Source: Bacteroidota bacterium (lineage in GTDB: Bacteria; Bacteroidota; Bacteroidia; NS11-12g; UBA9320). From it: DNA of 64,000 bases. Shown here piece by piece: positions 1-64,000 of the stretch; the first letter of the stretch is position 1; each line of letters begins with the position of its first letter. Both the position numbers and the translations under genes were made by a program. The notes beneath the pieces were generated by a model that was not told where the DNA came from, made no database searches, and was given only the letters and a program-made list of their open reading frames with translations. The stretch lies in NCBI GenBank assembly GCA_016124755.1, contig WGNA01000002.1, positions 124,001-188,000 of the forward strand, given 5' to 3'.

Positions 1-1724
1 TTTTCGGTTGTGTACGTTTTGAGTTTACGGGTTTTTAAATCAAACCGGACAAGGCCCTCTTCAGAACCCATCCAAACCGTGTTTTCCAGTTGGCAAAAAG
101 ACCGGATCATGTTCATGTTCTCCAAAGAATCGGCAATTACCAATTGATCTCTTGAGATTTTGAGTCGGTACACTTTATCAGAATATTCGCAGCATGTCCA
201 GATGAAACCATCATTTGCCTGATACAGGGCATACAGATTTTCGTATGGAAGAATTTGCCGGAAAGAAGAAGCTGTTCCATTTTTAACATTAGTATAAAAA
301 ATACCGTTCGTAGTGGCACATATTAGCTGTTGTTCCGGTGTAATAATGAGGTCGTGAACCGTTACGTTTTTTCCAGAGCCGGCGACAGAACTCAGATTAA
401 ATCTTCTCAATAATTGCAATGGCTTTGGATTGAAAACCAGAATTTCTCCCAAAGAGCCAACCCACAAAAAACCGTCGGAATCTTTCTTTAATCCAACCGC
501 AAGATTTTGTTCGCTATTCTTCCAGGAGGTAAAATCTACCGCTTGATTCACAAGATTAAAAGTTGCCAGTCCTTTGTCGTAAGTTCCGAGGAACAAGGTT
601 GAATCATCCCGTTCACAAAAACTTTTAATAAAGGTTCCCGGAAGAGGTTGATCCGGATACCGGTACCGGGGATATGAATAAAATCGCAGCGGTTTGAGAT
701 CGAGTTTCATCAATCCGCCACCATCGGTTCCAATCCAGAGATTTTGGTCTTTGCCGATCATTAATGAGCGGATCTGATTTCCATTCGAAATAAAGAAATC
801 GTTGTTTTCACGACAGTAAATCTCAAGTTTTGAATTCGCTGGATCGAGACGATATAACCCATCGGTGTAAGACCCCATCCAAATTTTGCCGGAAGTATCT
901 TCAACCATAACATTGATCCAGTTGTCTGAACCTTTTCGGGCAGGTACATTTATGGTTCGGATTACGCCCTTTTTAAGATTGTATTCGATTACCGAATTAG
1001 GAGTGGCAATCCAGAAGTTTCCGTTTCCGGATTTTAGCAGGGCATTGCAGAATGAAATTTTATTCAAGCGGAAATAGTTTTCACCAAACAGCCTGAACTG
1101 ATGAGTGCGGGTAGAGAAATGAGCAAAACCCATTGGGGTGGCAAACCATATATTATTTCCATCGAGCAAAGCCGATCGGGTTTTAATAAGGGATTTGCTT
1201 TTCAGATTTTCGGGAACCGGAAATTTAGTGTAAGAATCATTTTTTAATTGGTATGAAACCATTTCATCATACCCATTCCAAAACCATAGTATTTGAGACG
1301 CAGTGTCGATTCCGATGATTTCGCATTGCGATTTCTCCAGCGATAAACCATTAATTACAAGAGAAACAACATCGCCGGTTTTTTCCCGAAAAACGATGAT
1401 TCCAGATCTTGATGAGAAATAAATATCACCATTGTTATTCTGATGTACCGGTCCGCTAAGGAAGTTTTGAAGCGATGAAAATCTGGAGAAATTTTTCCGG
1501 ATCTGAACAAACTGATATCCGTCGAACCGGTTCAGGCCCTGGGCGGTTCCGGCCCAAACAAATCCTCTGCGATCCTGAAAAAGACTGTAAACCGAACTTT
1601 GCGATAAACCCTGATCAACAGAATAGCAAACAAAGGGTGCTTTAAAATACGAAGGAGTACTGCCGACAAGATGTGAACCTGTCAACAGAAATAACCAGAT
1701 CAGTGATTTTGTTTTGAACGACAT
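1..1724 (-). CDS. Two-component-regulator-type beta-propeller sensor protein (C-terminus beyond window)
   Basis: The frame is open from an ATG at 1724 to the window edge, giving about 574 residues with no stop. It begins with a signal-peptide-like stretch (charged MSFKTK, then a hydrophobic run) and continues with repeated Reg_prop-type blades. Recurrent signatures are S-V-x-S-L-F-Q-D-R-x-G-F-V-W-A-G-T, W-I-A-T, W-M-G-S, L-W-I-G-T-D-G-G-G-L and F-L-W-V-G-S. In Bacteroidota such periplasmic propellers are normally joined to a Y_Y_Y domain, a membrane helix and then a histidine kinase, a LytTR partner region or an HTH domain. That part lies outside the window, so kinase or transcription-factor output cannot be decided. 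The propeller assignment is firm, the signalling role is inferred from the family. Confidence 0.85.
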   Translation of the reverse strand, partial: MSFKTKSLIWLFLLTGSHLVGSTPSYFKAPFVCYSVDQGLSQSSVYSLFQDRRGFVWAGTAQGLNRFDGYQFVQIRKNFSRFSSLQNFLSGPVHQNNNGDIYFSSRSGIIVFREKTGDVVSLVINGLSLEKSQCEIIGIDTASQILWFWNGYDEMVSYQLKNDSYTKFPVPENLKSKSLIKTRSALLDGNNIWFATPMGFAHFSTRTHQFRLFGENYFRLNKISFCNALLKSGNGNFWIATPNSVIEYNLKKGVIRTINVPARKGSDNWINVMVEDTSGKIWMGSYTDGLYRLDPANSKLEIYCRENNDFFISNGNQIRSLMIGKDQNLWIGTDGGGLMKLDLKPLRFYSYPRYRYPDQPLPGTFIKSFCERDDSTLFLGTYDKGLATFNLVNQAVDFTSWKNSEQNLAVGLKKDSDGFLWVGSLGEILVFNPKPLQLLRRFNLSSVAGSGKNVTVHDLIITPEQQLICATTNGIFYTNVKNGTASSFRQILPYENLYALYQANDGFIWTCCEYSDKVYRLKISRDQLVIADSLENMNMIRSFCQLENTVWMGSEEGLVRFDLKTRKLKTYTTE

Positions 1725-1801
1725 CGAAGTGGAATCTCCCGAATCCGGAGGTTCCGATATGCGAATTAGAAAAATAAACGCACATTCTGTTTGTGCATTC
1801 A

Positions 1802-1841
1802 ATAAAAAGAAAAGTTGCCGCATCAAACCGACACGGCAACT
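1802..1841 (-). terminator. Rho-independent terminator after the SPFH gene
   Basis: Read on the minus strand, AGTTGCCG (1841-1834) pairs perfectly with CGGCAACT (1820-1813) across a 13-base loop. A T-rich run follows at once (A-rich on the plus strand, 1802-1812). It sits 20 bases beyond the SPFH stop codon and before the start of the propeller gene, so it should end transcription of the SPFH gene. Confidence 0.75.
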
Positions 1842-1860
1842 CCAAGGTTAAAAAAGCAGC

Positions 1861-2646
1861 TTATTGTTCATTAATGATCATCGGGGTCTGACCATTAGTT
1901 ATAATAATTTTAGCGTTGGTTGAATTGGAAAGCTCCTTCAACATCTGAATCTGGTTGTACTGGAGCAATTTGGTTGTGAGAGATGAGTCAATGATGTTCT
2001 GGGCCCGGCGAATACCTTCTGCTTCGATGTACATTCTTTCCGCCTCCTTTTTTTGTTTTTCAATAATGTAATCCATCTGTAGTGCCGCCTGCTCAGCATT
2101 CACTTTATTTTGAATTGCTCTCGACATGGATTCCGGCAGCAGGATATCTTTCAGCAAAACCGCATCGATAATAAAGCCCTTGTCGTTCAGGTGATCCGAA
2201 AGCAGATCCTTCATTACCTGTTCTACTTTTTCCCGGTCGATGGCGTACAACTCTTTTGCAAAATACCGGGAACTTACTTCCCGCGCAGTTGCCTGAAAAT
2301 TACTCACGACGATTACCCGTTCGTAGTTCAATCCGAAATTGGTGTAAACATCACTCACCATTTTAGGGTCGACATGATAGAGTAAAGCGATTTGAGCATT
2401 CACACTTAAACCCTCTTTGGTTGGCAACGGAAGATTTTCGTAAACCTCAACCGTTCTCACATCAATCTTCACAATTTTGGTTACAAACGGATTGAAATAA
2501 TGCGCTCCTGTTTGAAGCGGAGTGGGTTTGAGCTTACCGAGTTTTTGTTTAAGTCCGGATTCTCCGGGTCTCACAACGGTACAGGCGGAGAAAAAGATGG
2601 CAGCCACACCAATGGTAACTGCCCTCAGAATGGAACCTCTTTTCAT
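1861..2646 (-). CDS. Prohibitin/SPFH-domain lipoprotein
   Basis: This 261-residue protein starts with a lipoprotein signal (hydrophobic helix then FFSAC, Cys22), so it should be membrane-anchored by lipid. Residues from about 30 to 200 form a prohibitin-type SPFH domain, seen in the NPF...KIDVRT stretch, the repeated Y-H-V-D-P region and the EVSSRY/DREKVEQVM segment. A coiled-coil region rich in Glu, Lys and Ala follows (residues about 180-220). SPFH proteins form ring-like scaffolds that organise membranes and modulate membrane proteases; the partner here is unknown. Lipoprotein anchoring in place of the usual N-terminal membrane helix is notable. The gene is monocistronic, with its own terminator downstream and a divergent lipoprotein gene upstream. 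Confidence 0.85.
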   Translation of the reverse strand: MKRGSILRAVTIGVAAIFFSACTVVRPGESGLKQKLGKLKPTPLQTGAHYFNPFVTKIVKIDVRTVEVYENLPLPTKEGLSVNAQIALLYHVDPKMVSDVYTNFGLNYERVIVVSNFQATAREVSSRYFAKELYAIDREKVEQVMKDLLSDHLNDKGFIIDAVLLKDILLPESMSRAIQNKVNAEQAALQMDYIIEKQKKEAERMYIEAEGIRRAQNIIDSSLTTKLLQYNQIQMLKELSNSTNAKIIITNGQTPMIINEQ

Positions 2647-2844
2647 AGGTGTTCTCTTTGGGATTTTGATTTAGTTACTGTGTGGCTTGTTTCAAAATTA
2701 ATTACAAACCCATCCTTAAGACAACAGCAAAAAAAGAATTCAGACGGAACCCCGGTTTTCTTGTTCTTAATTCATTAAATCTTTTAAAACAGAATCAGAG
2801 AAAGTGATCTCTGTGCATATTTGTTAATCACTAAAGCTAAAATT

Positions 2845-3363
2845 ATGAAACCACTTTATCTCTCATTTTTTGTCTTAGCCGCATTGTTCGGATGCAATTC
2901 AGGAAGTAACGAATCAACAGAAAACAATTCAACAGAAGACACCTCTCAAGTCGGTGAAGCCGAAAAAGAAACACCGGCACCGACAACCGATTTTAATACT
3001 TTTCTAAACGAGTTTACTCTGTATTGTACAAGTGATGAGTATGTAACAAGTCATGCGGTATTTCCATTTATCATCGCCGGTTCAACCAATATTACGGTAA
3101 CGCTGGATGAGATGACCGCAACCGATAAAGCCAAGTCTGCCATGAATTATCTGAATGCCAATCCACATGGCGAGGCAAAAAAGTATGATGGAAATTATCT
3201 CAACGAAACGCTGAAAACAGACTTCACTAAAAAGTTCAGTGAATTGAGTAATATGTATGTGGTAGAATATCCGGCACAGCCATCCGGTTATCTGGCCTAT
3301 TTCATTGAAGTAGACAAAGCCTGGAAGTTTATTGGTTGCGAGTTAATCGAAAATGCAGATTAA
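2845..3363 (+). CDS. Small lipoprotein of unknown function
   Basis: I chose the ATG at 2845 over an upstream TTG because it gives a clean lipoprotein signal peptide: short charged start, hydrophobic run, then LFGC with Cys17. The mature 155 residues begin with a low-complexity Asn/Glu/Ser/Thr tether, usual for exported lipoproteins, followed by a compact domain of about 120 residues that I do not recognise. The sequence suggests a soluble periplasmic or surface domain without catalytic motifs. Upstream, CAGAGA (2796-2801) and TCTCTG (2808-2813) form a perfect 6-bp inverted repeat that could be an operator. The next gene is convergent, six bases beyond the stop. Confidence 0.7.
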   Translation: MKPLYLSFFVLAALFGCNSGSNESTENNSTEDTSQVGEAEKETPAPTTDFNTFLNEFTLYCTSDEYVTSHAVFPFIIAGSTNITVTLDEMTATDKAKSAMNYLNANPHGEAKKYDGNYLNETLKTDFTKKFSELSNMYVVEYPAQPSGYLAYFIEVDKAWKFIGCELIENAD

Positions 3364-3369
3364 TACTGC

Positions 3370-4326
3370 CTACTTTTCAAGGGGCTGATAACCTTCCAGG
3401 TTGTTAATTCCCCAAAACTCAAATTCTTCTTTAGTCCAAAGATCCGGGAAAAATATGCGCTTCTGATATTGTGGATGCATGTATTTCTTCCAATCACTTC
3501 CGCCTGTTGCCTTTGCGGTTTTATTTTCAGATTCCAGATATTTTTCCGCTGCGTGATAATGCGCCATTACCCAACGAACATTTACCGTATGATCGTAATG
3601 TCGCATCGCATTTCTCAGGTCTAATTCCTTACGTTCGTTTTCCGGCAATGATTTGTATTTAGACCAGAGATTAAGCGTGTTGTACGTCTTCATAAAAACA
3701 ATAAAGTCGTCTATATACCGCTCTTCAAACAGTTTTAATAAAGTTGATTTATCTCCGCTTTTGTGATTCTTTCCCGCAGCTTGCCAGTACAAATGATCGT
3801 ATGCGTGTTCAAAAGGAGTGTTGCGGTCGATGGTTGACCGGAAGCGGTTGTCGATGAGGTTGATCAACTCGGTGGATGCAAATTCAATCATGCGGTATTG
3901 CGCGCTCTGGAAACCACTTGCAGGGGTTAAAGTATCTCTGAATTTCAGATATTGTTTCACTTCCATGCCGTTCATCATTATTTCAAATGACGATGAAAGC
4001 ATGTCGAAATAGCGGCTGATTCTCAGCAGTCGTTCGGAGAAAAATTCCGTTGTAAGATGGGTGTGAAACGCAACCTGATGGATTTCGTGAAGTATCATTT
4101 TGAACAGAAGTTCATTGATCTGGTGATACATAATAAACACCATTTCATCGGGTAGAACCGTTCGCTGAATTTGCAGATTTAACAGCGCATCGGTTTGAAT
4201 ATAGTCCCAATATGTAATGGGTTTAGCCTGCAACAAACCTTTAAGATGGGTATTCACATCTTGTCCGATGCTGCTGTATTTCTCCTTTAATTGTTCAAAT
4301 AATTTTTCCGTTTCGTTCTCCATCAA
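3370..4326 (-). CDS. kynA: Tryptophan 2,3-dioxygenase
   Basis: This heme enzyme opens the indole ring of L-tryptophan to give N-formylkynurenine, the first step of the kynurenine pathway. The 318-residue length is in the bacterial family range. Diagnostic stretches are the substrate-pocket block YHQINELLFKMILHE (residues about 65-80), the SGFQS motif, and the C-terminal TGGSDW segment followed by FFPDLW. The axial heme histidine should be one of those in MAHYHAAEKYL, just before TGGSDW. It is the last gene of the aromatic operon, 41 bases after the kynurenine monooxygenase stop. A kynurenine formamidase and a kynureninase are not in the window. Confidence 0.93.
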   Translation of the reverse strand: MMENETEKLFEQLKEKYSSIGQDVNTHLKGLLQAKPITYWDYIQTDALLNLQIQRTVLPDEMVFIMYHQINELLFKMILHEIHQVAFHTHLTTEFFSERLLRISRYFDMLSSSFEIMMNGMEVKQYLKFRDTLTPASGFQSAQYRMIEFASTELINLIDNRFRSTIDRNTPFEHAYDHLYWQAAGKNHKSGDKSTLLKLFEERYIDDFIVFMKTYNTLNLWSKYKSLPENERKELDLRNAMRHYDHTVNVRWVMAHYHAAEKYLESENKTAKATGGSDWKKYMHPQYQKRIFFPDLWTKEEFEFWGINNLEGYQPLEK

Positions 4327-4367
4327 TTCATTATTTAAAACCCGTAAAACATTTTCAATTTCGAAAA

Positions 4368-5720
4368 CTACGACTGAGCGGCGATCAATCCATGAATAAA
4401 ATCTGCGATCTCGTTGTTGTTGAACATCGCTTCAATATCGTGTTTCGCCATAAGTTCCTTAATCCAAACATCCTGTTTCTTGCCGGCTTCGAATGCCTGT
4501 GAATACGGGATATCGCTGAAAGAAACCTGACTGTAAAGCGGAATATATTTATCCGGATAAAGTTTTTGAATTTCGCGTTCAAATCTCTTTTGCAAAAGAA
4601 AATCGGGATCGGCAACCACGTCGCGCATGACCAGATAATTATCTAATGATAAATTCTGAACCGCATCTCCTTCCGGTTTTCTCAGGATTTCATATTCACG
4701 GAAAATTGCATCCCAATCTTCACCGTGTTTCTGCATTAAGCTCCACATTACCGAGCAATCTTCGAAACCGCAATTCATTCCCTGACCGTAAAACGGAACC
4801 GTTGCATGTGCCGCATCGCCCATCAAGGCAACCTTTCCATGAGTCCACGGATAACAACGAATAATGGCAAGTGAAGAAAGTGGATGATCTTCCCAGGCAT
4901 CGGCTATTTCCGGCATGAGTTGATAAAAATCGGGAAATACCGTTTGGAAAAAATGCTCAACATCGGTTCGGGTCTTCAGCCGATCGAAAGCGTATTCATG
5001 ATTTTCAAAAGGCATAAAGAGCGTGCAGGTGAAGGAACCGTCTTCATTCGGAAGTGCAATTAACATAAACCTGCCTCTCGGCCAGATGTGCAAACTGTTT
5101 TTTGAAAGCTTGTGTGTTCCGTCCTCATTCGCCGGAAGTAAAATTTCGCGATATCCGTCTTCGATGTAATGCTGGCTGTACTGAAACCGGTCGAGTTTCT
5201 GCATCGCCCGGTAACGCACGGCAGAAAAAGCACCATCGGCACCAAAGATCAGATCGGATTTAAGCTCGCTTGAAATTCCTGTTTTTGTGTTTTTGAAAAA
5301 GGTAATCCCGTTTTCCAGATCCACACCGGTGCATTGTTCATTAAACCGGATCTGAGCTCCGTGTTGTTCGGCAATATCCATCATGCGGCGATTGATCTCG
5401 CCCCTCGAAACGGAATAAATCGCCTGTCCTTCCTGTCCGTATGGCTGGTAAGTAAGATTACCTTCTGCATCGTGCATGGTTCTTCCGTACATCGGAATCG
5501 CAAAATCCTTGATCTGATCTTCGATTCCCACAGCTTTGAAAGCGGTCCAGCCTCTTTGGGAAAATGCGAGGTTGATAGATTTACCGGCCGCGATATCTGT
5601 ATTTCTCAGATCACTGCGCAATTCAACAATGTTAACGCTATAGCCGGCTTTGGTTAAAAATACAGCCCAAAGCGAACCGACCAATCCAGCGCCAACAATG
5701 GTGGCTGATTTATTTCCCAC
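4368..5720 (-). CDS. kmo: Kynurenine 3-monooxygenase
   Basis: This FAD-dependent hydroxylase converts kynurenine to 3-hydroxykynurenine with NADPH and O2. The 450-residue protein has the N-terminal dinucleotide fold VGAGLVGSLWA (residues about 10-20), a GADGAFSAVR (DG-type) motif, and the second FAD motif GDAAHATVPFYGQGMNCGFED. That last block, with GQGMN, is characteristic of the KMO family rather than of generic aromatic hydroxylases. The C-terminal region is short, as in other bacterial enzymes. The gene lies two bases after the stop of the 3-hydroxyanthranilate dioxygenase gene, so the two are probably translationally coupled. Confidence 0.93.
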   Translation of the reverse strand: MGNKSATIVGAGLVGSLWAVFLTKAGYSVNIVELRSDLRNTDIAAGKSINLAFSQRGWTAFKAVGIEDQIKDFAIPMYGRTMHDAEGNLTYQPYGQEGQAIYSVSRGEINRRMMDIAEQHGAQIRFNEQCTGVDLENGITFFKNTKTGISSELKSDLIFGADGAFSAVRYRAMQKLDRFQYSQHYIEDGYREILLPANEDGTHKLSKNSLHIWPRGRFMLIALPNEDGSFTCTLFMPFENHEYAFDRLKTRTDVEHFFQTVFPDFYQLMPEIADAWEDHPLSSLAIIRCYPWTHGKVALMGDAAHATVPFYGQGMNCGFEDCSVMWSLMQKHGEDWDAIFREYEILRKPEGDAVQNLSLDNYLVMRDVVADPDFLLQKRFEREIQKLYPDKYIPLYSQVSFSDIPYSQAFEAGKKQDVWIKELMAKHDIEAMFNNNEIADFIHGLIAAQS

Positions 5721-5722
5721 GA

Positions 5723-6244
5723 TTATTCTGTTTTAAGTTCTGGTTTTTCCATCCGGGTTCCGCACTTCGAACAGGTCGTTAAATTTTCATCGGCATAAAA
5801 CGATTCCATCAATACCGGAAGCTGTGTTACAATATTATCGAGGTGGAAATCGGCTTTGTATAATTGATTATCGCAGTTCTCACAAAACCAATAGCACGAA
5901 TCCATTTCAGTTTTTTCCCGACGGCGTTCAACTACAAGCCCCACTGTATTGGGTCCGCGTTGAGGTGAGTGCAATACTTTCGGAGGTAAGAGAAATATCT
6001 CTCCTTCTCTTATTTTAATAATGCGCCTTTTTCCGTTTTCAATAATCGGGAGTTCCATATCGCCTTCGAGCTGATAAAAGAATTCCTCTCCTTCGTTGTA
6101 GTGAAAATCTTTTCTCGCATTGGGACCACCGACTACCATTATAATAAAATCGGTGTCTTCGTAAACCACCTGATTGCCGACCGGCGGTTTTAGCAAGTAG
6201 CGATGTTCATCAATCCATTGCTTAAAATTAATAGGAAGTAACAT
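5723..6244 (-). CDS. nbaC: 3-hydroxyanthranilate 3,4-dioxygenase
   Basis: This cupin-fold non-heme iron enzyme cleaves 3-hydroxyanthranilate to 2-amino-3-carboxymuconate semialdehyde, which cyclises spontaneously to quinolinate, the NAD precursor, or is degraded further. The protein has 173 residues, the bacterial size. The iron site is visible as HYNEGEEFFYQLEGDM (His and Glu ligands) with a third ligand in PPKVLHSP. The C-terminus carries the second, rubredoxin-like metal site of bacterial enzymes as two Cys pairs, CENC and CSKC. The gene lies 13 bases after hppD and two bases before kmo. Confidence 0.93.
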   Translation of the reverse strand: MLLPINFKQWIDEHRYLLKPPVGNQVVYEDTDFIIMVVGGPNARKDFHYNEGEEFFYQLEGDMELPIIENGKRRIIKIREGEIFLLPPKVLHSPQRGPNTVGLVVERRREKTEMDSCYWFCENCDNQLYKADFHLDNIVTQLPVLMESFYADENLTTCSKCGTRMEKPELKTE

Positions 6245-6257
6245 AACTGGTTTAGAA

Positions 6258-7421
6258 TTATTTGTCCAGCGTTCCTCTTTTCACCTGCTCCGCTTCGATG
6301 GATTCGAACAAGGCTTGAAAGTTTCCTTTTCCGAACGACTGTGCACCTTTTCGCTGAATGATTTCAAAAAATAAAGTGGGTCTGTCAGTGAACGGTTTGG
6401 TGAAAATCTGAAGCAGATATCCTTCGTCGTCGCGATCGACCATGATTCCGTTTTCTTTCAGAATATTGAGATCTTCTGCAATGTCTCCGACCCGTTCAAG
6501 AACGGTGTCGTAATACGTTCCCGGAACATGTAAAAATTCTATTCCCCGGCTTCGCATTTGTTTTACGGTAAACACAATATCGTTCGTGGCAACGGCGATG
6601 TGCTGGCATCCGGCACCGTTGTAAAAGTCGCAGTATTCTTCAACTTGTGAGCGCTTCAATCCTTCCGCCGGCTCATTAATTGGGAACTTGATGCGACCGT
6701 TTCCATTGGTCATCACCTTACTCATAAGAGCGGTGTATTGAGTGGAAATATCTTTATCGTCGAAGGTTACAAGATTGACAAATCCCATCACATCACCATA
6801 GAATTTCGCCCAGGTATTCATTTCGCCCCAACCCACATTTCCAACCATGTGGTCGATATATTTTAAACCACACGAAGGCGGATTAAAGTCGGATTCCCAT
6901 TTCACAAAGCCCGGCAGAAATACTCCGTTGTAGTTTTTGCGTTCAACAAAAATGTGTACTGTGTCGCCGTACGTATGAATGCTGGATCGCACAACTTCTC
7001 CTTTATCATCGGTTTGAGAATACGGTTCGAAGTACGACTTAGCTCCTCTCGAAGTGGTTTCTTCCCAGGCCTTTGTTGCGTCTTCAACCCATAGAGCAAT
7101 CACTTTCACCCCATCTCCGTGTTTGGTGATATGATCGAAAATTTCGGTATTACCGGTTCCCGGCATCGGAGTCGTAAAAACCAACCGAATTTTATCCTGA
7201 ACCACTACGTATGAAGTGCGGTCTTTTAATCCGGTTTCAAGTCCGGCGTAACCCAGGGATTGAAAACCCATGGCAGATTTATAATAATGTGCCGCCTGCT
7301 TTGCATTACCAACATAATATTCTACGTAGTCGGTTCCGAGAATCGGGAGAAAGTCATCGGCTTCCGGAAAAATTTTCTCCAATCCGTAATCAAAATTTGT
7401 AACGTCTTTTAGTGTTTGCAT
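6258..7421 (-). CDS. hppD: 4-hydroxyphenylpyruvate dioxygenase
   Basis: This Fe(II) enzyme converts 4-hydroxyphenylpyruvate, the transamination product of tyrosine, to homogentisate. The 387 residues hold two vicinal-oxygen-chelate halves. Iron ligands can be placed in IDHMVGNV, CQHIAVATNDI and LFFEIIQRKG, all in the C-terminal half. The terminal FGKGNFQALFESIE block, which gates the active site, is complete. It lies 11 bases after hmgA, so substrate production and removal are encoded together. The length and motifs fit the bacterial/animal form well. Confidence 0.95.
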   Translation of the reverse strand: MQTLKDVTNFDYGLEKIFPEADDFLPILGTDYVEYYVGNAKQAAHYYKSAMGFQSLGYAGLETGLKDRTSYVVVQDKIRLVFTTPMPGTGNTEIFDHITKHGDGVKVIALWVEDATKAWEETTSRGAKSYFEPYSQTDDKGEVVRSSIHTYGDTVHIFVERKNYNGVFLPGFVKWESDFNPPSCGLKYIDHMVGNVGWGEMNTWAKFYGDVMGFVNLVTFDDKDISTQYTALMSKVMTNGNGRIKFPINEPAEGLKRSQVEEYCDFYNGAGCQHIAVATNDIVFTVKQMRSRGIEFLHVPGTYYDTVLERVGDIAEDLNILKENGIMVDRDDEGYLLQIFTKPFTDRPTLFFEIIQRKGAQSFGKGNFQALFESIEAEQVKRGTLDK

Positions 7422-7432
7422 AATAATGATAT

Positions 7433-8611
7433 TTAAAGGGCTTCAGCAGTTTCTTTAATACTCCACGATTTATAGTAATCGCCTACTTCTAATTTCATGG
7501 CTTCTTCGGTTATGGCAACCGGATTAAACGGATCAATCATTACCGCCAGTTCTTTGGTTTCTTTTTTTCCGATGCTTCTTTCAATGGCTCCGGGGTGCGG
7601 ACCATGTGGTATGCCGCCGGGGTGTAAAGTGATTTGTCCTTTCCGAATATTATTCCGGCTCATAAAATCTCCATCCACATAATATAGCAACTCATCTGCG
7701 TCGACATTGCTGTGGTGATAAGGAGCAGGAATCGCATCCGGGTGGTAGTCGTAAAGTCGCGGAACAAAAGAGCAGATTACGAAGTTGTTTCCTTCAAACT
7801 GCTGATGAATCGGAGGCGGCATGTGAATGCGTCCGGTTATCGGCTCGAAGTCGAAAATGGAAATCGCATACGGATAATTGAATCCGTCCCAACCCACTAC
7901 ATCAAACGGGTGATTTTCATAAATGTAGGAATAGAGAATTCCCTTTTTCTTGATAAAGATTTTGAAATCCCCTTTTTCATTATGCGTTTCCAGATCTTTC
8001 GGCAACCTAAAATCACGCTCGCAGAACGGAGAGTGTTCCAACATCTGTCCGAAGTTATTCCGGTATCTTGAAGGTGTTAAAATCGGACTGAAACTCTCGA
8101 CAATCAGCAGTCGGTTGTCGGTTGTATCAAACTCGATCCGATAAATGGTTCCGCGCGGAATAATGAGATAATCGCCGTATTTAAAATCGATACTTCCATA
8201 GGTTGTGCGGAGTTTACCCGATCCTTCGTGAACGAAAATCATTTCATCGGCATCTGCATTTTTAAAGAAATAATCTTTGGCAAAACCCATTGGAGCGGCC
8301 AATACCACGTGAAGATCATTATTAACAAACAGAGCCTTCCGGCTTTCAAGATAATCCTCTTCCGGCTGCAGGTTGAATCCCTGAAAACTCAATGCGCGCA
8401 TGTTGTCTTCCAAAACCACTTTTGGCCGGATGTTGCGCGGTTCATCAAACTGATGCACACAAGTAGGAGGGTAGTGGTGATAAAGCAGCGAAGACATTCC
8501 GGTAAATCCGGCGGTTCCGAACAATTCTTCCTGATATAAAGAACCATCTGCTTTACGGAATGTAACATGGCGTTTGTGCGGGATGCTTCCCAAACTGTGA
8601 TATCTTGGCAT
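7433..8611 (-). CDS. hmgA: Homogentisate 1,2-dioxygenase
   Basis: This enzyme opens the ring of homogentisate to maleylacetoacetate in tyrosine and phenylalanine breakdown. At 392 residues it is shorter than the roughly 430-445 residue proteobacterial and human enzymes. Family signatures are the N-terminal GSIPHKRHVTF, the cupin block FVHEGSG, the iron-ligand region PAPYHHSNVDADELLYYVDG, and the C-terminal HPGGIPHGPHPG. It is the first gene of the five-gene operon, whose promoter should lie in the 130 bases upstream. Maleylacetoacetate isomerase and fumarylacetoacetase are not in the window. Confidence 0.94.
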   Translation of the reverse strand: MPRYHSLGSIPHKRHVTFRKADGSLYQEELFGTAGFTGMSSLLYHHYPPTCVHQFDEPRNIRPKVVLEDNMRALSFQGFNLQPEEDYLESRKALFVNNDLHVVLAAPMGFAKDYFFKNADADEMIFVHEGSGKLRTTYGSIDFKYGDYLIIPRGTIYRIEFDTTDNRLLIVESFSPILTPSRYRNNFGQMLEHSPFCERDFRLPKDLETHNEKGDFKIFIKKKGILYSYIYENHPFDVVGWDGFNYPYAISIFDFEPITGRIHMPPPIHQQFEGNNFVICSFVPRLYDYHPDAIPAPYHHSNVDADELLYYVDGDFMSRNNIRKGQITLHPGGIPHGPHPGAIERSIGKKETKELAVMIDPFNPVAITEEAMKLEVGDYYKSWSIKETAEAL

Positions 8612-8743
8612 TGTACCTTTTTAATCGGGTGAGAAATCAGAAAATCGAAGGCACAAAACTTTGAAGGAAAGAGCGGGCTAACTATGACTGATTACAAAGA
8701 GCCGAATGATTTTGGTCGCGCAAACCCGAATGAAGAAAAAAAT

Positions 8744-11608
8744 TTAATGCACAAAAACACAGGTTCTCGTTCCGGTGCGGCTCGACAGGGTAACATAATA
8801 AACCCCTTTAGGAACCGAATTAATTTCCGGGAACTGGCTGAGTGCAAATTGCTGATTGCTGAGAAATACCGGCAGATAAATGGAACTTACAATGCGACCG
8901 TTGCTGCTGTGCAGTTCGATGGTAACATCTTCGAGTGTTTCTCCCGAATTATACAATCCGGAATGTGCCCAGTCGTGAACCGGATTTCCGTACACCAACA
9001 AATTCCAGTCTTTACGAAAAGCTTTTGGAACTGCGCTGAAAGCCATCGCGTCGTAAGAAAGAGCGACGATATCTTCAATGGTTGTGAGTTCTAAAATTCC
9101 GGGGTGATTTGTTCCTCCGGAAGAGACAGTTTTGTTTACGACTACCCAGGTTCCCGAGGCTGAATCGATTTGAATAAAACACCAGTCATCGGTTACTCCA
9201 CCTTCTTCAAACGGTTTTTCATCGTAGGCAACACTCAGAACGAGATTCTTTCCGAAGCTCATTACTTCTTTTACACGAACCACATTCCCACCGAGATAAA
9301 CCGCACTGTCGTGATCAATTCGTTTCCAACGGGCGAGGTGCAAGAGAATTTCACTTCTGGATTTGAATTGATTGATCACAAAATCGGGGCGCATACGATT
9401 TGCTCCGGTAAGGCTTCTGTTAAAGGCTTTTGGAGTGTACGTGGAAGTGTCCGGTTCAAAAATCGAATCGGTAATGGAGCGGCTTTGAAATTCAATTTTG
9501 AGTTTGCTCCGGTTTTCGTACGAAGCCTTTGTTAGTCCGCGGATGAGATCCTTCATTTCCAGTTGATCGGGAAAAGGTTCATGACTTTTCACGTCGCGCT
9601 CTATACTACTCCTCAGATCGTTCCGGCTGCCTTCGCTAAAATCGTCGTATGCCGACATAAACCGGTCTATTCCGTCTAATGCTGTTTCGTACGCCGGCCA
9701 CTTTCGCAATGAATCGGGATGAATCAGTAAATCCCGGGGAGGGAAATACGGAAAGATCGTATCGCCTGAAAACGGGAAAACCGGGCCGTTGGTAATGCGC
9801 ATTTCTTCAAGTTGAACAGGAATCGCAATCGTGTCTGCCGGACCGGTTACCGGACGGTTGAAAATAATGTTAGGTTCCAGCTTAAATGTATCCGGGTGTT
9901 CTGCCGGAGGCCAGTAAATAAAATCCCGGTTCAGCGGAGTATTGGTGATGCGGCTGTCGATGATAATTACGAAAGGTGAATCGGGTGATTGGTATTTCCA
10001 GGTGTTAAACGGATCGGGCAATGCGAATTCAATCTTTTCCTGAAACTCTTTTCGATCGTTGGGTAGGGGCAAATCCGGAAAGAAGAACGGATTTTCATTT
10101 AAACCGGGAATCTCAATTTTGAGATGCATGTACCATTCTTTATCGCGATCGATTTCATTCCAGGCAAAACCGCAAATCCCCCCGATTATCGGGAATGAAT
10201 CGGTTTCATCTTTTGGGAGATCTAAAGTCGGATCTTTAAATCCTCCGGTTATTTTTTTCGGTTGATTAAAATGGATTGAGGTATCATTGCTCATCGACAC
10301 CACACTGTTGAGATAGCATTGCTGACCGGCTTCATCAAATTCGGGTAAATGCCATGCACCACCTGTCGCACTGTCGCAAACCATGGTTGAAGAGCGCTGT
10401 CTTTTACCCCCCGAATTTTTCTGGTTGCCATCATCTTTAATGTGAACCCGATCGAACCCACCCGAATGAACACATCCTGTTAAAACAACCGAATGAGCTC
10501 TTCTGAAAACTTTGTAGCCGGCAGAATCTACCAGATACATGGTGTTGAGAATAACCGTTTCGCCATTGGCAAGCTCAGATCGAAGCCAGGCGGGATTAAC
10601 ACCGGCATTCGGCAAACCTTTATTCATCAGATCACTGAGATTATCGGCGCGGTGTCCATATCTGGAATCGGGAGAAAAAACGCCTCCCCAAAGTTGAGCA
10701 TCCTGAGCGGCTGATTGATATTTAACATGAACAGGTGCCTGAATCGAATCGAAAAACTGCAGCAAGCCTGCAATCATATTCGCTGGAGTTACACCGTTTT
10801 TCGGATCTTTCTGCATGAGGTTGGTGAGCAGCGACATCATTCTTCGCTGGGCAAGGGAATCGGTTCCGAAAAATTGTTGGAAGATTTTTTCTAATTCTGC
10901 GTGATTCATTCCGAGCCAGGAAATGCCGTTGGAAGCGGCAGCCGGTCCACAGTTGTTTTCGTCGCCCGGATAATAAGGAATGCGGGAATCCCAACCCAGA
11001 ACGGTGTCGTATGAATACTTGCCGGCATTCAGATCAATGTTGGGAATGTTGCATCCTTCATACAAACCGGTTATAGTATTTCCCGAAAACCATTTTTTGA
11101 TTTGCGCGGGTGTTGAAGCCGGTAACCGGTAGTGAGGATTTAAGTGGTAATCTCCATAAACGGCAATTGAATCGTGCTGTACACTAACCGGCATATAATC
11201 CGTAGGTGAAATTACGGGAGCAGAGGTAAGAACACTGTCGCTGATCGTAAGGTGATAGAAAAGGGAGCCCATCCGGATTCCCGGAGTATAACCCATTTTG
11301 TCGGTAAGCTTAAAAGGAAGAACCCAGGTCTGAGTATCCGGGAAGTTTATGAGACCTACATTCTGTACTGCCCAGATGCTGCTCCCGGAAAAAATATCCT
11401 GAACCGAAATATTCACAAAGGCCGGAAGTCCGGATGGAGGGTTATAATATTCAACTGAAAAAGCAGCCGAAGAAGAATTGGTTTGCACCACAGATGCGGT
11501 AAACGAATACTGAGTCGCAGAATTCAGGCTTACATGAACCTGTGCTTTCAGATTCGAATTAAAGATTGCAACAATCAATAAGATGGTTCGAACGACATCC
11601 CGAAACAT
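8744..11608 (-). CDS. Secreted C39-like cysteine peptidase domain protein with T9SS sorting domain
   Basis: This 954-residue protein has a signal peptide ending near LKAQV. A papain-like C39-type domain is indicated by NNCGPAAASNGISWLG (Cys220) and RAHSVVLTGC (His372), followed by an Asp-rich KDDGNQ that could supply the third catalytic residue. This is the Cys-Gly-Pro-Ala layout of peptidase_C39_2 domains. The middle part (about 430-860) is Pro- and Asp-rich and unrecognised. The last 90 residues, with GNPV, a beta-rich core and PKGVYYVTLSSRTGTRTCVFVH, form a type A T9SS sorting domain. The protein should therefore be exported and surface-attached or released. Substrate is unknown, and peptidase activity is an inference from two motifs. 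Confidence 0.75.
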   Translation of the reverse strand: MFRDVVRTILLIVAIFNSNLKAQVHVSLNSATQYSFTASVVQTNSSSAAFSVEYYNPPSGLPAFVNISVQDIFSGSSIWAVQNVGLINFPDTQTWVLPFKLTDKMGYTPGIRMGSLFYHLTISDSVLTSAPVISPTDYMPVSVQHDSIAVYGDYHLNPHYRLPASTPAQIKKWFSGNTITGLYEGCNIPNIDLNAGKYSYDTVLGWDSRIPYYPGDENNCGPAAASNGISWLGMNHAELEKIFQQFFGTDSLAQRRMMSLLTNLMQKDPKNGVTPANMIAGLLQFFDSIQAPVHVKYQSAAQDAQLWGGVFSPDSRYGHRADNLSDLMNKGLPNAGVNPAWLRSELANGETVILNTMYLVDSAGYKVFRRAHSVVLTGCVHSGGFDRVHIKDDGNQKNSGGKRQRSSTMVCDSATGGAWHLPEFDEAGQQCYLNSVVSMSNDTSIHFNQPKKITGGFKDPTLDLPKDETDSFPIIGGICGFAWNEIDRDKEWYMHLKIEIPGLNENPFFFPDLPLPNDRKEFQEKIEFALPDPFNTWKYQSPDSPFVIIIDSRITNTPLNRDFIYWPPAEHPDTFKLEPNIIFNRPVTGPADTIAIPVQLEEMRITNGPVFPFSGDTIFPYFPPRDLLIHPDSLRKWPAYETALDGIDRFMSAYDDFSEGSRNDLRSSIERDVKSHEPFPDQLEMKDLIRGLTKASYENRSKLKIEFQSRSITDSIFEPDTSTYTPKAFNRSLTGANRMRPDFVINQFKSRSEILLHLARWKRIDHDSAVYLGGNVVRVKEVMSFGKNLVLSVAYDEKPFEEGGVTDDWCFIQIDSASGTWVVVNKTVSSGGTNHPGILELTTIEDIVALSYDAMAFSAVPKAFRKDWNLLVYGNPVHDWAHSGLYNSGETLEDVTIELHSSNGRIVSSIYLPVFLSNQQFALSQFPEINSVPKGVYYVTLSSRTGTRTCVFVH

Positions 11609-11693
11609 AAAACCAAAGATAAGAATCGTGTTTAAAACTAGCGGATTTCCTCTTCACTGTTTAATGATTAAACAAAGCTGATTCGCAATTGAT

Positions 11694-14600
11694 TTAGTAA
11701 ACCGGAAAATCAAAAAGAACACTTCCCTGTCGCATCACGGGCTTCTGAGCTCCACCGGTTAAGGCTTCCACTTTGGGAATCACAAATTGCTGCAACTCAT
11801 TTACACTTATATATCCGTCGTGATTCTGATCGGCATCCGGATCGTTGAGCGCAGAAATTACGGAATAGGTAAAGACACCATTTTTCCATTTATCAGATTC
11901 CAGCGCATAGCTGTTTCCCGCTGCTGCTGCAATAATTTCGGTGCCCGAACCCCGGCTCAGATTAACAAATAATTCCTGCATCAGATTGAAACTATTGAGC
12001 AATCCCAGATTGGATTTCGAAATAGATTTGCCGCCTTTGAAATTCTGGCTTACCAAACGAAGACTATCGTTCTCACTAAAAGTGTCTGCCGGTAACATCG
12101 ACTCTTTGTCCACTTCACCGCTGTGACAAGCGTCTACCAAAAGAAGTTTTTTACGCGCCGGAACCGAATCGAGCAACCATTCAAGCTCTTCGTAAGAAAT
12201 TCCTCTTTTTGGCGGGTCCGAAAAATCCATGTCGCAGGTTGCAAACCACCAGTTGAAAGAAGTATCCAACAACCCGTGACCGGAAACGAAAATTACTATT
12301 GCATCATTCACTGAAGTCTTTAGTAATCGTTCCTTCAACCGAAGAATATTTTCCCGCGTGACGGATTCATTAAAAAAGGAATCCACTTCAATCCGATAAT
12401 TTTTTTGATGCTGTATAAAAGCATTCATTAAATCGTGCCCGTCTTTGTCTGCATACTTCAACCGGAACCGTGTATCGCGGTAATCCGAAATGCTGATCGG
12501 TATAAAATGAAGAATGGGTGTAGCCGGTTCGTCATCCAGTTGAATCTGGAAACTTTCCCGTAGCGATTCCAATCCGGAAGTATTCGAACAACTCACCTCA
12601 ATCGTATTCATTCCGGAACCAAGAGTTACCACAATTTTTTGTTCTAATGTGTGAATGGTGTTTCCGTTCGCCGGTTTTCCGTTTTTCCCCCAGACCGGAA
12701 CTCCGTTAATCCAGACGTGTATGTATTTAAGTGCCGATTGAGAGTCGGTACATCGAATGTTGAATTGAAAAGTACTATCCGAAACATGTAGAGGAATTTC
12801 TGTCCGGTTCAACTCGATAACCGGAACCGAAGTCGGATTGTCGGGCAGATTTTCAAATCTTTTCATTCGCCGGTTTCGGGCTTCCTCAAAAGAGGTCAGC
12901 AACTTTTCGGAAGCTTTTCCCATTTCTTTCAGCACTTCCGCCGGCCGGTTGTTTTGCAGATCGAACTGATCGAATGTGTACGCATTTCTGCCAACCGAGT
13001 AATGAATGTATTCCGGTACTTTCCCCGCAAACACAAAGTATTTGCCATCCGGCAGAACTACAAAAACACCTTCTTCGGAACCCGAAATAATGCGGTATCG
13101 TTCGTTGAGTTCCAAATCGTATTGAATGATTTCGTTGTAATCGACTATTACAAAACCGCTGTCGTTTGCAACTGCATCGAGCGGATAAAACACGTTGTGC
13201 GGTCGAACTTTCTCCAACATTTCCGGGTCTTCCAATGCAAAGCGAAACATGTTTTTAGAGCCGGTTACCAGCAACCATTTTCCATCCTGAGAAACGACCA
13301 TGGAGTTAATTCCGTCGGCGAGTAAACCGACTCTTTTAAGAACCAAATTATTCTTAAAATCAAACAGAGAAATTTCCGACCCGGCGTAATGACTTTTACC
13401 GACAAACGCTAATCTGGCTGTTCGGTGAAATATCGCGCAGTTAAAACTTTGAGCACTGCCGGTAACCCAAATTGAGTCGCCGGAAATCGAAACGAAATGC
13501 AGAATGTCTTGGTGTAGTTCGTCGTATCCCGGAAAAATCAGGGTTGTTTGGTCTTTGCTTAATTGAAGCTTGTTGATTTTATCGGTTGCGACTCGCTCTC
13601 CCGGGAACGAAAGTCCGTCGGTGAGCACACGCTTTTTCAAATCAAATTTAACGATGCGATATTTTTCATCCGGCTCCGAACCGAAGGTAAAAAGCAGAAC
13701 TTCATTTCTTTTTTCAATTATCTGTGCTTCCAGCAGAATCTCATTGTGTAGTGCGATGGAGGCTACCGGTTTGGCTTCCCCGGCTTTTAGTAAAGTGTAC
13801 ACCATGTCGTAGTTTTCTCCGGATTCGCGATAAGCCGAAGTATCTTCCACTAACCAGTAACCGCTGCCGGCTAAATGAAATGGACGATAGGCATTTGTGG
13901 TGTCTTTGTGATAGCGGTATTCTCGTGGATTTGAGAAGTCGAGTTCATGCAGTGTATTACCGTTGCGAACCAATACATTCTTATCGTTAAAATAGTCCAC
14001 GGCTGTGTATTGAACCTGAATGCAGGATGGTGCCTCCCGTTCAAACCGCTTTTTGTCGAGTCGAACCGACCTGAGATTTCCATCCACAGAAAGCATTGCA
14101 TAATCTCCATCGGGATGAAGGCTAAAAGCGGTGGTTCCGCCATCAGTGTAAAAGGTAACTACCGGATCCCAGTATTTGCGGATCAGATCGAATCGGTACA
14201 GGCAACTAAAATTATAACCTTCTTCATCCACCGAATCTGCATAATGAATAAAATAGAAGCTTTTGCCATCGGGTGAAAACTCTGCGTGAGCATCACCAAA
14301 CCGGAATTTTCCATTTGCGATTCGTTTACCGCTTTTAATATCATAAACTTCCCAGGGAGACATGCCGCCACTAAAAATGGGCGCGTCTATCGGATAGACC
14401 ATCAGCAGTCGGGTTCCGTCGGGAGAAATTTTATAATCGTATAAATAGTCGTGTTTTCTTTTAATGCGAAATGTTTTCCCGTGTCGGTTAAAATTCGTGT
14501 CGAGCAGAACCACTTTTTTGTGTTTATAAACTCCCAACCATTTGTGCAGGGAAGCAGAATACATCAACCGGTTGTAATCTCCCCGTTTACTGCCGGTTTG

Positions 14601-15992
14601 TTCGGAGGTTTTTATCGAGAAAATGCGGATTCCTTCTTTTTCGAAAAATCCGTTGGCATCAATGAGTTGGTTAATTTCTGTACTAAAACCTTCGGGGTGA
14701 TATGATCTGGAGAATACTTTTAAAACCCTTCCGGTGTTGAGATCGATAATGCGGAATTTGTCTTTACACATGCAGAAAATCTGTTGGCGATCTTCATCAA
14801 TTACAACCGGTTGGGGATGCGTGGTCTCAAGCTGAACCGGGATTTTACGGATTTGTCGCAGACTACGGTTGTCCCATAGTGTGATGTGATCGTCGTTTGC
14901 CGGCGATGTTATAAAGTAATTTCCCTTGTTGCTGTAAAAAATATCCTGAACATCGAGCTGCCGTTGAAACTGAACCTGAAATTTATCGGAAGACTGAGTG
15001 GAAAAGGTTTCTGCGGTTTGGTTTAAAAAAGATATGCCCGTTATTCTCGGATTATCTTCGTTTCGATAAAGGGTATGAACAACTTCCGGATTTTTAAAGT
15101 CCCGGATTTCTATCTCCTGTTTTAATACATTTCCCGACCAACGCTCCAATACCCACGCGAAGCTTTTATCATTAGCACAAAAGAAAGACAGGTATTTATT
15201 GTCGGTCGGACGGGCAAGCGTATGCCAGTCGTTTGAGTCCGGATTACAAGAAAAAATACCATTACTGGTCTGAACATAAAACCGATCGGCAGAGTCGTTT
15301 AAACCGAATATTCTCTCTACCGACCCAAGATTTAAAGGGCTTTCAATTTTTTCTAAAACACTACTCTTTCTGTCTATAATAAATAATTTGGGCTGGTAAG
15401 AATTGAATCTTTCTGCAACAATAAAACGCTGTTTATCCTTCATCGGAAACATCACGGAGTAGTCAACCGGAACCTTTACTTGTTTCGACAAAGACATGTT
15501 TGAGAAGTTGTAAATCAAAAACCAGTTACTCCTTACTGCATAAGTGGTAGCAACTGCCGCAACCTCATGATCGCTGATGAAATAACCTTCAAAATTCTGG
15601 AAGTCTTTTAGCCCGGAACTTCTCAAAAACACATCATTTTGCGCCTGATAGAGCGACAAGTGGTTGATGTAGTGACTTCCCGACGGGTTATAATTCGGAA
15701 CGGATTCGAAGGTTTGAATTCTTTCATTCACCGAAAGCCGTGAAAAATTTTCGGAAGAATAATAGGAAGCGGCAAAATTCGGATCTCTCAACTGGATCCG
15801 ATGCTGATTTGTATCGACACCAATTATGGTAACAGGTGTTTCCGATTCAATAATTTTTTCAGGATCCTTTGTATCTGATTTTAATTGAAAAACCGAAGAA
15901 CCGGAACTGTACATCAGGGTTTGCGCCTGTACTAACGGATTCAACAAAAAGGAAATCAAGAAAAATCTGATTAGCAGGAACCGTTGTTTCAT
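11694..15992 (-). CDS. Exported propeller-caspase protein with EF-hand
   Basis: This 1432-residue protein starts with a signal peptide (hydrophobic run ending near VQAQ). Residues about 25-1040 are WD40/propeller-like repeats, with many short W-D or phi-D-phi blades such as ITLWDNRSL and SPDGTRLL. A beta-sandwich-like segment (about 1070-1150) precedes a C-terminal caspase-fold (peptidase C14) domain. The catalytic pair is intact: His1239 in FVSGHG and Cys1289 in LLVDACHSGE. A perfect 12-residue EF-hand loop, DQNHDGYISVNE, lies near residue 1383, inside the caspase domain. This suggests calcium-dependent activity, as in metacaspases. No T9SS tail is present. It lies 85 bases upstream of the C39-like gene on the same strand. 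The target is unknown. Confidence 0.85.
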   Translation of the reverse strand: MKQRFLLIRFFLISFLLNPLVQAQTLMYSSGSSVFQLKSDTKDPEKIIESETPVTIIGVDTNQHRIQLRDPNFAASYYSSENFSRLSVNERIQTFESVPNYNPSGSHYINHLSLYQAQNDVFLRSSGLKDFQNFEGYFISDHEVAAVATTYAVRSNWFLIYNFSNMSLSKQVKVPVDYSVMFPMKDKQRFIVAERFNSYQPKLFIIDRKSSVLEKIESPLNLGSVERIFGLNDSADRFYVQTSNGIFSCNPDSNDWHTLARPTDNKYLSFFCANDKSFAWVLERWSGNVLKQEIEIRDFKNPEVVHTLYRNEDNPRITGISFLNQTAETFSTQSSDKFQVQFQRQLDVQDIFYSNKGNYFITSPANDDHITLWDNRSLRQIRKIPVQLETTHPQPVVIDEDRQQIFCMCKDKFRIIDLNTGRVLKVFSRSYHPEGFSTEINQLIDANGFFEKEGIRIFSIKTSEQTGSKRGDYNRLMYSASLHKWLGVYKHKKVVLLDTNFNRHGKTFRIKRKHDYLYDYKISPDGTRLLMVYPIDAPIFSGGMSPWEVYDIKSGKRIANGKFRFGDAHAEFSPDGKSFYFIHYADSVDEEGYNFSCLYRFDLIRKYWDPVVTFYTDGGTTAFSLHPDGDYAMLSVDGNLRSVRLDKKRFEREAPSCIQVQYTAVDYFNDKNVLVRNGNTLHELDFSNPREYRYHKDTTNAYRPFHLAGSGYWLVEDTSAYRESGENYDMVYTLLKAGEAKPVASIALHNEILLEAQIIEKRNEVLLFTFGSEPDEKYRIVKFDLKKRVLTDGLSFPGERVATDKINKLQLSKDQTTLIFPGYDELHQDILHFVSISGDSIWVTGSAQSFNCAIFHRTARLAFVGKSHYAGSEISLFDFKNNLVLKRVGLLADGINSMVVSQDGKWLLVTGSKNMFRFALEDPEMLEKVRPHNVFYPLDAVANDSGFVIVDYNEIIQYDLELNERYRIISGSEEGVFVVLPDGKYFVFAGKVPEYIHYSVGRNAYTFDQFDLQNNRPAEVLKEMGKASEKLLTSFEEARNRRMKRFENLPDNPTSVPVIELNRTEIPLHVSDSTFQFNIRCTDSQSALKYIHVWINGVPVWGKNGKPANGNTIHTLEQKIVVTLGSGMNTIEVSCSNTSGLESLRESFQIQLDDEPATPILHFIPISISDYRDTRFRLKYADKDGHDLMNAFIQHQKNYRIEVDSFFNESVTRENILRLKERLLKTSVNDAIVIFVSGHGLLDTSFNWWFATCDMDFSDPPKRGISYEELEWLLDSVPARKKLLLVDACHSGEVDKESMLPADTFSENDSLRLVSQNFKGGKSISKSNLGLLNSFNLMQELFVNLSRGSGTEIIAAAAGNSYALESDKWKNGVFTYSVISALNDPDADQNHDGYISVNELQQFVIPKVEALTGGAQKPVMRQGSVLFDFPVY

Positions 15993-16077
15993 CTTGTAAA
16001 CATAGGCGATTCAAACACCCGCAACGGAGGTTATTTCATGAAAATTTATACGGAAAGGTGTAAGTCTTAATGTTCGA

Positions 16078-17346
16078 TTACTCCGAAGCGAAAACAATAT
16101 CGTCTTGAGTTTGCAATTCCCTCCAATACCGATGAAAGGCTATGGCAATGGTTAAAACATAAAGTGCTGCAATGAATTTTCGGGAGAAGAGAAAGATGCC
16201 GTGGTTTTGAAATTTTAACATTCGCAGTACATCTTCCAGATTTAATAAATAGGCAACACAAGCCAGAACAGCCGGCAAGGGATCCTTTTTATAAAGACCG
16301 TAAACAATCAGAAATATAAGAGCCGGATGAGAATATCGCTCGTGCATTTGTGTGTTAAAAAAGAAAAAGGCGAGCGGAATTAATGCCATCGAAAGCCACA
16401 TGATTTCCGGAGTAAAGCGAACTTTTTGTTTTTCTTTTAATGCTTTAATCAATCGCAATAACAGAGGGGAAAGCACACTAAAACTAAAAGCAAAAAATAA
16501 AATGAGACCCCATTTTTTGAGTGTTAGTCCGAGCCACAACCGGTCGTCGGGAATTATCATCAGATTGCCGTTTATCAGGAAATGCCAGAGGTTGTAAGCA
16601 TTCATGGAAATCACCGGGTATTTATCAACCGAGTCGAAAACAATTTTCCAGAGAATGGGAAATGTACCGGCTTTCAGAAACGGGAGAACAATCAGAAATT
16701 GAAGAAGTGCAGGAGCGGCGATCCAAACTATTAATTTTTTTAGACTAAATGAATGGATGATTTCCGGGAGCAGAAATAAACCGATCACCGGGAAGAAAAC
16801 AATGGCCTGCAACTTCATGTTGAGCGCCAAAATGAAGAACAGAATGGCGGGAACAACCTTCTTCCGCCAGGTGAAAAAAACCGAAATGAATACGAAGGCG
16901 GTAAAGATCGAATCGACTTGTCCCCAAACTAAAGTATTGTAAAGAATGGCGGCATTCAGAACGTAAAACACGACGCGGTTCAGCGCTTTTTCTTCAGGAA
17001 GTCCGAGCCGGATAAGCCAGTTGATTATGTAAAATCCGGAGATGAGATCAAATGCATACGTGTAAAGTTTGAGGTAAGAAAGGTTTGAAATAAGTTCTGC
17101 AGTTCCCGATTGAAAAGAACCGAACAACCAGAGGATGTAATGATAAAGCGGAAGGTAGTCGGTTCCGCATTCGTACACTTTTCCGAGTCCGTGTTCTTTG
17201 ATGCAGGTTGCCCAGGTTCGCCAGCATTCCGTATCCCAGCCATTCGGATATTCAGGATTGATGAACAACATCAGAAACATCAGAAATGCAGCCTGAACGA
17301 GATAGCGGAATTGCCATTTGTGAAGTACGTCTCTGAACAAAAGCAT
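16078..17346 (-). CDS. GT-C type membrane glycosyltransferase (Gpi18/mannosyltransferase-like)
   Basis: This 422-residue polytopic protein has about ten hydrophobic segments. After the first segment comes a short extracytoplasmic loop, NPEYPNGWDTECWRTWA, whose acidic residue matches the catalytic-loop position of GT-C transferases that use lipid-phosphate sugars. DYLPLYHYILWLFG follows, then a LVWGQVDSIFTAF segment, both typical of Gpi18-like/GT87 families. The likely role is transfer of a sugar onto an envelope lipid or protein on the periplasmic face. Donor and acceptor cannot be named. It stands upstream of the caspase gene on the same strand with an 85-base gap. Confidence 0.7.
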   Translation of the reverse strand: MLLFRDVLHKWQFRYLVQAAFLMFLMLFINPEYPNGWDTECWRTWATCIKEHGLGKVYECGTDYLPLYHYILWLFGSFQSGTAELISNLSYLKLYTYAFDLISGFYIINWLIRLGLPEEKALNRVVFYVLNAAILYNTLVWGQVDSIFTAFVFISVFFTWRKKVVPAILFFILALNMKLQAIVFFPVIGLFLLPEIIHSFSLKKLIVWIAAPALLQFLIVLPFLKAGTFPILWKIVFDSVDKYPVISMNAYNLWHFLINGNLMIIPDDRLWLGLTLKKWGLILFFAFSFSVLSPLLLRLIKALKEKQKVRFTPEIMWLSMALIPLAFFFFNTQMHERYSHPALIFLIVYGLYKKDPLPAVLACVAYLLNLEDVLRMLKFQNHGIFLFSRKFIAALYVLTIAIAFHRYWRELQTQDDIVFASE

Positions 17347-17494
17347 CGGTTTGATTCGGTCAAAAATATCCAGAAGGTTTGTAATTGTTATTCATAATGA
17401 GAACTGCTGTCACCGGATTGTTGAATTGTTATTCCCGAATATTTCGCGGCTTGGCATTCTCGTTCGTGGTCGAACATAATAGTATTATTGCTTT

Positions 17495-18241
17495 ATGAAA
17501 TTACGACCAAGATTAGTGTATCTGGCACTGGCTCTTACCATGAGTGCTTCCGCAGTTTTTACTTCCTGCGACGAGGTGAACGACATTATTCAGGACACCG
17601 GACTCACAAATGAAGAAGTCATCCAAGGCTTGAAATCGGCACTCACTGTGGGTACCGATACGTCGGTTTCTGTATTGTCGGTAGTTGACGGATATTACGG
17701 AGACGATCTGGTAAAAATTCTGCTTCCGGATGAGGCTGCGGCTATTATTAAAAATATCTCTAAAGTGCCGGGTGGAACTGCCTTAGTGGAAAGTACCATT
17801 AAAGCGATAAACCGATCTGCAGAAGATGCGGCAATCGAAGCCAAACCTATTTTCATTGATGCGATAACCGGCATTACCATTACAGATGGTTTTGCCATAT
17901 TGAATGGCGACAGCAATGCTGCAACAACATACCTCAGAGGAAAAACGGAAACGAATCTTACTGCGGCATTTACACCCAAAATCAGTGCTTCGCTAAATAA
18001 AACGCTGGTTGGAAATATATCCGCCGAAAGTGCCTATAAGGATCTGATCAATGCGTATAACACAGCTTCATTAAATGGGGTGTTGTTCGCAAAAATTGAA
18101 ACAAATTCACTCACCGAACACACAACTAAAAAGGCACTTAGCGGCTTGTTTTTAAAGGTTGCCGACGAAGAACTGAAAATCAGAACCGACGTTACACACC
18201 GGGTGAACGACATTCTGAAAAAAGTCTTTGGCGAAGAATAA
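17495..18241 (+). CDS. DUF4197 lipoprotein
   Basis: The 248-residue protein has a lipoprotein signal peptide ending in FTSC (Cys25). The body matches DUF4197: an LTNEEVIQGLKSAL opening, LPDEAAAIIKNISKVPGG, then a DAITGITITDGFAILNG motif and a C-terminal helical segment with VADEELKIRTDVTHRVNDILKKVFG. The family is common in Bacteroidota and Proteobacteria and has no established biochemical function. The gene is divergent from the glycosyltransferase, with about 150 bases between the starts, and is followed by a structured intergenic region. Confidence 0.85.
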   Translation: MKLRPRLVYLALALTMSASAVFTSCDEVNDIIQDTGLTNEEVIQGLKSALTVGTDTSVSVLSVVDGYYGDDLVKILLPDEAAAIIKNISKVPGGTALVESTIKAINRSAEDAAIEAKPIFIDAITGITITDGFAILNGDSNAATTYLRGKTETNLTAAFTPKISASLNKTLVGNISAESAYKDLINAYNTASLNGVLFAKIETNSLTEHTTKKALSGLFLKVADEELKIRTDVTHRVNDILKKVFGEE

Positions 18242-18265
18242 CAGATTACTTCGGGTTAATGGAGA

Positions 18266-18422
18266 TTGGGTTAACCCAAATTATGCATTGGAACATCGTT
18301 ACGAGTACTGACGACCTGCGGTGTCAGCATAAAGTTGTGCAAAGCTCGAAACCACGCGGCATTTCTCGATTGATGCATAGTATCGCTATGGTGAATGAGA
18401 GAAATGATGTTCATTCACGTGG
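18266..18422. other. Structured intergenic region with a palindrome and two hairpins
   Basis: Between two plus-strand genes lie a 14-bp perfect palindrome (18266-18279), a hairpin with CTGAC+ACC (18308-18316) pairing with GGT+GTCAG (18320-18327) around a three-base loop with one bulge, and a longer imperfect hairpin. In the last, CCACG (18352), ATTTCTC (18361) and CATAG (18376) pair in order with CTATG (18386), GAGAAAT (18399) and CGTGG (18418). No ORF fits. It could be a small RNA, a 5-prime leader of the 86-residue gene that starts at 18499, or a decayed repeat. Confidence 0.5.
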
Positions 18423-18498
18423 TGATGTGATTTGCGCTCGCAGTAAATGATCTAATGTATATTTTGGGATTAATTTCGGAGAAATAAAGTTCCAATTC

Positions 18499-18759
18499 AT
18501 GAAAGACCTCGCAGTAATAACCCAATCGCTGGTAGATTATCTAAAAGCCTTATACCCGAAAGCGGAAAATATTGAGGTCGATGAATTGGAATTTACCGAA
18601 AACCGAAAGGCTTGTTTTATCACGCTGAGTTTTCAGTCGGCACCCAATACTCCGTCTGAATTGCTTTCGAATAAGCGCGAAACGCGGTTCAAGGTTTTTG
18701 AAGTCGAAATGAAATCGGGTGAAGTCATTAGTATGAAAAATAAGGAAACGGAATGGTGA
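18499..18759 (+). CDS. Small hypothetical protein (86 residues)
   Basis: An ATG-started 86-residue ORF reads MKDLAVITQSLVDYLKALYP and ends KNKETEW. It is soluble, mixed-charge and predicted alpha/beta: an N-terminal helix, then alternating polar and hydrophobic strands such as KACFITLSFQS and TRFKVFEVEM. There is no signal peptide or metal motif. I do not recognise the family. It stands alone, following the structured intergenic region, and the antisense frame of similar length looks like a shadow. Codon use resembles its neighbours, so I regard it as real but uncharacterised. Confidence 0.6.
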   Translation: MKDLAVITQSLVDYLKALYPKAENIEVDELEFTENRKACFITLSFQSAPNTPSELLSNKRETRFKVFEVEMKSGEVISMKNKETEW

Positions 18760-18836
18760 GAGCAATTATTAATTGGAGAAATGGGGAATTAGAGAATTGG
18801 GTTGACGCAGGTGACTTCCTAAAGCAGGTTCATTGT

Positions 18837-19403
18837 TTAATTGCTCCGAAGATTTGAGTTGAGCCATTCCTGCAGGAGTTGGTCAAGTTCTACTGAAATA
18901 TCTATCGATATAAGATTCACATTCTCCGGCACTGAAACAAGCACTTGGTTACAGTAAAATTGGTTGGTTTCAGTACTGATTTTACTCAAGGCGACTTTGC
19001 GATTCTCTTCAAACCGGCGGTTGGAAAATTCTTCAACTTCCTTAGCATAATTAATAGTTTTTGTATTTGCGTCCTGCACGCTATCATACACAGACAGTAA
19101 TTCCAAACCCGTAGCTTGCGGAAGCCTCAGAGTGGTTTTAGGTTTTTTCCCACCAGTAGTTTGTCTGTAAGGTGCTGTCCTTTGCTGGTATAAATCCTTG
19201 TAAAACGAAAAACTCAATTGAACTACTTCATCAGCACTATCCTTTACATCCTTAATATAGGAGGAAAGTCTTCTTCCGGATGCTAATGTAGAAATTTCAT
19301 TGTAAGATAAACAAGTGTCGCTGGTATCAGATTGGGCATCACAATGCTTCGTGAAAATTACAAAGCACAGAAATAATATCATGTGAAATTTATATTCGAT
19401 CAC
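18837..19403 (-). CDS. Hypothetical secreted protein
   Basis: This 188-residue protein starts with a signal peptide (MILFLCFVIFTKHCDAQ after a short charged stretch) and a likely cleavage after DAQ. A second Met at residue 8 could be the true start. The mature part is helical and charged, with a long amphipathic region around residues 45-140 that could form a coiled coil, and a C-terminal LIS-I-D-I-S-V-E-L strand. I find no known domain. It lies about 40 bases from the sterol desaturase family gene on the same strand but downstream of it, so the two may be cotranscribed. Confidence 0.6.
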   Translation of the reverse strand: MIEYKFHMILFLCFVIFTKHCDAQSDTSDTCLSYNEISTLASGRRLSSYIKDVKDSADEVVQLSFSFYKDLYQQRTAPYRQTTGGKKPKTTLRLPQATGLELLSVYDSVQDANTKTINYAKEVEEFSNRRFEENRKVALSKISTETNQFYCNQVLVSVPENVNLISIDISVELDQLLQEWLNSNLRSN

Positions 19404-19444
19404 TCTTCAATTCTACAAAAAAGGATGTAGAATTTTAGAAATTA

Positions 19445-20728
19445 TCAAACGGTAGCGTGAACCTGTGACGCCGGTAAAGCCCCGACCATACCTTTAGTGC
19501 TGATGCGGATTAACCAGCCAATCATTATGGCAGTGTAAATCCAAACCGACGGAATGAGCCACGAAGCGTATTCTGTATTTCCGAAAAACCAGTGAATTCC
19601 GATGGCAATCAGAATGAGTCGGATGCCATCAATAATATTGGCGGCAACCTGACTGTCGAGCATTCTTCCGTGCGCAAAAATGGAGAAGAGAATTATTCCG
19701 GTTAAGCCGAGTATCTGCGGATTGTCGCGGAACATTTCCCAGGTACGTGAACTTTCGGAACCACCCAACGCAACCAACCAGATAAACAGACCTAATGTAA
19801 ACAGGTTGTTGATGAGCATGTACACACCAAACTCCGGTTTAATTACCCGTTCATGCGGAAGTCGGTTTCCCTTTTCATCGGTGTAATATCGATTGGGAAG
19901 ATATCCGGCATCTTCGGGAGTCCAGCCCGGTTTGGAGAAAAACAATTTGATTTTGTCTGACCACTTGTTTGCTTTTCTGGCTCTGGCGAACAAATCTTTC
20001 CAGTAAAAGAAATGGGCATTATAGGCATCGGCACTCTCGAAGCCGGTTGTGATTCCGTATTCGGGTTCTTCTTCTTCCGGACAATACGTTTTAAAGAGTT
20101 TATCCCAGATAATAAATACGTGACCGTAGTTATGATCGATGTACTTTTCGTTTCTGGCGTGATGAACTCTGTGGTTCGAAGGCGTTGAGAAGATATGTTC
20201 CAGAATACCGAGTTTCGGCACCAGGCGGGAATGTGTTACAAACTGAAATGCGCCTACAAATGCAATGGTTGTAACTGTAGTTGTCGGGTCGAATCCCATT
20301 AAAGGCATCCAGATGAAAAAGAAAGAACGGTTAATAACAGCGAAAAGGGAAACTCTGAAAACGGTGGTTAAATTGAGTTGTTCACTTTGGTGATGCACGA
20401 TATGAGCTGCCCAAAAAACATTGATTTCATGGCTGAGCCTGTGATGCCAGTAGGCTAAAAAATCAGCAACGAGCAGACCTAAAAACCAGGTGAAAGGATT
20501 TGCCGGTATTTGCCAAAGCGCTACATTTTCGAAAAGATAGCCGAAGAGAAAATACATCAGCACAAACCAGAAAAAATCGAAAACCCGCTCCAGAATACCA
20601 CACGAAATATTCACCAGAGTATCGGTCATTGTGTAGACCTGCATGTTTTTTCGGCGGGCAATTATGATTTCTACGAGAATCACAACTCCCAATACTCCGA
20701 ACAAAATCAGCCAACCTTGTGCAGACAT
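19445..20728 (-). CDS. Sterol desaturase/fatty acid hydroxylase family protein
   Basis: This 427-residue membrane protein carries the di-iron histidine boxes of the family: HHRLSH, HIVHHQSE, HRVHHARN and HNYGH, between hydrophobic segments. Residues 1-230 hold the catalytic domain. Residues about 300-420 add four further membrane segments, an extended form seen in alkylglycerol-monooxygenase-like and Bacteroidota members. The enzyme should hydroxylate or desaturate a lipid in the inner membrane; the substrate is unknown. It lies downstream of the fused E1 dehydrogenase and the membrane protein gene on the same strand, which suggests a lipid-related group. Confidence 0.85.
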   Translation of the reverse strand: MSAQGWLILFGVLGVVILVEIIIARRKNMQVYTMTDTLVNISCGILERVFDFFWFVLMYFLFGYLFENVALWQIPANPFTWFLGLLVADFLAYWHHRLSHEINVFWAAHIVHHQSEQLNLTTVFRVSLFAVINRSFFFIWMPLMGFDPTTTVTTIAFVGAFQFVTHSRLVPKLGILEHIFSTPSNHRVHHARNEKYIDHNYGHVFIIWDKLFKTYCPEEEEPEYGITTGFESADAYNAHFFYWKDLFARARKANKWSDKIKLFFSKPGWTPEDAGYLPNRYYTDEKGNRLPHERVIKPEFGVYMLINNLFTLGLFIWLVALGGSESSRTWEMFRDNPQILGLTGIILFSIFAHGRMLDSQVAANIIDGIRLILIAIGIHWFFGNTEYASWLIPSVWIYTAIMIGWLIRISTKGMVGALPASQVHATV

Positions 20729-20786
20729 CTCTTAAAATTTTGGTGCAAAACTAAAAAAACAGATGGCTTGAAACGGGCAATGAATA

Positions 20787-21500
20787 TCAATCCTGTCGAT
20801 GACGTACATCAGAGAGACGATAAAGCGATACAAACATTAGAGACATGAACACCGCCATCAGCACATGACTAATATCGTGGTAATTAAACCAGTGATGAAG
20901 ACTCACCTGATTGCTGTAAATGATACCGGGAACCGCACTGTAAATAAGCGTTAACACCACATTCCGACCCACTACATTTTTAACCGATTTCCACAAAAAG
21001 AGATGCATCGGCAGCACGAGAATTATTAAAGCAACAACCGAATTAATCTGTGTAACCATAAAATTACTGGTGGTCGGATTGGCCATTAAAAAAATTACCA
21101 CAGCCCATTCCGAAATAAAAATAATTGGAAGAATACGGGTTAAAAATTTCGGCAGGTTTTGTCTGATGAGTTGAAAAGATCCAAACTGCAACATCATTAA
21201 TCCTGTGGCGCCGTACATCCAGCCGATCACTTTATATCGAGGTGTAATGTATGCCTGAAGTCCGTGACCAAACCACGCAGCGGAAGTCATTCCAATAGCG
21301 AACGTGATAAAATAATTGCGAAACCACATATAGGAAACCGGATTTCTCGAAGACTTCGGAAGGCTAACAAACCGATACACTGCAAACCAACAAACCAGCG
21401 CAACCAGAAAATCGGTGAGCGTGGTTACAGGTTCGCGCCATTCAAATTCACCGAGCCAGACAGTCGGATTTAAAATATCTTCCTTTCCGATGGTCATCAT
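20787..21500 (-). CDS. Seven-helix membrane protein (DUF6962-like)
   Basis: I place the start at 21500 rather than 21518. The ATG there overlaps the TAA of the E1 gene as TAATG and is followed by a second ATG, a common translational-coupling arrangement. The 237-residue product has about seven hydrophobic segments. The most conserved-looking piece is near the C-terminus, HHWFNYHDISHVLMAVFM, with several His and Asp residues inside or beside a helix; this recalls metal-dependent membrane hydrolases of the CREST type, but I cannot show homology. The DUF6962 name is tentative. Function unknown. Confidence 0.65.
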   Translation of the reverse strand: MMTIGKEDILNPTVWLGEFEWREPVTTLTDFLVALVCWFAVYRFVSLPKSSRNPVSYMWFRNYFITFAIGMTSAAWFGHGLQAYITPRYKVIGWMYGATGLMMLQFGSFQLIRQNLPKFLTRILPIIFISEWAVVIFLMANPTTSNFMVTQINSVVALIILVLPMHLFLWKSVKNVVGRNVVLTLIYSAVPGIIYSNQVSLHHWFNYHDISHVLMAVFMSLMFVSLYRLSDVRHRQD

Positions 21501-23569
21501 TAATATTCGAGAAGCCACTGAAGCTTGTCAGCGACTTTATCACCATTGGGCAGCATTACCTTTTCTTGTCCCATGTTGAGGGGAACCGCCGGAACATCGA
21601 CACTTCCAAGCGTCTGAACCGGAGCGTCGAGCCATTGAAAACATTCTCTTCCGATTCGACCGGCAATGGCTTCGGCAAAAGAGTTGGTCAATGTTTCTTC
21701 GGTAAGCACGAGTACTTTGTTGTGCTTTTTCACCTGATCATAAATGGCTTCGTCGTCGCACGGGCTCAGTGTTCTGAGGTCGAGAATTTCAATTTGTCCC
21801 GGGAATTTTTTAGCGGCTGCTTTAGCCCAGTAAACACCCATGCCGTACGTTATCACAGAAACACTTTCTCCGTTTTCAACGGCGTCTTGCGAAGCTTCCA
21901 GTGCAATTCGGGCTTTGCCTAACGGAACCATATAATCTTCAGACGGCTCAATCGTTTTGGCTTCTTCGGTTCCGGGAACCTTGCTCCAGTACAATCCTTT
22001 GTGTTCAAACATTACCACAGGGTTCGGATCGTAGAAAGCTGCTTTCATCAGTCCTTTCATATCCGCCGCATTCGACGGATAGACTATTTTAATTCCCTTG
22101 ATCGGGAGGATGCTGCTTTCCACAGTTCCGGAGTGATACGGGCCACCGCCTCCATACGCGCCGGTCGGAATACGTATAACCGATTGAACATGGTATTTTC
22201 CCTGACTCAGATAACCGGATTTGCTGAGTTCGGTTACCAACTGGTTTACACCCGGCCAGATGTAATCAGCGAATTGAATTTCGACAACCGGCTTACATCC
22301 AACAGCCGAGAAACCTGCGGTTGAACCAACAATGTAGGCTTCCTGAATCGGTGTGTTAAACACGCGGTCGTTTCCATATTTATCGGCGAGGGTTGCGGCT
22401 TCCCGAAAAACCCCGCCAAGTCTTTTGCCTACATCCTGACCATACAAAAGGGCTTCGGGATGTTTGCGCATAATTTCATCCATGGCGTGTAAAGCCGCAT
22501 CTACCATAATTACTGTTTCAGCTCCGGCAGGTGCGCGTTCTCCGGTTTCTTCTGTTACGGGAGTGGGAGCTAAAACATGTTCGGTAAGCTGATGTGCTTC
22601 TGCTTCGGGAGCTTCTACAGCGCGTTGAAATTCTCCTTCAATAAAGGCGCGTGCCTCCATTGCCATGGCATCGAGTTCTTCATCTGTCACTCCGGATTTT
22701 GATAAGGCATCACGAAGTTTCGGATACGGATCCATCAGCATGTCTTCTTCAAGATCGTCGCGGTACCATTCGCTGCGAACACCGCTCGTGTGGTGACCGA
22801 GCAACGGAACTTTTGCGTGAACCAAAACCGGTTTTTGTTCTTTGCGCAGGGTTTTGATGATTTTCCCGAGTTCTTCGTAGCATTCCGAAAAAGAGGTTCC
22901 GTCGATTTTGTGCACGGTCATTCCTTTAAAGCCTTTGGCAAATTCGGCCGCATTCATAGCGCGCATTTCATCGCCACTGGCCGAAATTCCCCAATCGTTG
23001 TCCTGCACCAGATACATGATCGGCAATTGATGAAGAACCGCCATTTGCAATGCTTCACTAACTTCACCTTCGGTCATCGAACCATCTCCGATAGAACAAA
23101 CCACAATGGAATCCATATCCACCGGGAGTCCTTGTTCTTTGCGGTATTTCAATCCGTGCGCAATGCCTGTTGTCGGGATTGCCTGCATACCGGTTGCACT
23201 GCTTTGATGTGCGATCTTCGGCATGTCGTCGCGGTTTAAAGAAGGATGCGAGTAATACGATCTTCCGCCGGAAAAAGGATCATCCCGTTTTGCCAGCAGT
23301 TGCAACATGAGTTCGTAAGGTTGCATACCAATGCCGAGGAGCAATGATTCATCCCGGTAATACGGTGCGACCCAATCAGAGGGTGTGAGGTGATAGGCGA
23401 GAGCAAGCTGAATGGCTTCATGCCCTTTTGAAGTGGAATGAACGTATTTGGTAATCTGACGGTTTTCGTCGTAGATGGCTGCCATGGCGCGAGACCGGCA
23501 CATGGATTTATAAGCCTGTAATAATATTTCGGTGTTGGTTGCGGAGGATGTCTTTGACACGATTATCAA
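21500..23569 (-). CDS. 2-oxoacid dehydrogenase E1, fused alpha and beta subunits
   Basis: This 689-residue protein joins the two E1 subunits of the branched-chain 2-oxoacid dehydrogenase type. The alpha half (about 1-330) has the thiamine diphosphate motif GDGSMTEGEVSEALQ (Gly161-Asp162-Gly163) ending in VQDNDWGIS. The beta half (about 350-689) has LYGQDVGKRLGGVF, an IQEAYIVGSTAGFSAVG block and VEIQFADYIWPGVNQL. It decarboxylates 2-oxoacids, probably those from Val, Leu and Ile, and passes the acyl group to an E2 encoded elsewhere. Branched acyl-CoA products would feed iso-fatty acid synthesis, typical of Bacteroidota. The fused form is common in this phylum. The C-terminus overlaps the next gene by one base. 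Confidence 0.9.
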   Translation of the reverse strand: MIIVSKTSSATNTEILLQAYKSMCRSRAMAAIYDENRQITKYVHSTSKGHEAIQLALAYHLTPSDWVAPYYRDESLLLGIGMQPYELMLQLLAKRDDPFSGGRSYYSHPSLNRDDMPKIAHQSSATGMQAIPTTGIAHGLKYRKEQGLPVDMDSIVVCSIGDGSMTEGEVSEALQMAVLHQLPIMYLVQDNDWGISASGDEMRAMNAAEFAKGFKGMTVHKIDGTSFSECYEELGKIIKTLRKEQKPVLVHAKVPLLGHHTSGVRSEWYRDDLEEDMLMDPYPKLRDALSKSGVTDEELDAMAMEARAFIEGEFQRAVEAPEAEAHQLTEHVLAPTPVTEETGERAPAGAETVIMVDAALHAMDEIMRKHPEALLYGQDVGKRLGGVFREAATLADKYGNDRVFNTPIQEAYIVGSTAGFSAVGCKPVVEIQFADYIWPGVNQLVTELSKSGYLSQGKYHVQSVIRIPTGAYGGGGPYHSGTVESSILPIKGIKIVYPSNAADMKGLMKAAFYDPNPVVMFEHKGLYWSKVPGTEEAKTIEPSEDYMVPLGKARIALEASQDAVENGESVSVITYGMGVYWAKAAAKKFPGQIEILDLRTLSPCDDEAIYDQVKKHNKVLVLTEETLTNSFAEAIAGRIGRECFQWLDAPVQTLGSVDVPAVPLNMGQEKVMLPNGDKVADKLQWLLEY

Positions 23570-23608
23570 CGATTCGTTAACAGTGCTGCAATTTTAACCC
23601 AACTTGGG

Positions 23609-24064
23609 CGAAAGACTGTGAGGGACGAGCAGCATTTTGCCTTAGTTGGGTTAAAACCCGACAACTCCGGAAAGTTCGTCGGGTAAGTCGTTGGAATCAA
23701 GGTCCGTTCAAACACGGAATCGTAACGGCGAAAGACTGTGAGGGACGAGCAGCATTTTGCCTTAGTTGGGTTAAAACCCGACAACTCCGGAGAGTTCGTC
23801 GGGTAAGTCGTTGGAATCAAGGTCCGTTCAAACACGGAATCATAACGGCGAAAGACTGTGAGGGACGAGCAGCATTTTGCCAAATACCGACGACGATTTG
23901 ATATTTCGTCTTATGAAATTAAACTAAATCGTGTCGGCATCCAAGAATGAGCTGGGTTAAAACCCGACAACTCCAGAGAGTTCGTCGGGTAAGCCGTTGG
24001 AATCAATGTGAGTTCAAACACGGAATCATCTCGGCGAAAGACTGTGAGGGACGAGCAGCATTTT
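23609..24064. repeat. 120-bp tandem repeat array, interrupted
   Basis: Two nearly identical 120-bp units (23609-23728, 23729-23848; differing at a couple of bases) are followed by a partial third (23849-23880), a foreign-looking 70-base stretch, and a diverged copy of most of the unit (about 23952-24064). A 30-base block beginning CGAAAGACTGTGAGGGACGA occurs four times, starting at 23609, 23729, 23849 and 24035. Each full unit contains GGGTTAAAACCC, overlapped by a second stem in which CCCGAC+AACTC pairs with GAGTT+GTCGGG. The two stems share ACCC and cannot form together. The array fills the space between the E1 and Tex genes. Confidence 0.9.
23887..23937. repeat. Inverted-repeat insert inside the tandem array
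   Basis: In this interruption CCGA (23887-23890) and ACGATTT (23893-23899) pair with AAATCGT (23926-23932) and TCGG (23934-23937). An inner ATTTC/GAAAT pair (23903-23907 with 23915-23919) extends the stem. It is not present in the other repeat units, so it looks like a small palindromic insertion or a remnant of one. Confidence 0.6.
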
Positions 24065-24138
24065 AACGGATGTCGATCGTAATTGCTTTTTTGGATGGAA
24101 AGTAGGAAAGGCGAGATGTGAAATGAGTTATGTCGCTT

Positions 24139-26259
24139 TTAAGCAGGAATATCTTTGAGGCTGAGTCCGATGCGTTTTCGTTCGTGGTCAATATCGCGAA
24201 CACGAACTTTAACGAGTTGATCGATGTGGAGGAAGTCGGCGGGATCGGAAATGGCGCGGTCGGTGATCTGCGAAATGTGGATCATGCCGTTTTCTTTAAT
24301 GCCGATGTCGGTGAACGCTCCGAATTTTGTGAGGTTGGTAATTCGTCCCGGGAGAATCATTCCGACTTTCAGATCATCAATGGTTCGAATAGTTTCATCA
24401 AATTCGAGTGACTCCGCAACGCCTCTCGGGTCAAGTCCGGGTTTGTTTAATTCTGAGATAATATCCTGCAGCGTCGGAAGTCCGGTTTTTTCATTAACAA
24501 AATCATTGAGATTAATGGATTTGGTAATGGATTCGTTACCGATGAGATTTGAAATTTTGGTATTGTATCGTGTTGCCATCCGGCCAACCACGTCGTATGA
24601 TTCGGGATGAACCGCACTTGAGTCCAATGGATTGTCTCCGTCGGGAATGCGCAAAAAGCCTGCAGCCTGTTCGAAACTCTTTGCTCCGAACCCCTTCACT
24701 TTCATGAGTTGTTTGCGGTTGAGAAATTTTCCGTGGGTGTTTCGGTGATCAACAATCTGTTCGGCGAGTTTGGGTCCCACCCCGGAAATGTATTGCAGGA
24801 GGTGAGCACTGGCGGTGTTCACATTCGCCCCGACTTTATTCACAGCCGAAATAACGGTGTTGCCCAGACTGTTCCGGAGTTTATCCTGTGCAACGTCGTG
24901 TTGGTATTGCCCGACACCAATGCTTTTCGGATCTATTTTAACAAGCTCTGCCAATGGATCCAATAATCTGCGGCCAATGGAAACAGCACCGCGAACCGTG
25001 AGATCGAGATCCGGGAATTCTTTTCTTCCGGTTTCAGATGCTGAATAAATAGAAGCACCGGATTCGTTCACCATAAAAACCTGAACCGGCGAGTTTTTGG
25101 GCAAACATTGCCGGATGAATTGTTCGGTTTCTCTTCCGGCCGTTCCGTTTCCAACAGCGACCACATCCATTTTATATTTTGAAATAAGACTGAGAACAGA
25201 TTGTTTCGATTCCGGGATTTTGCTTTGAGGCGGGTGCGGGAAGATGGTTGAATGATGCAGAAGTGCTCCGGTTTCGTCGAGACAAACCAGTTTGCATCCG
25301 GATTTATAACCGGGGTCTAATGCCAAAACCCGTTTGCTTCCAAGAGGTGGGGCGAGTAATAATTGACGCAGGTTGTTGGCAAAAATCCCGATCGCTTCTT
25401 CATCGGCTTTTTCTTTGGCCTCCTGCCGGATTTCGGTTTCGATGCCGGGCATGAGAAGTCGTTTTAATCCGTCTTTTACAGCGATGGAAATTTGGTTGGC
25501 GGCTTCTGCATTTGAGCGGATGAAAATTTTGTCGAGCTTTTCTAAAGCAAAATCCTGATCGATTTCAATTTTCACTTTGAGCAGACCTTCTTTTTCGGCC
25601 CGCAAAATTGCCAGTATGCGATGACCCGGAAGTCTTTTTAAGGGTTGATCAAATTCGAAATAGTCTTTGTAATTCTGGGCTTCTTCTTCTTTTTTGGAAT
25701 CTACCCGTGATTTTATTACTGCGGAATTCTGATAAATCCTTCGCACCTGATTTCGGGCGGCAACGCTTTCACTCACCCATTCGGCGATAATATCGCGGGC
25801 ACCTTGCAGAGCATCGTCGGCAGATAATCCTTTTCGCGCAAATCGGTGTGCCTGTGCGATGATGTCGTTTTGTCGCTGAGCCATGATGATTTTTGCGAGG
25901 GGTTCGAGTCCGAGTTCGCGGGCAGCAGTAGCGCGGGTTTTTCGTTTTTGTTTGTATGGAAGATAGAGATCTTCGAGTTCGACCGAATCGGTGCAGTTTC
26001 GAATTCGTGAAAGGAGGTTGACGTCGGCAATTCCGAGTTCCTGCAGACGGTTGAGAACCTGCTCTTTTCTTTTTGCTAATTCTAAAAACCGGTTTCTTTC
26101 CGATTCAATTTTTTCGATTTCCACTTCATCGAGAGCACCGGTAGCTTCTTTCCGGTAGCGGGCAATGAACGGAATGGTGGCTCCTTCTTCGAGGAGTTTT
26201 ATAACGGCACTTACCGATTTTAACGGAATACCGGTTTTGGTAGAAATAAATGAATCCAA
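24139..26259 (-). CDS. tex: RNA-binding transcriptional accessory protein Tex
   Basis: Tex is a nucleic-acid-binding protein associated with RNA polymerase and transcription or stress fitness. The 706-residue protein has the full domain order: N-terminal helical Tex domain with GATIPFIARYRKEATGALDE (residues about 28-47), a YqgF/RNase-H-like domain with LALDPGYKSGCKL, helix-hairpin-helix motifs (SGVGPKLAEQIVDHRN, KVKGFGAKSFEQAAGFLR) and a C-terminal S1 domain (PGRITNLTKFGAFTDIGI...MIHISQI). It stops soon after the S1 domain and lacks the basic tail seen in longer homologues. It is monocistronic, flanked by repeat-rich DNA on both sides. Confidence 0.95.
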   Translation of the reverse strand: MDSFISTKTGIPLKSVSAVIKLLEEGATIPFIARYRKEATGALDEVEIEKIESERNRFLELAKRKEQVLNRLQELGIADVNLLSRIRNCTDSVELEDLYLPYKQKRKTRATAARELGLEPLAKIIMAQRQNDIIAQAHRFARKGLSADDALQGARDIIAEWVSESVAARNQVRRIYQNSAVIKSRVDSKKEEEAQNYKDYFEFDQPLKRLPGHRILAILRAEKEGLLKVKIEIDQDFALEKLDKIFIRSNAEAANQISIAVKDGLKRLLMPGIETEIRQEAKEKADEEAIGIFANNLRQLLLAPPLGSKRVLALDPGYKSGCKLVCLDETGALLHHSTIFPHPPQSKIPESKQSVLSLISKYKMDVVAVGNGTAGRETEQFIRQCLPKNSPVQVFMVNESGASIYSASETGRKEFPDLDLTVRGAVSIGRRLLDPLAELVKIDPKSIGVGQYQHDVAQDKLRNSLGNTVISAVNKVGANVNTASAHLLQYISGVGPKLAEQIVDHRNTHGKFLNRKQLMKVKGFGAKSFEQAAGFLRIPDGDNPLDSSAVHPESYDVVGRMATRYNTKISNLIGNESITKSINLNDFVNEKTGLPTLQDIISELNKPGLDPRGVAESLEFDETIRTIDDLKVGMILPGRITNLTKFGAFTDIGIKENGMIHISQITDRAISDPADFLHIDQLVKVRVRDIDHERKRIGLSLKDIPA

Positions 26260-26408
26260 TGAATTACTGAGTTGGCGTCAAATATACAGTTGGATGGAAG
26301 CGATGGAAACCCGCAGGCTTGTAGTTGCGTTGAAGCTTTTTCGGAGGAAGTTGGCGGATTGTTTTTGTTCGTGTTGTTTAAAGGGAGTTCGGTGGATGAA
26401 CAGGTTTT

Positions 26409-26662
26409 GGCGGACGGTCCGCCTTCGCTTAGCTCTTTCGCTGTGCTCATTCGCTGAAGCTTCGGCGGACGAGGACGACGGACGGTCCGCCTACGCCTAT
26501 CGGCTTCGGCGGACGAGGGCTTAGGGATTGAAGCGGGCAGCGCGGAGCCGGGAACAAGTTTCGGAACCGGTTTGCGGAAGCGATTGGCAATGAGCTCATC
26601 GCAAGCCTGTGACGAATTGTGATCCGGTGAGTACTGCGAGCGGAAAGCGCGTAAAAAGCCCC
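26409..26662 (+). repeat. Dispersed GC-rich repeat element, copy 1
   Basis: This fills most of the gap between the divergent tex and cyclase genes. It contains two odd-centre palindromes, GGCGGACGGTCCGCC at 26409 and a one-mismatch copy at 26477, each followed further on by GGCGGACGAGG. A GGATTGAAGCGG block comes next (about 26525), and GAGCGGAAAGCG with an AAAAGCC tail closes the element near 26662. The same blocks in the same order, on the opposite strand, occur at 37898-38081. GC content is visibly higher than in flanking genes. Reading frames across it are artefacts. Confidence 0.75.
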
Positions 26663-26710
26663 AAACCAAAAATTCTGAAAACCGACAATTACCGATAATT
26701 TAGCCGGTGG

Positions 26711-28567
26711 ATGAGAAGCTTCGGGAATTGTATTGCGATCTGTTTTTTATTGGGAGCGTTTCTGTTTATGCGCGTACAAAAAAGTGTTGCACAGCCGGCG
26801 GACTCACTGTTGAACATTTGGAAAAATACGTCGGTTTCTGATAGTGTGAGGGCGAACGCTTATGAGCAGTATATCTGGGAAAACGAAGCGTATTCGCGCC
26901 CGTTTGAGGCGTTGAAGATGGCGAGAGATCTGCGGGATTTTTCTGAAAAGACAGGATATACAACCGGCGTACTGAAGTCGGCGAATCTGATGGGTGTGAT
27001 TTACAACAATTCCGGTAATTACGGAAAAGCGTTGCTATTGTTTGAACAGAATCTGGCGCTTTCGGAGCAGACGGGAAATATAAAGGGGGTGCTTTCGGCG
27101 CTGGGCAATATCGGCTTGATTTATCAATATCAGAATCAGTCTGAAAAGGCTTTAAATCAGTTTCTGCGAGTGCTGAAAATAGCGGAAGAATCGGGCGACA
27201 AGCGGGCGATTGCCACTACACGAAATAATATTGGGGTTGCTCGGATGAAATTGGAAAAACCGAACGAAGCCATGTCGGATTTCCGGAATAGTTTTCGGCT
27301 TTGCGAAGAGATACGGGACACAGTAGGGATGGCGAGAGCACTGAACAATATTGCGTGGGTTTATGAGAAAACCGGTTTCATCGATTCGTCGATCCGGATC
27401 AATCGGGAAGGTCTTCAACTGGAAACAATTGTTGGCAATAAAAAAGGGATGGCGTTGTCTCAATACAGTATTGGCTCGAAATATTTAGAATCGGGAAAGG
27501 CCGGGGAGGCGATAGAATGGTGCGGGGAAGCGTTCAAAATAAGTGAAGCGTCTGGATATATGGTGACACTTCGCGACGCATGTGACTGTTTGTACAAAGC
27601 CAATAAGGAAATGAATAATATGGTTGCCGGGCTCCGGTATCTGGAAATGAAGAACCGGTTGGATGACAGTTTAAAAAAAGAGGAAGCCGGGGAAAAACTG
27701 TTGCAGATGGAATTTCGGCAACGGGAAGCTGAAGACAGCATAGCTGCGGAAAAGGAGAAATTGATGGTGCAATTGAAACACGAAGAAGAGTTGCACAGAA
27801 CATCGATAATGCGAAACCAGTTGATCGGTTCGGTGATTTTATTGGTAATTATTTCGGTTGGTTTTTACCTGCGTTCGAGACTAATGCGCAAGTCGAGAAA
27901 TGCCATTGCCGTGGAAAAGGAGCGATCAGAAAATTTATTGCTGAACATATTGCCGCAGGAGATTGCGGAGGAATTGAAGCGGGAAGGGAAAGCACAGGCC
28001 CGGGAATTTCGGGATGTTTCGATTTTGTTTACCGATTTCAAAGGTTTTACGAGTGTATCGGAGAAAATGAATGCAGTGGAATTGGTGGATGAAATTCATC
28101 ATTGTTTTAAGGCGTTTGACGGCATTTGCGACCAACACGGAATTGAAAAAATAAAGACGATCGGAGATTCGTATATGGCTGCCGGAGGGTTACCGGTTGC
28201 ATCGGATGATTCGGCGAAGAAAACGGTTATGGTTGCTCTGGAAATGCAGGAGTTTATGGAGAAACGAAGGGCGGAACGAATGGCAAGCGGGGCTATACCT
28301 TTTGAGATGCGGGCCGGCATACACACAGGTTCGGTGGTGGCGGGAATTGTGGGTGTACGAAAATTTCAATACGATGTATGGGGAGATACCGTGAATACCG
28401 CATCACGGATGGAAAGTTCGGGACTGGCAGGACGAGTGAATATATCGCGCCAGACGTATGAACGAATTAAAAATGATAAGGAATTCGAATTTGAGCACCG
28501 CGGATTAGTTGAGGCAAAAGGAAAGGGAGAAGTAGAAATGTGGTTTGTGAAAATAAAAAAGGGCTAA
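26711..28567 (+). CDS. TPR-containing class III adenylate cyclase
   Basis: The 618-residue protein has an N-terminal signal or anchor helix, about six TPR-like repeats (residues about 70-300, with NIGLIYQYQNQSEKAL and NNIAWVYEKTG patterns), a coiled coil (about 310-365), a membrane helix (371-389) and a cytoplasmic class III cyclase domain (about 420-618). Catalytic residues are complete: metal Asp442 in FTDFKGF, metal Asp486 in KTIGDSY, adenine-selecting Lys480 and Asp555 (in YDVWGDTVN), and transition-state Asn562 and Arg566. It should make cAMP in response to a signal sensed by the periplasmic TPR region. The stop codon lies in the downstream terminator stem. Confidence 0.9.
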   Translation: MRSFGNCIAICFLLGAFLFMRVQKSVAQPADSLLNIWKNTSVSDSVRANAYEQYIWENEAYSRPFEALKMARDLRDFSEKTGYTTGVLKSANLMGVIYNNSGNYGKALLLFEQNLALSEQTGNIKGVLSALGNIGLIYQYQNQSEKALNQFLRVLKIAEESGDKRAIATTRNNIGVARMKLEKPNEAMSDFRNSFRLCEEIRDTVGMARALNNIAWVYEKTGFIDSSIRINREGLQLETIVGNKKGMALSQYSIGSKYLESGKAGEAIEWCGEAFKISEASGYMVTLRDACDCLYKANKEMNNMVAGLRYLEMKNRLDDSLKKEEAGEKLLQMEFRQREAEDSIAAEKEKLMVQLKHEEELHRTSIMRNQLIGSVILLVIISVGFYLRSRLMRKSRNAIAVEKERSENLLLNILPQEIAEELKREGKAQAREFRDVSILFTDFKGFTSVSEKMNAVELVDEIHHCFKAFDGICDQHGIEKIKTIGDSYMAAGGLPVASDDSAKKTVMVALEMQEFMEKRRAERMASGAIPFEMRAGIHTGSVVAGIVGVRKFQYDVWGDTVNTASRMESSGLAGRVNISRQTYERIKNDKEFEFEHRGLVEAKGKGEVEMWFVKIKKG

Positions 28568-28592
28568 CCATTTTTGTTTGATCAGCCCTTTT
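28557..28592. terminator. Bidirectional terminator between convergent genes
   Basis: AAAAGGGCT (28557-28565) pairs perfectly with AGCCCTTTT (28584-28592) across an 18-base loop. A/T runs on both sides let it work for the plus-strand cyclase gene and the minus-strand Bax-inhibitor gene. The stem overlaps the cyclase stop codon. Confidence 0.75.
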
Positions 28593-28614
28593 AAAAGTTT
28601 TTAGAGTTCGTGTC

Positions 28615-29322
28615 TTAATCTCTGCTCATCAGCATTTGCAGTACATACCACAGTAGCAGCATGAAGGATGCGAACAATCCGAGAGCAGCGAGTACATATT
28701 GATCTGAATGATAGCGGTGCACGATATTACTGGTTTGATATAAAATGGCTCCGCCAGCGAGCAGTACCATAGCGGCACTAAACCAGAAGCCGAGATTGAT
28801 CCCGAAAATAATTGCGACAATGATGAGTCCGAGTGCGACGAAAGAACCCACTACCAAAAAAGTTCTCATAAACGAGAAGTCTTTTTTCGTTACGAAAACA
28901 ACCAAAGAAAGTCCGCCAAAAAGTGCGAGAGTGATAATAAAAGCCTGAGTAAAAATCACGGTGCTTTGGGTCATGAGCATGGCGATGCTGAGCAGCGGAA
29001 CGAAGATGAAGGCTTCGGCAAGGATGTAAATAAAGTAACCGAGATATTGTCCGTTTCGGTTGGTGGAGCGAGCCACCATTTTTTCGGCTTGCGAAGTTGC
29101 GAGCATGAATAATCCGAGCACGATCAGCCAGGTATAACCCTGCGTCATCCGCAATCCGAGATTAACGATGGCGGGAGTTGAGAGAAACAGCGTTTCGAGA
29201 ATCAGGAAAACGAGAAAGCCACCGGCGAGATGCGCATACGTTCTCCGGTAAAAGGTTGCTTTTTCTTCGGTTGTTGCGTACGACAGTAATTCGCGATCGA
29301 TGATTTGGTGTTCAGAATTCAT
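28615..29322 (-). CDS. Bax inhibitor-1/YccA family membrane protein
   Basis: This 235-residue protein has a short polar N-terminus (to about residue 25) with YRRTYAHLAGGFLVFL, then seven hydrophobic helices and a C-terminal aspartate next to the last helix (MLMSRD). That fits the BI-1/YccA/TMBIM family of pH-sensitive calcium leak channels and FtsH-associated proteins. The LGYFIYILAEAFIFVPLLSIA block is typical. It is a single-gene unit, convergent with the cyclase gene; a role in membrane stress is inferred from the family only. Confidence 0.9.
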   Translation of the reverse strand: MNSEHQIIDRELLSYATTEEKATFYRRTYAHLAGGFLVFLILETLFLSTPAIVNLGLRMTQGYTWLIVLGLFMLATSQAEKMVARSTNRNGQYLGYFIYILAEAFIFVPLLSIAMLMTQSTVIFTQAFIITLALFGGLSLVVFVTKKDFSFMRTFLVVGSFVALGLIIVAIIFGINLGFWFSAAMVLLAGGAILYQTSNIVHRYHSDQYVLAALGLFASFMLLLWYVLQMLMSRD

Positions 29323-29473
29323 ATAATCAGAAGTGTTAGAGTTTAACAGGTCAAAGCTAAAGAATTAACCGATGATGGTTGCATGAGTTTGCGTTTGGTT
29401 TTACTGAACGACGAAAGGGGTTTCAAAAGCGATGGTTGGGGTTGGGGGGGGTGAAGGATGCAATGTTAACTTT

Positions 29474-29661
29474 AAGGGCTTAAGCCCTTTTAGCAAATCA
29501 CCGATTTTGAGTTTTTTGTCGGTCTAAAATGGGTGAATAACTGCTCTGATGTTCATGTTTTACGGGAAGCGTTTAATGAAGTTTGTCCGCGCGATGACAT
29601 TCGGGTATTTTGGTTTTTAGAATCTTTGTTATCACGCGCGGGAAGAAGCCCTTAAGGGCTT
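29474..29661. repeat. Block bounded by two 16-bp palindromes
   Basis: Perfect palindromes AAGGGCTTAAGCCCTT (29474-29489) and AAGCCCTTAAGGGCTT (29646-29661) bound a 156-bp stretch. Inside, CCGCGCG plus TGA near 29588 pairs with TCACGCGCGG near 29632. It occupies the 430-bp gap between the Bax-inhibitor gene and the PKD protein gene, and no ORF fits. The arrangement looks like a small non-autonomous element or a structured RNA. Confidence 0.55.
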
Positions 29662-29694
29662 TCTCGACCAATTTCCCCAACACTTTTCACCCAC

Positions 29695-29722
29695 AAAAAA
29701 ACCCCGACTTCTCAGCCGGGGT
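29695..29722 (-). terminator. Rho-independent terminator after the PKD protein gene
   Basis: On the minus strand ACCCCG (29722-29717) pairs with CGGGGT (29706-29701), with GCT/AGT partly extending the stem around a short loop. A run of seven T residues follows. It lies 28 bases beyond the stop codon. Confidence 0.8.
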
Positions 29723-29750
29723 AACATCAGGAAGAAAGTAATGGTTATGG

Positions 29751-31661
29751 TCAGTTCTTAATAAACCTGACGGTCTTCACCGTTCCGTCTTCGGCTGTAA
29801 CTTTTGCATAGTAAAAGCCGGTTGGTAGTATAGTTATATCAATTTCCTGCTGGCTGTTGCCATCGATTTTGGCATTTAATACTTCGGTGCCGTCCATGGT
29901 GTAGATGGTTGCATGGGTTATAACTTTTTGATCAGATGTGAAGGTGATCGCATTTTGGGTCGGAACCGGAAATGCCGTTGCGGTCCATGTCTCAGCAATT
30001 TGTACAGTTGAAGTCGTTGAATTTTGCTCAATCGCTGCTACCAACTTGTCTTCTTCACCTGAATTTTCTGCCGGGATTTCGTGCTTTTTAAACGGGTTAA
30101 TAATAAGCTTTTTATGGATTTCTAATTTGCAACCGGTTGTTTTATCATATATAAATAAAGTAACCTCATAAATGCCGGGTTTAGAATATTCGTGTTTGAT
30201 CACCTTACCGGTTCCGCCATCACCATCTCCGAATTTCCAGGCATATTCTGCATCTTTTGAATTACCTCTTGCTTTAAAAATTACCTTGTTGTTTGCTATT
30301 GTGTATTTGAAACCACCTCTCAGATGACACGGTTTTTCAAACACCACTTTTTTACAGGTGGTAATGGTGCAATGTGTTTTCGGATTAAATGCAGTGAGAC
30401 AAATTTCATAAACTCCAAAATCATTGTATTTGTGTTTCATTTCGCGGCCAACATCCGCACTTCCATCGCCCCAGCTCCAGTAGTAAAGAACTTTATCATC
30501 ACTGGCATTGCCGACAGCTTTCACTTCTTTACCATCAGTCGAAAATTTGAAATCTGCTTTTAGATGACAGGTGTCGATTTTACACGGAATTTCAATGAGT
30601 TTGCAGATGGTGATTTTGCACGCATTTGCGGCTGAAGAAGTATTCAGGTAAACTGTCAGGCATACCCGGAAACTGCCGTAATGTTTGTATTGATGCGAAG
30701 TCTCAGTTCCTTTGCCGTAGGTTCCATCACCATAATCCCATTCAAAAGCAGCGTTTTGTTCATTGGCTTTTGCTCTGAATTTAAACCCGCCGTTTTCTCC
30801 GGAAAATTCAAAATCTGCTGCGAGATTGCATTTACGGATTTCAATGGATTTACAAATTTTGGCTTCACATTTTTCGGATGTATCAATAACCAGAAGACAA
30901 ATTTCATATTTCCCTTCTTTCGAAAATTCATGCTTCATTTCTCGTCCACGCGCGTCAGAACCATCGCTGAATCTCCATATATAATGTGCGTTTTTGCTAT
31001 TTGATTTTGCTAATAATTTAACCACGGAACCGTCAATGGCAAATTCAAAATCTGCCTCAAGATTGCATTTACGGATTTCAACGGTTTTGCAGATTTTAGC
31101 AGCGCATCCGGTTGCAGAATCTTTTACTCCCAGACATATTTCATATTTCCCTGCGCCGGAATATTCGTGTTTTACTTCGTTGCCTTTAGCGCCGGAACCA
31201 TCACCGAAAGACCAGTAATATTCGGGTGTTTTTCCATTTGATTTTGCATTTGCTTTTATTTGATTTCCATCTGTATAAACTTCAAAATCCGCTTTGAGAT
31301 CACAGTCCGGAATAACGAGTTTTTTGCAGACAGTGGTTGAACATCTTTGTTTTGTACTGCTGTCAAATGCCCATGCAGTCAGACATACTTTGTATTCACC
31401 AGCTTTGGCATACTGATGTCCTTCGTTCTGTCCTTTACCGTATTTACCATCTCCAAAATCCCACTCAAAGGCCACAGCATTGGATGAAGCTTTTGCTTCA
31501 AATTTTACGGATTTGGAATTCTGATCAATATAAAAACCGAAATCAGCTTTTACACAATTACTTTGGGCGAAGGATTGAGAAAAAATAAAGACAATTAATG
31601 AGAATAGGAGAGTGCCCGACTTTCCTGGTTTGCCAACTTGTTTGATTAGTATTTCTTTCAT
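29751..31661 (-). CDS. Six-PKD-domain surface protein with T9SS sorting domain
   Basis: This 636-residue protein has a signal peptide ending near SFAQS and six PKD-type beta-sandwich repeats of about 75-95 residues (residues 35-520). Each has W-x-F/W-G-D-G, GxxxxHxY and Y-x-V/I-C-L motifs. Almost every repeat carries a Cys at its start and two near its end, as in CAAKICKTVEIRKC, suggesting a chain of disulfide-stapled domains. The final 80 residues form a T9SS sorting domain, with FPVPTQNAITF, IYTMDGTEV and LPTGFYYAKV, ending FIKN. It should be a rod-like cell-surface adhesin or structural protein. No enzymatic domain is visible. Confidence 0.88.
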   Translation of the reverse strand: MKEILIKQVGKPGKSGTLLFSLIVFIFSQSFAQSNCVKADFGFYIDQNSKSVKFEAKASSNAVAFEWDFGDGKYGKGQNEGHQYAKAGEYKVCLTAWAFDSSTKQRCSTTVCKKLVIPDCDLKADFEVYTDGNQIKANAKSNGKTPEYYWSFGDGSGAKGNEVKHEYSGAGKYEICLGVKDSATGCAAKICKTVEIRKCNLEADFEFAIDGSVVKLLAKSNSKNAHYIWRFSDGSDARGREMKHEFSKEGKYEICLLVIDTSEKCEAKICKSIEIRKCNLAADFEFSGENGGFKFRAKANEQNAAFEWDYGDGTYGKGTETSHQYKHYGSFRVCLTVYLNTSSAANACKITICKLIEIPCKIDTCHLKADFKFSTDGKEVKAVGNASDDKVLYYWSWGDGSADVGREMKHKYNDFGVYEICLTAFNPKTHCTITTCKKVVFEKPCHLRGGFKYTIANNKVIFKARGNSKDAEYAWKFGDGDGGTGKVIKHEYSKPGIYEVTLFIYDKTTGCKLEIHKKLIINPFKKHEIPAENSGEEDKLVAAIEQNSTTSTVQIAETWTATAFPVPTQNAITFTSDQKVITHATIYTMDGTEVLNAKIDGNSQQEIDITILPTGFYYAKVTAEDGTVKTVRFIKN

Positions 31662-31920
31662 AATAGAGTGTTTAGGTTGTCCCTTTTTTGCTTTTCATAT
31701 TTTTAGTCTGAGCGCAATCAAAAGGGTTGCATCATTTATCATAAAAAATTTTCAAACACCCTGGAAACGACAGTTTTGCTGCGGATTAAAGATGTTGGCG
31801 CAGGTTCGTTTTAAAAAGGAATTTCCTTTTATTAATGAATTTAGAAATAGAACAAAACTGAATAAATAGCTAAAAGTAAAAACCAGCCATTATCACTAAG
31901 GCAGGTACATGTTGAATAAA

Positions 31921-32303
31921 TTAATTATTTAATTTTTAATGCTTCTCCGTTTGGATACACCAAGATTGTAAATTGATAGCGGATTGATTTACAATCTCTT
32001 TTCTTCTCACTTTTTTTGTTGATAAAAAAGTAAGCAAAAAATCAAGTCGGAAAGAAAGCTGCCCAAGCGCCCTTTATCATTTGTTGAAAATCGGGGGAAA
32101 GAAGTGACAAGCACTTTCCCGATTTTCTACCAAATGAAAAATTCCCGCCGGGGCTATCCCGCCTTTCCGACGGCCCACCCACGCGTTCCTATTCTTGTTT
32201 TAGAGTCCGCTTCGCACAATTCATTTTGTTCTTTTAATTCTAAAATTGAAGTGATCCACAAGTTGGTGTTATTAAGCGGAGAAGCATTTATTATTTAATT
32301 TTT
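31921..32303. repeat. MITE-like element with terminal and nested inverted repeats
   Basis: The ends are related inverted repeats: AATGCTTCTCCG followed by an ACACCAA segment on the left (31938-31972) and its complement on the right (about 32255-32292). Nested inside are GTCGGAAAG (about 32045) with CTTTCCGAC (about 32163), and a strong hairpin in which GAAAATCGGG (about 32088) pairs with CCCGATTTTC near 32120. An ACTTTTTT/AAAAAGT hairpin lies near 32015. The right end reaches the stop codon of the propeller gene. A shortened copy lies inverted at 38417-38490. No transposase is encoded. Confidence 0.65.
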
Positions 32304-34775
32304 AACAATTCGGGATGACCAGCTTCCTTTTTGATTGCTAAAAACTAAAATATAAATTCCGGTGCTCAGATTTTGAACTGAGATGTTCTGTTCTGTTTCT
32401 AATTGCAATTGCCCGTCAATCAACAATCGGCCATCCAACGAATAAATAAAAAAAGCAGTGGGTTCGCTCCGATTATTTTCCGGCAGCTCAACATTTATAA
32501 TATCGTTAACCGGATTGGGATAAATCTTCCAGCCATTTGCCACCGTTACCGGAATAATAGCATCGTGGTCAGAAATTACGGCAAATACCTCGTTGCTGTT
32601 TTTCTGATCGCTGTAATCAAACGCAACCTGAGCTGTATTCGTGAGGATATTTCCAACGGAAAGTCCGGGTTTTAAACCTATGCTAAAGCCAATGTAACCA
32701 TCATCGTTCACAATTTCGCCGTTTTTAGTCGGGTTGGGAGCGAGCCGGATGTTTGGGAAAGTCCAGATAATAACGGCGATGTTTTCACCAGGAGTTCCCG
32801 GCAGAATCTGATAAGTGTACGGGTGACTTGCACCGGTTTCCCGGATCACCTGCATACTGTGATTAATTTGAATGGTATCAATTACATAAACCGTATTAAC
32901 GGTATCGTCGCTGTAATTGCTAAAACTAATCTGATAGTCAACAGTCTTTGTAGTTGGCAGAATAAACGCGGTGTCTCCGGTTACCATTCCCGGATTTACC
33001 TGTTTGCCAATTTCAATTTGTTCTTCTGTTATTTTTTGGGTTAAAGAGCTTTCGTTATTGTCCTGATCGTAATCCATTGTGGCTTTACCATCACTGATTT
33101 TAGCCATTAAATGCAGTTTATCATCGCTTCCGTCTTCCAGATCAAACTTGCATTTTATTACCTGTTTCACCCCGGGAATTAATTGATTGATTCGCCAAAC
33201 TGCACTATCTCCTTCAACTTTCATCGGGGGAATGCTGGCATTTAAATTTTTTAATTTGTCGTCGAAATGAAGAGTTAAAAATCCGTTTACCACTTCGCTT
33301 GATCCGAGGTTTTCAAAATTTATATAATACAGTTGTTTATTTGTTTTGGGAGCGAGTCCGCCGGTTTGAGCGATGAGCTTTACGGAAAGATCGCGTACAG
33401 ATGTATCCTGAACCAAGGCAAAATCTGCGGAGTCATTAACCTGACCATTTTTCACAACCACCGTTTTCGAAAGTTTATCACACGGAGATGCATTCCAATA
33501 TTTCTTGGGAAGAATAGTAAATGTGTATTTCCCTTCTTTCAGAAATACCATGTATTTGCCTTTTTCATCCGGACGAATAAAAACATCACCCGGAGCAATT
33601 TGAATTATTCGGTCGTTTAGTAATTCATCGCGGTTATTGAAATCGCAGTTCGCATCTTTATCGTAATAAACTTTGCCGATAACCGCTCCCACATCGGCCT
33701 GATAACGGGCAACATGCATTAATTCGAGTTTGCCGAGAGCTTTGAACGGACCGCTCACAACGATCTGATTTCTCCAGAAAAATCCGATCGACATACCTTC
33801 ATATCCGCCACCGGCAACTTCTTCCCATTCTCCATCCCGAAACTGAATTAAATATTGAGTTTCCGATGCCGACGATAATTCAAATTCACCAATTGCAAAT
33901 ATTTTATCTCCATCACTAAAAATATCCTGAATATTAATCACCTTATCAATGCCTTTTAGTGCTGATTCAAGCGTATCACTGGAAAGCAGAAAGAATGAAG
34001 GAGCCTTGGATTTGTCGGTTGCATGCTTACCATAAAAAAGAACACTTGTATCGTACGGAAGCATTTCAACAGGTATGTATTCATTTTTCTCATGTCGCAG
34101 TGAAACAGAAGAATTTAAACCTGCAACGTATTGCGTAGAAAGGTTGCCGATTTTGGTAAACTCACCTCCGATTACAAGCCGGTTTCCAACAACGGTTGTG
34201 GTGTGTACGGTTCCATTAATGTTGAGCGAACTTGCCAGTCCGGAATCGATCCATTTTCCTTCTTTAAAAAAAGCAAGATTATCACCACCGCTCTGAGCAT
34301 CATTTTTAAATTTTCCGGCAACAACGAGTCGTTCGCCAAGATAGTCGAGGTGTTCGATAATTTCTTCTTTGGCATTTGAGGTTGAAGACATTGCCGGAAG
34401 CGTATGATATTTTCCATCTCTCCAGAAAACAATATTTCGTACGTCGTCTAAAAGGTTGAACCGGGTAAATTTTCCGGCGATATACAATCCGGAATCTTTA
34501 AATAAAATCGAGAGAATTTTTGAATTAGAATCCGCATAAATAGTTGGCAGTTTCGACCAGTACACTCCGTTCCAAATGCTGATTTCATGCACCCGAATAT
34601 CTTTTTGAATGCCGGTAGTATAGGCGGCCGCATACATACCCAATGCTGCAGTTACAGCCGTTGCCGGTTCAGGAATGCCGTTGTCGAGAGGTTGCCATAT
34701 CTGCGCCCCGACATGAAAAGGTTCACATGCTATAAAAATGGAAAAAGCCAACCATAATACTTTCCAATGTTTCAT
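32295..34775 (-). CDS. Propeller-type surface protein with T9SS sorting domain
   Basis: This 826-residue protein has a signal peptide ending near VGAQI. Residues about 30-360 are a kelch/delta-60-like beta-propeller with repeated blades ending in phi-AGKF or phi-GGEF, such as LYIAGKFTRF, LVVAGKFKND and LVIGGEFTKIG. A small beta-sandwich with a calcium-like loop, DKDANCDFNN, follows (about 365-445), then DUF11-like beta-sandwiches (about 455-730). A T9SS sorting domain ends it (WKIYPNPVNDIINVELP...LSTGIYILVFSN). It starts one base after the stop of the anti-sigma-like gene, so it is the third gene of the sigma operon and may be that regulator's main output. Confidence 0.85.
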   Translation of the reverse strand: MKHWKVLWLAFSIFIACEPFHVGAQIWQPLDNGIPEPATAVTAALGMYAAAYTTGIQKDIRVHEISIWNGVYWSKLPTIYADSNSKILSILFKDSGLYIAGKFTRFNLLDDVRNIVFWRDGKYHTLPAMSSTSNAKEEIIEHLDYLGERLVVAGKFKNDAQSGGDNLAFFKEGKWIDSGLASSLNINGTVHTTTVVGNRLVIGGEFTKIGNLSTQYVAGLNSSVSLRHEKNEYIPVEMLPYDTSVLFYGKHATDKSKAPSFFLLSSDTLESALKGIDKVINIQDIFSDGDKIFAIGEFELSSASETQYLIQFRDGEWEEVAGGGYEGMSIGFFWRNQIVVSGPFKALGKLELMHVARYQADVGAVIGKVYYDKDANCDFNNRDELLNDRIIQIAPGDVFIRPDEKGKYMVFLKEGKYTFTILPKKYWNASPCDKLSKTVVVKNGQVNDSADFALVQDTSVRDLSVKLIAQTGGLAPKTNKQLYYINFENLGSSEVVNGFLTLHFDDKLKNLNASIPPMKVEGDSAVWRINQLIPGVKQVIKCKFDLEDGSDDKLHLMAKISDGKATMDYDQDNNESSLTQKITEEQIEIGKQVNPGMVTGDTAFILPTTKTVDYQISFSNYSDDTVNTVYVIDTIQINHSMQVIRETGASHPYTYQILPGTPGENIAVIIWTFPNIRLAPNPTKNGEIVNDDGYIGFSIGLKPGLSVGNILTNTAQVAFDYSDQKNSNEVFAVISDHDAIIPVTVANGWKIYPNPVNDIINVELPENNRSEPTAFFIYSLDGRLLIDGQLQLETEQNISVQNLSTGIYILVFSNQKGSWSSRIVKN

Positions 34776-34776
34776 G

Positions 34777-36057
34777 TCAGAATAGTTTTCGTCTTACGAT
34801 TACAGAAACTCCGGTTGCCGAGAACCGCTGTGTATATTCACTTCCCTTCATCATGTTTAAAAAGTCGCCACTCCATGTCACACGCATGGCTACATCATAC
34901 TGAAGATTAATTTGTCTTCTGAGACCCACGTAACCGCCTCCCGTTAAAGCAAACCGGTTAAATTGATTTGCATTCAGATTAACAGGTTGCAATGCGGATC
35001 CCAAACCGGTGCCGGCAGAATTAAGTAAGAATCGAAATTGGGTTTGAGCGCCAATTTCTAATGCATAATTATTTCCGATGTTAAAAGATTTACCCACGGC
35101 TAATGGAATACTCAAATATCGGTAAACCGGCGAATTACCGGGAGTCTGAATCGTAGTGTCGCGGTAATTCCATTTTATCCATTGTGTATCTAAAGGATTC
35201 GGGAACGGGATGTATGGAATGGAATCGTAAATCTGATACGTAAATTTCTTATCAAGTGAACTTCCGTATTCGCTGTAACCCGCACCGGTCATTAGGTTGA
35301 GACCTTTGAAATTCCAGCCGTACTGAAAATCGATCTGCGGCTTCAATGAATTGTTTTCGTTCAGATTTCGAAGTCTGAGATATTCAGCATCGGCAGAACC
35401 CAGTTTTTGTTTTAATTGATTTCCTCCGATGCTAAGTCCGATATAAGAGGTTGGCTGAACAGAATTTTTCGGGAAGGATAACTGGAAATGATTCGCCAGA
35501 ACATTTCCAAAAACCGGCACCCACGGACTGATTTTATACCAACTCCCGGGAAGTCTTAACTGAAGTTTTATCGGAGATTGATTTTTTCGGACGGAATCTC
35601 CGACAACCGTTGTGCTACTTGAAATGGTTGTTCCTGAATTATTTGATTCAGAAGGTTTAGAAATTAACCCGGAAGAAGATGGATTTTCTCCGATGGATTT
35701 TCCAATCGATGAATTAATATATTTCTGTTCCGCAAAGAGAATTTCCCCATTCGAGGTTGTTGTTTGTTGAACCGGTTTTGTGATGATTCCTCTTTGCAAT
35801 TGAGTTTCCTGAATTTCTCTGGCGGCTTTTGACTGATTAGTGAGTGTTGAAGTATTGCCGTTAAAAAACATCCAGGAAGTAATCGCTATTCCGATTGCGG
35901 TGATCGGAATTAAAATCCACCACCAGAAAAATCCTTTCTTTTTGGGAGGATGTAATTCACTGTAAAGTCGGTCCCACTCCGTTCCGTTGAGCGGTTGCTG
36001 AAGTTGGCTCATGCCGTCTCTGAAAAGCGAGTCGATATGTACTTTTTTCTTAGCCAA
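34777..36057 (-). CDS. Membrane protein with cytosolic anti-sigma-like head and beta-barrel-like tail
   Basis: The 426-residue product appears to start at a TTG at 36057, overlapping the sigma factor stop by eight bases. The alternative ATG is 14 codons further in and would remove the basic KKKVHIDSLF head usual for such partners. Residues 1-40 are cytosolic, followed by a membrane helix (FFWWWILIPITAIGIAITSW) and a Ser/Thr-rich linker (about 70-170). The C-terminal 230 residues are beta-rich with Tyr/Phe-ended strands, resembling the outer-membrane beta-barrel family. Position and head suggest an anti-sigma factor; how the tail would sit in the periplasm is unclear. Sequence similarity to known anti-sigma factors is not obvious. 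Confidence 0.65.
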   Translation of the reverse strand: MAKKKVHIDSLFRDGMSQLQQPLNGTEWDRLYSELHPPKKKGFFWWWILIPITAIGIAITSWMFFNGNTSTLTNQSKAAREIQETQLQRGIITKPVQQTTTSNGEILFAEQKYINSSIGKSIGENPSSSGLISKPSESNNSGTTISSSTTVVGDSVRKNQSPIKLQLRLPGSWYKISPWVPVFGNVLANHFQLSFPKNSVQPTSYIGLSIGGNQLKQKLGSADAEYLRLRNLNENNSLKPQIDFQYGWNFKGLNLMTGAGYSEYGSSLDKKFTYQIYDSIPYIPFPNPLDTQWIKWNYRDTTIQTPGNSPVYRYLSIPLAVGKSFNIGNNYALEIGAQTQFRFLLNSAGTGLGSALQPVNLNANQFNRFALTGGGYVGLRRQINLQYDVAMRVTWSGDFLNMMKGSEYTQRFSATGVSVIVRRKLF

Positions 36058-36634
36058 TGTTCAGTTTCTCCTTTAATAATTTTTTGAGCAGACCCCGCGC
36101 CCTTGCCAGTTGAGATTTAGACGTTCCTTCACTTATGTTGAGCTGGAGTGAAATTTCTTTATGACTAAAACCCTCAACAGCATATAAGTTAAAGACCATC
36201 CGGTAACCATCCGGAAGTTCTTTTATCACATCGTGCAGTTGTTGGGCAGTCACAGTAGTTTCCTCGTCGGTTTCAATATAGCATGCCTCGTCGTCATCGT
36301 TCAGTGCATGCACGTCGTCGCTGTTTTCGTAGTGCACAAACTTTAAACTTTTCTTATAATGATCGATGGAGGTATTAATCATAAGCCGGGTCATCCAGGT
36401 TTCCAGCGAACTGTTTCCTCTGAATTTCTCTAAAAGCCTGAACACCTTAATAAAGCCCTCGTGCAAAGCGTCGCGCGCATCTTCAATGTTTGGGCAATAT
36501 CTTGAACAAACCCCTAACATTCTGGCGGCATACATTTCAAACAACATCTTCTGTGCACTCGGGTCATTATCAATACAGGCCTTTATTATATCCTGCTCAT
36601 TGACCAAGTTTCTCCTTTTACCCTTTAGTCTCAC
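36050..36634 (-). CDS. ECF-type RNA polymerase sigma factor
   Basis: This 194-residue sigma-70 family protein has region 2 (RNLVNEQDIIKACIDNDPSA to about residue 95, with DARDALHEGFIKVFRLLEKF and SLETWMTRLMIN) and region 4 (VEGFSHKEISLQLNISEGTSKSQLARARGLL). That makes it a compact extracytoplasmic-function factor. An acidic insert between the regions (DDVHALNDDDEACYIETDEE) is longer than usual. The start could be the ATG at 36634 or a TTG at 36610 that follows AAAGGAG. It heads an operon with the membrane partner and the T9SS propeller protein. Confidence 0.9.
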   Translation of the reverse strand: MRLKGKRRNLVNEQDIIKACIDNDPSAQKMLFEMYAARMLGVCSRYCPNIEDARDALHEGFIKVFRLLEKFRGNSSLETWMTRLMINTSIDHYKKSLKFVHYENSDDVHALNDDDEACYIETDEETTVTAQQLHDVIKELPDGYRMVFNLYAVEGFSHKEISLQLNISEGTSKSQLARARGLLKKLLKEKLNIG

Positions 36635-36755
36635 CGATTGGCAATAGGTTGCATTAGGCAGTGAAAATTTACGACATTCCTTGGTCAGCCCGCTTTTCAG
36701 GAGTGTGAATAAGTGATAGATTTGTCAGGAGCAACCTTCTAAAAAAACTTCGACA

Positions 36756-37343
36756 ATGTCTTCCGAAACAACACCGTCAGGGTCTGAGATTATTAACGGC
36801 CTCATTCAATTATTCCGATATTACAAAACCCTTGGCGACAAGGCGATGCAGCAAACCCCGGATGAAAATCTTTTTGTGATTCACGATAAAGAAAGCAATT
36901 CGGTTGCGGTAATTGTGAAACATATGTGGGGGAATATGCTTTCGAGATGGACGAATTTTCTCACTTCCGATGGCGAGAAAGAATGGCGGCAACGCGATGC
37001 CGAATTTGAAAACGATATATCCGATTCAAAAGATCTTTGGGGAAAATGGGAGGAAGGTTGGCAGTGTTTGTTCAATGCATTAGAACCACTCACCGACGCC
37101 GACCTCAACAAAATTGTGTACATCCGCAATCAGGGTCACACCGTTCTGGAAGCACTTCATCGCCAGTTGGGACATTACGCTTATCACGTCGGACAAATTG
37201 TTTTTTTGTGCAAAAGCATGAGCGATAATTGGCAAAGTCTTTCGATTCCGAAAGGCGGCTCCGCGTCGTTTAACAAAGAAAAATTTGATCAGGAAAAACA
37301 TCGCCAACACTTTTCTTCCGAATTCACAAACGATAAAGAATAA
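36756..37343 (+). CDS. DinB-like protein of the DUF1572 family
   Basis: The 195-residue protein is a four-helix DinB/YfiT-type fold. Three histidines of the metal triad are visible: VKHMWGN, and the pair in LGHYAYHVGQI near residue 140. The opening, INGLIQLFRYYKTLGDKAMQQ, is typical of DUF1572. Members bind a divalent metal and some relatives are thiol transferases, but the reaction of this subgroup is not known. It starts 120 bases from the divergent sigma factor and is followed after seven bases by a lipoprotein gene, probably in the same transcript. Confidence 0.85.
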   Translation: MSSETTPSGSEIINGLIQLFRYYKTLGDKAMQQTPDENLFVIHDKESNSVAVIVKHMWGNMLSRWTNFLTSDGEKEWRQRDAEFENDISDSKDLWGKWEEGWQCLFNALEPLTDADLNKIVYIRNQGHTVLEALHRQLGHYAYHVGQIVFLCKSMSDNWQSLSIPKGGSASFNKEKFDQEKHRQHFSSEFTNDKE

Positions 37344-37350
37344 GAAACCG

Positions 37351-37785
37351 ATGAAGATTAAAGTCCACAAATTACCTGTGTTTTTGATGGCTGTAACTCT
37401 TGCCTCGTGCGCAGTTCAGAAAAAGGATGCCGACCGTATTGAATTAAAAGTTCCGTTTCCAGATAAAGTCGTTTTTGTTGCGACCAGTCTTCCTTCTTCA
37501 GAGGAAATTCCGGTTACAATGGTTCAGATTTCCATGGATGAATTTCTCTATACAATTGATACCGTTGCAGAAGCTTCCGTGATTCAAAAAGCACAATTTG
37601 CAGATCACCAGATTCCCGATACGGCTATCGCAGCATGTGGCGGATGGTATGCCGGTTCCGGAGATTATTTCTATGCAATAAAAAGCGGGAATGAAATAAG
37701 TGTTTATCAGGGCTGGCAAGACGAGGAGCAGGAAGATGCCGGTTATCACTACGAACGAACCCGAACCTTCGTTTTCGAAAAGTAA
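37351..37785 (+). CDS. Small lipoprotein of unknown function
   Basis: The ATG at 37351 gives a 144-residue product with a lipoprotein signal (hydrophobic run, then TLASC with Cys20). An upstream in-frame ATG would overlap the previous gene and bury the signal, so it is less likely. The mature domain, about 120 residues, has PDTAIAACGGWYAGSGDYFYAI and a C-terminal YHYERTRTFVFEK strand. It looks like a compact beta-rich periplasmic domain. I do not recognise the family. It follows the DinB-like gene at a distance of seven bases. Confidence 0.7.
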   Translation: MKIKVHKLPVFLMAVTLASCAVQKKDADRIELKVPFPDKVVFVATSLPSSEEIPVTMVQISMDEFLYTIDTVAEASVIQKAQFADHQIPDTAIAACGGWYAGSGDYFYAIKSGNEISVYQGWQDEEQEDAGYHYERTRTFVFEK

Positions 37786-37897
37786 ACAGAACAAGCATTA
37801 AAGTTAAACCCGTTCATATTTGTTATTTCCATGAATAGGTTTTCTACAACTCCGATCCCAATTCGTAAATCTGCGATCATAGATATATAAATGTGTG

Positions 37898-38081
37898 GCT
37901 TTTAACACGCTTTCCGCTGAAACTCCAGTCGGGCGCACGGGGCGTTGTTGCCAACAAAAAGAGCTTCTCCCAGTCGCTTTTTTGTTCGGCCACCGCCAAC
38001 CGTTTGCCCGCCTTTCGTAACCGCTTCAATCGTTAAGCCCTCGTCCGCCGAAGCTTCAGCGTAGGCGGACCGTCCGCCGCC
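37898..38081 (-). repeat. Dispersed GC-rich repeat element, copy 2 (inverted)
   Basis: Read on the minus strand it carries GGCGGACGGTCCGCC (near 38078), AGCTTCGGCGGACGAGGGCTTA, then GATTGAAGCGG (near 38025) and, at the far end, AGCGGAAAGCGTGTTAAAAGCC (to 37898). The same blocks in the same order form the element at 26409-26662, while the DNA between the last two blocks differs. That pattern suggests conserved ends and a variable interior. Confidence 0.75.
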
Positions 38082-38093
38082 AAATTCCGTCAG

Positions 38094-38161
38094 GGAAAGT
38101 AGGGGTAAAAATGTAGGGGGTAAGGCATGCCTTACCCCCTACATTTTTACCCCTACTTTCC
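38094..38161. repeat. 68-bp perfect palindrome
   Basis: Positions 38094-38161 form an uninterrupted perfect inverted repeat of two 34-bp arms centred on GCATGC, with no loop. The outer arm begins GGAAAGTAGGGG and contains AAAAATG and a GGGGG run. Symmetry breaks immediately outside. As RNA or single-stranded DNA it would form one long hairpin; as supercoiled duplex it could extrude a cruciform. It directly adjoins the dispersed element and precedes the three REP-like hairpins. Confidence 0.95.
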
Positions 38162-38177
38162 AACCCTTCAAATCCAT

Positions 38178-38400
38178 CCAACCCGAATCATCCACCGGAA
38201 TCTGTCCGTAGCGTCCTCGCTACGGATTTCATTTATTAATTAAATCAACCGCATGCGTTACCCCCGCATTTTTACCAAATACAAATCCAACCCGAATCAT
38301 CCACCGGAACCTGTCCGTAGCGTCCTCGCTACGGATTTCATTTTTTCATTCTCTTAATTTATTTAATTAAACCAAAGTCGGTAGCGGGGACGCTACCGAC
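38178..38400. repeat. Cluster of three REP-like hairpins
   Basis: Two 57-bp direct repeats (38178-38234 and 38287-38343, one mismatch seen) each contain a hairpin with TCCGTAGCG pairing with CGCTACGGA around TCCT (38205-38226 and 38314-38335). A third hairpin (38377-38400) has ten paired bases, GTCGGTAGCG with CGCTACCGAC around GGGA, and resembles the first two in the reverse orientation. Direct plus inverted copies in one intergenic region are the layout of REP/BIME clusters. No RAYT transposase is in the window. Confidence 0.8.
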
Positions 38401-38416
38401 AGATTATGTATTAAAC

Positions 38417-38490
38417 AGAACAAAATAAATAGTGCGAAGCGGATCTTTAAACCAATTTACAATCTTGGTGTATCCATTCAGAAAAGCATA
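38417..38490 (-). repeat. Internally deleted, inverted copy of the MITE-like element
   Basis: On the minus strand, 38443-38417 matches 32206-32232 at about 23 of 27 positions, and 38475-38452 matches 31952-31975 exactly over 24 bases. These two pieces lie about 250 bp apart in the larger copy but almost adjacent here, so this is a deletion derivative. An AGAAAAGCAT end resembles the AATGCTTCTCCG terminal block. Confidence 0.65.
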
Positions 38491-38502
38491 TAAAGTGAAA
38501 TT

Positions 38503-39009
38503 TCAATCACACAATCCACTCAGGACTTCCAGCTCTTTGCCGAGTTGCGAACCGATTCCTCCTTCAGAAGAAACACCATTCATTAATATTCGGTTAAGCC
38601 AGCCATGAATCTTAACCAGCGTTTTTCCATTTATATGATCAGATTCAAGTGCGTATTCCTGAATCATCGTGAGGCGGTCATCGATATCCGAATGAATGGT
38701 GAGTTTGTGTTCGGTTGCATTTAAAACCCAGATCTGATCCACCGACAAACCTTCTTCTGTTCCATTATCATAGGTGGCAACCACATTTAACGAATCACCG
38801 TTGACAGCCACCCGACGTGCAGATTTTAAATTGAAAATCCATTTCCCGGCATTTCCCGGTGAGCTCATCACATTCCAAACCGAATCCGCAGAACAATTGA
38901 ATTCCCGGGTATCGGTAGCCTGATGTTCAGACTTTGCCATCAACATCGCGATTACGGTTCCTGCTGTGAGAAACAGCATAAAAATTAAAAACAGTTTAAA
39001 ATATTTCAT
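38503..39009 (-). CDS. SRPBCC-fold membrane-anchored protein
   Basis: The start at 39009 (ATG overlapping the upstream TGA as ATGA) is chosen over an in-frame ATG 43 codons earlier, which would lie deep inside the upstream gene. The 168-residue product has an N-terminal membrane anchor (FKLFLIFMLFLTAGTVIAMLM) followed by an SRPBCC/polyketide-cyclase-like domain. Its marks are REFNCSADSVWNVMSSPGNAGKW at the start and a long C-terminal helix. Such domains bind hydrophobic ligands; the ligand is unknown. It is the third gene of a tightly packed three-gene unit with the genes at 39006 and 39800. Confidence 0.7.
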   Translation of the reverse strand: MKYFKLFLIFMLFLTAGTVIAMLMAKSEHQATDTREFNCSADSVWNVMSSPGNAGKWIFNLKSARRVAVNGDSLNVVATYDNGTEEGLSVDQIWVLNATEHKLTIHSDIDDRLTMIQEYALESDHINGKTLVKIHGWLNRILMNGVSSEGGIGSQLGKELEVLSGLCD

Positions 39010-39824
39010 GAATTGTTCTTCCGGTAAAACACCCGGTAAATCATGTACAAAGTTCCGGGAATTACAATTACCGTAAGACGAAAAATGTTTGTGGAAGACA
39101 TGCCATTTGTTAGTGCCCAATTGATAAAAAATCCGCAAAAAACAATAAACACAATGGTCAATATTTTTGCGATTGGCTTTTCGTAAAACGTTTTTTCCTT
39201 TTTAATAGCACCTCTTTTTGTCGCCACTTGATTTTCCGGTTTTGTCGGTAATGCGGAAGCTTCATGAGGTTGTTCTTCCGGTTGAGAAATGCCTGTGTGA
39301 GTTTCTTTTTGGTTAATAACATCGTGCACAACCACATCCGGATTGGCGGCAATTTTTTCAAAAGCATCTGCCCATTCGGCAAATGCTATTTTATCACTTT
39401 TATCATCCGAAAGGGTAAGTTTCCCGGGAGCACTTTTTACAAAAATGTTCAGATAATTATAGCGTTGTTTTCCCCGGTTCATATCGTCTCCCCGCACATA
39501 AGACATCACTTCCGACCAGGGATAAAACTGTTCTCCCGGTTTTAATTTTTTCCAGTTGGGGGTTATTTGTCGACGGATTCCGCCGTCTTCTAATATGTAA
39601 ACCGTCTTGCCGGTTAACAGATAGATCAATCCGTAAACGATGCCAATAAAAAGTACGGTTACCACTATCACATTCAGACTCAGCCAAAAAAGCATAAACA
39701 TCACGCTCATGGAAATGCCAACCACCAACATAATGTTGGCGGCGATTCCTCCCCGCACAAATCCTTTCGTAACAAAAACTCCGTGATTCGATGCGGAATT
39801 TATTTCGGAACTTTCTTCCACCAT
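39006..39824 (-). CDS. Membrane protein with PH-like domain, unknown function
   Basis: This 272-residue protein has two adjacent hydrophobic helices (about 28-75), a cytosolic domain (about 80-165) resembling bacterial PH-type folds (VYILEDGGIRRQITPNW...YPWSEVMSYVRG), a charged Pro/Glu/Lys linker and two C-terminal membrane helices. The start lies 25 bases inside the end of the DUF5723-like gene, and the stop overlaps the next start by four bases, so the three genes are probably cotranslated. No catalytic motif is visible. The PH-like reading is a tentative fold guess. Confidence 0.6.
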   Translation of the reverse strand: MVEESSEINSASNHGVFVTKGFVRGGIAANIMLVVGISMSVMFMLFWLSLNVIVVTVLFIGIVYGLIYLLTGKTVYILEDGGIRRQITPNWKKLKPGEQFYPWSEVMSYVRGDDMNRGKQRYNYLNIFVKSAPGKLTLSDDKSDKIAFAEWADAFEKIAANPDVVVHDVINQKETHTGISQPEEQPHEASALPTKPENQVATKRGAIKKEKTFYEKPIAKILTIVFIVFCGFFINWALTNGMSSTNIFRLTVIVIPGTLYMIYRVFYRKNNS

Positions 39825-42190
39825 ACGTGACCGTTAATTAATCTGTTTACCGCCGGCCGGTCGAGTTCATCCAATTGTTTCTCTGCCGTTGCCCGATCTG
39901 TTGCCCGACCAAACGTGACATAGTTTAATCCGTTTTGTTCGTCGAAGTAAATATAGGTGAGAACGCCGGCTTCCTTGTTCAGCCTTTTTACCAAAAGATC
40001 TGCGAGCTCTTTCGATTCATAAACTCCGAGAATGAGATAGTAGTCGTATTCATTAAACTTCATCAGCCCGACAATATCCCGCACGGTTAAATCATCAGGC
40101 GATTTTTTCGTTTCCGAAGGTTTGGTTACCACCGGAGTCGGCGGATTGGTTTTCACCGGTTGCGTTTTGGGCTTCTCTACAACGGGAGTTTGCTCTGTTT
40201 TGGGTTCTTCCTTTTCCTTCGTTACAACCGGGTCTTTTTTAGGATCATCGTTTTTAGGATTTTCGGTTTTGGCTTCTTCGGTCTTTTTCTCTTCCGGTTT
40301 TTCGGCCACCTTTTCGTTCGGATTTTCTTCCGCCGGTTTTAGTTTGTCCTCCGGACAACCCTCATTTTCAACCGGACCGGCTTCATCGGGACACCGATCT
40401 TTGTGATCGGCGAGTCCGTCGTTATCCGAATCAGGGCAACCCTCGTTTTCTTTCAAACCGGGTTTATCGGGACACTTATCGTCACTTAATGCGAGACCAT
40501 CATTATCCGGATCCGGACAACCATGAGTCTTTTTTTCACCCGGATCAAACGGGCAGTAATCGATATCATCGGGCACACCGTCGCCATCTTCGTCGGGGCA
40601 ACCTTTGGCCGTTTCACTTCCGTAAACATCCGGGCACGAATCTTTTTCGTCGCTTACCATATCGCCGTCGAGATCGCTTATTCTGTTTTGAAGAATCGGA
40701 ATCTGAAATCCGGCATACAGGTTAAAACCGTTTGTGGTTTTGGCCGTAAAAATTCCCCCAAGGTTATCGGTTCCCATGTAAAAAGGACCGACCCGGCAAT
40801 ACATTCCCCACAACACTTTATTATAAAACTTACCGATTACCAGATTAGTTCCGGCTTCGAGCTGACGACTTTCGTAGCGGGCATTTAGTGAAAGGCTGTT
40901 CTGTTTTCGAACGCCTTTCACATAATTGGTCCGTAGGGTTTGAATATACGTTGCCCCGAAAAAAATATGTTCGTCGTATTGATAGTCGAACATCAGATTT
41001 AGACTCGTGGGAAGTTTAGAAAAAAACCCTTCGGAGGAACTATCAGATTTGGTAAATCTGGCCAGCGCGAAAGTATCTATCTTGTGTGTTGACGTTAATG
41101 TTTTTGCACTTTTAAAATTAGTCCACACATTAAAAGTGTCGTCGTATAATTCTAATGTTCTTGTGTAATCCGGATTGGTAAATCTGATTTTACCCCAGTC
41201 TGAAACAGATGCTCCGACCTTAAACAAATATTTATTGGCAGTGCGGTCTTCCTGCCTTTTTTTGTCCATCCGGTAATAATATTCCCGGTATCGCGGACGA
41301 AATTCATAAACAAAACCCAGATCGAGTGCATTCCCTTTTCCTAACCGGTTTTTACCAAAAAAATCAAACAGACGGTGATCGTCGGTATAGTATTGTTCGC
41401 TGGTTCGTGCGTAGGTGATTTCCGGGTTATAATATTGAATCGAATCCTGTCCTAAGAGTTCGTAATTCAGATTATTGACCGACAAATAAGTAGCACCCAA
41501 ACCCACCATGTGTTTAAAGGTGAGCCCGGCTTTTATGAAGTGTGCTTTTCGGTCGTAAATCACATTCGCAAAAGAGAAATCGAATTCCTGAAATGCCATC
41601 GCACCTGCGCCAAAACGATTTTGTCCGTTGGGTTTGTGAATATATTTTATTTGATGTGCACCCGGACTCCAACCTTCGTATGTGGTGTCAAAATCCTTTA
41701 CAAAAATCTTCATCAGATCTTCGTTCAGATTTTTAAAATCGGCAAAAAACCGGGTTCTGGTACTGAAGCCGATTCCCATTTTATTCGGTAATCCGAACAT
41801 AAAAGAGGGTCCGGTGATTTCGAAATTTGCATAAGCCTGTTTCGATTTTCCGTTCAATCTTTCTTTTACATAAGAATCGTAAAAAACCGGAACTCCATTT
41901 TCGTCGAGCAGGTCGTCTGGCAATTTCCCCCGTAGGGCTTTCCACTGATTATACGGAGTTTGAACTTTAATATAATTATTGGTTGCCTCACCATAAAAAG
42001 CCAGCGGAGTGAAAGTAAATCGATGCCGGCTGTCGGCTAACGTTGCCGGATTAAAAAAAGCACCGATGGTTCCGGAGTAGTTAGATGCTGAAAATGCCCG
42101 TGGATATTGAGCAAGAGACTGTTTCGGCTGCATTAAACCCAAACCCAATACAACTCCTGAAAGCAATATTGACGACCTAAAAAGATGCAT
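39800..42190 (-). CDS. Outer-membrane DUF5723-like protein with TSP3 repeats and SPOR-like domain
   Basis: I start at 42190, the Met that begins a signal peptide (cleavage after SLAQ); an upstream in-frame ATG adds 14 polar residues. The 796-residue product opens with YPRAFSASNYSG and a FFNPATLADSRHRFTF motif, typical of DUF5723 outer-membrane beta-barrels (to about residue 500). Thrombospondin type 3 calcium-binding repeats follow (about 510-600, DxDxDGxxDxxDxCP patterns), then a Pro/Glu/Lys-rich spacer (about 600-705). The C-terminal domain (about 710-795) resembles SPOR: YYLILGVYESKELADLL. It may tether the outer membrane to septal or denuded peptidoglycan. Confidence 0.78.
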   Translation of the reverse strand: MHLFRSSILLSGVVLGLGLMQPKQSLAQYPRAFSASNYSGTIGAFFNPATLADSRHRFTFTPLAFYGEATNNYIKVQTPYNQWKALRGKLPDDLLDENGVPVFYDSYVKERLNGKSKQAYANFEITGPSFMFGLPNKMGIGFSTRTRFFADFKNLNEDLMKIFVKDFDTTYEGWSPGAHQIKYIHKPNGQNRFGAGAMAFQEFDFSFANVIYDRKAHFIKAGLTFKHMVGLGATYLSVNNLNYELLGQDSIQYYNPEITYARTSEQYYTDDHRLFDFFGKNRLGKGNALDLGFVYEFRPRYREYYYRMDKKRQEDRTANKYLFKVGASVSDWGKIRFTNPDYTRTLELYDDTFNVWTNFKSAKTLTSTHKIDTFALARFTKSDSSSEGFFSKLPTSLNLMFDYQYDEHIFFGATYIQTLRTNYVKGVRKQNSLSLNARYESRQLEAGTNLVIGKFYNKVLWGMYCRVGPFYMGTDNLGGIFTAKTTNGFNLYAGFQIPILQNRISDLDGDMVSDEKDSCPDVYGSETAKGCPDEDGDGVPDDIDYCPFDPGEKKTHGCPDPDNDGLALSDDKCPDKPGLKENEGCPDSDNDGLADHKDRCPDEAGPVENEGCPEDKLKPAEENPNEKVAEKPEEKKTEEAKTENPKNDDPKKDPVVTKEKEEPKTEQTPVVEKPKTQPVKTNPPTPVVTKPSETKKSPDDLTVRDIVGLMKFNEYDYYLILGVYESKELADLLVKRLNKEAGVLTYIYFDEQNGLNYVTFGRATDRATAEKQLDELDRPAVNRLINGHVWWKKVPK

Positions 42191-42396
42191 GATATTCTTC
42201 TGCGCCAAGGTTTTATTTGGTGTGATCCGCAAGTCGATTCCCTCGTATTAAAACAAATATATAGGGGCTCGATGCATAGTAACTATATGGTTTTACACGA
42301 TTTGCAGAAGGTGGTAAAAAAATGATTCACTCGTTATCCCGAAGTGATTCTTACAGGTTGAATTATTAAAAACCGCTTGTTCCTCAAATTAAAAAA

Positions 42397-42416
42397 CCCT
42401 TAACCGGTTAAAAGGG
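42397..42416. promoter_or_regulatory. Inverted repeat upstream of the SRPBCC-GyrI gene
   Basis: CCCTTAACC abuts GGTTAAAAGGG, an inverted repeat with a two-base asymmetry, 57 bases upstream of the start at 42473. The surrounding 280 bases are non-coding and AT-rich. It could be an operator, possibly for the gene's own GyrI-like effector domain, but nothing proves this. Confidence 0.3.
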
Positions 42417-42472
42417 ATTGAGTATTTTGAGTAAATTCAGCGCCCCTTTTAACACCCTAATTCAAACACAAA

Positions 42473-43519
42473 ATGAAAGCACTAAAGGTAATTGGCATTC
42501 TGTTGTTGGTGATTGTCGCGCTGGCACTCATCGCTTCTCTTGTACTTCCGAAGGAAATTGCGGTTTCCGAATCCGTAACGATTAATGCCCCGATCGATCT
42601 CGTCTGGAAAAAAGTAGGATCGTGGGAAGAATCAAACAAATGGTCTCCGTGGATGAAACTCGACTCGGCAATGGAAATTACGTATGAAGGTGAACCGGGT
42701 GCTGTGGGTTCAAAATTCTCCTGGACAGGAAATGATAAAGCGGGCTCGGGTTCTCAGGTGATTGATGAAACCGATGCCGAAAATCATACATTAAAGAGCA
42801 CCGTGAATTTTATTAAACCGATGTCGGGTACTGCAAATGTTGAAATAATGCTCGCTGATGAAGGAGAGGGAAATACGAAAGTAACCTGGACAATGAATCA
42901 GAAAATGAGTATTCCCTTCAACATGTTTGCAGCCGTTTTCGGAGCAAAGAAAATGGTATCCAAAACGTATGTCGACGGATTGGCAGCCCTTAAATCTCAA
43001 GCCGAAGAAGAATTGAAAAATATACCAACCGAACCCGAAATGAAAGTAGAAATTATCGATCGCCCGGCCACAGACTATGTTGGAAAAAGAGAAACCATCA
43101 ACACAAAGGAAGTAGGCATGAAATACGGCGAACAAATCGGAATGCTGATGGCTGCCTGTGGTAAAGAAAATATTGCGATTGCCGGTAGTCCGGCCGCACT
43201 CTATTTTACCTGGGACACAGTAAATCAAAAGAGCGAAATGGCTGCTGTTGCGCTGGTGGAAGGCAATAAAGCACCCGCAGGTTACAGTATAATCAACGTT
43301 CCGGGTGGTCGTTTTGCGAGCATGTTGTACACCGGCCCGTACGAAGGAATTGGTGCAGCACACGACATGATCATGAAATACATTGCCGACAACAAGCTTA
43401 GTTATGTTGAAAATGCTCCGGTGATAGAAACCTATATCACAGGACCTCCAACGGAAACAGATCCGGCGAAATATGTTACCCGAATCGATTACCCGATTCA
43501 GGACAACACCGAAAATTAA
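42473..43519 (+). CDS. SRPBCC domain fused to GyrI-like effector-binding domain
   Basis: The 348-residue protein has an N-terminal membrane anchor (VIGILLLVIVALALIASLVLP), an SRPBCC domain (about 30-175; INAPIDLVWKKVGSWEESNKWSPW) and a C-terminal GyrI-like/AraC-effector domain (about 190-345; IDRPATDYVGKRETI...YTGPYEGIGAAHDMIMKYI). Both halves are ligand-binding cups, and no DNA-binding region is present. The fusion is seen in many Bacteroidota. It may bind or sequester small hydrophobic or cationic compounds at the membrane; its ligand is unknown. A strong terminator follows. Confidence 0.85.
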   Translation: MKALKVIGILLLVIVALALIASLVLPKEIAVSESVTINAPIDLVWKKVGSWEESNKWSPWMKLDSAMEITYEGEPGAVGSKFSWTGNDKAGSGSQVIDETDAENHTLKSTVNFIKPMSGTANVEIMLADEGEGNTKVTWTMNQKMSIPFNMFAAVFGAKKMVSKTYVDGLAALKSQAEEELKNIPTEPEMKVEIIDRPATDYVGKRETINTKEVGMKYGEQIGMLMAACGKENIAIAGSPAALYFTWDTVNQKSEMAAVALVEGNKAPAGYSIINVPGGRFASMLYTGPYEGIGAAHDMIMKYIADNKLSYVENAPVIETYITGPPTETDPAKYVTRIDYPIQDNTEN

Positions 43520-43535
43520 ATTATTCCCAAAGCAT

Positions 43536-43568
43536 AAAAGGTTATCCGGCCCGTTCGGATAACCTTTT
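43536..43568 (+). terminator. Rho-independent terminator
   Basis: AAAAGGTTATCC (43536-43547) pairs perfectly with GGATAACCTTTT (43557-43568) around a nine-base loop and is followed by CTTTTATTT. It ends the SRPBCC-GyrI transcript and lies 24 bases before the next gene. Confidence 0.9.
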
Positions 43569-43591
43569 CTTTTATTTCAGATTTCAACCGA

Positions 43592-44245
43592 ATGTATTTT
43601 AATTCTCAATTCACGGATTTCTTCAAAGGACTGGCAGCGCACAACGACCGCGACTGGTTTCAGGCCAATAAAAAGATTTATGAAAATGAAGTTAAAAAAC
43701 CGTTTTACCAATTGGTGAACGATCTGCTGTCTGCCACCAATTCAAAAATTCAGGTGAAAGATGCCGTTTTCAGAATTAACCGCGACATCCGTTTTAGCAA
43801 AGACAAATCACCGTATCAGTTGCATGTGAGTGCGATTATTTCAGACGGCGGAAGAAAAGATATGCAGTATCCCGGACTTTACATTCAACTGAGCGCTCAT
43901 CAGCAATGGATCGGAGGAGGAATGTATATGCCCGATAAAGACAATTTGCTCAAAATCCGGAAAGCTATTATTGCTGATCCGAAGAAGTTTCAGAAGTTAA
44001 TAGACGATAAAAATTTCGCTTCGGTTTACGGAACAATTAAAGGAGATAAAAACAAAATCTTGCCGAAGGAACTCAAAGGGTTGGCAGATGACAATCCGTG
44101 GGTTTACAACAAGCAATTCTATTTTATGGCAGAATACGAAGACGAAAATCTTCCCTGTCGCGAAGATCTGTTGCCCTTTATTCTGCAGCATTACAAAGCT
44201 TCCGAAAAATTAAACCGGTATTTTGCAGACATAATTTCTACCTGA
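43592..44245 (+). CDS. DUF2461 family protein
   Basis: This 217-residue protein matches DUF2461 (TIGR02453): FTDFFKGLAAHNDRDWFQANKKIYENEVKKP at the start, then VFRINRDIRFSKDKSPYQLH, GLYIQLSAHQQWIGGGMYMPDKDNLLKIRKAI and a C-terminal PWVYNKQFYFM region. Members are widespread and have no agreed biochemical function. The protein is cytosolic. It lies four bases before the LytTR regulator, so the two form an operon. Confidence 0.9.
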   Translation: MYFNSQFTDFFKGLAAHNDRDWFQANKKIYENEVKKPFYQLVNDLLSATNSKIQVKDAVFRINRDIRFSKDKSPYQLHVSAIISDGGRKDMQYPGLYIQLSAHQQWIGGGMYMPDKDNLLKIRKAIIADPKKFQKLIDDKNFASVYGTIKGDKNKILPKELKGLADDNPWVYNKQFYFMAEYEDENLPCREDLLPFILQHYKASEKLNRYFADIIST

Positions 44246-44249
44246 ACTG

Positions 44250-44990
44250 ATGACTACGGCAGTAATAATCGACGACGTAATTGAAGCGCGGGAAATTCTG
44301 AAATCGGATTTAAAAGAAGTCGCACCGGATGTAGACATTATCGGGGAAGCCGACAGTGTTGTGAGCGGGGCTAAGTTATTAAACCGGGAATCGCCCGACA
44401 TCGTTTTTCTGGATATTCAGATGCCCGACGGCGACGGTTTTGATTTATTGGAAATGGTTCAGCGGAAATCCTTTAAAACCATTTTTACCACAGCGAGCGA
44501 TGCACACGCATTAAAGGCATTTAAATTTTCGGCAATTGATTATTTATTAAAACCGATTGATCAAGATGAGCTGCAGGCGGCAGTGAAGAAGGCCCGCGGA
44601 AAACAGGACGATCCGAGGAGCATGCAACTGCTGCAGGAAAACATTAGTCGCAGCATTGGCAAAATGGAAAAGATGATCCTGAATACGCAGGACAAAATTC
44701 ATGTGGTAAAACTAAACGACATTATCCGCTGCGAATCGGATGTGAACTACACACACATTTTTTTAAAGAGCGGAGAAAAAGTTTTAGTTACAAAAACCCT
44801 CAAAGAATACGACGAACTACTTTCCGATAACGGCTTTCTGAGAGTGCATCAATCGCATTTAGTAAATGTGGAATACATTAAAGAATTTGTGAAAACCGAC
44901 GGCGGCCATCTCAACCTGATTTCCGGCGGATATGTTCCGGTTTCAACGCGCAGGAAAGCTGCTGTAATGCAAGCCCTGGAAAATCTCTGA
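44250..44990 (+). CDS. LytTR-family response regulator
   Basis: The 246-residue protein has a receiver domain (1-120) with acidic pocket Asp8-Asp9, phosphoacceptor Asp55 in DIVFLDIQMPDGDG, the TTASD Thr/Ser switch and the K of LLKPIDQ. A LytTR DNA-binding domain follows (about 145-246; IIRCESDVNYTHIFL...VTKTLKEYDELL...FLRVHQSHLVN). Such proteins bind direct repeats near target promoters. No LytS-type histidine kinase is in the window. The cognate sensor may be elsewhere. Confidence 0.95.
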   Translation: MTTAVIIDDVIEAREILKSDLKEVAPDVDIIGEADSVVSGAKLLNRESPDIVFLDIQMPDGDGFDLLEMVQRKSFKTIFTTASDAHALKAFKFSAIDYLLKPIDQDELQAAVKKARGKQDDPRSMQLLQENISRSIGKMEKMILNTQDKIHVVKLNDIIRCESDVNYTHIFLKSGEKVLVTKTLKEYDELLSDNGFLRVHQSHLVNVEYIKEFVKTDGGHLNLISGGYVPVSTRRKAAVMQALENL

Positions 44991-45056
44991 GTTGGCTTCT
45001 GGTCATTTCAGAATTATTCAACTATTCCGTAATTTTCAGTTTTAACATTAAATCCC

Positions 45057-47930
45057 ATGAAAACACTTCGCCTTTTTCTGATTCTTTTTCTTTTCGGATT
45101 TCAACTTTCGGCACAGAACTCAGCCGTCGGAGTTGAGAAATATACATTGCCCAACAATCTGACAGTTTATCTGAATCCCGACCCGGATGCCACACAGGTT
45201 TACGGATTAGTTGTGGTGAAAGTGGGCAGCAAAAACGACCCGGCCGATGCAACCGGCATGGCGCATTATCTCGAACACATGCTGTTTAAAGGAACCACCG
45301 AAATGGGAACTTCCGATTACGAAAAGGAAAAACCGCATCTCGATTCCATTAATATGTATTACGATTTATTGGGAAAGACAACCGATAAAGAAGAGCGAAA
45401 AAGGATTCAGGAAAAAATAAATGAGCAGAGTATAAAAGCTTCGAAATACGGCTTGCCAACCGAGTTTGATAAGCTCATTAAAAGCATTGGTGGCACCGCA
45501 TTAAATGCTTTTACTACCAATGATATCACGTGTTATTACAATGCTTTTCCGACGGAACAAATGGACAAATGGCTCGAACTATACAGCCACCGTTTTCAGA
45601 ATCCGGTGTTCCGTTCTTTTCAGTCGGAGCTGGAAGTGGTTTATGAAGAGAAGAACCTGTCGATGGATGGTATAGAAGAAAAACTGTTTGAAGAACTCAA
45701 CAAGAATCTGTTCAAGAATCATCCGTATGGAACCCAGACTACCATTGGTACTGTTGAACATCTAAAGAATCCGTCACTCAACCGGATGTACGAATATTTC
45801 CATACGTATTATGTCGCGAATAACATGGCGCTGGTGCTGAGCGGGAATTTTAATCCGGGAGAAATAAAACCCATGATTGAGCATCATTTCTCGCAACTCA
45901 AACAAGGGAAAATTCCGGAATTTCCAAAAATTGAAAACCATCAGTTTTCCAAAGACGAACAGGAGAATGTGCGCTACACTCCGATAAGAATGGAACTGAT
46001 CGGTTATAAAACCATTCCCGATAACCATCCCGATTATCATGCGATGGAAGTGCTCTCCTATCTCTTATCCAATGGTTCGGAAACCGGTGCTCTCAACAAA
46101 CTTCAGCGCGAACACAAACTTATGGAGGCTGATCTTTTCAATTACAACATGAACGATGACGGATCACTGGTTTTAATAATCGTTCCTAAAATAATCGGGC
46201 AGTCGTTTAAGTCGGCTGAGAAACTGGTGATGGACGCATTGGATTCCATTCGAACAGGCAATTTCCCAGACGATCTCTTACAAATGGTAAAAACTGAATT
46301 GACGATGGATCATGAGCGATCATTAGAAAATTATGAAAGCCGAGCTTTCAATATTGCCTTTGCTTACGGATCTAATTCAACCTGGGAAGACTATCTTGCC
46401 TACAGCGATAAAATTGATAAGATCACCAAAGCCGATGTGCAACGGGTTGCCGAAAAATATTTGACCAAACATCGTTTCACACTTCGGTCGAGAACCGGAA
46501 GTCCGCCGAAAACCGTTCTGGAAAAACCGGGCTTTAAACCGGTGGTGACAGACCAAACCGAAGAGTCCGTATTTGCAAAACAATTTCAGGAAAGAAAAAT
46601 AGCAGCCCGGACTCCTCGATTTATTGATCCCGAAAAAGACGTTTACCGAACGAATCTGAATGAAAGCAACAAACTCTTTGTAACGCGCAATCCGGTTAAC
46701 GATATTTTTTCTATGAATATCGCTTTTTGGGTTGGAGACGACACCTTGAAAAACCTGGAATTGGCAATGGATCTGTCCGACTATTTCCACACCAAAGACA
46801 TGGATCTCGACCAAACCAAAGATGCTTTTGCGAAACTGGGATTATCGTGGTATACCTATTCCAACCGGGGATATACCATGGTTCAATTCACCGGGCTGGA
46901 GAAAAACCTGCAACCTTCTTTGGATTTGATTAACCAAATAATTTACGAGCCTCAGGTTGAGGAAAAGGTAATCGACATTATGTACGATGAGGAGAAAGCC
47001 ATACGTAAGTACGAATTAAAAGACCCTCGGTCAGTTGGTGTGGCTTTGTTTGATTATGCCACAAACCCATCGCATTCACCTTACCTCAATCGTCCGACGT
47101 TGAAGGAATTGAAAAAAATGAAGGCCTCTGAACTGTTAAAAATATTTCAGGAATTAGTGACGTACAACGCTTCATGGCACTTTGTAGGAAAAACAAGTGG
47201 TGAAGAAATCACTAAAATGCTTCGTTCAACCATGAAACTCGCGAACAACCACAAAGAATCTCCCCTCACCAAACATACGGAACCTCAAACCCCGATCAAT
47301 TTAGTCTATCTCACCAACGACAAGAAATCGGTTCAGAGCCAGATTAACTTCAGGGTTCCATCGGTTCCTGGAGAAAAAAGTCCATGGGAAAAAGCCAGAG
47401 TGAGCGCCTTTAATAATTATATGGATGGAGATTTTTCAGGCTTGATCATGCAGGAAATCCGTGAGTATCGTTCACTGGCATATTCGGCATACGGGTATTT
47501 TTCTGCACCTTATCAGAATGATTCTTCCGGCTTTACCGGTTACATCGGTTGTCAGGCGGATAAGACTGTTGAAGCCATACGGGTTATGAAAGGCTTGCTC
47601 GACAGTATGCCTCAAAAACCGGATCGCATCGAAACGATTCGGGAAGGTTTAAAAAACAGCTCCGCCCGGAGATATCCGAATTTCCGGGTGATTTCGTATT
47701 CAGTTGACTGGAGTGAAAAAATAGGATCTGATTATTTGTTTGGTCCGGATGAATACGTCGCCTACGACTCACTCACATTTGATGATGTAATGAAAGTTTA
47801 CAACACATTTATTGTAAACCGGCCGATAATTATCACCGCTTCCGGAAATCTCAAACGAATGAACGCCGCAGAACTGAAGACATTCGGCAAACTGATTTAT
47901 GTCAAAAAGAAAGATCTGTTTGTGAAGTAG
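45057..47930 (+). CDS. Exported M16-family zinc metallopeptidase
   Basis: This 957-residue protein has a signal peptide (FLILFLFGFQLSAQ) and two tandem M16 halves. The N-terminal half has the inverted zinc motif HYLEH (His70, Glu73, His74) and a downstream YEEKNLSMD that supplies the third ligand. A long helical insert (about 85-145) separates the zinc motif from the KSIGGTALNAFTTNDITCYY block. The second half (about 520-957) lacks a zinc motif, as is normal. It should degrade peptides in the periplasm. The upstream response regulator gene is 66 bases away; regulation is unknown. Confidence 0.92.
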   Translation: MKTLRLFLILFLFGFQLSAQNSAVGVEKYTLPNNLTVYLNPDPDATQVYGLVVVKVGSKNDPADATGMAHYLEHMLFKGTTEMGTSDYEKEKPHLDSINMYYDLLGKTTDKEERKRIQEKINEQSIKASKYGLPTEFDKLIKSIGGTALNAFTTNDITCYYNAFPTEQMDKWLELYSHRFQNPVFRSFQSELEVVYEEKNLSMDGIEEKLFEELNKNLFKNHPYGTQTTIGTVEHLKNPSLNRMYEYFHTYYVANNMALVLSGNFNPGEIKPMIEHHFSQLKQGKIPEFPKIENHQFSKDEQENVRYTPIRMELIGYKTIPDNHPDYHAMEVLSYLLSNGSETGALNKLQREHKLMEADLFNYNMNDDGSLVLIIVPKIIGQSFKSAEKLVMDALDSIRTGNFPDDLLQMVKTELTMDHERSLENYESRAFNIAFAYGSNSTWEDYLAYSDKIDKITKADVQRVAEKYLTKHRFTLRSRTGSPPKTVLEKPGFKPVVTDQTEESVFAKQFQERKIAARTPRFIDPEKDVYRTNLNESNKLFVTRNPVNDIFSMNIAFWVGDDTLKNLELAMDLSDYFHTKDMDLDQTKDAFAKLGLSWYTYSNRGYTMVQFTGLEKNLQPSLDLINQIIYEPQVEEKVIDIMYDEEKAIRKYELKDPRSVGVALFDYATNPSHSPYLNRPTLKELKKMKASELLKIFQELVTYNASWHFVGKTSGEEITKMLRSTMKLANNHKESPLTKHTEPQTPINLVYLTNDKKSVQSQINFRVPSVPGEKSPWEKARVSAFNNYMDGDFSGLIMQEIREYRSLAYSAYGYFSAPYQNDSSGFTGYIGCQADKTVEAIRVMKGLLDSMPQKPDRIETIREGLKNSSARRYPNFRVISYSVDWSEKIGSDYLFGPDEYVAYDSLTFDDVMKVYNTFIVNRPIIITASGNLKRMNAAELKTFGKLIYVKKKDLFVK

Positions 47931-47938
47931 GTTTCACT

Positions 47939-49144
47939 TTAGTCTAAAGCGGATATCCATTTTTCGGCAACTGTCAAGCCGATCGACAAACTGGAAGTGG
48001 CAGCGGGACTCGGTGCATTCAATACGTGAATGGCATTGGGTTTTTCAATCACCCGGAAATCGTCTAACAGGCCTCCGTCGCGGTCGCAGGCCTGTGCTCT
48101 CACTCCGGCTTCTGCTTTTATGAGATCGCTTTCACGAATTTCAGGAATGAGTTTCTGCAGCGCTTTTGTAAAGGCGTGTTTCGAAAACGACCGCCACATT
48201 TCACCCATTCCGGTCTTCCAGTATTTTTTAGCCACCTTCTGAAATCCGGGCCACATGAGCGATTGATATAATTCGCCAAAGTGAATGTCCTTCCACGTAT
48301 ATCCTTCTCTTCTAAGTGCGAGAACTGCATTCGGACCGGCTTCGGTATGGCCGTTCATCATACGTGTGAAGTGTACGCCGAGAAACGGGAAGTTCGGATC
48401 GGGAACCGGGTAAATGAGATTTTTAACTAAATGATGCGCTTCCGGTTTCAACATATAATATTCACCCCGGAAAGGAATGATTCGTACGTCGAGTTCCTTT
48501 TCGGAGAGTGCTGCGATTTTGTCGGAATACAATCCCGCGCAATTCACAAAACTTTCGCTTTCCACGGTTTGATTTCCGCTGCGGATGATCCAGTTCTTTC
48601 CGGAACGTGCAATGCCTTCCACTTTAAAAGAAGCTCGGAACTCACCTCCGTTTTCTTCGATGAATTTGCGATAGTGATTCGAAACAACTTTGTAATCGAT
48701 AATGCCGGTTTGCGGAACAAACAAACCCTTAACTCCGTGAACGTGCGGCTCTCTTTCCCGTATTTGTTCGGGTGTAAGCCATTCTAAATTTTTTAGTCCG
48801 TTCGCAACGCCGCGCTGCTGAAGTTTTTCGAGTTCCGGCACTTCTTCTTCTGAAGTCGCCACCACAACCTTTCCACAGATGTCGTGAGGAATGTTGTTTT
48901 CTTTAGCGAATTCTAAGAGCATCTCATAACCCCGGATACAATTGAGCGCTTTTAAAGATCCGGGTTTGTAATACAGTCCGGAATGTATCACTCCGCTGTT
49001 GTGCCCGGTCTGATGTTTTGCTTCTGAAGATTCCTTTTCGAGAATCACCAATCGGGTTCCCGGACGTTTTTTGAGGATTTGAAGTCCGGTCGCGAGCCCG
49101 ACAATTCCTCCTCCTATAATGGCAACTTCAAATGCCTTGGTCAT
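47939..49144 (-). CDS. lhgO: L-2-hydroxyglutarate oxidase
   Basis: This FAD enzyme oxidises L-2-hydroxyglutarate to 2-oxoglutarate. The 401-residue protein has the N-terminal dinucleotide fold IIGGGIVGLATGLQIL and the LhgO signature HNSGVIHSGLYYKPGSLKA near residue 50. LEVxIIPFRGEYY-type and PVPDPNFPFLGVHFTR segments follow, and the C-terminus holds GVRAQACDRDGGLLDDF and NAPSPAATSSLSIG. All are typical of LhgO. It starts two bases after the stop of the DUF6029-like barrel gene. The stop is nine bases from the convergent M16 gene. Confidence 0.92.
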   Translation of the reverse strand: MTKAFEVAIIGGGIVGLATGLQILKKRPGTRLVILEKESSEAKHQTGHNSGVIHSGLYYKPGSLKALNCIRGYEMLLEFAKENNIPHDICGKVVVATSEEEVPELEKLQQRGVANGLKNLEWLTPEQIREREPHVHGVKGLFVPQTGIIDYKVVSNHYRKFIEENGGEFRASFKVEGIARSGKNWIIRSGNQTVESESFVNCAGLYSDKIAALSEKELDVRIIPFRGEYYMLKPEAHHLVKNLIYPVPDPNFPFLGVHFTRMMNGHTEAGPNAVLALRREGYTWKDIHFGELYQSLMWPGFQKVAKKYWKTGMGEMWRSFSKHAFTKALQKLIPEIRESDLIKAEAGVRAQACDRDGGLLDDFRVIEKPNAIHVLNAPSPAATSSLSIGLTVAEKWISALD

Positions 49145-49146
49145 GA

Positions 49147-50802
49147 TCAGAAATTAGTTGTTAGGGTGAATTTTACTCCGCTGAATGCAGGTTCAAGACG
49201 ACAAATACCACCGGTACAATTCACACCTTCTACCTGTTTTACATAAGCCAGCGTGAACGAAGTTGTGTTAATGTTGAATTTGGAAAATACCGTCCAGTAG
49301 TGAATAATGTTATTACCGATAATGGCTCCTTCCGAGTGACGAACCGGATCAACATTCACCATATCGGAAAGTGCAAATGAATAATGCGGAGACATGTTCA
49401 ATTCGAGAATGGCGTTCACAAAACTTCCGAGATCCTGTTTGGTCATGAGGTACTGGCATTCGAAGCGGAGGGAATTTCTTCTCGTTACTTTATACGTGAA
49501 TTCACAAAAAGGAGTAACGGTTTTCACGTTGTGATACGAAGTATCTTTTGCCTGATAGACCTGCTGATTATAGAAGATGGATTGCAATCCGACTTTCGTT
49601 TTAAATTTCCAGCCGAACTTGTGTTCATACATCATAAAGTATTCGTGGTACAGCTTTTTACCTGTAAGCCCGGTGATGTGTGAATAGTTGAGGTTTAAGG
49701 TTTTTCCTTTGCCGATGGTCCAGATCACATTGGCCTGATACGCTTCTTCGCCGTAATCCTGAGCCGCGGCAGTGTAGCGGGCGAGCAATCTATAAGTGGC
49801 TTGTCGCGACATCGAGGGCTGGTAAGTAAGAAGTCCGTTGAGTAACTGCACATTTGGATTGATCTTGAGTTGGTAATGATCGATTCTCCGGTATTGAAGA
49901 TTGATTCCGATTCCACCGTGTTTCTCTTTTCCCAATTTGTTTTTAGAATAACTGAGGGTTCCGAGCAGAATATTTCCAGGCTTCAGAACAAGCTTTTGTT
50001 GTTCATCGCGCTGGGCTTCTTTTGATTTTCCGTTGTATTCGAAATTACCGGTAAAGTCTCCGAACGTGGCAGTAACATATCCGCTGTATGCATACACATT
50101 GTATTTCGGATCGAAGCGGTCTCCCAAATCGTAGCTGTTGATTTCCGTGGCAATTTCATTCATCGAATTTTTGGATAGCGTTCGGTTGAAAGCACTTGCT
50201 CCAAGGGTAAATTGTCCTTTTCCTTCTTTGAGATAAAAGATCTTCTCCGAATTAATTCCTTTAATAATGTCTTCCGATGTTCCGAAACGATTCGATTGCG
50301 AACCTTTCTGGTTTCCGGTAAATGCCTTTACATAAAACGAAGGCGAAATATCGTAACGGGCATGCACACCTTCCACTGCGTAATCGATACCGATGAGTCT
50401 GTTTTCGTATGATCTGAAAATTAAACCCGATCCGAACTGATCGTAAAAAGACCCGACGGTTAAGGTGAGTTTGTCTATTTTCTTTTTAACCTGCCAGAAA
50501 CCCAGGCCGTGACCCGAAAACGAACCGGTCGGATTCAGGAGGTTGCTGTTATTAAAGAGATCGTAACGCGCTGCAATATTGAAATCACCGATCTGATAAT
50601 TCAAAAACAACCACGCCTCGGCAGAGCTGATATCGCTGTTGTACTGTGGCGGTTCGTACGCACCGATCGCACTGTCGCGGACGAATACCGAAAAGTTACT
50701 TTGAAAATTTCCGCTTAGCACTCCTTTGTTCTGAGCAAAGGCATTCGTGGTAAAAAAAAGAATCACCGCAAGCAGTGGTGATTTCAGCAGTGGTTTCAAC
50801 AT
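49147..50802 (-). CDS. Outer-membrane beta-barrel protein (DUF6029-like)
   Basis: I chose the start at 50802 because it begins a good signal peptide (LKPLLKSPLLAVILFFTTNAFAQ); the longer frame adds 29 unlikely residues. The 551-residue mature protein is a succession of amphipathic strands ending in aromatic residues, with GFWQVKKKIDKLTLTVGSFYDQFGSGLIFR near the start and a C-terminal FTLTTNF, which fits outer-membrane insertion. The DUF6029 assignment is from memory and moderate. Sitting two bases from lhgO it may be part of the same transcript, but no metabolic link is evident. Confidence 0.7.
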   Translation of the reverse strand: MLKPLLKSPLLAVILFFTTNAFAQNKGVLSGNFQSNFSVFVRDSAIGAYEPPQYNSDISSAEAWLFLNYQIGDFNIAARYDLFNNSNLLNPTGSFSGHGLGFWQVKKKIDKLTLTVGSFYDQFGSGLIFRSYENRLIGIDYAVEGVHARYDISPSFYVKAFTGNQKGSQSNRFGTSEDIIKGINSEKIFYLKEGKGQFTLGASAFNRTLSKNSMNEIATEINSYDLGDRFDPKYNVYAYSGYVTATFGDFTGNFEYNGKSKEAQRDEQQKLVLKPGNILLGTLSYSKNKLGKEKHGGIGINLQYRRIDHYQLKINPNVQLLNGLLTYQPSMSRQATYRLLARYTAAAQDYGEEAYQANVIWTIGKGKTLNLNYSHITGLTGKKLYHEYFMMYEHKFGWKFKTKVGLQSIFYNQQVYQAKDTSYHNVKTVTPFCEFTYKVTRRNSLRFECQYLMTKQDLGSFVNAILELNMSPHYSFALSDMVNVDPVRHSEGAIIGNNIIHYWTVFSKFNINTTSFTLAYVKQVEGVNCTGGICRLEPAFSGVKFTLTTNF

Positions 50803-50986
50803 GGCTGCAAAATAAGGCGAAAAGGTTTTATACTTGGCTTTCGCACCAATCATGAGTTTAATCACATACCCAAACCCGCGTTGGTGCACTTTGGTAAAAA
50901 CTACGTCTTAATGATTGTTAGAGACAAAACCGTGATTCCTTTATTTGTCTGTACACATAAATTGCGGCGACTAATTCGAAGTAAAC

Positions 50987-51661
50987 TTGAAAAGAGGAAT
51001 CTTCATTTCCCTGTTGATTGTGCTGTTGTCCGGCACCTTTCTGCAGAACTGTAAGCACGAAATCCCGACTCCGGTTGTTTTTTCAAACGACTGCGATCCC
51101 GATACGATCTATTTTGTGAATCAGGTATTGCCGGTAATTCAATCGAGTTGTGCGATGAGTGGTTGTCACGATCACAAATCGAGAAGGGAAGGTGTTGAAC
51201 TTACGAGTTACAGCAAGATCATGAAAACCGGTGGCGTAACCGCTTTCAATTCCGGAGGTAGTATGCTGTACGAGGTGCTAATAAGCACTCATAATCGTAT
51301 GCCTCCACCGCCTGCTTCGCTCACAATAAGTCAGATCCAGAATATTAAAAACTGGATCGATCAGGGAGCACTTAACAATGAATGCCTCGGATGCGATACT
51401 TCGAATACGACGTATATCAGTCGCATCAGCAATGTGATTTCGACAAATTGTGTCGGTTGTCACAACTCAAGTCTGGCCGAAAAAGGTGTTTTGTTAGAAA
51501 CCTACTCAGAGGTCAAAGACATTGTGAACGACGGTCGCCTGCAAGATGTTCTGGATGGAACTAATGGTTATTCGGTTATGCCGCCATATCCTGCTGTGCT
51601 TACCGATTGTTCTAAAAATCAGATCCGGCACTGGATTGAAACCGGAGCTCCGCAGAATTGA
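50987..51661 (+). CDS. Diheme c-type cytochrome lipoprotein 1
   Basis: The 224-residue product starts at a TTG (50987); no ATG gives the signal peptide. The signal ends in FLQNC (Cys22), a plausible lipobox. Two heme sites are visible: CAMSGCH (Cys55, Cys60, His61), a CX4CH site, and CVGCH (Cys155, Cys158, His159), a standard CX2CH. RMPPPPASL and SVMPPYPA segments supply candidate Met axial ligands. The layout matches planctomycete-type cytochrome domains (PSCyt1-like). The protein should carry electrons at the envelope surface. It is the first gene of a four-gene set with two relatives and a barrel. Confidence 0.82.
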   Translation: MKRGIFISLLIVLLSGTFLQNCKHEIPTPVVFSNDCDPDTIYFVNQVLPVIQSSCAMSGCHDHKSRREGVELTSYSKIMKTGGVTAFNSGGSMLYEVLISTHNRMPPPPASLTISQIQNIKNWIDQGALNNECLGCDTSNTTYISRISNVISTNCVGCHNSSLAEKGVLLETYSEVKDIVNDGRLQDVLDGTNGYSVMPPYPAVLTDCSKNQIRHWIETGAPQN

Positions 51662-51728
51662 TCCGTTAAATATCATAACAGAATACCCATTTCTACAAGT
51701 TTAATTTGTCCCCGTTTATATTACTGAA

Positions 51729-52466
51729 ATGAAGAAATTACTGACGATTACTGTATCCTTTGTCGCTCTTGTTCTGATTTTACAGAATTGCAAACATGAG
51801 CTTCCGGTTCGCAAAACCGATGATGTTCAAACCGGTGACACGACCCAACACAATACCGACACTACCGGAAATCAATTATCAGACACCTGTAGTCCGGATA
51901 CGGTTTATTTTGTTTCGGATGTGCTTCCCATTATTTTGTCTAATTGCGCACAACCCGGTTGTCACGACGCAAACTCACGCATGGAAGGAATTGTGTTAAC
52001 CGATTACAACAACATTATTAAAACGGGAAGAGTAATAGCCTTTAATCCTGCAGCGAGCAAGATTTATCAATACATGGTTACCACCAATAAAAATAAGATC
52101 ATGCCGCCTCCGCCATTATACATGACACCAGAACAGATTAATGCAATTAAAATCTGGATCGAACAGGGTGCGCTCAACAACTCCTGCCAAAACCGTTGCG
52201 ACACTTCCGTCGTAAGTTATAAAACACACATCTGGCCAATTCTGGAAACTACCTGCAAAGGCTGTCATAACGGATCGAGCGGTAACGGAGGAATCAGCAT
52301 TACAAACTACACCGAAGTAAAAACTTTGGTGGATAACGGAAAACTGGATGGAACGATTAATCACCGGAGTGGTTACCAACCCATGCCGCCGCTCCCGGGA
52401 CAAGTTGAAGATTGCGCCAAATCCAAAATTGCCGTTTGGATACGAGGAGGTGCTAAGAATAATTAA
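51729..52466 (+). CDS. Diheme c-type cytochrome lipoprotein 2
   Basis: This 245-residue paralogue of the preceding protein has a lipoprotein signal (LILQNC, Cys21) and a Thr/Asp/Asn-rich tether (about 28-55). Its heme sites are CAQPGCH (Cys73, Cys78, His79; CX4CH) and CKGCH (Cys176, Cys179, His180). Met-bearing KIMPPPPLYM and QPMPPLPG loops occupy the same places as in the first protein. The shared order and spacing, MEGIVLTDY against REGVELTSY for example, indicate tandem duplication. It follows 68 bases downstream. Confidence 0.85.
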   Translation: MKKLLTITVSFVALVLILQNCKHELPVRKTDDVQTGDTTQHNTDTTGNQLSDTCSPDTVYFVSDVLPIILSNCAQPGCHDANSRMEGIVLTDYNNIIKTGRVIAFNPAASKIYQYMVTTNKNKIMPPPPLYMTPEQINAIKIWIEQGALNNSCQNRCDTSVVSYKTHIWPILETTCKGCHNGSSGNGGISITNYTEVKTLVDNGKLDGTINHRSGYQPMPPLPGQVEDCAKSKIAVWIRGGAKNN

Positions 52467-52484
52467 TCAGGAAAACCCGAACGA

Positions 52485-52877
52485 ATGAATTTCAAAAACA
52501 CGCTTTTAACTCTGTTGGTGATTATTGCTTTCTGGCAAATTACCTCGTGTTACTACGATGTAGAACAGGAGCTTTATCCCAAAGGAAGTACAGCTACGTG
52601 CGATACGACTAATGTTAAACTGAGCGATCAGGTAAGCACAACTTTTAAAACATATTGTTTGAGTTGCCACAGCACTGCGGCGGCCGGACCAAGCGGAGGA
52701 GGAATTATTCTCGACACGTATGAAGGAGTGAAAGCGCAGGTGGATAACGGCCGTTTGCATTTGTCGATCAACCAGCTTCCGGGAGCCTCGTCGATGCCAA
52801 AAGGGGCGAATAAAATTCCCGATTGTGATATTGCTAAAATTGAAGCCTGGATAAATGCCGGTGCATTAGACAATTAA
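52485..52877 (+). CDS. Monoheme c-type cytochrome lipoprotein 3
   Basis: The 130-residue protein has a lipoprotein signal (FWQITSC, Cys22) and a single heme site CLSCH (Cys58, Cys61, His62). A GGGIILDTYEGVKAQVDNGR segment and ASSMPKGANKIPDCDIAKIEAWINAGALDN end correspond to the second heme domain of the two upstream proteins, so it is a one-domain relative. Met in SSMPKG is the likely axial ligand. It starts 19 bases after the previous stop, and only three bases separate it from the DUF5777 gene. Confidence 0.82.
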   Translation: MNFKNTLLTLLVIIAFWQITSCYYDVEQELYPKGSTATCDTTNVKLSDQVSTTFKTYCLSCHSTAAAGPSGGGIILDTYEGVKAQVDNGRLHLSINQLPGASSMPKGANKIPDCDIAKIEAWINAGALDN

Positions 52878-52880
52878 AAG

Positions 52881-53744
52881 ATGAGCATGAAAATTTTTAA
52901 AACCACCCTTTTTTTAGGTTTAATAGGATTAAGTATTTCGGCAAATGCCCAGTTCGACGAAGACGAAAAACCGGTTTACACAACCAAAACATTTTACTCG
53001 AGCCGGATCGTAAACAGTCATACAACCGAGAGCATCGAAAAGAACGTTCTCGACTTCCGGATTAACCACCGCTTCGGAATTTTGTCTGACGGATATTCCA
53101 CCTTTTTCGGACTTGATAACGCCACAATGCGGATGTCGTTCGATTACGGAATCACGGATAATATTACCGTAGGAATTGGTCGAAGCACATACGAAAAAAA
53201 CATCGACGGTTTTGTGAAATACCGCTTCCTGCGACAAATCGAAAAGAACGGGAAGATGCCGATCAGCGCTGCGTATATCGCGGGAATGAACATGAGCGGT
53301 CTTACACCTCCGGCGGGTCGAACCAATTATTTTACCTCGCGTTTGAGCTACAATCACCAATTGGTAATTGCCCGCAAATTCACCCAGAAATTCTCTGCTC
53401 AGATTATGCCGACTCTGGTTCACCGAAACTTAGTGGATTCCACGAAGTACAAAAACGATGTATTCGGAATGGGTGTCGGGTTGAAACAGAAAATTCTTCC
53501 TTCGATTACATTAAACCTCGAATACTTTTATGTGTTCCCGAACCAGATCAGCAAGCAATACACAAATCCGCTTTCGATCGGTTTCGACATCAACACCGGA
53601 TGGCATACATTCCAGTTGCACCTCACCAACGCAACCGGCACGTTTGAAAAAGCGTATTTGTGCCAGACCTCCAATAAATGGTCGAAAGGAAATATCCATT
53701 TCGGTTTTAACATTTCAAGAACGTTTCATCCGGGCGGGTTTTAA
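52881..53744 (+). CDS. DUF5777 outer-membrane beta-barrel protein
   Basis: This 287-residue protein has a signal peptide ending ANAQF and the DUF5777 layout: SSRIVNSHTTESIEKNVLDFRI, HRFG, then DYGITDNITVGIGRSTYEKNIDGFVKYR. Strands alternate to a C-terminal HFGFNISRTFHPGGF with a terminal aromatic, as in outer-membrane barrels. In Bacteroidota such genes often lie next to c-type cytochromes, as here, so the protein may place or service the heme lipoproteins at the outer membrane. Its 3-prime end overlaps that of the convergent AMP-ligase gene by four bases. Confidence 0.88.
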   Translation: MSMKIFKTTLFLGLIGLSISANAQFDEDEKPVYTTKTFYSSRIVNSHTTESIEKNVLDFRINHRFGILSDGYSTFFGLDNATMRMSFDYGITDNITVGIGRSTYEKNIDGFVKYRFLRQIEKNGKMPISAAYIAGMNMSGLTPPAGRTNYFTSRLSYNHQLVIARKFTQKFSAQIMPTLVHRNLVDSTKYKNDVFGMGVGLKQKILPSITLNLEYFYVFPNQISKQYTNPLSIGFDINTGWHTFQLHLTNATGTFEKAYLCQTSNKWSKGNIHFGFNISRTFHPGGF

Positions 53745-55234
53745 ACCTCCTCTCTTAACCGCTCCATATCAATCCTCGAATGGTGTCGCGGATCACGCGG
53801 AATCTGTTTTTTGAGAATAATTTCATCGTACGGAATCTCAGGAATACGCTTTATAATTTCACTTTTTAATTGATCCGTTTCTACGATTAGCAAGAGTTTT
53901 CCGGAATGCTCAATTAAAGTTCCGGTGCGTATTCCCGGTATTTTCCGCAACTGACTTTCGATCAGAAACGGAGAAAGAAAATTGTCTTTATAGGATATTA
54001 GATCTTTACAACGACCGGTCAGAAATAAGGAATTGTTTAACACAAAACCGCTGTCTCCCGTGCGATGCCACGTTTCGTTTTTAGTAAAAATTTTATTTCG
54101 TTTTAATGCTTCCGGATTTTTGTAATACTCCTTTAAAACATGATTTCCGGAAACGATAATTTCTCCGGTTTCTCCGGGCGCAACTTCTAATTGTTTTAAA
54201 TCTTCCTCCGTATGTATTTCTATCACATCCTGCGAAATGGAAACGATTTTCACCGTTGTTCCGTGATACGGAATTCCAACCCGCAAACCTTTTTCTTCCG
54301 CTACATCACAAACCGCCAGATCCTTCGCTTTAATCGAACTGATGGGTTCGGCTTCCGTGCTTCCGTAAACGATATTGATATCCGAATCCGGGAAGGCCTG
54401 AATCAATAATTGCGCATCTTCCGGATATACTGCTGCCCCTCCGGTAAAGATCTGTTTTATGCTATTGGTTTTCTGTTTTGTTTTAATGTAATGTTCCGAA
54501 AGTTTTAACAATAAATACGGAGAAGAAGTGATCCGATTAACTCGGTGTTTTGCGATTTCAGAAACAATATTTTCATAATTAACTTCATCCGGTTTAGAGA
54601 TTTTTTCTTTTAGAATTAATGAAGTAGCGCCCACACCAAGATTCACAAAAAGTACAATCGGTAATAAGGTTAAATCAATATCCTGATGACCGGGTTGAAT
54701 TTCATCCGTTAAAGCATCGAACTGTGCTTTCAAAAAACCATGCGTTCGTTTTGCGGCTTTCGGAATGCCGGTCGTACCGGTTGTGAATGTTATTAAAGCG
54801 GTGTCATCATCGCCGGTTTCTATTATTTCCATTCCATCATTCAGCATTTTATTCCGGTTGAGAACAACCGGAATTTTCCGGATCTCTTTAGACAAAATCC
54901 GTAATAAATGTGCTTTCGGAATTCCCACAAATCCTTTGCATTCGGCAATCCGGCAACACATCGAAAGTCGTTTGAGTCCGGCCCAGTCATCCACAAAAAC
55001 TGCCGTTGCGCCCAAACTGAAAATGGCCAGAACGATCCGGTATAAATCGGGAGACATCGGAACAAAAACCAAAACCCGGTCGCCTTTTGAAATGCCTTTA
55101 TGTTGAAAATAGGCTGCAGTTTTAAAGACCTGTGACTGCAATCCGGAATAAGAAATAGTTTTATTCTGAAAAATAATAGCCGCGTTATCCGGATGCGATC
55201 GGGCGGCATTCGCAAACAGGTTTACGATGTTCAT
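53741..55234 (-). CDS. AMP-forming acyl/aryl-CoA ligase-like enzyme
   Basis: The 497-residue ANL-superfamily protein has the P-loop FTTGTTGIPKAAKRTH (about 155), the GSTEAEPIS motif (about 290) and a C-terminal HRTGDSGFVLNNSLFLTGR block with the hinge Asp/Arg. The lysine-bearing C-terminal lobe is short. Similarity is greatest to OleC-like and fatty acyl-AMP ligases, so the substrate is probably a carboxylic acid activated by adenylation; it could be an acyl, aryl or beta-hydroxy acid. It is the last gene of the lipid operon, and its ATG overlaps the TGA of the GNAT-like gene (ATGA). Its product could feed the neighbouring acyltransferase. Confidence 0.85.
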   Translation of the reverse strand: MNIVNLFANAARSHPDNAAIIFQNKTISYSGLQSQVFKTAAYFQHKGISKGDRVLVFVPMSPDLYRIVLAIFSLGATAVFVDDWAGLKRLSMCCRIAECKGFVGIPKAHLLRILSKEIRKIPVVLNRNKMLNDGMEIIETGDDDTALITFTTGTTGIPKAAKRTHGFLKAQFDALTDEIQPGHQDIDLTLLPIVLFVNLGVGATSLILKEKISKPDEVNYENIVSEIAKHRVNRITSSPYLLLKLSEHYIKTKQKTNSIKQIFTGGAAVYPEDAQLLIQAFPDSDINIVYGSTEAEPISSIKAKDLAVCDVAEEKGLRVGIPYHGTTVKIVSISQDVIEIHTEEDLKQLEVAPGETGEIIVSGNHVLKEYYKNPEALKRNKIFTKNETWHRTGDSGFVLNNSLFLTGRCKDLISYKDNFLSPFLIESQLRKIPGIRTGTLIEHSGKLLLIVETDQLKSEIIKRIPEIPYDEIILKKQIPRDPRHHSRIDMERLREEV

Positions 55235-56247
55235 AGCCGCTTTCCGAAAAGCTGATATTGCCGGTAAACAGAACCGTTAAATTTCCCAATCGAAAGATGT
55301 TTCGACGTATTGTCGTCGTGCATAAAAGCGTGAATGGCTTTTTCGAATCCGAGACTTTTAGCAACCTGATACGTTTTCGCTCCGAGGTAACTTCCACAAC
55401 CTTTCAGTTCGTCGGTCATTCTTTTCGCCATCGACTTTACGACCAGCGTTTTTTCTTTTGTGTTGCCCACATCGGGAATGGAAAAAGATAGTCCCTGAAT
55501 TTCTTCCGCTTCATTTTCAATAATGATGATCAAACGGGGAATCATCAAATGACGAATCTGCATGAATTTGTTTACGAACTCCTCTTCATCCACCGGAGTA
55601 AACAGAAAGTTTCCTGCAAATGCTTCATTACAAAACCGGGCAATCTTGCGGAGATCGGTCATTATTTTCAGCGTGTCCATATTGCGGATGCGCATTCCGT
55701 TTTCGGCCAAATGTTTTTCGTACCGGCTAATGAGTTCTTCGTCAACATCAATTTTTGTATCGGAGTGACTGCGGTAATTACCGATGATTTCAAAACCATT
55801 TTCCATCATTTGTTTCGGATAAAAGAGATGATGATAAGGCTCTAAAAAAAACGGTGGATTTTCATCCGACATATTAAACCGGTAATTATTCCAGGTGCTG
55901 CCTTCCATGGGTCCGATTAGAAATTTTGCACCCAGTTTCCGGGATTCATCTTCCAGAAAGTTCAGGACTTCTCCGGCGATAGCGACATCATCAACGCACT
56001 CATACGCTCCGAAACACGCGGCACTTTCGGATTGATATTTTAAATCGGGATTGAGATATAAAGCAGCTCTCGCAATCGGCCGATCATTTTGCAACCACAG
56101 AAAACCCTTTATTAAAAACCGTTTGGAAGGTTGATTAATGAAAACGTTTGCCGGAAGTTCCGGGTAAAATGAATTTCCGGCTTTAATAAAATCTTCAAAG
56201 CCGGGGTCTTCAGGTTTGTATGCGATAATCCGAAGAGCGGAATTCAC
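55231..56247 (-). CDS. GNAT-fold acyltransferase-like protein (YghO-like)
   Basis: The 338-residue product starts at GTG, overlapping the preceding TGA as GTGA. The N-terminal half contains GNAT-like strands and FLEDESRKLGAKFLIGPMEGSTWNNYRFN (about 95-130), the IGPMxxSTW motif of YghO-type proteins. A second half with ARFCNEAFAGNFLFTPV and AKTYQVAKSLGFEKAIHAFM (about 280-310) resembles a CoA-binding GNAT lobe. It probably transfers an acyl group to an amine. Inside this operon the most likely acceptor is the amino group introduced by the BtaA-like enzyme, but that is inference. Confidence 0.7.
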   Translation of the reverse strand: MNSALRIIAYKPEDPGFEDFIKAGNSFYPELPANVFINQPSKRFLIKGFLWLQNDRPIARAALYLNPDLKYQSESAACFGAYECVDDVAIAGEVLNFLEDESRKLGAKFLIGPMEGSTWNNYRFNMSDENPPFFLEPYHHLFYPKQMMENGFEIIGNYRSHSDTKIDVDEELISRYEKHLAENGMRIRNMDTLKIMTDLRKIARFCNEAFAGNFLFTPVDEEEFVNKFMQIRHLMIPRLIIIIENEAEEIQGLSFSIPDVGNTKEKTLVVKSMAKRMTDELKGCGSYLGAKTYQVAKSLGFEKAIHAFMHDDNTSKHLSIGKFNGSVYRQYQLFGKRL

Positions 56248-56915
56248 GCAAAATGATTGATCAGATACAATACTAAAACTGCTGTTAAGGGAACTGATAT
56301 ATTATCATAACCGCGATGTGTAACACCTTCTGCAATTCCGGTTGCCACGGCAACGGCCAGTGCGGTGAAGGTGGTAATTTCATTCATGTCGTACCATGTA
56401 ATTGAACTCAGAAACATGGTAATCAGAAATGCGGAAAGAATAAAAACGGCAGAACCCATTACGGTCTTTACTGAACCGCCGATACTGAATTTTCCGATCG
56501 GGAATTTTTTACCGACTAATGCTGCCAGCGGATCACAAACGGCAAGAATGATAAGCGGCATATAGAAATAAAGCCGGTCTTCGAGCTGGTTGGCAATTAT
56601 GTAACACGCAAAAACCACGATAGGAAATAAAATACTACCGTACGTTTTACGATCTACTTTGTGAATGGAGTGCAGTTTATCAAAGCGCATACTCCAGATT
56701 AAGATTAACAAAAAGCCTCCGCACAGAACACCGACTAACGGAATGCTATCGATAAAGACGGGAAAGGAGAGAGCAATTAAACCCGAAAAAACATGAACTA
56801 TTTTTCGTGTGTGTTCGGCTGTTACTTTTAACTTGTGATAAAGCAATTCGGCTATGGCAAAGAGGGCCAGATACAAACCGCCAAGAATCAGGGTGTGTAC
56901 AATGTTTGAATTCAT
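56244..56915 (-). CDS. Phytol/dolichol kinase-like membrane enzyme
   Basis: This 223-residue protein has six to seven membrane helices and the CTP-dependent kinase/cytidylyltransferase signatures of the dolichol kinase, SEC59, DGK1 and VTE5 group: HTRKIVHVFSGL near residue 36, CDPLAALVGKKFPIGKFS (about 130), GGSVKTVMGSA and EGVTHRGYDNISVPL (about 195). Members phosphorylate prenols or diacylglycerol using CTP, so here it could phosphorylate a prenol or a prenyl-glycerol. It overlaps both neighbours by four bases. Cytidylyltransferase activity is possible; the sequence favours kinase. Confidence 0.82.
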   Translation of the reverse strand: MNSNIVHTLILGGLYLALFAIAELLYHKLKVTAEHTRKIVHVFSGLIALSFPVFIDSIPLVGVLCGGFLLILIWSMRFDKLHSIHKVDRKTYGSILFPIVVFACYIIANQLEDRLYFYMPLIILAVCDPLAALVGKKFPIGKFSIGGSVKTVMGSAVFILSAFLITMFLSSITWYDMNEITTFTALAVAVATGIAEGVTHRGYDNISVPLTAVLVLYLINHFA

Positions 56916-57997
56916 AATTTAAAATCTGAATGAATACCGGAATAAAAAAAGCCACGATCTCTGTTGCGCAGTTGTTCTTCTAATTCGGTGTCGGAATTTA
57001 GTTCACTATTCACATTTGACATAATTCTCGGAACCATAAGATTCCAATACGCAAACCGGCTTCCGGGTCGTGACTGAGCTACAAATTGCCGCACGGTTTC
57101 GGAGAACATTTCGGGAGACATGTACTCAAAGATGTTGGATAGATTGAATTTGTCAAAACCCTTTTTGCTGTGTGAAGACAATTGCGCATATCCTTCAAAC
57201 AGTTCGAGGCGGTGAATCCGGGATTTTATTTTATCAAAATTTTCCTCTCTCACATAATGCGGCAAATCGTCTCCGAACGTGCCACTCATGATCATCCGGA
57301 GCATACCGTTTGTTTGGCAATAAACCGAAGACAAGTGTCGGGCGGCTTGTTTCAGAATAAAATCTGAGACGGAAACTTCCACTTCTTTCATAAAAGCTTT
57401 GTCGCGTCCGAATCTTCCCATCACATAGCGGCTGAAAAAAATACGGAACAACCATCTCCAGCGCCAGGAATTCCAATGATTATGGAAATAGATTTTTTGT
57501 TCATCCGCGATTTTGGTTTTCATCAGTTCCGAAATATCACTTTGCGAATGAACCCACGGAAGAATTTTTTGCCGGAACAGTAAAAAGTACTTTTCAAATT
57601 TTCCGATATAAATAAAGCCTTGATTCATCCATTCGGTATGAATTTCCCAGTACAGCCGGCAATCGGGGGAAAGAGTGTTCTTTATTTTTTGAAATAATTC
57701 GTTTCTGAAATCACATGTATTAAATCCTAAAAAGCCGAGACAATCGGAATAATCGAAATGCTCGATGGCTGCTTTTTTTATTTCGGTTAAAAAGAGTTGA
57801 ACCGGATTAACATCTGCTGCAACCACCAATTCAACATCTTCCACCAGCATCGACAGAGAATTATCACCGGCAGAAGCGATCGACAAAACGCGATTTCCCG
57901 GTTTTAGCTGAAGAGCTTCTAACAATACGTCGGCATCTTCCCAACAATTAGCATATCGGATATAATCGTGTCGAACGGTTTCTAAATGCCGGTTCAT
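56912..57997 (-). CDS. BtaA-like S-adenosylmethionine 3-amino-3-carboxypropyl transferase (DUF3419)
   Basis: The 361-residue protein belongs to DUF3419, the BtaA family that moves the 3-amino-3-carboxypropyl group of SAM onto the hydroxyl of diacylglycerol to give a homoserine ether lipid. It has the YANCWEDADVLLEALQLKPG opening, a SAM-binding-like VLSIASAGDNSLSML and VVAADVNPVQLFLTEIK (about 40-75), and a C-terminal LSNIFEYMSPEMFSETVRQF block. BtaB, the N-methyltransferase that completes betaine lipids, is not in the operon. Substrate here is probably a prenyl or acyl glycerol made by the neighbours. The gene overlaps both neighbours. Confidence 0.85.
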   Translation of the reverse strand: MNRHLETVRHDYIRYANCWEDADVLLEALQLKPGNRVLSIASAGDNSLSMLVEDVELVVAADVNPVQLFLTEIKKAAIEHFDYSDCLGFLGFNTCDFRNELFQKIKNTLSPDCRLYWEIHTEWMNQGFIYIGKFEKYFLLFRQKILPWVHSQSDISELMKTKIADEQKIYFHNHWNSWRWRWLFRIFFSRYVMGRFGRDKAFMKEVEVSVSDFILKQAARHLSSVYCQTNGMLRMIMSGTFGDDLPHYVREENFDKIKSRIHRLELFEGYAQLSSHSKKGFDKFNLSNIFEYMSPEMFSETVRQFVAQSRPGSRFAYWNLMVPRIMSNVNSELNSDTELEEQLRNRDRGFFYSGIHSDFKL

Positions 57998-60516
57998 GAA
58001 AGTCGCTTAATAATTCCGGAACTTCCATCCATCAGAACTTCGTCGCCCGTTCTCAGGGTTCGAAGAAGTCCCGACACGCCGACAATACACGGAATTCCCA
58101 TTTCTCTCGAAACTATTGCCGAATGGCTGAGCAGACTTCCACGTTCCACAAGAATGGCGGAAGACGACGGGAACAGCGTAACCCAACCGGGATCGGTGCT
58201 GGTGGTTACGAGAATATCTCCGTTCAGGCTTTTCACTTCGTGCGGATCGTGAACTACACGCACTTTACCTTTAACTTTTCCCGGGCAGCAACCTATGCCT
58301 TTGAGATCACCATCAATCGTTTCTACTTTTTCATGTGAATAAATGTAAACATCACTGAAATCTTCTCCGTAGGTATAAAATCGTTCGGAAGGAATAGGCT
58401 GCTTTTCGTACTCTTCGAATTCCTTTTTCCGGTTGTTGATATTCGCCCGTATTTCTTCTGTGCTAAAGGATTTGAGCAATAAAATTTCTTCGAGTTTCAG
58501 ATAAAACACATCTCGGTTGTTTTCTAAAATTCCGTCTTTCTCCAACTGAACTCCGAGGGCAGAAAACATCCGGCGAACCATTCCGAAGCCCCGTGTTCGT
58601 TCGTATCTGAGGTTTTCACGACTGCTCACATGTTCCCGGGTTTTTCGCAATACAAATTGAAACCATCGCCGTTTCAGAAACTTATTCTTCAGCGCTTTTT
58701 CCATTTTCTCCTCCGCCGATTTTCGGAGTTGTGTATCGATATCTTCTATGCGAACCGAAACATCATTCACCACATACGATTTGAGAACTTCAATGTATCG
58801 TTCAGGTTGTTGTGCGTAGGAAATCGATTCGAGTTTTAGTTCACCAATACATCGCTCTCCAAAGTTTCGGATATATCCTTCGATCTCTTTTTTAAGGGTT
58901 GAAAATTTGAGATCGTCCTGAATTTCCCTGAAAATTTCTTCGGCATTTTTAGTTCGGAACAATTCGGATAATTCTTTTTCACTGCGAATAATTCCCGAAA
59001 TGCGGATGGTTTCATGAATCGGTTGAACCGAAATAATATCCTGACTTCCGCACAAAAGATCGTTGTGAAGATTTGGTGAATCGGCTTCAAGTCGAAACGT
59101 GGTTTTTTGCAAAATCCCAAACCAGATCATGGCGAAGAAATCGTTCACCAACGGAGCTTTCCACTCGAGCAATAAGCTTTGTTCAAAAGCTGAATATTCG
59201 CGAATGATTGCATCGGCCGGTATATTTTCAAAATCCTTTGCAGAATATTCCGCAAGTATCTCTTCTAAGTTTTTCAGGAATTTCTTTCGTTCAACGGGTA
59301 ACTTTATTTGCTGACGAATCATGTTGAACAGCATAATAATTACCTGAAACCACGCCTGAGCTTTTCCGGTTTTGTAATCTTCCTTTAGATCAAATTTTTC
59401 TTTAACGCCCATCATAGTTTCCATAAATCCGGCATTGATGGAATATCCCGGAACCATGGCGAGCATTTTATACCAATTAAGAAGATTGTAATAAACCCGC
59501 CCCCGAACGAGTCCGAGTGTATGAGCAAAAACGTCTTTGTGTTTTTCGATGTCCTTTTTCCGAACGCCCATTATTCCCACAAGTTGCCGGTAAACACGGT
59601 CGTACATCTTTAGAATAAAACTGTAGGTGAGCGGTGTGGTTATTCCCGGATACGATTCAACAATGTTGCTGTTGTCCCAAAGTGTGTATTCGCCATCGCG
59701 GCTGCCGGTTGCCGTAACCGGACGGGTTTGCAGAAGATAAATCTGATTTTCCTGAACGGCGAATTCAATGTCTTGCGGTGCCGACGTGAGATATTCAAGT
59801 TGGGAGAGGATTTCCACCAATTCCAGAATCTGATCGTCGCGAAGAGATGGTTTTTCCTGAAGGTTCCTTTCCACTTCACGAACTTCGGTTCCCCCGTTTT
59901 CGCAAGCTGAAATCATTTCCGTTTTGCGGAGTATATGCGGTGTGATCTCATCATCTTCGATCCGGAAAGTATCGGCATCGAGTTTTCCGGAAACCAATCC
60001 TTCACCCAATCCGTACACCGAAGACACGATTTTCACATTTCGGTTGCCACTCACGGGATCCATTCCAAAAGCAACGCCGGCAGCAGACGGATTCAGCATT
60101 TCCTGAATAATCACTGCCATTGTTTGGTTGTGTTCTAATTGATTTTTGGTACGATAGGTCTGCAATCTTTCGGAAGAAACAGAATCGCGGATCTCAATAA
60201 TCTTCTCGTAAATCTGATCATACGGAACAAAAAGAAAAGTCTCGAATTGTCCGGCGAACGAAAACTGTGAACCGTCTTCATCGATTCCGGAAGACCTCAC
60301 AGCATAAAACTTTTCGTGTTTCTCTCCGAAGAAGTCATCGAGGTCGTGGTAAAAATCTTCCCGGTCGAGAAACGGCATTTGATCCACTCGTTCGGCATCA
60401 ACAACAGCCCATTTGGGAACATTAAATCCGGCATCGGTGAGCAGGGCCAGGTTTTTAGCCTTACCGCCAATAGCCTGTTCAGGGTGAATATTACTGCCGT
60501 CGATGATATGCTTCAT
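57994..60516 (-). CDS. PEP-synthase/rifampicin-phosphotransferase-like phosphohistidine enzyme
   Basis: This 840-residue protein has an N-terminal ATP-grasp-type PPDK domain (about 10-275; IGGKAKNLALL, YAVRSSGIDEDGSQFSFAGQFETF, GMDPVSGN) and a C-terminal swivelling phosphohistidine domain (about 750-840; TTSTDPGWVTLF, then SLLSHSAIVSREMGIPCIVG with His798). Between them is a region of about 450 residues that is not the PEP/pyruvate TIM barrel. This ATP-domain, middle domain, His-domain order is that of rifampicin phosphotransferase. The enzyme should phosphorylate an alcohol, with beta-phosphate transfer via His798. In this operon a prenol or glycerol-type substrate is plausible. Confidence 0.85.
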   Translation of the reverse strand: MKHIIDGSNIHPEQAIGGKAKNLALLTDAGFNVPKWAVVDAERVDQMPFLDREDFYHDLDDFFGEKHEKFYAVRSSGIDEDGSQFSFAGQFETFLFVPYDQIYEKIIEIRDSVSSERLQTYRTKNQLEHNQTMAVIIQEMLNPSAAGVAFGMDPVSGNRNVKIVSSVYGLGEGLVSGKLDADTFRIEDDEITPHILRKTEMISACENGGTEVREVERNLQEKPSLRDDQILELVEILSQLEYLTSAPQDIEFAVQENQIYLLQTRPVTATGSRDGEYTLWDNSNIVESYPGITTPLTYSFILKMYDRVYRQLVGIMGVRKKDIEKHKDVFAHTLGLVRGRVYYNLLNWYKMLAMVPGYSINAGFMETMMGVKEKFDLKEDYKTGKAQAWFQVIIMLFNMIRQQIKLPVERKKFLKNLEEILAEYSAKDFENIPADAIIREYSAFEQSLLLEWKAPLVNDFFAMIWFGILQKTTFRLEADSPNLHNDLLCGSQDIISVQPIHETIRISGIIRSEKELSELFRTKNAEEIFREIQDDLKFSTLKKEIEGYIRNFGERCIGELKLESISYAQQPERYIEVLKSYVVNDVSVRIEDIDTQLRKSAEEKMEKALKNKFLKRRWFQFVLRKTREHVSSRENLRYERTRGFGMVRRMFSALGVQLEKDGILENNRDVFYLKLEEILLLKSFSTEEIRANINNRKKEFEEYEKQPIPSERFYTYGEDFSDVYIYSHEKVETIDGDLKGIGCCPGKVKGKVRVVHDPHEVKSLNGDILVTTSTDPGWVTLFPSSSAILVERGSLLSHSAIVSREMGIPCIVGVSGLLRTLRTGDEVLMDGSSGIIKRLS

Positions 60517-61451
60517 GCCAAAATTCGGGTAATCATATGAATTGCTCCGAGGCCAAGATACATAAAGAAGGTCCAGGCTGCGGAAGCATACTCAATCCAT
60601 TTAGAAGTTTTCGTTTCCGGTTTTTTCAGAAACATAGTTGCGGGAATAACACACAAAATGAATAACACTGAAAAAGTTATCACCGAAGTGATTCCGTAAC
60701 CGACGACCAATCCGGCGATAATTGCGCAGATCATTGTGACAAAGGTGAGTGCTAACCACAGCCACACTCCGCCTTTTGTTCCATACAAACCGGTGTATGA
60801 AATCACACCTTCTTCTTCGTTTTCGGGAGTTCTGATTTTCCTCCCGACTTCGAGCACGAGTCCGTTGAAATACGAAACAGCAAAGAACCAGATCAAACAC
60901 GAAGGAGGAGCAACACCTTCAATCCGCCAGTCGAGCCCGCTCGCATACATATCAATTAATGGAATAATAAACATGTGGGAAGTGATATACACCATCTGAT
61001 GTTTTCGCAGCCATTCGGGAATAAAAAATTCGACGCCCATTAGCAGCAACCACCCGAAAGCAATTGCGTACAACAGAAACATCGCCGGCTGAAAAACAGC
61101 GATCATGGCGATTTGCAGCAGAAAAACAACAATGCCGATGTTGCGCAATTCTTTCAGACGAATTAATCCACGGGGAACCGGGAGATAGGTGCGGTATTTT
61201 AAATCGTCCTCCTTGTCTTTGAATTCATCAAAAATTCTGACCAGAAAGAAGAGAGTAAGCGTGGCAAAAACTCCGATGCAGTATGTTTTTAAATCAATAA
61301 AAGTTTCTCGACCCCGGCCAATGCTGGCATACGAAACAGCCGAAAAGGTGAACACAGCGATCAGTGGACCATGCGCCAGAAACGGAAATCGTTCTTTCTG
61401 ATATTGAAGAAATCTCCTGAAGAGCGATGAATCATTCGTAACCTCAGCCAT
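60513..61451 (-). CDS. UbiA-family prenyltransferase
   Basis: I start at 61451 (ATGGCTGA overlaps the HMG-CoA reductase stop by eight bases); the longer frame upstream lies inside that gene. The 312-residue membrane protein has the first Asp-rich motif as VRIFDEFKDKEDD (about 65) and a second, weaker motif EVGRKIRTPENEEEGV (about 205), with about eight membrane segments. UbiA enzymes join prenyl diphosphates to aromatic rings, sugars or glycerol-phosphate. Its exact acceptor is unknown; the operon suggests a glyceryl or lipid acceptor rather than a quinone. ATGA overlap with the next gene indicates cotranslation. Confidence 0.88.
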   Translation of the reverse strand: MAEVTNDSSLFRRFLQYQKERFPFLAHGPLIAVFTFSAVSYASIGRGRETFIDLKTYCIGVFATLTLFFLVRIFDEFKDKEDDLKYRTYLPVPRGLIRLKELRNIGIVVFLLQIAMIAVFQPAMFLLYAIAFGWLLLMGVEFFIPEWLRKHQMVYITSHMFIIPLIDMYASGLDWRIEGVAPPSCLIWFFAVSYFNGLVLEVGRKIRTPENEEEGVISYTGLYGTKGGVWLWLALTFVTMICAIIAGLVVGYGITSVITFSVLFILCVIPATMFLKKPETKTSKWIEYASAAWTFFMYLGLGAIHMITRILA

Positions 61452-62727
61452 TCGATTTTCTTCCAAGTGACTGATGAGATCGGGTAAAGTGATCAACCGA
61501 CATTGCTGCGGCAATCGACAATTCTCCGCACAACGCAACCGATGCGCAGATTTCCGCAAACTTTCTCGCATGTCCGGCACCGGAACACTCAAGCATTTCG
61601 AGGCATTCGCGTTGGGTTGAAAGTCCGGTTCCGCCACCCACCGTTCCCACAATCAGCGAGGGAATGGTTACCGAAATGTAGAGGTCGCCATCGTTCACCA
61701 CTTCCATTCTGGTAATTCCGATGGACGATTCCGCGATACAGGCAACATCCTGCCCGCAAGCTATGAACAACGCTGTGAGTCCGTTTGCGATATGGCCTTG
61801 CGCACCGATGGATCCGCTTTGGGTTACAGCTAATGTGGATGCCTGCCAGTATTTGCTGATGGAAATTGCATCTGTTTTCAGAACCTGTTCGATCACTTCT
61901 TTTTTAATAATCGATTCGGCAACCACCTTTTTACCGCGAACATTCATAAAGGAGAGAGCGGTCGCTTTTTTATCACCGGAATAATTGCTTTCGATGTACC
62001 ATTCCTGCGGCTGCTGATCGAAATGTTGAAGAATGTATTTGCAGATTTTGTCGGTGCAGATGGTCACCATGTTTTGTCCGGATGCATCACCGGTTGTGTA
62101 TTCAAAAGTTACGATAACGCTGTTTCCTTCAATTGTGGACTGCATTTCCATCAGTTTCGCGTGACGGCTGGTTTCCGAAACGATTTGGCGAAACACATCG
62201 ATTTTAGCAATTGCCCATTTCACAAATCTCCCGACTGTAAAAACCGAATCGAATTTAAAATACGGAGATCGCTGAACACCCTGCGTGAGACAAACCGCCT
62301 GTATTCCTCCCGACATTCGCGTTGCTTTCATTCCTCGATTGTACGAGGCAACGAGTGCGCCTTCGGTTGTGGCGAGCGGTATAAAATAATCTCCGAAAGC
62401 ATGAAGACCATTTACTAACAATGGCCCGGCAAGTCCGATCGGAATGGTAGCGTAACCAATAAAATTCTCAATGTTACCTGTGAGGTTTGCCGGATCGTTT
62501 TCCCGGCTTTTACCTTCAATAAACTCCGTTACCAATCCGCGCTTGTTCAGCATTTGCAGACGGTCGTTCAATGCATCTCCGGTAGGTTCTTTTTTGTATT
62601 GAAGTTCCGGAGAGCTGTCAATTTCATGTGGCAAACGGGCTTTGATTTTATTGGCAAAAGATTCAATGGATGCGTCTTTTTCAATATCACTAATGACTTT
62701 GTTTGCTGCTTCTTCAGATTTTGCCAT
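61444..62727 (-). CDS. hmgR: HMG-CoA reductase, class I type
   Basis: This enzyme reduces HMG-CoA to mevalonate, the committed step of the mevalonate pathway. The 427-residue protein starts at 62727; earlier in-frame codons have no support. Class I marks are FIGYATIPIGLAGPLLVNG, the LATTEGALVASYNRGMKA block, SGDKKATALSFMN, GTVGGGTGLSTQ and the catalytic His in DHFTRSHQSLG at the end. The E, K, D and H catalytic set is present. The eukaryotic-type membrane anchor is missing, so it is soluble. It heads the seven-gene lipid operon. Class I enzymes occur in a few Bacteroidota, so horizontal transfer deserves checking. Confidence 0.93.
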   Translation of the reverse strand: MAKSEEAANKVISDIEKDASIESFANKIKARLPHEIDSSPELQYKKEPTGDALNDRLQMLNKRGLVTEFIEGKSRENDPANLTGNIENFIGYATIPIGLAGPLLVNGLHAFGDYFIPLATTEGALVASYNRGMKATRMSGGIQAVCLTQGVQRSPYFKFDSVFTVGRFVKWAIAKIDVFRQIVSETSRHAKLMEMQSTIEGNSVIVTFEYTTGDASGQNMVTICTDKICKYILQHFDQQPQEWYIESNYSGDKKATALSFMNVRGKKVVAESIIKKEVIEQVLKTDAISISKYWQASTLAVTQSGSIGAQGHIANGLTALFIACGQDVACIAESSIGITRMEVVNDGDLYISVTIPSLIVGTVGGGTGLSTQRECLEMLECSGAGHARKFAEICASVALCGELSIAAAMSVDHFTRSHQSLGRKSNG

Positions 62728-62967
62728 GGCTTCAAATTTTAGAAATTGAACAATCGAATCCGAAAATCCGGAAAGCGAAGAAACGAGGAAAATGATCAAA
62801 TCGGAATTTTGATTTCATGGTTATTCAGTTTGGTTTTCATGGTTGGCAGAATTTGCCGCGTCAACACATCAAAAATATTCAAATAAGATTAATAGCACTT
62901 CCGCTTCGGCAGGCGTATGCCATTTCACATTTGAGTTCGAATTAATTTTGAAGCAATCAATGGATAA

Positions 62968-64000
<1,033 letters not shown>

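Follow-up and report, generated by a model that had tools for sequence, protein, structure and literature searches.

Bacterial relatives of caspases are usually discussed as cytosolic enzymes of cell death or defence. A gene in the stretch of Bacteroidota DNA analysed here (64,000 nucleotides in all, referred to as the window) raises the question of whether such an enzyme may instead work outside the cytoplasm, and what calcium might do for it there. The predicted product combines a signal peptide, a large propeller-like region and a caspase domain that contains an EF-hand loop. An exported clade with a conserved calcium loop in its catalytic domain would contrast with the cytosolic caspase relatives. 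Sequence comparison and structural models make it fairly probable that the gene product is a C14 cysteine peptidase that bears propellers, leaves the cytoplasm by the Sec route and resides in the Bacteroidota periplasm or envelope.

Domain architecture

The features of the gene, all on the minus strand, are as follows.

11694-15992, minus: whole gene, 1432 residues, predicted exported propeller-Ig-caspase protein (open reading frame and Pfam)
15924-15992, minus: predicted Sec/SPI signal peptide, residues 1-23, cleavage VQA^Q following the Q-rule (hydropathy and motif rule; PMC5837995)
12993-15923, minus: all-beta region, probable diverged WD40-type propellers, residues 24-1000 (Pfam, model, matches of N-terminal halves, Foldseek)
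12858-12974, minus: three-helix linker, residues 1007-1045 (model)
12537-12821, minus: beta-sandwich, putative Ig-like domain preceding the caspase domain, residues 1058-1152 (strands from the model, fold assignment inferred)
11697-12515, minus: caspase (C14) domain with p20-like and p10-like halves, residues 1160-1432 (Pfam, model, structure alignment)
12441-12443, minus: Asp1184, predicted S1 pocket, at the position of metacaspase Asp95 and MALT1 Asp365 (alignments)
12276-12278, minus: catalytic His1239, SGHG (motif and alignment)
12132-12134, minus: Asp1287, predicted S1 pocket, two residues ahead of the catalytic Cys (alignment)
12126-12128, minus: catalytic Cys1289, DACHSG (motif and alignment)
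11991-12122, minus: variable, disordered p20-p10 linker, residues 1291-1334 (pLDDT below 50, column variability)
12033-12038, minus: Lys1319-Gly1320, basic-Gly pair, candidate self-processing site (alignment conservation)
11796-11831, minus: EF-hand loop DQNHDGYISVNE, residues 1388-1399 (motif, model, alignment)

In this protein, Pfam returned only weak WD40/PD40 fragments as propeller matches (best E=4e-7), and the model of residues 1-1061 was too poor for a blade count (pLDDT 52.8). WD40 models were matched by 15-16 of the 19 N-terminal halves in the alignment, many of them strongly (down to E=7e-88), and Foldseek ranked tandem WD propellers first for the N-terminal model. Residues 24-1000 are thus taken as probable diverged WD-type propellers. 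The roughly 1000 residues of propeller repeats described in the first-pass annotation hold in kind, through the homologues and Foldseek, but are weakly supported in this copy.

The model of residues 1001-1432 (mean pLDDT 79.9) consists of a helical linker, an Ig-type beta-sandwich (strands at pLDDT about 85-95) and the caspase domain. Pfam places C14 (PF00656) at residues 1166-1425 (E=1.8e-11, 44.6 bits against a cut-off of 21.4). Structure alignment with VIA-align gave Z scores of 22.0 to GSU0716, 21.8 to AtMCA4 and 20.6 to MALT1, with AtMCA9 also within 20-22 (about 200 residues), and MALT1 headed the Foldseek list for this model. Metacaspase structures were reached by the family profile only, and single-sequence phmmer of the full protein against the PDB gave no match. 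Profile, His/Cys dyad and caspase fold all place the protein in C14.

Predicted export and location

The N-terminus, MKQRFLLIRFFLISFLLNPLVQA^QTL, has the positive n-region, hydrophobic core and AxA-type site of a Sec/SPI signal peptide, with Gln at +1 as is typical of Bacteroidota (VQA^Q). Under the Q-rule, most SPI substrates of Bacteroidetes carry Gln at this position, which is then cyclised (PMC5837995). Signal peptides were called by a simple hydropathy and motif rule in place of SignalP. By this rule, 60 of 67 strong-core sequences (the 1432-residue protein and named homologues) have an SPI-type site followed by Gln. The metabolic enzymes of the window lack this combination, and several other evidently secreted proteins have it. 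Furthermore, a signal peptide was called at 65 of the 69 homologue loci with an intact 5' end, the rule taking the best start within 200 codons.

The protein is therefore almost certainly exported on sequence criteria, as the first-pass annotation had claimed, and its relatives are likewise predicted to be non-cytosolic, which is the opposite of the cytosolic location that was named as evidence against the claim. A T9SS C-terminal sorting signal had no match in the 27 members of alignment A1 (this protein and 26 others), which points to the periplasm or envelope as the likeliest location. Targets had been suggested in the envelope or the extracellular space; the former stands, and the prediction is narrowed to periplasm or envelope.

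The EF-hand loop and calcium

The loop DQNHDGYISVNE is the sole EF-loop match in the protein. It had been reported as a perfect EF-hand loop within the caspase domain, which is correct, near residue 1383, which is not: it occupies residues 1388-1399. In the model it lies between helices 1373-1383 and 1397-1412 of the p10-like half (pLDDT about 91), and it has the 12-residue length, ligands at positions 1, 3, 5 and 12, Gly at 6, hydrophobic residue at 8 and flanking helices of an EF-hand. Pfam EF-hand matches were below their gathering cut-offs. Shuffled sequences contain an EF motif at a rate of 0.3% for the caspase domain and 1.3% for the entire protein. In 78 homologue translations (89,525 residues), all 31 occurrences of the strict motif are at this site.

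The first-pass annotation had proposed surveying WD40-caspase proteins for an EF-hand and a signal peptide, and both proved common. Over 96 rows, the ligands are D in 93 (position 1), N/D/S in 94 (position 3), D/N in 93 (position 5) and E in 93 (position 12), which is about 96-99% conservation among aligned members, and Gly6 is kept in 44 of 96. On a 74-row tree, the EF label, which was a looser ligand motif than the strict one, needed 4 changes compared with 24 in shuffles, and the loop is thus a clade trait. Other sampled caspases lack it, both exported short ones (L068, L082) and those with no signal peptide (L074, L076); its absence from exported short caspases indicates that it tracks architecture and not export as such. 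As judged from the sequences, the EF loop is characteristic of the propeller/Ig clade, a few members of which have lost it. The singularity implied for this protein does not hold: in a widespread Bacteroidota clade, a signal peptide combined with an EF loop is the rule.

The loop is likely to bind Ca2+, as its ligand pattern suggests, although single EF loops are often weak binders and the presence of one hand only in this protein was counted against the calcium reading. In the proposed mechanism, Ca2+ bound after export would fix both helices of the p10-like half, and through them the adjoining substrate loop, in their active positions. Such an enzyme could stay silent in the low-calcium cytoplasm and become competent outside. 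That Ca2+ regulates the enzyme, rather than merely stabilising it, is put forward tentatively.

The main alternative, to which a little less than an even chance is given, is that the loop is purely structural, with Ca2+ stabilising the fold of an envelope protease that is constitutively active and serves housekeeping or nutrition. The EF loop is single, external Ca2+ usually saturates such sites, and the Ca2+ sites of gingipains are of the stabilising sort (PMC4357240). In addition, the loop is shortened or lost with the dyad kept in L089 and in L093, a full-length paralogue from the same genome, and the state of L093 suggests that calcium is not required by every member. The conservation of the ligands, set against a very variable propeller half, suits stability and regulation equally.

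Catalytic site, predicted specificity and possible self-processing

Conservation was assessed in 95 aligned members, the mis-framed row L129 being left out of 96. His1239, Cys1289, Asp1184 and Asp1287 are invariant in all 95; DxCHSG was one of the two scan patterns, so that the invariance of Cys and Asp1287 is partly selected, while that of His and Asp1184 is not. All four residues are also kept in 27/27 A1 members, which were fetched without the DxCHSG pattern. The catalytic His1239 and Cys1289 of the first-pass annotation are both present as described, the DNA confirming them as well as the EF loop, and the loss of His/Cys from most close homologues that it had named as counter-evidence is not seen, both residues occurring in every aligned member (Cys with the selection mentioned).

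In alignments, Asp1184 falls on the Asp that metacaspases carry in alpha1. In TbMCA2 and MALT1, the S1 pocket for Arg/Lys is formed by this alpha1 Asp and the Asp two residues before Cys (PMC4357240). Since both acidic S1 residues are invariant here, the enzyme is predicted with good confidence to cleave after Arg/Lys and not after Asp, the caspase choice, which narrows the earlier suggestion of Arg/Lys or Asp to its first part. The pocket Cys of metacaspases (TbMCA2 Cys92) is replaced by Ala1181 in this protein and by A, T, S or P across the family. MALT1-like enzymes manage without this Cys. Its loss accompanies weak or absent activity in some C14 proteins (PMC5756287), and Ala1181 is a point against full metacaspase likeness in the sequence. 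The conserved residues nonetheless make an active peptidase the probable prediction.

It is unlikely, in comparison, that the caspase domain, its dyad retained, acts by binding partners or by cleaving itself a single time, in a scaffold or sensor whose propellers do the work. About 1000 of the 1432 residues are of propeller type, Ala occupies the pocket-Cys position, and two paralogues in the same genome (L069, L106) lack the DxC motif, all of which would suit such a role; however, the invariance of the dyad and both S1 Asp residues in 95 members is consistent with selection for catalysis. In the peptidase reading, the propellers and the Ig-like domain would dock substrates or partners.

The linker between the p20-like and p10-like halves (residues 1291-1334) is modelled at pLDDT below 50 and consists mostly of variable columns. 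Within it, position 1319 is basic in 91/95 members (R in 70, K in 21; 96%) and Gly follows at 1320 in 86/95. Of 90 linkers, 81 contain [KR]G, where shuffling predicts 34. Caspases and some metacaspases cleave themselves between p20 and p10, and MaOC1 does so after Arg219 (PMC7475262, PMC5756287). By this analogy, a self-processing site is the best reading of the conserved pair, and self-processing at Lys1319-Gly1320 is given an even chance; a structural role for the pair is the alternative. Like other C14 peptidases, the enzyme would then cut itself within the linker, behind Lys1319, a position held by Arg in most relatives.

Distribution and gene neighbourhood

Relatives of the full protein were found in 9 of 58 genomes searched, including its own, which has six matches. 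The same genome has ten C14 matches in nine proteins, and a phylum-wide sample of 118 genomes had C14 in 31. The query for a scan of species-representative genomes was a C-terminal profile built from a closer alignment, the first alignment being too diverse. The scan yielded 430 confirmed relatives. Of these, 78 loci were retained; almost all belong to Bacteroidota, a few to Ignavibacteria and Cloacimonadota, and one to Delongbacteria. Reichenbachiella agariperforans, a laboratory Bacteroidota, carries one of the homologues (L156). No relative was found in viral contigs.

In the window, the gene is flanked by a membrane protein gene (16078-17346) and a downstream gene (8744-11608) for a C39-like protein with a T9SS tail, and the neighbours include aromatic-catabolism genes. 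The C39-like gene is an orphan with no relative in 57 related genomes (present in its own only, of 58), and it is immediately preceded by a TAnnTTTG-like box (TATCTTTG). It was rejected as an operon partner, as its restriction to one genome and the box ahead of it leave a functional link unsupported. The Bacteroidota-type promoter pattern had no exact match within the window.

At 14 relative loci, a lipoprotein gene lies directly or closely upstream, and in some cases the two genes overlap where the caspase gene begins. The lipobox Cys is invariant in ten aligned upstream lipoproteins, and one of four members scanned matched VWA (Pfam E=1.8e-5). Genes for outer membrane beta-barrel proteins precede the caspase gene at some relative loci, and together these neighbours speak for the envelope as the clade's setting. 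The upstream lipoprotein is absent from the genome studied here, and a lipoprotein partner was rejected for this protein.

That the protein serves cytosolic conflict or defence, in a system of the EACC1/VMAP caspase type, is very improbable: the match to the EACC1-associated caspase NF047832 (NCBIfam) reaches 59.3 bits, below the cut-off of 140, and the PADLOC 'caspase' match is weak (16.9 bits), against which stand the signal peptide, the absence of any PADLOC match in nine neighbours and the aromatic-catabolism genes nearby.

Significance

An exported, propeller-bearing peptidase whose protease part recurs in hundreds of related bacteria would represent a widespread and little-studied family of envelope proteases, and no oddity. 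The basic-Gly pair in the linker offers a directly testable activation site, and the relatives without the loop are natural controls. A wider picture, which is speculative and improbable as a whole, is an extracytoplasmic calcium-gated caspase network in Bacteroidota, in which zymogens, several per genome, would be licensed by external Ca2+ through the EF loop after export only and cleave themselves at Arg/Lys-Gly, with propellers choosing envelope targets and lipoprotein operon partners in some lineages.

Comparison with known systems

Gingipains are exported Bacteroidota proteases of caspase fold that cleave after Arg/Lys and possess Ca2+ sites and an Ig-like domain. They differ in belonging to family C25, whose profile has no match in the 1432-residue protein, in their T9SS signal and in having their Ca2+ sites elsewhere. 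The MALT1 paracaspase shares the arrangement of Ig and caspase domains and owes its Arg specificity to Asp residues at the same two positions; however, it is a calcium-independent, dimerising, cytosolic human protein. Type I/II metacaspases (TbMCA2, AtMCA4) have the same fold (Z 21.8 to AtMCA4), an Arg/Lys pocket and a link to calcium, but are eukaryotic and without the propeller-Ig-caspase architecture, and the Ca2+ site of TbMCA2 is made of four Asp (173, 189, 190, 220) and not an EF loop (PMC4357240).

Orthocaspases, or bacterial metacaspases (MEROPS C14), with WD40 likewise combine the p20 fold, His/Cys dyad and acidic S1 with accessory WD40 repeats, which occur in 26% of cyanobacterial caspase homologues (PMC8283722); MaOC1 is calcium-independent (PMC7475262). 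In contrast to these, the present protein has a predicted cleavable signal peptide, N-terminal propellers, an Ig-like domain and an EF loop in the p10-like half. Seven archaeal orthocaspases also unite C14 and an EF-hand motif in one protein, with the EF-hand reported among extra domains at the protein ends (PMC6426788), whereas here the caspase fold of predicted exported Bacteroidota proteins itself contains the conserved loop. No paper on exported EF-hand caspases of Bacteroidota was found in the open-access literature searched. Thus, C14 with WD40 (PMC8283722) and EF-hand archaeal orthocaspases (PMC6426788) are known, and what appears to be new is an exported clade that carries its EF loop inside the caspase fold.

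Genes beside the propeller-caspase genes

The caspase gene is neighboured by a kynurenine/tyrosine catabolism cluster (window 4368-8611, minus strand) containing 3-hydroxyanthranilate dioxygenase, HPPD and an HmgA-like protein, and is adjoined by an orphan gene:

window 8744-11608, minus strand: exported protein, C39-like peptidase match (weak) and T9SS type A tail

No relatives of this protein were found in other genomes (57 relatives searched). Directly 5' of its ATG lies TATCTTTG, a Bacteroidota -7-like box.

At 14 loci, lipoprotein family genes lie directly 5' of propeller-caspase genes, sometimes overlapping the start codon of the latter; a VWA match was obtained in one of four members scanned. 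Examples include:

L090, 2867-3937
L110, 2233-3225
L177, 2188-3219

Similar cyclases, the second close to caspase genes, have an exported-looking N-terminus followed by an adenylate/guanylate cyclase domain:

window 26711-28567, plus strand; with TPR repeats
locus L089, 11252-13081

Variation among caspase domains

In the homologue at locus L100 (1804-5385, minus strand), the EF-hand position of the caspase domain carries a long insertion (residues about 1118-1160), which includes a second EF-type loop, DLNRNGIIDEHE.

Three loci of the window's own genome encode C14-domain proteins:

L106, 3100-5706
L069, 2023-6153
L068, 5390-6436

A pattern search of these three found no DxC motif (catalytic Cys preceded two residues earlier by Asp). 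They are possibly pseudo-caspases, alongside active-looking paralogues in the same genome.

Follow-up and report, generated by a model that had tools for sequence, protein, structure and literature searches.

Two intergenic sequences in the window, by which the whole analyzed stretch of 64,000 nucleotides is meant, carry the same short blocks on opposite strands, and they raise the question of what kind of unit is copied here. The original prediction described a dispersed element with conserved ends and different DNA in its interior, which would be either a mobile element or structured RNAs of one family, and proposed a search for further genome copies and for compensatory changes. Its four blocks, the palindrome GGCGGACGGTCCGCC followed by GGCGGACGAGG, GATTGAAGCGG and, at the far end, AGCGGAAAGCG, were all located in both copies where it had placed them and in the same order. 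They occur above chance, with two window matches for GGCGGACGGTCCGCC (shuffle mean 0.00), three for GGCGGACGAGG (shuffle mean 0.04), 15 genome-wide matches for GATTGAAGCGG versus 0 for a reversed-pattern control, and 19 for AGCGGAAAGCG versus 7. The features of the two copies and their surroundings are as follows.

24139-26259 (-) and 26711-28567 (+): divergent ORFs flanking copy 1 (ORF list)
26409-26423, + strand: GGCGGACGGTCCGCC palindrome, a separate repeat beside copy 1 (pattern search)
26464-26474, + strand: GGCGGACGAGG block of the neighboring repeat, first occurrence (pattern search)
26508-26518, + strand: GGCGGACGAGG block adjoining the 5' end of copy 1 (pattern search)
26516-26664, + strand: hairpin element copy 1, the divergent copy (cmsearch with model R1, 102.6 bits)
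26526-26536, + strand: copy 1, GATTGAAGCGG, conserved internal loop on its 5' side (sequence match)
26579-26596, + strand: conserved apical hairpin AGCGA...GAGCT, copy 1 (sequence and 16-copy alignment)
26639-26649, + strand: copy 1, AGCGGAAAGCG, conserved internal loop on its 3' side (sequence match)
37285-37785 (+) and 38503-39138 (-): convergent ORFs flanking copy 2 (ORF list)
37893-38041, - strand: hairpin element copy 2 (cmsearch with model R1, 148.4 bits)
37908-37918, - strand: copy 2, AGCGGAAAGCG, conserved internal loop on its 3' side (sequence match)
37962-37978, - strand: conserved apical hairpin AGCGAC...GAAGCT, copy 2 (sequence and 16-copy alignment)
38021-38031, - strand: copy 2, GATTGAAGCGG, conserved internal loop on its 5' side (sequence match)
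38039-38049, - strand: GGCGGACGAGG block adjoining the 5' end of copy 2 (pattern search)
38064-38078, - strand: GGCGGACGGTCCGCC palindrome, a separate repeat beside copy 2 (pattern search)

The copied unit is an imperfect, rod-shaped hairpin of ~149 nt, dispersed and non-coding. It was delimited with R1, a covariance model built from 16 copies of the same genome; both window copies are part of this training set, and their R1 scores thus match by construction. The limits of the element drawn by the original prediction are only partly retained. GATTGAAGCGG and AGCGGAAAGCG belong to the conserved unit, but GGCGGACGGTCCGCC and GGCGGACGAGG constitute a separate palindromic repeat that often adjoins its 5' end, because they lie outside the hairpin and GGCGGACGAGG adjoins that end exactly in only seven of the 16 aligned copies (with one mismatch in an eighth, L012, and missing at the other eight). 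The GGCGGACGGTCCGCC repeat is likewise absent beside half of these copies. The supposedly different DNA between GATTGAAGCGG and AGCGGAAAGCG does differ in its letters; its length and fold, however, are kept, as it forms one long imperfect hairpin with a conserved apex. The spacing between the two blocks is 113 bases in both window copies and 112 to 116 bases in the 11 genome copies with both blocks exact.

Other repeats are found in the vicinity of such copies. L024 lacks the 5' half of the element and has the GGCGGACGGTCCGCC...GGCGGACGAGG repeat there instead. At 38095-38165 (-) of the window, directly upstream of copy 2, a long and near-perfect inverted repeat GGAAAGTAGGGGTAAAAATGTAGGGGGTAAGGCATGCCTTACCCCC... 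belongs to another repeat family, and at ~38210-38400 (-) the repeated block TCCGTAGCGAGGACGCTACGGACAG represents a further dispersed palindrome, which also occurs beside copies L006, L007, and L020.

The architecture of the hairpin was deduced from an alignment of the 16 own-genome copies carrying both blocks (A1) and from folds of single copies in which both blocks were kept unpaired; these folds agree with one another. Excluded from A1 were L014 and L024, which comprise the 3' half only, and L004, L008, L022, and L023, in which one block lacks its partner. Going from the 5' end to the apex, the rod consists of an outer stem GGCTT/AAGCC, a 3-bp stem RCG/CGY, an internal loop, a long stem of free sequence, and the apex. 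The 3-bp stem closes the purine-rich internal loop, whose strands are formed by the conserved blocks GATTGMAGCGG and AGCGGAAAGC, and the apex of the own-genome copies reads AGC-GA-CY-NNN-RG-AA-GCT. The compensatory changes are strong. Within A1, 43 of the 48 pairs show two-sided changes compared with a shuffled mean of 28.0 (0 of 500 shuffles as high), and 81.7% of 764 cells are paired compared with 63.2% after shuffling. Sliding the 3' partners by 1 to 3 columns lowers the pairing to 31.6 to 42.2%, a comparison that favors the unslid structure since it was derived from the A1 sequences themselves. Among 79 copies from other records, in an alignment fitted to R1, two-sided changes affect 47 of the 48 pairs; here 1 of 500 shuffles reached the two-sided measure and 0 of 500 the other measures. 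The hairpin fold is real and is selected or maintained. Covariation alone cannot separate an RNA from a folded DNA strand.

Additional copies are present in the genome, where R1 has 31 matches spread over many contigs. Among the 14 inspected matches outside the training set (L079, L084-L096), 13 contain a recognizable GCGR...AGC apex, and L095 is disrupted; several group as a subfamily by their GCGTTAGGGAC outer end. The closest pair of copies lies 15 bases apart in opposite orientation (G000 C29 82965-83110 (-) and 83125-83272 (+)). Beyond the own genome, 38 relatives yielded one weak R1 match (G024, 5.5e-7), judged by eye to be a genuine, if divergent, copy (L097). In a sample of the phylum, R1 matches at least 24 of 395 genomes at 1e-6, own genome included, with seven candidates scored per genome. 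The two-block pattern occurs in at least 117 stretches of named genome contigs; 80 of the pattern stretches carry titles and comprise 71 from Bacteroidota, 4 from Spirochaetota (MAGs), and 5 others without an R1 match. R1 matched 74 of the 82 loci tested, being these 80 and two viral ones. A 51-bit copy resides at L244:7283-7442 on the viral-collection contig IMGVR_UViG_2841135142_000001, possibly a prophage.

With regard to its identity, the element belongs almost certainly to the Flavo-1 kind (Rfam RF01705), as a divergent member whose defined interior is longer and which formally falls short of the Rfam cut-off. RF01705 itself does not detect it in the own genome. At the gathering cut-off, it has no match in the window or in eight own loci; at E<=10, there is none in window 37860-38130 or in seven own loci; and at E<=0.001, there is none in the whole own genome (G000) among the 11 of 831 first-look candidates that were scored. 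The sole matches of copy 2 in a permissive search, RMST_5 (0.088) and bxd_6 (5.7), are both far below their cut-offs and were rejected. The assignment draws on outside loci: there the two models match the same places, their matches co-occur in genomes, and long and short forms alternate at one orthologous site. Four of 16 outside loci were matched by Rfam at the gathering cut-off, all by RF01705 and at the places of the R1 matches (R1 bits: L160 90.4, L133 28.4, L144 25.5, L189 24.7). RF01705 is found in at least 56 of 395 genomes, 45 of them over the cut-off (11 candidates scored per genome), and all 23 other R1-positive genomes are RF01705-positive as well. At one orthologous site with the same flanks, G354 contains the long, R1-matching form and G063 the short, RF01705-matching form. 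In addition, the consensus blocks of RF01705, GAUUGaAGcGG ... AGCGGAAAGC, which flank a stem in the hairpin, are present in the own-genome alignment. The interiors of the Flavobacteriaceae copies L133, L189, L202, L218, and L226 contain a hairpin like ATTGCCACGTC...CGCAATGACG, resembling CGTC-tagged REPs.

To date, Flavo-1 is an sRNA entry of Rfam without an assigned function. It was proposed by comparative genomics and is graded "y" as an RNA and "n" as cis-regulatory in Table 1 of Weinberg et al. 2010 (PMC2864571). According to the passages of PMC9723704 that concern it, Flavo-1 matches lie sense or antisense to transcribed regions and in many cases outside them, which argues against a consistent Flavo-1 transcript. 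The papers found to name Flavo-1 give no function for it in their passages on the family, and a literature search with the literal motif returned only papers unrelated by title.

Whether the fold acts as RNA or as DNA can be approached through the mismatches of its arms. An RNA can accommodate G·U within its own strand, and A·C on that strand corresponds to G·U on the opposite one. The arms of 133 copies were compared without a wobble bonus; as this set is pattern-derived, it probably includes some chance matches (L146, L155, L157, L183, and L187 carry the pattern without an R1 match). Herein, 91 G·T stand against 85 A·C mismatches, or 41 against 42 when two matched neighbors are demanded on each side, and 16 against 12 with three. 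The model alignments give G·T:A·C ratios of 122:118 and 40:40. A surplus of G·T is seen in the own genome alone (15 versus 5, arm against arm), in A1 (24 versus 15), and among the outer-stem pairs of the 79 copies (37 versus 8). Purine-purine mismatches are more common than pyrimidine ones in the 133 copies (A·G 121 versus C·T 47); therefore, one strand cannot stand in for the other, and the one that folds is probably that written here. As controls, 12 tRNAs show G·T:A·C of 19:0 in 259 pairs, a ratio biased by the finder program, which demands pairing. Six 6S RNAs show 6:3 in 80 cells on the RNA strand and 1:3 on pairs common to both strands; 6S RNA was dropped as a wobble control owing to its 7 loci, poor alignment, and too small counts.

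The genomic context was evaluated for 90 copies, obtained from the 133 by leaving out 14 inside an ORF, 22 near a locus end, and 7 far from genes. Of these, 25 are oriented with a tandem gene pair and 24 against it, while 25 are flanked by convergent and 16 by divergent genes. The promoter box consensus TAnnTTTG was sought within ~100 bases of 122 copies; it occurs 7 times upstream in sense orientation versus 6 times in the mirror position, downstream antisense, and hence shows no excess, with 14 occurrences upstream antisense and 20 downstream sense. None of the wobble, orientation, and promoter tests points to a transcribed unit.

Two orthologous sites were analyzed in another genus (g21), with 30 loci from 144 matching genomes for locus 1 and 30 from 149 for locus 2; at both, the labels long, short, and absent were assigned by eye from the sequences. 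Locus 1 comprises 7 long forms with the GCGAC apex, 16 short forms with other arms between the same outer ends, and 7 loci without the element. On a tree of the downstream flank (the neighboring gene), long requires 7 changes, short 11, and absent 6, and the forms cluster no better than shuffled labels. Well-supported sisters differ in form (L268 long and L274 short, L288 long and L291 short, L282 short and L283 absent), and L288 combines a long interior with short-type ends. An identical scatter may arise where species exchange entire intergenic stretches. L275 carries a perfect 67-nt palindrome, its 3' end being the exact complement of its 5' end, which is the only such case among the loci examined. 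Locus 2 comprises 25 long forms, 4 loci without the element, and 1 remnant; neither a short form nor an exchange of the interior occurs in these 30 loci. Pairing was counted in 21 of these 25 long forms; of their 882 cells, 839 are Watson-Crick, 15 G·T, and 8 A·C (G·T:A·C is 15:49 for pairs predicted on either strand together), and several pairs show an A-T/T-A exchange. Uncounted were L314, which is one base longer, L317 and L323, which the pattern missed, and L327, which was caught by the pattern and omitted. Absence of the element at orthologous sites may represent deletion.

Small palindromes lie inside locus 1 copies, for example, L270, L272, L291, and L292. L271, L293, and L323, from three genomes and both loci, carry a similar small hairpin at the same point of the 5' block (GATT^ACTTCA...GAAGTGG), and L297 contains a ~250-bp insert with inverted ends in the same block, which looks like an insertion hot spot.

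No enzyme could be assigned to the element from its surroundings. Clustering of the ORFs within 2.5 kb of 136 loci revealed no recurrent neighbor gene; the largest cluster, presumably of SusC-type proteins, covers 6 of the 136 loci at scattered distances from the element. The own genome encodes three Y1 transposases, none with an element motif within ~1.5 kb, and the tyrosine-recombinase loci inspected in it contain no element either. Neither a mobility enzyme adjoining the element nor a target-site duplication of it was found. The integron-integrase model gave a best match of 109.8 bits against a curated cut-off of 265, and matches below the cut-off also occur in 14 of 14 control genomes. Arrays of the attC type are absent among the 31 matches of the own genome.

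Taken together, the two window sequences are copies of a dispersed, non-coding hairpin of the Flavo-1 kind, and it is somewhat probable that this fold is maintained for a role as DNA and not as RNA. The DNA reading is put forward because G·T equals A·C overall, the orientation ignores the genes, promoter boxes show no excess, and the long, short, and absent forms are scattered at locus 1. Also in its favor are the few mismatches and the A-T/T-A exchanges at locus 2, the perfect palindrome of L275, and the published Flavo-1 matches in sense, in antisense, or outside of transcripts. It is weakened because no recurrent gene or enzyme accompanies the copies, locus 2 shows no exchange of the interior, G·T leads in the own genome (15:5), in A1 (24:15), and in the outer stem (37:8), purine-rich conserved loops are typical of RNA, absence may mean deletion, no target-site duplication was found, and the RNA controls are weak. 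One strand would fold out, most simply while single-stranded in replication, and the conserved internal loop and apex would be recognized by a trans-acting protein or by the replication or recombination machinery. New hairpin copies would spread to intergenic sites, and resident hairpins would sometimes be replaced by another family member or lost. Less likely, in line with the listing of Flavo-1 by Rfam and its discoverers, the copies are transcribed as structured small RNAs of one multi-copy family, with the loop and apex binding a protein or another RNA. The covariation in 43 and 47 of the 48 pairs would suit such a family, as would a purine-rich conserved internal loop, a feature typical of RNA, together with the apex on one strand, the G·T surplus of the own genome and of the outer stem among the 79 copies, and the cataloguing of Flavo-1 as an sRNA. 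It is made doubtful by the equal mismatches overall, the indifference to gene orientation, the lack of a promoter-box excess, the wholesale exchange of interiors at one orthologous site, and the published transcript maps, which in the passages on Flavo-1 do not follow it (PMC9723704). The original alternative of a mobile element or a structured-RNA family thus persists in part: dispersal and presence or absence fit mobile or exchangeable DNA, and covariation and the Flavo-1 entry fit RNA, but neither an adjoining mobility enzyme nor a target-site duplication was found.

Improbable is a decaying repeat with an unused fold, in which template switching between the hairpin arms restores complementarity and pairing is kept passively. 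The perfect palindrome of L275, the strand-symmetric mismatches, and the small palindromes inside L270, L272, L291, and L292 are what such a process leads one to expect; however, distant records share the unpaired blocks, the apex, and the constant length, and passive correction would erase the mismatched internal loop, for which L275 is the one case among the loci examined. Still more improbable is a known class of folded-DNA mobile site, either a site akin to integron attC or a REP/REPIN on which a Y1 transposase acts. The folded-strand logic, the dispersal, and the three Y1 genes of the genome speak for such a class, and the outer ends of the GTTAA-type copies are readable as RYYYAAC...GTTRRRY-like, the form of attC boxes. 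Against it stand the integrase match below the cut-off and the lack of arrays, the box-like ends that are not general among the copies, the Y1 loci free of the element, and a unit of ~149 nt that far exceeds the 20 to 40 bp given for REPs in the relevant part of PMC3733652. As a bolder version of the DNA reading, which is tentative and rather doubtful, Flavo-1 and the variant would not be RNAs at all; instead, they would be phylum-wide, interchangeable single-stranded-DNA hairpins, and an enzyme recognizing the internal loop (and the apex) would replace, insert, or remove entire hairpins at fixed positions between genes while the outer stem stays behind.

If the element acts as DNA, many sRNA annotations in Bacteroidota are wrong, and an enzyme working on folded DNA is to be found. 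The series of long, short, absent, and palindromized forms at an orthologous site makes this reading testable.

Compared with known systems, the element shares several traits with integron attC sites, which are recognized as a folded bottom or top strand and possess conserved ends, an unpaired spacer, and a variable interior. Like these, it has a folded strand, conserved ends, an unpaired spacer, and a variable interior. It differs by forming no array, by the lack of an IntI above the cut-off, by an apex that is conserved instead of variable, and by the lack of general attC boxes. With REP/REPIN sequences and their RAYT (Y1) transposases, it has in common the dispersed intergenic palindromes thought, according to the part of PMC3733652 that treats them, to act as folded single-stranded DNA; REPs are described there as 20 to 40 bp long with a GTAG or CGTC tag, whereas the element measures ~149 nt, contains a conserved internal loop and apex, and has no Y1 gene beside its copies. 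The closest relative is Flavo-1, with which it shares the same 5' and 3' internal-loop strands at the same position of the hairpin, the dispersed multi-copy habit, and common orthologous sites. The RF01705 model spans 76 positions and leaves the interior as an insert, whereas the own-genome copies, unreported by RF01705, form a defined ~149-nt rod that has a GCGAC...GAAGC hairpin at its apex and differs in its outer stem. The variant shows that the RF01705 model covers only part of the Flavo-1 family.
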